From a virus, in IMG/VR virus record IMGVR_UViG_3300044647_001496, positions 1-21,337 of that record: a stretch of DNA of 21,337 nt. One strand, 5' to 3'. This document shows positions 1-21,337 of this stretch, one piece after another. The notes under the pieces are model-generated. The model searched no databases, had not been told where the DNA came from, and saw only the letters and a program-made list of their open reading frames with translations. Position 1 is the stretch's first letter. Every line of letters starts with the position of its first letter. The position numbers were made by a program, and so were the translations under genes.

Positions 1-2
1 AA

Positions 3-548
3 CACATCCCCAAGGACAAGCTGGCCGACATGGAGCGCGACAGCCGTGGGATGGCAGAGGTCCGCCGCGCCTTTATCTGCTGCCGCTACCTAGGCATGAC
101 GCCCAAGGAAGTCAGCTATGCCCGCAAGTCGTGGATTGAGGACCGCCCCGAAGGCAAGACCATGTGCATCCGCGAGCGCCCCGATGAGGAGTTCACCCTA
201 AAGACGGGGGGATGCCGCGAGCGCGACATTACCTTGGCGCCATGGATGGCCGACTATCTGCTGGGCGCCGATGACTACATGATCCCGCTCGGCACAGAGT
301 TCCTTCGCTACAACTTCATGCTCCGAAACTTCAACACATGGCTGCGGCAATACATCCCGAACCGCAAGGGGGCGGCCTACGAGCTACGCAAGCAAGCCGG
401 CAGCGATTGGCTGGAGGCGACGGGGTCACTCGTCCAAGTGCAATATCTTTTGGGGCACTCGTCCTATGTAACAACGCAACGCTGGTATGCCACATGGCAG
501 CGCGCCGTAGTCGTGCCAGAAAAATTCCAACAAGAACCAACAATATGA
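3..548 (+). CDS. int: Tyrosine recombinase (phage integrase), C-terminal part, cut by left edge
   Basis: The reading frame is open from base 3, so the N-terminal DNA-binding domains lie outside the window; the ATG at 30 is probably internal. What remains is the catalytic domain, which cuts and rejoins DNA at attachment sites through a phosphotyrosine link. Numbering from the Met at base 30, I see the beta-hairpin lysine (K58 in FTLKTGG), the box II arginine (YELR, R120, with Tyr where His is usual), the box III histidine (LLGHSS, H143) and the nucleophile (RWYA, Y153). Oddity: in the box I motif, usually of the form GLRxxE, the sequence reads GMTPKE, so the first catalytic arginine appears to be T24. 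Its stop codon overlaps the start of the next gene as ATGA. The family assignment is firm; whether the enzyme is active is uncertain. Confidence 0.88.
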   Translation, partial: HIPKDKLADMERDSRGMAEVRRAFICCRYLGMTPKEVSYARKSWIEDRPEGKTMCIRERPDEEFTLKTGGCRERDITLAPWMADYLLGADDYMIPLGTEFLRYNFMLRNFNTWLRQYIPNRKGAAYELRKQAGSDWLEATGSLVQVQYLLGHSSYVTTQRWYATWQRAVVVPEKFQQEPTI

Positions 549-952
549 AACTCCTAACCCTAACACTCGCCGCCGCCATGGTGATGGCCGCCACGGGCTG
601 CGAAACGAAACAGGCAAAGGCCGCAAGGATGGACGCCCAAGGAATGGTCCGCACGCAAGACGGCAAGTGGGTCCCGAAGGGCACACGCTTCTTCGGGTCC
701 GGTCATCCTTGGGTTATGGAGAACGGCAGTCCCGCGCCCGCAGTGTTTGACCCGACCGTCTTCAATCAAGCCATGGCGCAGAACATGGGCGGCGGGGCAC
801 CGGCGCCGGTCATCGTCACGGGACCGGGATCACCACCGATCACCACGGCAAGCCAAGTTGGCGGCACAACGGTTATCTCCACCATCGGCAGCCGCGCACC
901 GATTGGCGCGCCTGTTTACAGTCCGCCGGCATACGGCTACTATGGCTACTGA
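545..952 (+). CDS. Small secreted lipoprotein coupled to integrase
   Basis: A 135-aa protein starting at the ATG at 545, which overlaps the integrase stop (ATGA, 545-548). The same frame is open much further upstream, but only this start gives a signal peptide. The N-terminus is MKLLTLTLAAAMVMAATGC, a short basic start, a hydrophobic core and a lipobox ending at Cys19, so export and lipidation at a membrane are expected. The mature part carries a DGKWVPKGTRFFGSG segment and then a Pro/Gly/Ala-rich tail ending in aromatic YGYYGY. No Shine-Dalgarno sequence is obvious, consistent with translation coupled to the integrase. I do not recognise a family. Lipoproteins expressed beside an integrase are often lysogenic-conversion or superinfection-exclusion factors; that role is only an inference here. 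Confidence 0.8.
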   Translation: MKLLTLTLAAAMVMAATGCETKQAKAARMDAQGMVRTQDGKWVPKGTRFFGSGHPWVMENGSPAPAVFDPTVFNQAMAQNMGGGAPAPVIVTGPGSPPITTASQVGGTTVISTIGSRAPIGAPVYSPPAYGYYGY

Positions 953-970
953 CTTTGTCCAAAGTGTGTC

Positions 971-985
971 TCCTAACCACTAGGA
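971..985. repeat. Small inverted repeat in convergent intergenic region
   Basis: TCCTA (971-975) and TAGGA (981-985) form a perfect 5-bp stem around a 5-base loop, just after the lipoprotein stop. It is too short to be meaningful alone, but it is the first of three hairpins packed into 65 bases. Confidence 0.35.
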
Positions 986-990
986 CGAGT

Positions 991-1004
991 CCCGCGAGTG
1001 CGGG
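991..1004. repeat. Inverted repeat CCCGC-GAGT-GCGGG
   Basis: A 5-bp all-GC stem (991-995 with 1000-1004) and a 4-base loop. No T-run follows it, so it is not a terminator on its own. It may stabilise the transcript 3' end together with the longer hairpin at 1008-1035. Confidence 0.4.
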
Positions 1005-1007
1005 GCT

Positions 1008-1040
1008 GGGCCGCTCTGGGAAACCGGGGCGGCCCTAATT
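1008..1040 (+). terminator. Probable intrinsic terminator between convergent operons
   Basis: GGGCCGCTCTGG (1008-1019) pairs with CCGGGGCGGCCC (1024-1035), with two G-T wobbles, giving a 12-bp stem capped by a GAAA tetraloop (1020-1023). On the + strand it is followed by the moderately T-rich TAATTCTTT. It sits after the integrase/lipoprotein pair and just past the last codon of the leftward late operon. The tail is weak for an intrinsic terminator. On the - strand no T-run follows, so action in that direction is less likely. Confidence 0.6.
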
Positions 1041-1042
1041 CT

Positions 1043-4000
1043 TTAGCGCGGGGGCATTGATTGCCCGAGGGGAGAGTTGACTAGGTTGTTGCGCATGGAG
1101 CGCTGGCGGCGGGTCAGGCGGCGGATGTCGTGGCCGAACAGGGCAGACTTCACGGCGGCGTCCACGTCCTCAATGTCTTGGGCGAAGATCCGCACCTTCT
1201 CGGTGTCGGGCAGGCGAGCGTAGCGCGGGCTGGCCATGCGCCAATTCATCATGCTGGCCGTGTAGTTGCCCAAGTAATACTGGTAAGCGCTGATCTGCTC
1301 GTTCGTCAGGTCGATGTTCTGTCCGTTGATGGAGGCGCGGTTCTTTACCTGCTTGGGGAACTGGCTGGTCTCGCCGGTGGAATCCATGAGCCGCGCCGCT
1401 TCTTCCAAGACGGGGTTGGCTTTGACCCGAGAGGTCAGCGCCGGATTGAACAGCACATTGAACCAGTGCCATCCAACATACTGATACCGCTCCTGTGCCT
1501 GCCCCATGACATCAAGGCGGGGAGGGAACTGATCGGCAACGCCGGGGGTGTTGGCCGCGATCTGGTTGAACGCGCGCTGCACCGTGACCGGAACGGCCGA
1601 GGACTGGTTGGTTCCGCGCGTCTCTCTCAGCGTGTTATCGTAAAGGAGTTGGTTGGCTTGGCGGACAAGCTGCGGGACAAACATGGAAGGAATACCGGCG
1701 ACCGTTCTGGCCACGGCGCCGATCACGCTCTCCGGTCGGCGGGTGTCGAGCTGGTCGATAAAGCTGGAAAGACCAGACAGCAGCGGAAGATCCAGCAGTG
1801 ACTTGGCACCAGCCGCAAGACTGATGGCCGGCATGGCTGCCTTGGCCGCGAGTCCTTTCTTGATTCCGTTGCGGTCGTTCTGCTCAACCATCTTGGCCAA
1901 CTCGGCCCCGGCGGCAAACGTGATGGCGAGCGGTTGCGCCCAGTCGTAGGATAGGATCACATCGCCCTCGTCCGTTTTTTGCGGTGTGCCCCACGCCATG
2001 GTCGTAAGCAGCCGCTTGAGGGCAGTCACGTTGATCCGGTATTGTCCCATGCCCAGTGACCGGCGCATTGCCTCAACATCATCATCGTCCTCCTGACTGG
2101 CCGTGATGACACCCATGGCATACAGGTAATACCCCGCCGCATAGATTCCCGTTCCTCCGAGGGCTTTGGTAAATGCCTCGCCGAACTCCCTTGTGTCCAG
2201 TGGCTTGCCTGCCCTTTGGTTGCTGGCCTTCCAAAGAATGCCGTTCATGCCTTGGTGCAGGTTAATGATTAGCCCGAGGGGGGACCAACTGATGGCCGCG
2301 CGAGCGATGGCGCCGGGAACCTGAGTGAATGCCATGAGCGCCGTGCCGAATCCGAATTGCTCGGTTGGCTTGACGCCGGGGATGAAGTAACTCAGCAGCT
2401 TCGTGCTCATCCTGTTGAGCGATGAGCGCCACTTGGCGGCCTCCCTGCTGATCGTGTTAGCGTTTTGGTAGATGGCCCCGGCGGCATCGGCAATCGCACC
2501 CTCGATGTCCTCTGGCGTGTGTCGCCCCGTCCACTCGCCCATTTGCTTGGCTCGCGCCTCGCGGTTGGCCAGCGATGACTCCAGTGCAGACTTCCAGAAT
2601 GCGCGGTCAGGGCCGCCGAGGGCGATGGAGAGCGATGTCTCCAACATCCCCATGAACTTGCTGCTAAAGATGCGGCGCCCGACCTCCTTGGCATCGGCCA
2701 CTTCAAACTTGTTTTGCGTGGTGAGCTTGGATAGCAGGCGCAAATGGTCGATGCCGGCCGCAAGGTTCTCGCTGAATGGGGCCTGCGGGTTCTGCTTGGC
2801 GTTCCACTCAAAGCCCTTCTTTACATCGTAATACGGGGTGAGCAGATGCTTGAGTCGGCCCGACTTCACGCGGTCTCCGGTCTTGCCGTTGCTAAAGATG
2901 CCGGCCCGACCCGTGGCCACGTTGATGGCCGTGTCCTTACCGGCATTGGCCACGAACTGGATCACGTTGCCGCCGATGTTTCTGATCCAAGTCTTGGGCG
3001 AGAACAGCATCATTATGTAGCTGAACGCACGCACCTTCACCCAGAAGTCCACCGGCACAAGGCTATGGATCTCCTCAAAGATGCGACCGGCAATGACGAG
3101 CTGCATGTCTTGGTCGCCCTTGGCCTCTTTAAGCTGTGTGGTTAGGCCCTTCAGTCGCGCCCCAAGTTCCGGCGTCATGGTCGGCAACTTGGCGATAAGC
3201 GAAAGCTGCGCAATAAAGTCATCGTCCGGCATGCCTTCGCCGTTCAGCTTCTCAACCAGCTTGCTCCAAGACCTAATGAGCTTCTGCTCCTTCGGCTTGC
3301 GCTGCGTGGCGATGGACTTACGCGCCTCATCCATCACCTTGTAGAATTTGCTGGTGATGGCCGTTGCCAAGGCGCCGGCCTCGCTTTCGCTGATGCCGTT
3401 CTCGGTCAGTAGTTGTGTGATCTGCTTGGTCGCCTCTGCCTTGGTGGCCTTGCTGGTCAGGACAGAGCGGATGCCGACATTGGTGCGCTGCTTCTGCGTC
3501 TTGTCCTTAATGCGGCGCTTCAGCTTCTCTTGGATCTTCTCGCCGCCTTGGGTGCCGTTGATGATGGTGTCTTCAGCGACTGTCTTGCGGGTCGCCTTCA
3601 CTTCAGTCTCGGCGGACACAACGCTATCCTGCGCCGCGCGGATCTGGCCCTGCCTTTCCTCGGGCAACGTGTCGATGTATTGCTCGATGACTTGATTTGC
3701 GTAGAAGACGATGCCCTCCGGTGTCAGTCGGGCCAGCATGGCGAGCACGCTGATGGTCTGGCCGATGCTTGTGGCGCGGTTGGACATGATGCGAACAACG
3801 CGCGCCTGCCGCTGATGCTCTCCCATCGCTCCAAGTCTGGCCGCCAGCTCTAGGCCGATTCCAAAGTCAACAGGTGTGGGCGTCAGGCTGTCGGCAGCCA
3901 GATCAAGTATCCGCTGCTCGGCGGCATCAATCCCATTCTGGTTGATCCATTCCTTGGCCTGATCTGCCGTTCCTTCCAGCGTGATCGGAACATACTCACT

Positions 4001-6232
4001 GCCAAGCTCGGCCTTCGCCTCTTCCGTGATGGCATCAGACTTCTTCGCCTTCTCCTCAAACTGCCTCGGCTTGGCCTTCGGCCGCACATTGCCAACCGCC
4101 CCGGTCGTGTCGCTGTAAGGGCTGTCCTTGTAGGCTTGGACAATGCGATCAAAGACCTGCTTCAAGAACGAAGCGATGCCTTCCCCGAACTCCTTGACCA
4201 TCTGGCCGGCCCACTTGCCGAAGCTCATGCCTGCGCGGTAGATCGTCTTGCCGTATTCAAACAAGTCTTCGACGATGGAGAGATCAATCGCGCCCGATTG
4301 GGCGGTCATGTTTTTGATGCGGCGGCGGGAGCGTTTGGCGGGGGTGTCGGGCGTTGCGGCCGGCGATTGCGCCTGCGGCCCGTTGGCCTCCATTACATAG
4401 TCCTTGGCCGCCTCAACAGCGTTAGAAAAAGTTAAGCCTCGCGCAACAACAGCGTTGCCCTTGCCGCGCACAGACCAAACCGAAGCCTTTCTCTCTGGAG
4501 ATTTCCCTGTCGTAAAATCAATGCGGGCCTCAACGGTCGCGCGGAGCTTGTCTGTGTCTGATAGGCGATTCCACTTCTCGGGTGCGGTCACGCTTGGCGA
4601 CTCAACAACAACGCGAGACTCGCCATCCGTCCCGTTGGGGCGCTTGCGCCTGCTGATGGACGGCTTGCCAACGACAATTTCATCTCGGGTAAAGACATTG
4701 TCGATTGCCGCCGGCGCCGGTTGCGCTGCGGGTTGGGCTTTCCCAAACACATGAAACTCCGCAGCCTGCTCGCCGCCCAAGTCGGTGCCTGACTCATAGC
4801 GGATGCCCTCAAAGCCGCGCGCCTGCAAGACGGTCTTGGCTTCGGCATCAAACTCTGGGGCGAACGGTTCGCTTTTCAGCTCAAGCTCGTCCTTCAGCGT
4901 GGGCTTGTCGGTGGCAGTGTAAAGGTTTTGCGGCAACGTGTCCGGCGTGGCCTCGTCAATGGTGCCTTCGGTTCCTGTCTGCGCGGCGTAGTTCTCGGCA
5001 ACCTCGCGGCTCTCGGACCAGAACTGGTCACCGCTTGAATAGTCAACGTCGGGCGATACGCCACGGAATATCTTTGGTGTCGCCACCGGCGGCTCCGTCA
5101 CAATCGTCTCCCCCGGCATCTCGACAACCTCAAAGTCATCGGGGTTGATGGCGGGTTCGGCGGCAGGGGCTGCTTCCTCCACGGGCGCGGCGGCCGTGGT
5201 CGCATCGCCAAAAGTTTCTTGCACATCGACCGCATCGGCGGCGGGTGGGGGAGTAAATTGTTGGACTTGGATGGGCGGCAGGTTGCGGTCATCCATCGGC
5301 TGGGCCGCCATACCTTCGGCCGCTCCGACAGGGGCGCCCGCCATGAACCCAGACAAGCCCTCCATCGTTGCCGATGATGCCACTCCACGCATAGTCGGGA
5401 CGGCATAGCCCTCACGCTGCAAGGCAATGTTGGGAGCCATGGCTTCCTGTCCGCCTTGCAATGCTTCGGGAATGCCTTCGGACACGCCAGTCTTGACCGC
5501 GCCGGCCACCACGCCACCCGTCACGCGGCCGCCGGACTTGCTGATGGCATTGCCAAGGATCTTCTCGGCGCCGAACAAAGCGTCCGCCGCGCCAAGGCCG
5601 GCCGCGAGCAAGAGCTGGTCGATGTTCTGCCCGCCGTAGCTCTGGGCCTCCAGCGCCACACGGTCGGCTTCTTCCTCACTCTTGCCGGACTGCAATAGGA
5701 AATTCTTGGTGTCTTGGTAGATGCTGTCCTTGACGATACCCGTGTTCATTCCGGCGCCAGCGCCAGCTTGCACCGCCTGCACGCCTTTGGCGCCAAGACC
5801 GAGCGCCCTCCCGGCAACGCCCGTCGCCACAATGGGAGCCATGGTGCCGAGCGATTGCGCGGCAGTATCCAGAGGGGCAACGGCGAAGGCCCGCGCGCCG
5901 GCCTTGACCTGCTCCCACACGCCCTTGTCCTGCGCCTCCTGCATGATGCGCGCGACTTCTTGCTGGTCGGCTTGGGCTTCGGGCGAAAGGGATTGGCGGT
6001 AGAACTCTTGGTAGCTGGCCAACTCCTGCGACACAGGGTTGTTCGCCCCGAACAGATCGGTCATGCCCTTTAGGCCGGTGATGACGCCACCCGCCGCGCT
6101 GACGGGAAGGTCGGCCGCCTGACGCCAAAAGCCGCTGCCCTCGGCTGGCTGGATTTCAATATCGTCCAGCGTCAACCCCGCCAAGGGATCTAGCTCAATA
6201 TCCCCCAGCGTGATGTCATCAAGTGTTGCCAT
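1043..6232 (-). CDS. Very large polyvalent phage protein with ADP-ribosyltransferase-like segment
   Basis: A 1729-aa protein, last gene of the late operon; probably packaged in the virion and ejected with the DNA, as for similarly placed giant proteins in other short-tailed phages (inference). In order: an acidic N-terminus with repeated LDDI motifs (4-28); Ala/Gly-rich helices (40-310); a Pro/Ala linker (320-385); an ART-like segment (about 386-499) with IFRG, FWSESREVAENYA and GFEGIRYESG; a basic linker (525-645); a helical block (about 740-960) with the NRATSIGQ and LTPEGIVFYAN motifs of phage polyvalent proteins; a C-terminal helical region starting near MLFSPKTWIRNIGGN (1075-1089), resembling the large polyvalent-protein-associated domains, perhaps LPD38; and a charged end. 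The start overlaps the upstream stop as TAATG. No Shine-Dalgarno sequence is seen, so translation is probably coupled. Confidence 0.85.
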   Translation of the reverse strand: MATLDDITLGDIELDPLAGLTLDDIEIQPAEGSGFWRQAADLPVSAAGGVITGLKGMTDLFGANNPVSQELASYQEFYRQSLSPEAQADQQEVARIMQEAQDKGVWEQVKAGARAFAVAPLDTAAQSLGTMAPIVATGVAGRALGLGAKGVQAVQAGAGAGMNTGIVKDSIYQDTKNFLLQSGKSEEEADRVALEAQSYGGQNIDQLLLAAGLGAADALFGAEKILGNAISKSGGRVTGGVVAGAVKTGVSEGIPEALQGGQEAMAPNIALQREGYAVPTMRGVASSATMEGLSGFMAGAPVGAAEGMAAQPMDDRNLPPIQVQQFTPPPAADAVDVQETFGDATTAAAPVEEAAPAAEPAINPDDFEVVEMPGETIVTEPPVATPKIFRGVSPDVDYSSGDQFWSESREVAENYAAQTGTEGTIDEATPDTLPQNLYTATDKPTLKDELELKSEPFAPEFDAEAKTVLQARGFEGIRYESGTDLGGEQAAEFHVFGKAQPAAQPAPAAIDNVFTRDEIVVGKPSISRRKRPNGTDGESRVVVESPSVTAPEKWNRLSDTDKLRATVEARIDFTTGKSPERKASVWSVRGKGNAVVARGLTFSNAVEAAKDYVMEANGPQAQSPAATPDTPAKRSRRRIKNMTAQSGAIDLSIVEDLFEYGKTIYRAGMSFGKWAGQMVKEFGEGIASFLKQVFDRIVQAYKDSPYSDTTGAVGNVRPKAKPRQFEEKAKKSDAITEEAKAELGSEYVPITLEGTADQAKEWINQNGIDAAEQRILDLAADSLTPTPVDFGIGLELAARLGAMGEHQRQARVVRIMSNRATSIGQTISVLAMLARLTPEGIVFYANQVIEQYIDTLPEERQGQIRAAQDSVVSAETEVKATRKTVAEDTIINGTQGGEKIQEKLKRRIKDKTQKQRTNVGIRSVLTSKATKAEATKQITQLLTENGISESEAGALATAITSKFYKVMDEARKSIATQRKPKEQKLIRSWSKLVEKLNGEGMPDDDFIAQLSLIAKLPTMTPELGARLKGLTTQLKEAKGDQDMQLVIAGRIFEEIHSLVPVDFWVKVRAFSYIMMLFSPKTWIRNIGGNVIQFVANAGKDTAINVATGRAGIFSNGKTGDRVKSGRLKHLLTPYYDVKKGFEWNAKQNPQAPFSENLAAGIDHLRLLSKLTTQNKFEVADAKEVGRRIFSSKFMGMLETSLSIALGGPDRAFWKSALESSLANREARAKQMGEWTGRHTPEDIEGAIADAAGAIYQNANTISREAAKWRSSLNRMSTKLLSYFIPGVKPTEQFGFGTALMAFTQVPGAIARAAISWSPLGLIINLHQGMNGILWKASNQRAGKPLDTREFGEAFTKALGGTGIYAAGYYLYAMGVITASQEDDDDVEAMRRSLGMGQYRINVTALKRLLTTMAWGTPQKTDEGDVILSYDWAQPLAITFAAGAELAKMVEQNDRNGIKKGLAAKAAMPAISLAAGAKSLLDLPLLSGLSSFIDQLDTRRPESVIGAVARTVAGIPSMFVPQLVRQANQLLYDNTLRETRGTNQSSAVPVTVQRAFNQIAANTPGVADQFPPRLDVMGQAQERYQYVGWHWFNVLFNPALTSRVKANPVLEEAARLMDSTGETSQFPKQVKNRASINGQNIDLTNEQISAYQYYLGNYTASMMNWRMASPRYARLPDTEKVRIFAQDIEDVDAAVKSALFGHDIRRLTRRQRSMRNNLVNSPLGQSMPPR

Positions 6233-6765
6233 TAAGGAGTGATTACAAGAACCCCGCCAAGTTTAGGGACGCGGTGCGTGCCAACGGGCATGTTAGTTCC
6301 AAAGCGTTGCGAAGCCTCTGCCTGAGTCATGGTGTATGACGGAGTCGGAGCGGGTTGCGGGGTGGGTGCCGCAGTCGGCGCATTGGTCGTCGCCATTCCG
6401 CCACCGGCGAGCGGGGCGGGGGCACCGGCTTCGGCCGCGTAAGGGTCTGCCGCATAGCCTCGCAACGGCTCACCCCTCACCACTTGCCCCTGCGCATTGG
6501 TAGTCATGGGAGCAATGGCAACCGCATTGGTCCCGTCATAGCGGGCATACATGCCTTGTTGCGTGTTCAGAATCTCGGGGTCAAAGCGGTTGTCTATGCT
6601 TTTCTTGATGTAGTATTCGTAAGCCTTTTTATCGGCCTCAAATTCTTCTGGAGACGGCTTGTATCCCGGCTGGCGCCCAAGGAACATGCGCCCAAAGGTT
6701 CGCAAGTCCATGGCTCCAGCAGGAGCTGAAGGCGCGTTGGTTGGTGCGTTTGTTGGCTGAGACAT
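6232..6765 (-). CDS. Pro/Ala-rich virion-associated protein, unknown function
   Basis: A 177-aa protein if it starts at the ATG at 6765 (MSQPTNAPTNAP). An earlier in-frame ATG at 6816 would add a 17-residue basic tail lying inside the upstream gene and is less likely. It has low-complexity Pro/Ala/Thr stretches at both ends (TNAPTNAPSAPAG near the start, TAAPTPQPAPTPS further on) around a charged middle (PSPEEFEADKKAYEYYIKKS). The end, SQRFGTNMPVGTHRVPKLGGVLVITP, is hydrophobic and strand-like. No known family is recognised. It begins 5 bases after the upstream stop and its own stop overlaps the giant gene's start (TAATG), so it is probably made with, and may work with, the internal virion proteins. 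Confidence 0.7.
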   Translation of the reverse strand: MSQPTNAPTNAPSAPAGAMDLRTFGRMFLGRQPGYKPSPEEFEADKKAYEYYIKKSIDNRFDPEILNTQQGMYARYDGTNAVAIAPMTTNAQGQVVRGEPLRGYAADPYAAEAGAPAPLAGGGMATTNAPTAAPTPQPAPTPSYTMTQAEASQRFGTNMPVGTHRVPKLGGVLVITP

Positions 6766-6770
6766 AATCG

Positions 6771-7190
6771 TTAGTAGGTAAACCCATCGGGCTGGCCACC
6801 GGCCGCGCCGCCCCACGTCTTCTTGTATTTATCCCACGCTTGGGCCTGCGCGGCGGCAGACTGTCCGGCGTTGTAAGACTGGAACATCGGCGATGCTATC
6901 GCTTGAAAGATGAACGGCCGAACATTGTCATCAAGCTGGATGTAGTTTTTGAGAAATCCCTCGGGTAAAGCGCCAGCATCGGACATTGCTCCGACAGCGC
7001 TGTCCATCCCGGCAAGCATGTCCTTCTTGTCCTTGTATTGGCCATACATCCCGCCGAGGGAAGCCAAGGCCCCGCCGATATTGTTGCCAAGCTGGTTATA
7101 CATATTGGCCTGCGTGTTGGCTGATGCGATCTGGCCGGCGGCGGTGATCTCGCCGCTGCGATCAGCGACTTGCGGTGAATAGCTAAACAT
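6771..7190 (-). CDS. Small Gly/Ala/Gln-rich virion-type protein
   Basis: A 139-aa protein with one of the clearest ribosome binding sites in the operon (AAGGAG, 9 bases before the ATG). Residues around 15-65 are helical and rich in small residues, with NIGGALASLGGMYGQYKDKKD resembling a packed transmembrane or coiled segment. The C-terminus (QSYNAGQSAAAQAQAWDKYKK) is Ala/Gln-rich. It has no signal peptide and no enzyme motif. The composition is similar to the 320-aa protein two genes upstream, and both resemble small internal virion proteins of short-tailed phages. This is a guess from composition and location, not from a recognised family. Confidence 0.7.
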   Translation of the reverse strand: MFSYSPQVADRSGEITAAGQIASANTQANMYNQLGNNIGGALASLGGMYGQYKDKKDMLAGMDSAVGAMSDAGALPEGFLKNYIQLDDNVRPFIFQAIASPMFQSYNAGQSAAAQAQAWDKYKKTWGGAAGGQPDGFTY

Positions 7191-7199
7191 AGTTTTGTT

Positions 7200-7205
7200 C
7201 TCCTT
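7200..7205 (-). promoter_or_regulatory. Strong ribosome binding site for 139-aa gene
   Basis: AAGGAG on the - strand, 9 bases before the ATG at 7190. It lies in the 27-base gap after the PAPS-reductase-family gene, one of the longest gaps in the operon, so this gene can be translated independently of its upstream neighbour. Confidence 0.75.
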
Positions 7206-7217
7206 CTCTTTTGGTGG

Positions 7218-8096
7218 TTAAGCCGCCACGCGGCCGTCGATGATTCTTGCGATGGGGCGACCGGCCACATCTTCTGACTTGTGCGCAAAGCCCAACTCGG
7301 GCATCGCGTGATCCTCGTAAGGCAGGTGCGCTGAGATGTTGTTCACCTGCGCCTGATGCTTGGGGCACCAGACCGTGGCCGGCGCCTTGCGACTCATGCA
7401 CGCTGTGCAAATGTGGCCGTAGTCTGCATTGCGCGACTTGTCAGCGAGGTGATGCCAGCGGCCATCGCTGTCCTTGCCGTAGCGAGTCTCGTCATTCGGC
7501 ACGCCCTCGCGCTCCAAGTATTCCCATACATCCGCATCGGTCCAGTCCCGCATTGGGAAAAGCTGCGTTGGAGCGTCCGGTGTCCGCCGCACGTCCATGG
7601 CCAGCGGCACCTGCCCCTTGATCGGGTCAACGTCCGCCGACTTCTGCCCATGGAAACATGCGTCCCACGGCCAAGCAAACGAGCCGAGAGGGCGCGACAG
7701 GGCCTCCATACCACAACGCCATGGCTTACCCTCCACCGGCGCCTGTGTGCCCACGGCCACGATCAGCGCCGTGTGTTGGCCCCATTGCTGGTATTTTAGA
7801 AAGTCCACCTGATGGCTGCCATCCGGCGCCGTGCCATCGGTCAATGCAATGCGCCCCGGCGCGTAGTCGTAGACATCCAAGTCCCATGCGCGGGTCAGCA
7901 CATCGGCCAACTCGTAGCGGTCGCGGAACCACGGTTCGCGGTATTGCACGCATGGCAGCTTCACCCCGACCTTGTGGACGAGCAGGTGCAGCATTGCCGT
8001 TGAGTCCTTGCCACCGCTCCAAAGCACGCAGGGATTGCGGAACTCGGAGATCCAGCGTTCCGCCTTGCGGCAAGTGTCTGTGATTAGTCGCTCCAT
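7218..8096 (-). CDS. PAPS reductase family PP-loop enzyme (CysH/DndC-like)
   Basis: A 292-aa N-type ATP pyrophosphatase fold protein. The PP-loop is SGGKDS at 27-32, directly after the first strand (CVLW). Further family marks are QYREPWFRDRYELAD (51-65), WDACFHGQKSADVDP (144-158) and FPMRDWTDADVWEYL (180-194). Such enzymes activate or reduce sulfur compounds (CysH, CysD) or insert sulfur into nucleic acid (DndC, TtcA-like). The C-terminal ECGLH motif of assimilatory CysH is absent. Instead there is C230-x2-C233-x10-C244, with C128 and C147 nearby, which could bind a metal or Fe-S cluster. It starts by TAATG overlap with the 320-aa virion-type gene, so it is expressed late with structural genes. 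The family is firm; the reaction is unknown. Confidence 0.85.
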   Translation of the reverse strand: MERLITDTCRKAERWISEFRNPCVLWSGGKDSTAMLHLLVHKVGVKLPCVQYREPWFRDRYELADVLTRAWDLDVYDYAPGRIALTDGTAPDGSHQVDFLKYQQWGQHTALIVAVGTQAPVEGKPWRCGMEALSRPLGSFAWPWDACFHGQKSADVDPIKGQVPLAMDVRRTPDAPTQLFPMRDWTDADVWEYLEREGVPNDETRYGKDSDGRWHHLADKSRNADYGHICTACMSRKAPATVWCPKHQAQVNNISAHLPYEDHAMPELGFAHKSEDVAGRPIARIIDGRVAA

Positions 8097-9058
8097 TAGA
8101 TAGCGAGGCCCGCACCCATGAGCAGGCCGCCACCAATCCCGCCGGCCATCCCCATCATGCCCTGCTGGCCAAGCGCGCCAGACTGCATCCTCGCCGCCTG
8201 AAGGGCGGACTGATTGTTCATGTAGGAGTTGTAATTGCTTGCCGCCATATTCGCGTTGAAACTGGCAACGTTTCCAGCCATCTGGTTTGCGCCATCAAAT
8301 GCGCGGCCAACCTGCTGCATCTGGTTGCCCTGAGTCATGCCGCTGTAATTGAGGCCGGGTCCGAGCGCTCGGGCATACGGATCAGCTCCGAGAAGATTTC
8401 CAGCACCGGCGAAATACATATTCGCCAGATTCATCCGGCGGCCGGTGACGTTGTTGATGAACTGATCGTTCGCCGCAGCAGCGAATCCTTGGCGCTCACG
8501 CTCGCGGGCAGAGGCGGCGGCATCGCGGTTAAGGATCTCAGCGGCAGAGCTACCAAGACTTGTGCCAAGACCGCGAGCTGAGAACGCAGCGCGGGCCGAC
8601 TGCTGTGCTGCACGCTCCTGCTCTGCCGACAGCGACCGGCCAAGGGCCAGCTCACGTTCACCTTGGTCATAGAGCGACTGCTCGATGCTTGTCGGACTTG
8701 CTGCGTCCGGCGACATGTCGGCGATGGCCAAGCCTTGGCGGATGCGAGCGAGGGCGTCGATGGTCTGGCGATTCGGCTCGGACATTCCGACCTGCACGCG
8801 CTCAAAGGTTCCGTCCTTCTTCTGGCGGACCTCATAGACCGGCTGCGGCTTGTCGCCGAGGCGACCGGAGATGGCGTCAACTGTTCCGAGCGACAGGGAT
8901 TCCAGCGCCGGATAGTTTTCGATCATCGAAGCATACTGCTGCTTGATCTGTTCCTTCGCTGCGGCCGACGAAGCGGCCATGATTGCGTTAAAGTCTAACG
9001 GTGCAGCCTGTGGCGGCGCCGACGATTTCTTAGATTTTCCTCCTCCACCTCCACCCAT
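8096..9058 (-). CDS. Putative internal virion protein, Gly-rich ends
   Basis: A 320-aa protein with the best Shine-Dalgarno in the window (AGGAGG, 8 bases before the ATG). It starts with six glycines and a basic patch (GKSKK). The middle is a long charged, Ala-rich helical region (IEQSLYDQGERELALGRSL; DAAASARERERQGFAAAAND). The C-terminus is Asn/Met/Gln-rich and ends in a hydrophobic Gly/Met segment (GMAGGIGGGLLMGAGLAI) that could insert into a membrane. This pattern resembles ejection or internal core proteins of podoviruses, which help move DNA across the envelope. No catalytic motif is visible. Assignment rests on composition and its place between nozzle/fibre genes and the giant protein. 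Confidence 0.75.
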   Translation of the reverse strand: MGGGGGGKSKKSSAPPQAAPLDFNAIMAASSAAAKEQIKQQYASMIENYPALESLSLGTVDAISGRLGDKPQPVYEVRQKKDGTFERVQVGMSEPNRQTIDALARIRQGLAIADMSPDAASPTSIEQSLYDQGERELALGRSLSAEQERAAQQSARAAFSARGLGTSLGSSAAEILNRDAAASARERERQGFAAAANDQFINNVTGRRMNLANMYFAGAGNLLGADPYARALGPGLNYSGMTQGNQMQQVGRAFDGANQMAGNVASFNANMAASNYNSYMNNQSALQAARMQSGALGQQGMMGMAGGIGGGLLMGAGLAI

Positions 9059-9062
9059 AGTT

Positions 9063-9413
9063 TTATCCTCCTACTTTCTTGCTAAGTTTCGCCCAATCGT
9101 GGGCCTTTGTTTCAAAACTGTTGTGTCGGCACCATAACGCCCATCTCTGAGGGCGGCTCGCCACACGCATGAAGTGCCAAACAGGGTTTGCGCAACCAAC
9201 AGCAGCAGCCAGCTCAACGAACCAAGCATTTGGTTCACCTTCATTGCGCATCTCCTTTTGCTCCGCATCCCAATGCACCTCCCGAGCCAACAAGAAAATT
9301 TTGTCGGTTGAGTAGACAAGTCCGTTCGTAAGATGCCATCCGAGTGTTTCCTCGAAGGTCTCTTCCGTGACGTGCTCGTCGTGCCATTGTTTTGCGCGTT
9401 GCCATGGGGTCAT
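9063..9413 (-). CDS. Hypothetical small phage protein
   Basis: A 116-aa, soluble, Trp/His-rich protein (WHDEHVTEETFEETLGWHL near the start; PVWHFMRVASRPQRWALWCRH towards the end). It has no signal peptide, transmembrane segment or catalytic motif that I recognise. Its ATG overlaps the stop of the 248-aa fibre-like gene as ATGA (9410-9413), so translation is probably coupled to that gene, and it ends 4 bases before the next ATG. The position directly after a fibre gene would fit a fibre-assembly or attachment helper, but nothing in the sequence proves it. Confidence 0.7.
   Translation of the reverse strand: MTPWQRAKQWHDEHVTEETFEETLGWHLTNGLVYSTDKIFLLAREVHWDAEQKEMRNEGEPNAWFVELAAAVGCANPVWHFMRVASRPQRWALWCRHNSFETKAHDWAKLSKKVGG
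9067..9072 (-). promoter_or_regulatory. Consensus ribosome binding site for 320-aa gene
   Basis: AGGAGG on the - strand, 8 bases before the ATG at 9058. It lies inside the last codons of the 116-aa gene (VGG before the TAA), so one stretch serves both as coding sequence and as ribosome entry. It suggests a product needed in higher amount than its coupled neighbours. Confidence 0.8.
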
Positions 9414-10156
9414 CGGAAAACAGCGACAGAGACTTCTCCAAGATCCACCTTTGCTCCGTTCAGACTGTTTCCAGACAAAATGCTGAGTGTTGTTGTTGTT
9501 TTGTCCGAAGCACCCGTTGACGTTGCTCCCTTGACTGAAACAATGCGGTCCACAAGACTTGTCGTGCTGCCGTTGGTTATACCCATGACCGCGTAGTTGG
9601 CGTCTGGAAGCGCCGTTGTAAAAGTTATCGTAAAGTCTCCAGTGCCGTTCCGAAGGACGCTAGTGACGTTGCCGCTGGCGCGAATCAATCGGTTGGTGTT
9701 GCTTGTCGATGTCGTGTTGGTGGTGTCCTTAGTTCCATCAAAGCTGACCCACGCTCGGCAGCCGAAAATCGGCGCTGATCCGGCAGACAAATCGCTGCCG
9801 CTTCCGTCCTTGGCTACGCCGTTGAGCTTTGCTGCCGTTACCGTTGGCGCAATGGACGAATAGGGGACTTTCCGCAACGCACTGGCCGAAGCATCATGCA
9901 CCAGAAATTCGTCAGTATCAGCCAGCGGGTCTGCGATAGTTGTCTGCGACGTGATGGCGCTGGCTGCCAGTTTGCCGCCACCAGCCGCTCCGGTTACTGC
10001 TCCGGTGGCGAGCTTGGATGCCGTGACTTCGCCATCGTCAATGGTCACGGAGACGCTAGGAGTCTGAGACGAGTTGAGTTTTTCGGGAGTGACGGTCTCG
10101 CCGGAAATCCATCCGGTCGGATTGTTGTAGCCCTTGGTGACTGTTACTGTTGCCAT
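9410..10156 (-). CDS. Tail-fibre-like protein (248 aa)
   Basis: The N-terminus (MATVTVTKGYNNPTGWISGE) and the linker with ASKLATGAVT and KLAASAIT units are typical of phage fibre and appendage proteins. The C-terminal half (about 125-248) has the common fibre module: APIFGCRAWVSFDG, then LIRASGNVTSVLRNGTGDF and FTTALPDANYAVMG, a Ser/Thr/Gly-rich beta fold. It likely forms a trimeric virion appendage involved in host contact. There is a short gap after the nozzle gene and an ATGA overlap with the 116-aa gene. No Shine-Dalgarno sequence is seen. A structural role is well supported; whether it binds the receptor or decorates the capsid is open. Confidence 0.82.
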   Translation of the reverse strand: MATVTVTKGYNNPTGWISGETVTPEKLNSSQTPSVSVTIDDGEVTASKLATGAVTGAAGGGKLAASAITSQTTIADPLADTDEFLVHDASASALRKVPYSSIAPTVTAAKLNGVAKDGSGSDLSAGSAPIFGCRAWVSFDGTKDTTNTTSTSNTNRLIRASGNVTSVLRNGTGDFTITFTTALPDANYAVMGITNGSTTSLVDRIVSVKGATSTGASDKTTTTLSILSGNSLNGAKVDLGEVSVAVFR

Positions 10157-10162
10157 AATTGA

Positions 10163-12163
10163 TTAAGCTGCGTTGCGGGTTTCGGTGTCTGGTAAGCTCT
10201 TTGGCGATGCCTCAATGGACGCGGATCTGATTTCTGGGCGTCCGTTGGCGGTCTCGTAGATGACCTCTGCGGCGTGCGCTTTGTAGCGGATCGGCCACTT
10301 CATGTTGTAGTCCTCGCTGGAGCCGTTGCTGTTGGTCAGCGTTCCGATAGCGCTTTCTGTGTCTGGGTTGATTGTTCCAATCTTGGTCGTCACGCTGGCA
10401 CCGGAAGGAATAACGACATCGGCGACAGTGCGCAGGAATCGCTTGCTGTGCATGCTGCCGAAGTTGTAGCGGCGGGTTTTGATTTTTCCTGCGACCGACT
10501 GGAGTTGGGTGACATTCTGGTCAACCGGATCGTCGCCGCCTTCCAGCTCATCGAGCAGCATCAACTTTCCAGCCACGTTGCTGATGACAACTCGACGGCG
10601 GTTGGCGATGTCGCAGACGATGAAGGTGTTTACGCCGAAGCCGTAGATGTCCTTGGACTCCCACTGCTCGTTAAGTTGGTTGTAGATGAAGACGCCGTTG
10701 TTGCTGTCGGTCGCATTGGCCAGCGGGACGGCCAAGTAGTAGCGATTGTCAAAGTAGAAGCCGACAGAGTCACCGGCCAGCGATGCGTTGAGATCGCTGA
10801 TCTGGTCGTTAATGGCATCCGAGAGCGGCTTGGTGTCTCCACGCAGCTTGAGGTCGAGGCGGCTGTCGAGGCGGTAGACGCCGTTGTCCGATAGAAAGTA
10901 GATGTATTGTCCTGCCGTGGCGATGGACCGGCGGGCACGGCAGCCGATCTCATCGGTGAGCAGCGTCAGCGAGCTGATGCCGGTCTCGGTCGTGAAGTCC
11001 GATCCGTCCGGCGTAGGATACTGCGCGATGTTGGCGATCCAGATGGACTTGCGGCAGAAGACAAGCGCTGTGCCGTCAACCCATGGATGCACTGCGACAA
11101 CAAAGTCATTGCCGCCAACGCCGACTCGGAAGCTCTGCCAGTAGATGTCGAACACATCGGGATCAAGGATGTCGCTGATTAGGACGTTCTGCTTGCCGTC
11201 AGGAACGATGAGGCGGTTATTGATGTAGTTGGCCCATGCTGTTGAGCGCAGGCGGCGGTAGCTTATGCCGACATCGGGAATGCCCGAGGTAGTGCGGACA
11301 AAGTTGGTTGAAGGACTGAGGCTCCAATAGAGAGGCGGCTTGACGCGGCGGACGGCGATGTTGGCCGAGGCATCTGTCGCCGTGCCGCTCGGCACTGTAA
11401 TCGTGAAGCTGTTGGTCGATGCCGTGGCGACTTGATATTCGTGGCCGTCAAAGGCGGCACTAGCCGACCCTTCGATGCGCACGCGCATTCCAGCCGTGTA
11501 GCCATGCGCGTCCACGTTGACCGTTGCCGTGGTTGAGGAAACCACAATTCCTGACGCATTGGTGTATTTGGTTTCCCATCCCTGCTGCGTGGAGTCGGCC
11601 TCTCGCAAGATATAAAGTCGGTCAAAGGCTTGCAGCATGCTGACCTTGTCGGTCGGCTCAATCGTCTCATCCACCGAGGTCGGATAGGTGATCTCGGCAG
11701 GCAGTGATCCGGCAACAATCTCCTCGCCGGTCTCGGTCTCAAAGTTGTCGGTTGCGCTGGCTGCCAGCAAATCGCCCCAAGCTGCGGACGAGAAGTTGGT
11801 CCCTTCCGGCAGGAACGTATAGGCGCGGTCAGGTCCGGCGAGCACGATAACTTCCATGCTGCTGTTCTGGTCAGGCGAGCGGACAACGGCCGCCGAGAAA
11901 ATGCCGCCGCTGTAAATGGACTGAACAACCGGCTCATTTGGCGATGGGTTAAGAACAAAGGGCACTGTCAATGGAGTGGTGCCCGGAGCGATATCGTCAG
12001 CCAGTCTCTTGGCTCCCTTGCGAGTCACCGCCACTCCGCGATCCAGCCGCATGTTCTCCGAGAGTTGGAGCATGCCATCGGGCAACGTCACAGGATTCAA
12101 CCGGCTGGCGTAGCCGATAAACCCTTGATCGCCGTCGCGCAAAACTGGTGACTCAAGTGCCAT
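10163..12163 (-). CDS. Tail nozzle protein, T7 gp12 / tail tubular B-like
   Basis: A 666-aa protein of the size and style of podovirus nozzle proteins, which form the distal end of the short tail through a beta-propeller-like hexamer. Supporting segments: the N-terminal PVTLPDGMLQLSENMRLDRG followed by TRKGAKRL (24-53), a hallmark of this group; propeller-like strands with YFLSDNGVYRLD (422-433) and FYFDNRYYLAVPL (469-481); and FIYNQLNEQWESKDIYGFG (492-510). Residues about 202-275 form an inserted Ig-like or ubiquitin-like beta module (DAHGYTAGMRVRIEG) that also occurs in the long fibre. It follows the 259-aa fibre gene by 5 bases. The alternative is a P22 gp10-like hub; both are tail-tip proteins. 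Confidence 0.8.
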   Translation of the reverse strand: MALESPVLRDGDQGFIGYASRLNPVTLPDGMLQLSENMRLDRGVAVTRKGAKRLADDIAPGTTPLTVPFVLNPSPNEPVVQSIYSGGIFSAAVVRSPDQNSSMEVIVLAGPDRAYTFLPEGTNFSSAAWGDLLAASATDNFETETGEEIVAGSLPAEITYPTSVDETIEPTDKVSMLQAFDRLYILREADSTQQGWETKYTNASGIVVSSTTATVNVDAHGYTAGMRVRIEGSASAAFDGHEYQVATASTNSFTITVPSGTATDASANIAVRRVKPPLYWSLSPSTNFVRTTSGIPDVGISYRRLRSTAWANYINNRLIVPDGKQNVLISDILDPDVFDIYWQSFRVGVGGNDFVVAVHPWVDGTALVFCRKSIWIANIAQYPTPDGSDFTTETGISSLTLLTDEIGCRARRSIATAGQYIYFLSDNGVYRLDSRLDLKLRGDTKPLSDAINDQISDLNASLAGDSVGFYFDNRYYLAVPLANATDSNNGVFIYNQLNEQWESKDIYGFGVNTFIVCDIANRRRVVISNVAGKLMLLDELEGGDDPVDQNVTQLQSVAGKIKTRRYNFGSMHSKRFLRTVADVVIPSGASVTTKIGTINPDTESAIGTLTNSNGSSEDYNMKWPIRYKAHAAEVIYETANGRPEIRSASIEASPKSLPDTETRNAA

Positions 12164-12168
12164 TAAAA

Positions 12169-12948
12169 TTAAGCAACAACAGATTTGATTACGGCAAAGC
12201 CGATTACGATGGCCTCGCTAAGACTTCCGGCAGTGATGTTGCGCACGTTGATGCTGGCCGATCCTGCGGCTGCCTGCGCGTTGAGCGCGTAGGCTCCCGC
12301 CGTGCCGCCAGAGACGTGGTTGAGCACCAAGAGGTCGTTGGCGGCGATGGCACTGTTGGTCAATGTGAACGTCACAGTGGTGTTTGCGCTAAGAGCGGCA
12401 TTGTGCATCGTGATGCGGCCGGTGACCGTGTTCAGCGTCACGCTGGTCGATTTGCTGGTAAGCTGCGTCTCCGCGCCGCCTGCTCCGGTTGCGTATCCAA
12501 TGCCTGCCGTGGCCGAGCTGCTGGTGATGGCGCCTGTGCTTGGCACCGAGGTGAAGCTGGTTGCCGTGACAGCACCACAGCTCACGGCTCCGCATGTCAG
12601 CGCGCCGCTCGTCAGATCCAAAGGCGTGTTGCCTGCGCCGGATGCAATGAGACCGACCTCCTGCAAGCTGTCGAGCAGGTCGGCGGTGAGGGCGGGCTGA
12701 TCGACCGGCGTGGCGTTCCAGAATCCAAGGAGCTGGTTAGTCGCTGTACCGATCTTGGTGCCGGTCGTTGTTGCCAAAGCCAAGTTGGTGCCAGCGGCAA
12801 CCGTTTTGTTACCGGCGATACCAAGCGTTGCTGCCGTCAGGTTGCTGACGCTGATCTTTTTGGTAACGCCACCGTCCTCAATGGGAACGATGTCTGTTGA
12901 GTCAGGCGTTGCGGCGAGTTCCGTTAGTTGTCCGATTGTTTTTGCCAT
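12169..12948 (-). CDS. Fibre/appendage-like protein (259 aa)
   Basis: The N-terminus (KTIGQLTELAATPDSTDIVP followed by EDGGVTKKISVSNL) is a common start of phage fibre and head-fibre proteins, followed by an Ala/Thr/Gly-rich body. The segment LLGFWNATPVDQPA (73-86) matches the frequent fibre motif in which an aromatic-glycine or asparagine is followed by ATPV-Q-PA. The remainder is beta-rich (VTLNTVTGRITMHNAALSAN; TVTFTLTNSAI), as expected of a fibrous trimer. It sits between the amidase (2-base gap) and the nozzle (5-base gap). It is likely a structural appendage; the site of attachment is unknown. Confidence 0.78.
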   Translation of the reverse strand: MAKTIGQLTELAATPDSTDIVPIEDGGVTKKISVSNLTAATLGIAGNKTVAAGTNLALATTTGTKIGTATNQLLGFWNATPVDQPALTADLLDSLQEVGLIASGAGNTPLDLTSGALTCGAVSCGAVTATSFTSVPSTGAITSSSATAGIGYATGAGGAETQLTSKSTSVTLNTVTGRITMHNAALSANTTVTFTLTNSAIAANDLLVLNHVSGGTAGAYALNAQAAAGSASINVRNITAGSLSEAIVIGFAVIKSVVA

Positions 12949-12950
12949 AA

Positions 12951-13538
12951 TTATTTAAGCGCCGATCTCAGTCGGCTTTTGAAGCGCGCCGCATCGGCGG
13001 GCGAGATGTCTGTTTTGCGTGTTGGTGCAACCTGCTGGTGCGTCAAGATGCGCGTCATCGGGATGCCCCACTTCTTCATGCGAGGCGCCAAGTATTCGAT
13101 GGCGCTGTCCATGGCTGCTTCCTCAAGCGGGCGGTCATAGGTGTTGCCTTCCCAGCTCACTCCGAGGCTCCATGAGTTAAGATCCGGCCGTCCAAGCCAG
13201 CTCGACTTGCCAGCATGCCAGCAGCGGTCAGTGTCTTCGGCGAATACTGTCCGGCGGCCGTCGCGGGCAATGAGAACGTGATAACTCACCTTACTTGCGG
13301 GATTGGCGATCCATTCGCATCCACCAAGATAGCTTCCGTCGCTGTGGTGCAGGATGATCGCCTCCGGTGTAATCCGGTTGGTTTGCTTGTTCGGCGTGAA
13401 TACCTTCCGCTCGTTGTAGGTCTTGTCGGGTCTTGCGGGCGTGTAGGTTGTTGTGGATACGGATGGCAAGCTCGGCAAGGCAGGCCGATGGCCAGTCTCG
13501 GATCGTTTGCCAAACAGTCTCTTTATCCATTTCCACAT
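12951..13538 (-). CDS. Endolysin, N-acetylmuramoyl-L-alanine amidase (Amidase_2)
   Basis: A 195-aa zinc amidase that would cut the bond between N-acetylmuramate and L-alanine in peptidoglycan at the end of infection. The first zinc histidine lies in IILHHSDGS (H64/H65). The distal motif THQQVAPTRKTDISP gives H167, the catalytic-type K175 and D177, in the same arrangement as T7 lysozyme and AmpD. DRCWHAGKS (H108) is the family's central motif. Residues 1-12 (MWKWIKRLFGKR) are basic and Trp-rich, with no signal peptide. They may help membrane contact; export would need the holin-like proteins. The start shares one base with the stop of the lipoprotein gene (TGATG). The identification is confident. 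Confidence 0.93.
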   Translation of the reverse strand: MWKWIKRLFGKRSETGHRPALPSLPSVSTTTYTPARPDKTYNERKVFTPNKQTNRITPEAIILHHSDGSYLGGCEWIANPASKVSYHVLIARDGRRTVFAEDTDRCWHAGKSSWLGRPDLNSWSLGVSWEGNTYDRPLEEAAMDSAIEYLAPRMKKWGIPMTRILTHQQVAPTRKTDISPADAARFKSRLRSALK

Positions 13539-13780
13539 CAGCGTGTCGGTTTAATGACTTCTTTTCCGCCGCCGCTCCACTGGCGCAGACCGGCCTGCAC
13601 AACACCGGCCCAATTCGGCTTATACTCCACCGCAACGCGCAGCTTCAGCGTTCCCAACTCTCCGGCCTTGGTCGTGCCCATGTCGGTCGGAGGAATTGGG
13701 AAGCTAACGCATCCAGCCACAAGAGCAGCCCAAGCTAACGCGAGGATCGCAGTGGCAATGAACTTCGGCGCGCGGCGCAT
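13538..13780 (-). CDS. Small lipoprotein in lysis cassette, outer-spanin candidate
   Basis: An 80-aa protein with a basic start (MRRAPK), a hydrophobic core and a lipobox (LVAGC, Cys24), so about 57 mature residues attached to a membrane, likely the outer one. A Pro-rich stretch follows the cysteine (SFPIPPTD), as in Rz1-type outer spanins, then LGTLKLRVAVEYKP and a basic tail. It overlaps the amidase start by TGATG and follows a holin-like gene by 7 bases, so its place in the lysis cassette is clear. No inner-membrane spanin partner with a coiled coil is visible, so it could be a stand-alone lysis lipoprotein or do something else. Confidence 0.72.
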   Translation of the reverse strand: MRRAPKFIATAILALAWAALVAGCVSFPIPPTDMGTTKAGELGTLKLRVAVEYKPNWAGVVQAGLRQWSGGGKEVIKPTR

Positions 13781-13787
13781 TATGGTT

Positions 13788-13961
13788 TCAGAGGCGAGCC
13801 GTGTTGTCCTTGGCCATAATTAAGCCCCAGCCAGCAGCTACGGCTGCGGCCAGCGCGCCAATGTCGGGGACTTGGCCGGTTCCGAGATACATTTTGGCGC
13901 CAGAGGCGACGGCGATGACGATGGCGAGAACGCCAGTCGTGGTTGTTTTCCAGTTACGCAT
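13788..13961 (-). CDS. Holin-like small membrane protein (57 aa)
   Basis: It starts at the ATG at 13961 (MRNWKTTTTGVLAIVIAVAS), preceded by a purine-rich ribosome binding site. The same frame runs upstream to 14030, but that part overlaps the preceding gene and is basic and not holin-like. Two hydrophobic segments (about 9-21 and 35-49) flank a short GTGQVPD turn, and the C-terminus is MAKDNTARL. This NWKTT start with the ending GLIMAKDN is a familiar pattern of small phage holin-like proteins. It would form lesions in the inner membrane that release or activate the amidase. Next to the amidase and lipoprotein genes the role is likely, but not proven. Confidence 0.75.
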   Translation of the reverse strand: MRNWKTTTTGVLAIVIAVASGAKMYLGTGQVPDIGALAAAVAAGWGLIMAKDNTARL

Positions 13962-13963
13962 AT

Positions 13964-14173
13964 TTACTTTTCCTTCCTTTTCTTTTGGATGTCGTGCAGC
14001 ACGCTGATGAGCGTTGCCACGCCGACACAAATTCCGATGATTAGACCAGCCACGCGGAGGGTGGTTTCGAGGTGAGGGAGCATTGAGAAGACGCTTGAGC
14101 CGATAGACGTGGCCGTGCCGATGACGCCTTTTTCCGTCGTGCTGAAGTTGTGATGAAAATACGACAGGCTCAT
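13964..14173 (-). CDS. Small single-pass membrane protein, second holin/antiholin candidate
   Basis: A 69-aa protein starting at the ATG at 14173, placed 7 bases after GAGGAG. A TTG at 14188 is in frame but lies on the wrong side of that ribosome binding site. It has a soluble N-terminus (MSLSYFHHNFSTTEKGV), one strong transmembrane helix (about 41-58, VAGLIIGICVGVATLISV) and a basic tail (KKRKEK). By the positive-inside rule the tail would stay in the cytoplasm. It ends 2 bases before the start of the 57-aa holin-like gene. The pair could be holin and antiholin, or two holins with different triggers; which is which cannot be told from the sequence. Confidence 0.7.
   Translation of the reverse strand: MSLSYFHHNFSTTEKGVIGTATSIGSSVFSMLPHLETTLRVAGLIIGICVGVATLISVLHDIQKKRKEK
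13971..13980 (-). promoter_or_regulatory. Purine-rich ribosome binding site, decides holin start
   Basis: An AAGGAAGGA-type run on the - strand about 9-10 bases before the ATG at 13961, inside the last codons of the upstream gene. It supports the 57-aa start over the in-frame upstream ATG at 14030. Confidence 0.6.
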
Positions 14174-14180
14174 CGCGCGG

Positions 14181-14186
14181 CTCCTC
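14181..14186 (-). promoter_or_regulatory. Ribosome binding site fixing the 69-aa start
   Basis: GAGGAG on the - strand, 7 bases before the ATG at 14173. It falls directly after the TTG at 14188, ruling that codon out as the more likely start. Confidence 0.7.
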
Positions 14187-14193
14187 AATGGTG

Positions 14194-14448
14194 TTACTTG
14201 CGGTAGGCGATCACCGTGCCGCTGTGCAGCTTGATGGCACTGAAGAAGCCGTCGAGGGTCGTGCCTGCCTTGATGAGCGCGGCGCTGGCCTCAGTGGCGT
14301 TCGCGGCGCCGGTGAGGTTGCCGGTCAGCGTGTGGAACTTGGTGTCGGTCATCACGTCGATGGAGACGATGTCAGCGGTGACGGTGCTTGTGTCGCCGAT
14401 GAATTGGCTGCCGGACGTGCGGTTGGTGATGCGGGTATTCGGGTGCAT
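14194..14448 (-). CDS. Small virion-type protein beginning MHPN (84 aa)
   Basis: An 84-aa, soluble, beta-rich protein (MHPNTRITNRTSGSQFIGD at the start; LDGFFSAIKLHSGTVIAYRK at the end). It has no signal peptide or transmembrane segment. The first residues MHPN and the following N-x-x-G pattern recall the 69-aa protein after the portal gene. The composition (Thr/Ser/Ala/Gly, no Cys) fits a head or tail decoration or joining protein. It lies between the adaptor-like gene (3-base gap) and the lysis cassette. The function is not known. Confidence 0.68.
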   Translation of the reverse strand: MHPNTRITNRTSGSQFIGDTSTVTADIVSIDVMTDTKFHTLTGNLTGAANATEASAALIKAGTTLDGFFSAIKLHSGTVIAYRK

Positions 14449-14451
14449 AAT

Positions 14452-15069
14452 TTAGTATTGGTTGACGCGAGCCGTCCACATGCTGGGTTGGCCCTGTTGA
14501 AAATAATATTTGTCGCGCTGGGCGATTAACTCGGCTTCTGCGAGCTGTTCCATAGCCAGCGCTTTGTCTGTCTGTCCGTCCTCTTGGAGCAAATCGGCAC
14601 TCAGCATAAGACCAACGGCTTTGGCCAAGACGGCGGGAACGGTCGCGGTGAGGTTGCTGGCGCTGTATTCGGTCGGGCGGATGCGGAAGTTGACCCAGAC
14701 GGTGGTTGGCAGGTCGGTGTCTTCGGGGAAACGAATGGCATCTCCGAGGAGCGTAAAGCCAATGGCGCGGGGCGCGGCGTGGGTTGCAGGGTTGTCTCTT
14801 AGGACGCCAAAGACCTCTCCCATGGCCGTCTGGCCGACTTGCTCATAGTCGATGTAATAGCCGTTGGTCGCATCACCCTGCACCGTGCGGCTTTCGACGC
14901 GCATAAGCTGCGGCCAGTCCGCCCACTCCCAACAGTCCGCTATGCGCTCGTTGGCGGCGGCGACCATCATGGTTCTTGCGCCGGATGGGATGGCGTCGAT
15001 GGTGCTCGCGTCGTTGCCGACACGTTGCCATGCACGCAGCAATATAGATTGGAGAGTTACTGTCCTCAT
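14452..15069 (-). CDS. Head-tail adaptor candidate, T7 gp11 / P22 gp4-like
   Basis: A 205-aa protein with helical ends and a beta middle, as in the adaptors that sit under the portal. The N-terminal helix carries LLRAWQRVG (10-18) and then AAANERIADCWEWADWPQLM. The centre holds strands with FTLLGDAIRFPED and TVWVNFRIRPTEYS. The C-terminal helices (LAKAVGLMLSADLLQEDGQ, ALAMEQLAEAELIAQRDKY) have the paired-helix pattern typical of the family. It begins by TAATG overlap with the 174-aa gene. The order portal, fibre, adaptor, nozzle in the operon supports the call, but the motif evidence is moderate; it may be another neck protein. Confidence 0.6.
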   Translation of the reverse strand: MRTVTLQSILLRAWQRVGNDASTIDAIPSGARTMMVAAANERIADCWEWADWPQLMRVESRTVQGDATNGYYIDYEQVGQTAMGEVFGVLRDNPATHAAPRAIGFTLLGDAIRFPEDTDLPTTVWVNFRIRPTEYSASNLTATVPAVLAKAVGLMLSADLLQEDGQTDKALAMEQLAEAELIAQRDKYYFQQGQPSMWTARVNQY

Positions 15070-15593
15070 TAGCTGTTCAACACTTGCAGCGCTTCGCTGC
15101 TCGCGTCCTCAAATGTGTATGGCGAACCGTTCCAGTCTGAACGCTTGTCTTCTGGCGCAGTAACTCCCGCGACAATCATGCCATCGAGCCATCCCTGAAC
15201 AGCGGCGAGCTTGGGCGAGGTCTTTTGCGCGGCGTCGAGTTGCAGTTTGAGATAAAGCAGGGTTGTCGGGCGGTTGCCGTCAAACTTTTGCTGATCGACC
15301 CATTCGGTCGCCGTGTAAGTAGGCACATACGGCACAGGCGGCGGGGGAATCACATAGCTCTCGTCCACAGGCAACGCCGCTTCGATCATGCCCTTGACCG
15401 TGGCCTCGTCCAAGTCTTCCAGTTCGGGGCCGTTCGCTTCATAGATCGTCAGCTTGGTCGGCCAGCCAATTTCGTTGACCGTGACCGCACCTTCCTCGCT
15501 GCGCGAAAGCTGGTAGGAAAAGCCGTGCCATGTTTTGCCGTCGATCTGGCGCGGCTGGTCGAGGAGGACTGTGTAGATTTCTTCGCTGTTCAT
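15069..15593 (-). CDS. Hypothetical protein downstream of the long fibre (174 aa)
   Basis: It is taken to start at the ATG at 15593 (MNSEEIYTVLLDQ), since the in-frame TTG at 15602 lies inside the last codons of the fibre gene. The N-terminal half is beta-rich (TWHGFSYQLSRSEEG, TKLTIYEANG). A proline run follows (VIPPPPVPYVP), then a helical C-terminal half (TLLYLKLQLDAAQ, LAAVQGWLDGMIVAG). It has no signal peptide or membrane segment. It starts within a couple of bases of the fibre stop and overlaps the adaptor-like gene by TAATG. The place right after a fibre suggests an assembly chaperone or fibre cap; no family is recognised. Confidence 0.65.
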   Translation of the reverse strand: MNSEEIYTVLLDQPRQIDGKTWHGFSYQLSRSEEGAVTVNEIGWPTKLTIYEANGPELEDLDEATVKGMIEAALPVDESYVIPPPPVPYVPTYTATEWVDQQKFDGNRPTTLLYLKLQLDAAQKTSPKLAAVQGWLDGMIVAGVTAPEDKRSDWNGSPYTFEDASSEALQVLNS

Positions 15594-15594
15594 A

Positions 15595-18500
15595 TTAAGC
15601 AACCACTCGGTAAATCGCGCACACGCGCCAGTTCACGGTTTCAGATGCCGCGCCAGTGACGCGCACACGCAGGGATTCCACTGAAGCCGTATCGTCGGCA
15701 TCGATAGTAAAAGTCCAAGTCGGGGAGCCTTCGCTTTGATCGGTTCCGATAGTCTGCACCGCGCCGATCAGTGCCGTGTTGTTTGATCCATCGCGGCGGA
15801 TAGCGACCCAACGGCGCGCTGAAAGGAATTTTGTGTTGTCCGTGCGGCGGGCAATCAGAAAAATGTCCGCAATGACGGCGGTGTTTGCCGCGATGACCAT
15901 GCGGTTCGTGGCCGTGGCGTCCAGATTGAGTTCGACGTTGGCGGCGTCAGAAGTTGTTTGCCCACCCCAATACACGGCATTGAATGGCCGAGTCGCCAAC
16001 ATCCCGCGCATATTGGCAATCGCGTTTAGCCCGACACAGCGAATAGCCGTTGCGATAGCGCCAGTGTCGTTGGCATCGTAGCTGCCGATTGCCACGGCGT
16101 CTTGCGCGTTAGCTGTGACTGCGTTGCCGACTGCAATAGATGCAAGGCCAGTTGCTCCTGCTTCCGTTCCGATTGCCGTGGCTGATTGACCGGCGTTTGT
16201 GGCTTGGCCGACTGCGGTTGCGGAGGTTGTGTTTGCTCGCGCCAGACGTCCAACCGCCACACTGTTGCTTCCTGATGCGCTGCTTCGTGTTCCAATGGCA
16301 ATGGAGTCATTGCCACTTGCCACTTCAGTGCTGGCGTCACGCGACATGGCAATGTTGATGGCCCGCAATCCACGGGCATCGCCGCCGACTGCGGTTCCGT
16401 CTGGCTTCGGCCCGACAATAAAGGGAGCAACATTGCGTGTGGTGATGACCACCGCCACGATCCGCTCCACGGTTGCCGCCGTGTAGTTGGTCGTGACATC
16501 CACCGCCGCGCCCGACACCGTGGTGGCAACTTTGAACACGTTTGTCGCGGAATCGCGGACAAAATAGCGGATGTTGGCTGTCAGTCCTGCGCCGCCCGTC
16601 AGACTTGTAAAGACAACTTGGTCGCCGTTGGAGAAGGTGTGGCCCGTGGCCGTCACGAAATCATCCGATGCCGCGATAGTTGCGCTGAAAGAAACGGCGC
16701 GTGGGGCAAGGGTTATGTTGCCTTGAGTTGTGGCGGTGTAGTCATCAATGACCAAATCGCTGGACTGCGCCGTCGAGCCGCCCGTGCCATCGGCACGAAG
16801 CAAAGAATTGTCAGTCGCGCCTGTGGAGCCGCCGATGCCGCCGCCCGAAGCCGCCGAAAACGTCACACCGCCCGATCCGTTGGCCGTCAGCACATGACCA
16901 TTCGTCGCGCCCGTAGCGGCGAGGGAGGTAAGTTCGTGGCCGTGGTTTCCGAGGGCGACAGTCGTGCTGGTCGTGCCCGTTGGGATGCGCGCCACGTCCA
17001 AGGTTCCCGAGGTGATGGCCGAGGCTGCGTGGGCGTGCGAAGCCGCCGCGAAATCGGTAGTCGCTGCTGCTGCCGCCGTGCCGAGGGTCGGGCGTCCCGA
17101 GAGGTCGCCGTAAGCTCCCGTGGTTGCAACGGTCGCCAGCCCCGTGATGGTCGTGGCGGCTTGGGTGCCTGTGTGTGTTGCGCGGTCGCGTAGCTGTGCG
17201 TCACTGGCGTTGGCGGTTGCGCCGTCTGCCACGTTGATGAGCGTGCGGACTTGGCTCGCCGTCAGGTCTTCCGCGTTCCCCGTTCCCGCCGTAGCGCGGC
17301 CCTTGAGTGTGCTGCTGGCTACTTGTGCGAGCTTGGCATTAGTGACGGCGTTGTTGGCAATCGTGGTCGCGCCATCGCCCGCCGAGGTTACATCGCCCGT
17401 GTGGTTTGGGTGGGTGTAATTGTTTGCGCCACTGGAAATGCCGTCGAGCTTGGTCTTGTCTGCCGTAGAAAGAAATCCAGCGACAGACTGTGTGGCATCC
17501 GAGTGCGTGTGCGAGCTTGCCGCCGCGCCCACATCGGAGGGCGTGCCGTAGGTGAGCTTGTTGCTGGTGTTGTTCCAATAGACGATCCGATCCGCGCCCG
17601 CATCGTCGGCAGATATTGCGCCCGAAGAGACGGAAAGAATGTCTGCGGCGGTTGATTGAATGGAAACGGTATCACCGCCACCACCACCCGTTGCAGCCTC
17701 CCATGCCGATCCCCCAGCCCCGTCAGACGTAAGGACGTAGCCGTCTGCTGCGGCTCCGCTTCCGAATTGATCGGCGTTGTCGCTTGTGAGGGCGATTTTC
17801 CCGCTCGCATCGGGGATTTCTAAAGTCCTTGTCGTTTCCGTTGTGACGCCCGAAACATCGAACTCAACTTTCTTCGTCTCGTCCGCTGTATCGCTCAAAC
17901 CAACGTAGTCTCCGTCACACCACAAAGCGCCATTTTCAAAATCGCCTTGGTTGCTGACATTCGGCCCGCCCGCTGAAAATTTGCCGCCAGCACCAACCTT
18001 GAAATTGGGTAAGCTGGTAACGTTTGTGCCAGCATCATCCGACACATCGCTGCGGAATTGGCCCTCCTCTCCTTGAAAATAGAACAAGGTAGCCGCGCCA
18101 GAGTTGCGTCTTTTAAAATTGCTACCGTTATAATAAACATTGTCGCCAATCCATGCGTTGTTGAGCGCGTATCCTTGAAACTCCAATGTGCCGAGCCTTA
18201 GGCTGCTGTCGTTTTGGTTTGGCGTGAGGGTGAGTTTGTTAAAGGTCGGTTCGTCCGTGGTGCTGAGGTCTTGGTCGTAAATCGGATCACTTCCAATAGT
18301 AGAAGCAACCCCGCCCGACAGCGTAAGCTCATCGCCGTTATCGGGAACTTGTGCGCCATCGCCGCTGTCTAATGAGGCTTGGTTTAACGGATTGGCCGAG
18401 TTCCAAGCGGCCAGCACGGTATCCACATCGTCCACGCCATCAAAGGTCAGCGTGATGCTGTTGCCTGCCGTGCCTGCGGTGTTTGCCGTGATGGTTACTT

Positions 18501-19017
18501 CTTCGGAAAAAGATTCATTGTCGCCGATGCCCGTGTAGCTGGCGGCAATGGCGGGCGTGCCTGCGAGGTGACTGGCGGCGTGCGCCGTGGGGGTTCGAGA
18601 GTCGCCTGCGTCGTCCAGCGTGATGTTTTTGTTGGGGACGGTGATTACGCGGGTTTGGTTTGCGCCGACTTGGGCGTCTACGTTGAACTTTACGTTTTTC
18701 GTGGAGTCCACGTCTCCGTAGAGCGTGAACTGCGCATCGCTGAACACATCCGGCATGGTGCCAGCGTAGGTGTAATCAGCGTCCCTGCTGCTGCCGCCGG
18801 TGGCTGTGCGAATATAAATGCCCGCCTGCTTGCGGCTCACCGGCCAGACGCCGCTGGCTGTGCGGACGAGCCATGCACTGTTGAGAGCGGCCGAGCCGTC
18901 TAGCGGCAGGTCGGCGTAGGTGGCAACCTCGCCGTCAATATAGGACGCGCCGCCGCCGCCTCCACCGCTTCCGGTGAAGTCGAAGTTTCCTGTCAGCGGG
19001 TTGAATTTGATAGCCAT
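15595..19017 (-). CDS. Long tail fibre with YadA-like head repeats (1140 aa)
   Basis: The main host-contact protein candidate. The N-terminus (MAIKFNPLTGNFDF, then six glycines) and ASYIDGEVATYADLP with SAWLVRTASGVWPV are typical virion-anchoring fibre starts. The shaft is Ala/Thr/Gly-rich with His-x-His motifs (SHTHS near 504, SHAHA near 660, NHGHE near 692) and fibre words such as TKLDGISSGAN and AYGDLSGRPTL. A beta module near 780-860 resembles one in the nozzle. Residues about 900-980 are about six 14-residue repeats (SIAIG, SVAVG, SIAVG, AVAIG) like the left-handed beta-roll of YadA heads, followed by a C-terminal jelly-roll-like tip. It is probably a homotrimer. It starts by TAATG overlap with the 69-aa gene. 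Confidence 0.88.
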   Translation of the reverse strand: MAIKFNPLTGNFDFTGSGGGGGGASYIDGEVATYADLPLDGSAALNSAWLVRTASGVWPVSRKQAGIYIRTATGGSSRDADYTYAGTMPDVFSDAQFTLYGDVDSTKNVKFNVDAQVGANQTRVITVPNKNITLDDAGDSRTPTAHAASHLAGTPAIAASYTGIGDNESFSEEVTITANTAGTAGNSITLTFDGVDDVDTVLAAWNSANPLNQASLDSGDGAQVPDNGDELTLSGGVASTIGSDPIYDQDLSTTDEPTFNKLTLTPNQNDSSLRLGTLEFQGYALNNAWIGDNVYYNGSNFKRRNSGAATLFYFQGEEGQFRSDVSDDAGTNVTSLPNFKVGAGGKFSAGGPNVSNQGDFENGALWCDGDYVGLSDTADETKKVEFDVSGVTTETTRTLEIPDASGKIALTSDNADQFGSGAAADGYVLTSDGAGGSAWEAATGGGGGDTVSIQSTAADILSVSSGAISADDAGADRIVYWNNTSNKLTYGTPSDVGAAASSHTHSDATQSVAGFLSTADKTKLDGISSGANNYTHPNHTGDVTSAGDGATTIANNAVTNAKLAQVASSTLKGRATAGTGNAEDLTASQVRTLINVADGATANASDAQLRDRATHTGTQAATTITGLATVATTGAYGDLSGRPTLGTAAAAATTDFAAASHAHAASAITSGTLDVARIPTGTTSTTVALGNHGHELTSLAATGATNGHVLTANGSGGVTFSAASGGGIGGSTGATDNSLLRADGTGGSTAQSSDLVIDDYTATTQGNITLAPRAVSFSATIAASDDFVTATGHTFSNGDQVVFTSLTGGAGLTANIRYFVRDSATNVFKVATTVSGAAVDVTTNYTAATVERIVAVVITTRNVAPFIVGPKPDGTAVGGDARGLRAINIAMSRDASTEVASGNDSIAIGTRSSASGSNSVAVGRLARANTTSATAVGQATNAGQSATAIGTEAGATGLASIAVGNAVTANAQDAVAIGSYDANDTGAIATAIRCVGLNAIANMRGMLATRPFNAVYWGGQTTSDAANVELNLDATATNRMVIAANTAVIADIFLIARRTDNTKFLSARRWVAIRRDGSNNTALIGAVQTIGTDQSEGSPTWTFTIDADDTASVESLRVRVTGAASETVNWRVCAIYRVVA

Positions 19018-19226
19018 TAGCTGCGGGTCACTGTGGCGATCTTGGCGTCATCGGAGGACGGCGTGCCGCCGACATAGGTGAAGGTGAGCGTGGCGACTGT
19101 CTGGCTGCCTTCTTTGTAGACCACCGTGGAGAGATTGTTTGTCGTGGAGACGTAATTCAGCTCAACCGCGTTGTGCTGCGGGATGTTTAGACCGGCGATG
19201 TTTCTGACGGAGACGTTGGGATGCAT
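19017..19226 (-). CDS. Small protein beginning MHPN after the portal gene (69 aa)
   Basis: A 69-aa beta-rich protein (MHPNVSVRNIAGLNIPQHNA; then TTNNLSTVVYKEGSQTVATL) with no signal peptide or transmembrane helix. It starts 3 bases after the portal stop and its own stop overlaps the fibre start (TAATG). The segment VELNYVSTTNNLSTVVYKEG with VATLTFTY looks like beta strands of a small structural module, as in virion joining or decoration proteins. Its first residues resemble those of the 84-aa protein at 14194-14448. Being encoded between portal and fibre, it is probably a minor virion protein; nothing more specific can be said. Confidence 0.7.
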   Translation of the reverse strand: MHPNVSVRNIAGLNIPQHNAVELNYVSTTNNLSTVVYKEGSQTVATLTFTYVGGTPSSDDAKIATVTRS

Positions 19227-19229
19227 GTG

Positions 19230-21337
19230 TTAGGCGGCGGGTTGGGCGGTCATGCCGAGTTGCTGCTCTTGCGCCATCTTTTGCAGCGCTGGTTGGGCGC
19301 CGGTGCGGCCGATGACGGCGTTTTGCTGCTGTTGCAACTGGAATTGGAATGCCTGCGCGCGGGCGTCGATCATGCTGCGGAAGATTTCGTCCTGCTGGTA
19401 GCGCTGTTGGACGGCGGGGTTGGACTGAATGATCTGCTGCAAGGTTTGCAGTCTTACCTGCGCGTTTTGTCCGCCTTCTTTGAGCGGCGGCTCGGTGCCT
19501 GCGGCGATTTTTGCGAAGGCGGTTTGTTCGTCTTCCTGTTCGGCGGCGGTGGCTTGGCCGATGTCTTGGACCAAGAGGCCGGCCAAGTTCGGGTCAACGG
19601 CTTGGAACATGTATTTGACCAAGCCGGCACGGTCGATGACACCGAAGCTGTCGAGCGGGACGAGCACTTTGGCGAGGTAGTCGAGCTTTGCGCCGAGCGC
19701 TTCGTTGTCGAGGAGGCGCGCGTCAAACTCAGCGGTAATGTCGAAGCGGCCCCGGATGTCTTGAGGGCTTGCGTTGAATGCCAACTGGGCATTGCCGGTG
19801 ATGCGCGCGACCTCCTCGGGAGTCATGTATTGCTGCGCCAGCGCCATGGTCTGCGCGATGCAGAGCTTCATGTCGATCAACCAAGAGTCGATTAGCTCCT
19901 GCGTGTGGAGCATGTAGCGCTGCTGCGGGACGGCATCGCTGATGCGGCCAAAGTAATTGTCCACGTCCGCACGGGTGGCGGCTTCTACCTCGATGCTGCC
20001 CATGTCGGGGCGAGGGGGATTCATCCACTCGATCTCGCCGGGGCGGCGTTCGGGGATCTGCATGCCGGGGCCGAGGACGAGGTCAAACTTGCCCCGGTTG
20101 GCCGGCACCTTGACGGGCGGGAGGATGCTGATGGATGCGCGGTCGGAGCGGAAGTCGCGCTGGATCTTGATTTCTTCCTGCGCCGTCTGCACCAGCTCGG
20201 GGATGCCACGGCTCTCTAGCAGAGGGCGGGTAGCGCGCTCGCGGGGGAGTTCGATGAATGGATATTGCCCGTGCGCGTAGGGCAGCAACTCATGCACTGC
20301 GACCTTGTCGGTGACATGGTAGCTAACCACGGAGCGGGTGACGCGAATGGCGTTGGTCTTGGGGTCGTTCTCCTTGCGGTAGACATGCCATATTTCGCAC
20401 ATGTCGCGCAGTTGCTCGTAGAGGAACTGATCGGTGCGGTGGATGTTGAGCGAGATGCGTTTGAGCTGGCCCTTGTGCTGCGAGGCGGCTTCGATCCATT
20501 CCTCGTCCCAGCCCTCGACTGCGCCGCGCTCGCGCAACTCCACTTCTGTGAGCAATTCTCTGCGGGCAACGAACGCGGCGCGCTGAAGGCTGAAGGTCTG
20601 AATGGGGAAGATGACATCCTCCCATGCTTCAAGCGCGGTCCACACCGGCTTGCTCTCAAAGACATAAGGCTCCTCCCACTGGACAAGGCCCTTGTCGCGG
20701 AACTCGCGGACTTTGGACACCTTGCCCAACTCAGGGATGATCTGCCCCAAGAGTTCGGCGGCGGTCTCCTCTTGCAGCGGGTCCATGACCACTTCCAGAA
20801 GGGCGGCGAGGTTGGGGTCTTGGCTCTGCTCCAACATCATTTGCGCGTCTTCGATGCTGAAAGACTTGATCTCGGTGCGGGTGTTCTGCACCCAGTCCAC
20901 GGCCATAACCGCCAGCCCGTAGGTCTCGCGGAACTGGGCGGCGAGTTTCACTTCGCGGCGAAGATCGTCCAGACAGTGCTGGAACATGAGCCATTTCATC
21001 ACGGCTTCGGCGGCGGCTCGCTTGTCCGCATCCATGGACTCCACCGGCTGGACTTGCACGCGCGACTTGAAGAAGGCGTTGCAAAGGAGAGCCGTGTTGT
21101 CCGAAATGATATTGTCCGCAAGCCGAACGCGAACGTCCGAGGCACCAGACCATGGCCACGGCTGCTTGCCTTGGGCGCCGGACCACTTGCGACCATCTTC
21201 GCTTTGCCCCGGCCAGATACAGAACCGCGTATTCCAGTTGCGCAGTTTGCGCTGAACATATTGGCTGCCATCGGCGTCCGCTTGGTCGATCTCGTAGAGC
21301 ATCGCCGTGATGTCCTCTGGCTTGGGTGCTTTAATCA
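19230..21337 (-). CDS. Portal protein (head-tail connector), start at or beyond right edge
   Basis: About 700 aa, the size of podovirus portals. The frame is open through the right edge: upstream of the ATG at 21302 it reads IKAPKPEDITA, and the last two bases on the - strand are TG, so the true start may use the next base outside the window. Portals form the dodecameric ring through which DNA enters and leaves the capsid. Seen here: FCIWPGQSEDGRKW (27-40 from the Met at 21302), a motif I associate with this portal group; VRLADNIISDNTALLCNAFF; a large alpha/beta core with WEDVIFPIQTFSLQRA and GQYPFIELPRERATRPL; RDFRSDRASISILPPVKVP; and a Gln-rich C-terminal helical tail (FQFQLQQQQNAV). Portal identity is likely. 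Confidence 0.82.
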   Translation of the reverse strand, partial: IKAPKPEDITAMLYEIDQADADGSQYVQRKLRNWNTRFCIWPGQSEDGRKWSGAQGKQPWPWSGASDVRVRLADNIISDNTALLCNAFFKSRVQVQPVESMDADKRAAAEAVMKWLMFQHCLDDLRREVKLAAQFRETYGLAVMAVDWVQNTRTEIKSFSIEDAQMMLEQSQDPNLAALLEVVMDPLQEETAAELLGQIIPELGKVSKVREFRDKGLVQWEEPYVFESKPVWTALEAWEDVIFPIQTFSLQRAAFVARRELLTEVELRERGAVEGWDEEWIEAASQHKGQLKRISLNIHRTDQFLYEQLRDMCEIWHVYRKENDPKTNAIRVTRSVVSYHVTDKVAVHELLPYAHGQYPFIELPRERATRPLLESRGIPELVQTAQEEIKIQRDFRSDRASISILPPVKVPANRGKFDLVLGPGMQIPERRPGEIEWMNPPRPDMGSIEVEAATRADVDNYFGRISDAVPQQRYMLHTQELIDSWLIDMKLCIAQTMALAQQYMTPEEVARITGNAQLAFNASPQDIRGRFDITAEFDARLLDNEALGAKLDYLAKVLVPLDSFGVIDRAGLVKYMFQAVDPNLAGLLVQDIGQATAAEQEDEQTAFAKIAAGTEPPLKEGGQNAQVRLQTLQQIIQSNPAVQQRYQQDEIFRSMIDARAQAFQFQLQQQQNAVIGRTGAQPALQKMAQEQQLGMTAQPAA

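Follow-up and report, generated by a model that had tools for sequence, protein, structure and literature searches.

A variable YadA-type beta-roll followed by a conserved tip domain in a putative phage tail fibre

The window, in itself an entire 21,337-base record of a viral contig from environmental DNA, encodes a fibre protein of 1140 amino acids in a single reading frame, in which a left-handed beta-roll of the kind found in bacterial YadA-type adhesin heads lies near the C-terminal end and is followed by a tip domain (Table 1). Among relatives the tip is conserved and the roll is variable, and the two are recombined with respect to each other. In order from the N terminus, the chain comprises a conserved part presumed to serve attachment, a shaft of mosaic make-up, the YadA-type beta-roll, and a conserved C-terminal beta tip. 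We give an even chance to the reading that this is a distal fibre module in which the roll is part of the binding surface and the tip is a cap.

The YadA-type beta-roll

Six in-phase xxA[IV]G motifs are present at fibre residues 905 to 974, spaced by 13 to 14 residues (starting at 905, SIAIG; 919, SVAVG; 933, ATAVG; 946, ATAIG; 960, SIAVG; and 974, AVAIG). The approximately six SIAIG-type repeats that a sequence-only reading had noted at 16063 to 16320 are located at residues ~900 to 985 of the minus-strand product. A run of six motifs at a spacing of 13 to 15 was found in none of 20,000 composition-preserving shuffles of residues 861 to 990 and in none of 5,000 shuffles of the whole protein, the shuffles giving runs of three at most. 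The YadA/Hep_Hag head profile proposed as a check on that reading, Pfam YadA_head (PF05658), matches the fibre with an E value of 1e-6 and 29.4 bits, above the curated cut-off of 25, and the family is found as three stretches in a DNA-level search of the window. It is also present, at E ≤0.1, in 12 of the 14 roll-plus-tip sequences of alignment A1 (the window and 13 relatives). Searching PDB sequences with phmmer retrieved YadA (1p9h, E = 8e-4) and 3s6l (E = 0.011). A roll-plus-tip profile of 34 sequences (the window and relatives) matches BpaC (7o23, E = 2e-20), BoaA (3s6l, 1.7e-11), and YadA (1p9h, 5.3e-10), as well as adhesin-head chains of CbpF, AtaA, UspA1, and EibD and one chain of ice-binding type (E 0.017).

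Fibre residues 863 to 1140 were modeled with AlphaFold2 as a single chain from alignment A3, which has 34 rows (33 relatives and the window, with L043 and L053 omitted as near-duplicates). This model has a mean pLDDT of 74.3, with block means of 82 to 93 over fibre residues 893 to 972, and supersedes an earlier 14-sequence model with a mean of 66.6. When a structural aligner was applied to Foldseek's top 1000 chains, the best superposition among them was with the BoaA head 3s6l (Z 18.2, rmsd 1.5 over 120 residues, 34% identity), and the heads of EibD, AtaA, and CbpF came next. In the order of Foldseek E values several phage tailspikes stand above BoaA, but with a TM score of at most 0.3 and an rmsd above 13; BoaA itself gives an rmsd of 3.4 and a TM score of 0.64 by target length in plain Foldseek. 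The beta-roll suggested by the repeats is thus predicted with confidence as a left-handed roll that superposes, as a single chain, on the BoaA head, and its placement near the C-terminal end of a tail-fibre-like protein agrees with both the Pfam position and the model. Neither outcome that would have refuted the sequence-only reading, a predicted structure lacking the roll or a head profile without a match, was obtained in these single-chain and profile analyses. As modeled, the roll is real and has the same fold as bacterial adhesin heads, and it is somewhat longer than the repeat span first noted. By analogy with these heads, the fibre chains probably pack three-fold into a stiff prism.

A, S, G, and T abound in this stretch, as would be expected if low-complexity Ala/Ser/Gly sequence merely imitated the motif. 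This is next to impossible, given the absence of the motif run from the 20,000 shuffles, the Pfam score above the cut-off, and a confident model that superposes on a real head at a Z of 18.2; chance or low complexity is ruled out as the source of the motifs.

The fibre has a repeat of ~14 residues and a left-handed beta-roll in common with the adhesin heads BoaA (3s6l), BpaC (7o23), YadA (1p9h), EibD (2xqh), AtaA (3wp8), and CbpF (9gh5). Close superposition on the roll was obtained for BoaA, EibD, AtaA, and CbpF, and a profile match for all six. Trimeric autotransporter adhesins carry the head outermost, at their N-terminal end. The polarity of the window fibre is reversed with respect to these adhesins, with the roll near the C terminus and followed by the tip. 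Pfam gives YadA_head alone at E ≤1, so that the YadA membrane anchor was not found, and the C terminus of the fibre is occupied by the tip domain. Pfam likewise gave no match to a YadA stalk or neck family in the fibre or among the families of the 14 A1 sequences, and no export-signal family is among the fibre's Pfam matches. A trimeric autotransporter adhesin (type Vc) was rejected because the YadA anchor is lacking, and the protein is instead a phage fibre with that fold.

Table 1. Features of the fibre gene and its neighbors in the window
Feature	Positions	Strand	Basis
Tail fibre ORF	15595..19017	-	PF05658 match; directly 3' of the connector/portal-like gene and a 69-aa gene
N-terminal ~148 residues, presumed virion attachment	18575..19017	-	DNA common with relatives sharing the portal-like gene
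Shaft, residues ~149-862, mosaic	16432..18574	-	DNA comparison with relatives; FtbO likeness
Lead-in to the roll, residues 863-890, FIVGPKPDGTAVGGDARG...	16348..16431	-	Alignments A1 and A3
YadA-type left-handed beta-roll, residues ~885-990	16048..16365	-	Motifs, Pfam, profile, predicted structure
C-terminal tip domain, residues ~1005-1140	15598..16005	-	Model fold resembling that of T4 gp9 in its C-terminal part
Connector/portal-like protein, 690 aa, upstream neighbor	19230..21302	-	Unnamed Phage C75C1 protein, 27% identity over 96%
Downstream gene, 177 aa	15069..15602	-	First ~93 codons shared alongside the tip in relatives
Head-closure/tail accessory-like protein, 666 aa	10163..12163	-	C75C1 "head closure" and "phage stabilization protein" matches

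Conserved tip and variable roll

The tip (model residues 149 to 278, fibre residues 1011 to 1140) superposes on the C-terminal part of T4 gp9 (1qex) with a Z of 11.2 and an rmsd of 2.6 over 109 residues and on a phage baseplate chain (9f4a, chain LA) with a Z of 9.4. The fold is alike, but sequence identity to gp9-type structures is only 9 to 10% (9% for 1qex), and gp9 is absent from the matches of the 34-sequence profile. The title of its PDB entry describes gp9 as connecting the long fibres with the tail. Weaker fold matches were obtained to the C termini of phage tailspikes and to TNF-like or C1q-like domains (Z 4.6 to 4.9 for the latter), where matches at a Z below 8 may reflect a shared arrangement only. 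The confidence of the tip model is moderate (block pLDDT of about 52 to 86), and the tip gave no match in Pfam, PHROG, or NCBIfam.

Scans of viral contigs retrieved 32 loci with the whole fibre and 38 with the roll-plus-tip alignment, several contigs being in both. A total of 57 tip-bearing ORFs were found, and the tips fall into two distantly related classes. The variation tables comprise 35 relatives and the window; dropped before counting were L004, L036, and L005 (the window's strain), L073 (a fragment), identical sequences, and L027 and L028, for which the script found no start anchor. Compared with the window, all 29 relatives of its tip class are 60 to 94% identical in the tip and 27 to 39% in the roll, a tip conservation that is overstated, as the patterns by which most of the relatives were retrieved had been derived from the tip and so favor conserved tips. 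The roll is 73 to 140 residues long in relatives and 115 in the window. Among the 630 pairs of the 36 rows, some of which are near-duplicates, tip DNA is at least 80% identical in 146, with roll DNA below 60% in 134 of these and at least 80% in 11. The reverse pattern is seen in L052/L053 (roll DNA 100%, tip 88.6%) and L050/L056 (97.5% and 85.9%), and such near-identical rolls with more diverged tips point to exchange both ways. On these alignments, roll and tip recombine separately.

Against the three nearest relatives (L037, L038, and L040), the tip has a dN of 0.045 to 0.049 and a dS of 0.79 to 0.97, values that indicate strong purifying selection, whereas the dN of the roll is 0.81 to 0.92. 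Close roll pairs have dN/dS ratios of 0.17 to 0.39, with one pair at 0.77 on six changes, and thus do not point to diversifying selection there. The variability of the roll resembles replacement and drift rather than measurable positive selection.

Among the fetched relatives beyond the window's strain, there was no DNA-level match to fibre residues ~731 to 991 or to shaft residues ~551 to 631, the latter being as unshared in DNA as the roll. Up to 28 of 79 distinct DNA matches extend over the tip and the initial ~93 codons of the gene that follows; these matches were drawn from the loci of the whole-fibre, roll-plus-tip, and second prokaryote scans and two reference records. Similarity ends at residues ~1000 to 1015 (8 HSPs), at ~1065 to 1073 (7), and, where the gene itself ends, at ~1140 (7). 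For L071/L043, the point from which the tip region begins to differ lies within the tip. Clean breakpoints precisely at the roll-tip junction are therefore borne out only in part. In the 177-aa gene, the part whose DNA is shared with the tip in many relatives spans 15324 to 15602 (minus strand), and the remainder is mostly unshared. Pfam and PHROG gave no match for this gene, the product of which is possibly a partner or assembly factor of the tip.

At the other end of the fibre, both the N-terminal DNA and the upstream portal-like gene are shared with the window in L014, L021, and L022, and similarity ends cluster at 18575 to 18600, the edge of the N-terminal part. These ~148 residues would be the attachment part. 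Within the shaft, residues 493 to 538 (17404 to 17541, minus strand) are similar to the repeats of FtbO (PDB entry 9j1l); a literature search by that name yielded nothing useful.

Role and origin of the roll

A roll of this type requires only repeated small and aliphatic residues, so its outer loops and the number of coils are free to change. Phages exchange and vary it as a cassette, and its outer surface most probably shares in the contact with the bacterial surface. The conserved tip, traveling with the start of the next gene, would fold and cap the trimer, and it may also bind. Against a role of the roll in binding stands the lack of detectable diversifying selection in close pairs, as a result of which the roll could be a freely varying spacer. 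Phage fibres usually bind at their C terminus. The tip lies at the extreme C terminus of the fibre and has the weak fold matches to TNF-like and C1q-like lectin or globular domains, and these points, together with the variable length of a roll showing no sign of diversifying selection, argue for the tip as the sole receptor binder and the roll as a stiff spacer of adjustable length. This competing explanation is a serious one, though we judge it rather less probable than an even chance. The tip is conserved among otherwise mosaic fibres. Such conservation would be odd in a domain that sets specificity, unless one receptor serves all of these phages. The reading that we prefer is that the roll contributes to the binding surface and the tip acts as a cap. 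A bolder form of it appears doubtful to us, namely, that throughout this widespread fibre family host recognition resides in the adhesin-type roll instead of the tip, the roll being an exchangeable cassette in the form of a trimeric prism of reverse polarity, variable in length and surface, held between the lead-in and a cap that is co-inherited with the start of the next gene.

The sequence-only reading had also suggested either an exchange of adhesin modules between host and phage or a convergent trimer design, and an exchange found no support here. When 84,980 prokaryote species genomes were scanned twice with tip-region patterns, none of 34 pattern matches in the first scan and 1 of 135 in the second (L074) was a relative, and no bacterial adhesin was recovered; a transfer of the roll alone lies outside the reach of such patterns. 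That the roll was lately acquired from a bacterial trimeric autotransporter adhesin would fit the profile matches to many adhesin heads and the 34% identity to BoaA over the superposed residues, yet it is very improbable in view of these two scans, of a roll-plus-tip arrangement common to many phages, and of the lack of anchor and stalk families among the matches. These tip-pattern scans thus lend no support to a recent exchange with bacterial adhesins, and either old common descent or convergence may account for the likeness.

YadA domains in phage fibres have been in print since at least 2014, when a YadA domain was described at the C terminus of the fibre of a marine phage, a region that under-recruits metagenome reads (PMC3909814). 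Excerpts of other reports describe a cyanophage YadA-domain structural protein detected by mass spectrometry (PMC9146016), a 2235-residue YadA-domain virion protein of cyanophage S-TIM4 that was mutated in all evolved populations in host adaptation (PMC6224464), pelagimyophages with YadA domains listed among the host-recognition domains of their structural operon (PMC7029224), and algal viruses with genes of YadA type (PMC12906663). The low read recruitment of the marine fibre and the mutations in S-TIM4 lend support to the reading preferred here. As in the window, the marine phage and cyanophage proteins (PMC3909814, PMC9146016, and PMC6224464) carry a YadA-type domain, variable or mutated, in a fibre or virion protein; they belong to other phage groups, and a tip like that of the window is not mentioned in these excerpts. 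No description of the roll-plus-tip pair was found in searches of open-licence literature. The adhesin head fold is a recurring building block of phage fibres, varied and swapped independently of the tip, and if the roll binds hosts, it would offer a simple repeat scaffold for studying changes of phage specificity.

Gene neighborhood and relatives

The fibre gene sits in a phage structural module, beside connector and tail genes. The 690-aa upstream protein is presumably the portal, and further downstream of the fibre are genes for an amidase endolysin, the head-closure-like protein, and a second tail-fibre-like protein. In L022 the terminase gene is followed by genes for a scaffold-like protein, the major head protein (E 1.4e-39), a connector-like protein (identified by homology to the 690-aa gene of the window), and the fibre, in that order, with a tail spike further on. 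The window appears to be a short-tailed phage, which the gene context fits. In L013, the roll and tip are behind genes for tape-measure-like and major-tail-like proteins, which indicates that the roll-plus-tip module is not restricted to one tail type.

With a second-class relative (L014) as the query, cyanophage Cy-LDV1 alone was matched in the reference phage collection. Its g10 "putative tail fiber protein" (BK059895) matches the L014 roll-plus-tip over 96% of the length with 31% identity; it differs from the window in its second-class tip and its gene position. Queried with the window's own roll-plus-tip region, the reference phages again gave Cy-LDV1, at a nonsignificant E of 0.3. The related gene of Cy-LDV1 is flanked by those for head-tail joining and the tail terminator, a similar position was read in L074, and in the window the fibre comes after the connector-like gene, all of which would suit a fibre located on the capsid or neck. 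We consider this location quite unlikely, as the L013 relative comes after the tape-measure-like and major-tail-like genes, "tail fibre" is the name given by the Cy-LDV1 depositors, and the related contig L022 has a tail spike gene nearby. The fibre is thus more plausibly placed on the tail.

A control scan from the window's roll gave 20 loci, comprising 2 of the same strain, 11 with either tip class or an intermediate form, and 7 with other or incomplete C termini; outside the window's own strain, the matches of this roll-based scan had at most 57% identity. In BFVD, 104 viral fold matches were obtained at E ≤0.001, some already named YadA-like head proteins. Proteins of uncultured Caudovirales (A0A6J5LQZ0, A0A6J5L0H3, and others) match the fold over roll and tip, the best ones with 18 to 25% identity, and giant-virus proteins (Clandestinovirus and Marseillevirus) are also among the BFVD fold matches to the roll-bearing model. 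L074 is a Planctomycetota MAG contig, whose roll-plus-tip-like protein (4834 to 6477, plus strand) matches phrog_25468, a family of unknown function, and has neighboring ORFs read as phage head and tail genes. In L071, a second, shorter protein with a roll and a diverged tip (5420 to 6580, plus strand) stands right behind the main fibre, an arrangement that looks like a duplication of the module.

Elsewhere in the window, a short ORF at 30 to 548 (plus strand) matches tyrosine integrases in their C-terminal part (phrog_1, E 1.7e-10; Pfam below the cut-off), which suggests a temperate or once temperate phage. A phosphoadenosine phosphosulfate reductase-type domain (PF01507 and phrog_424) is encoded at 7218 to 8096 (minus strand), likely by an auxiliary gene. 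A 1729-aa ORF at 1043 to 6232 (minus strand), with no Pfam match, is weakly similar to phrog_588 (tail fibre/host specificity; E 4.5e-5).
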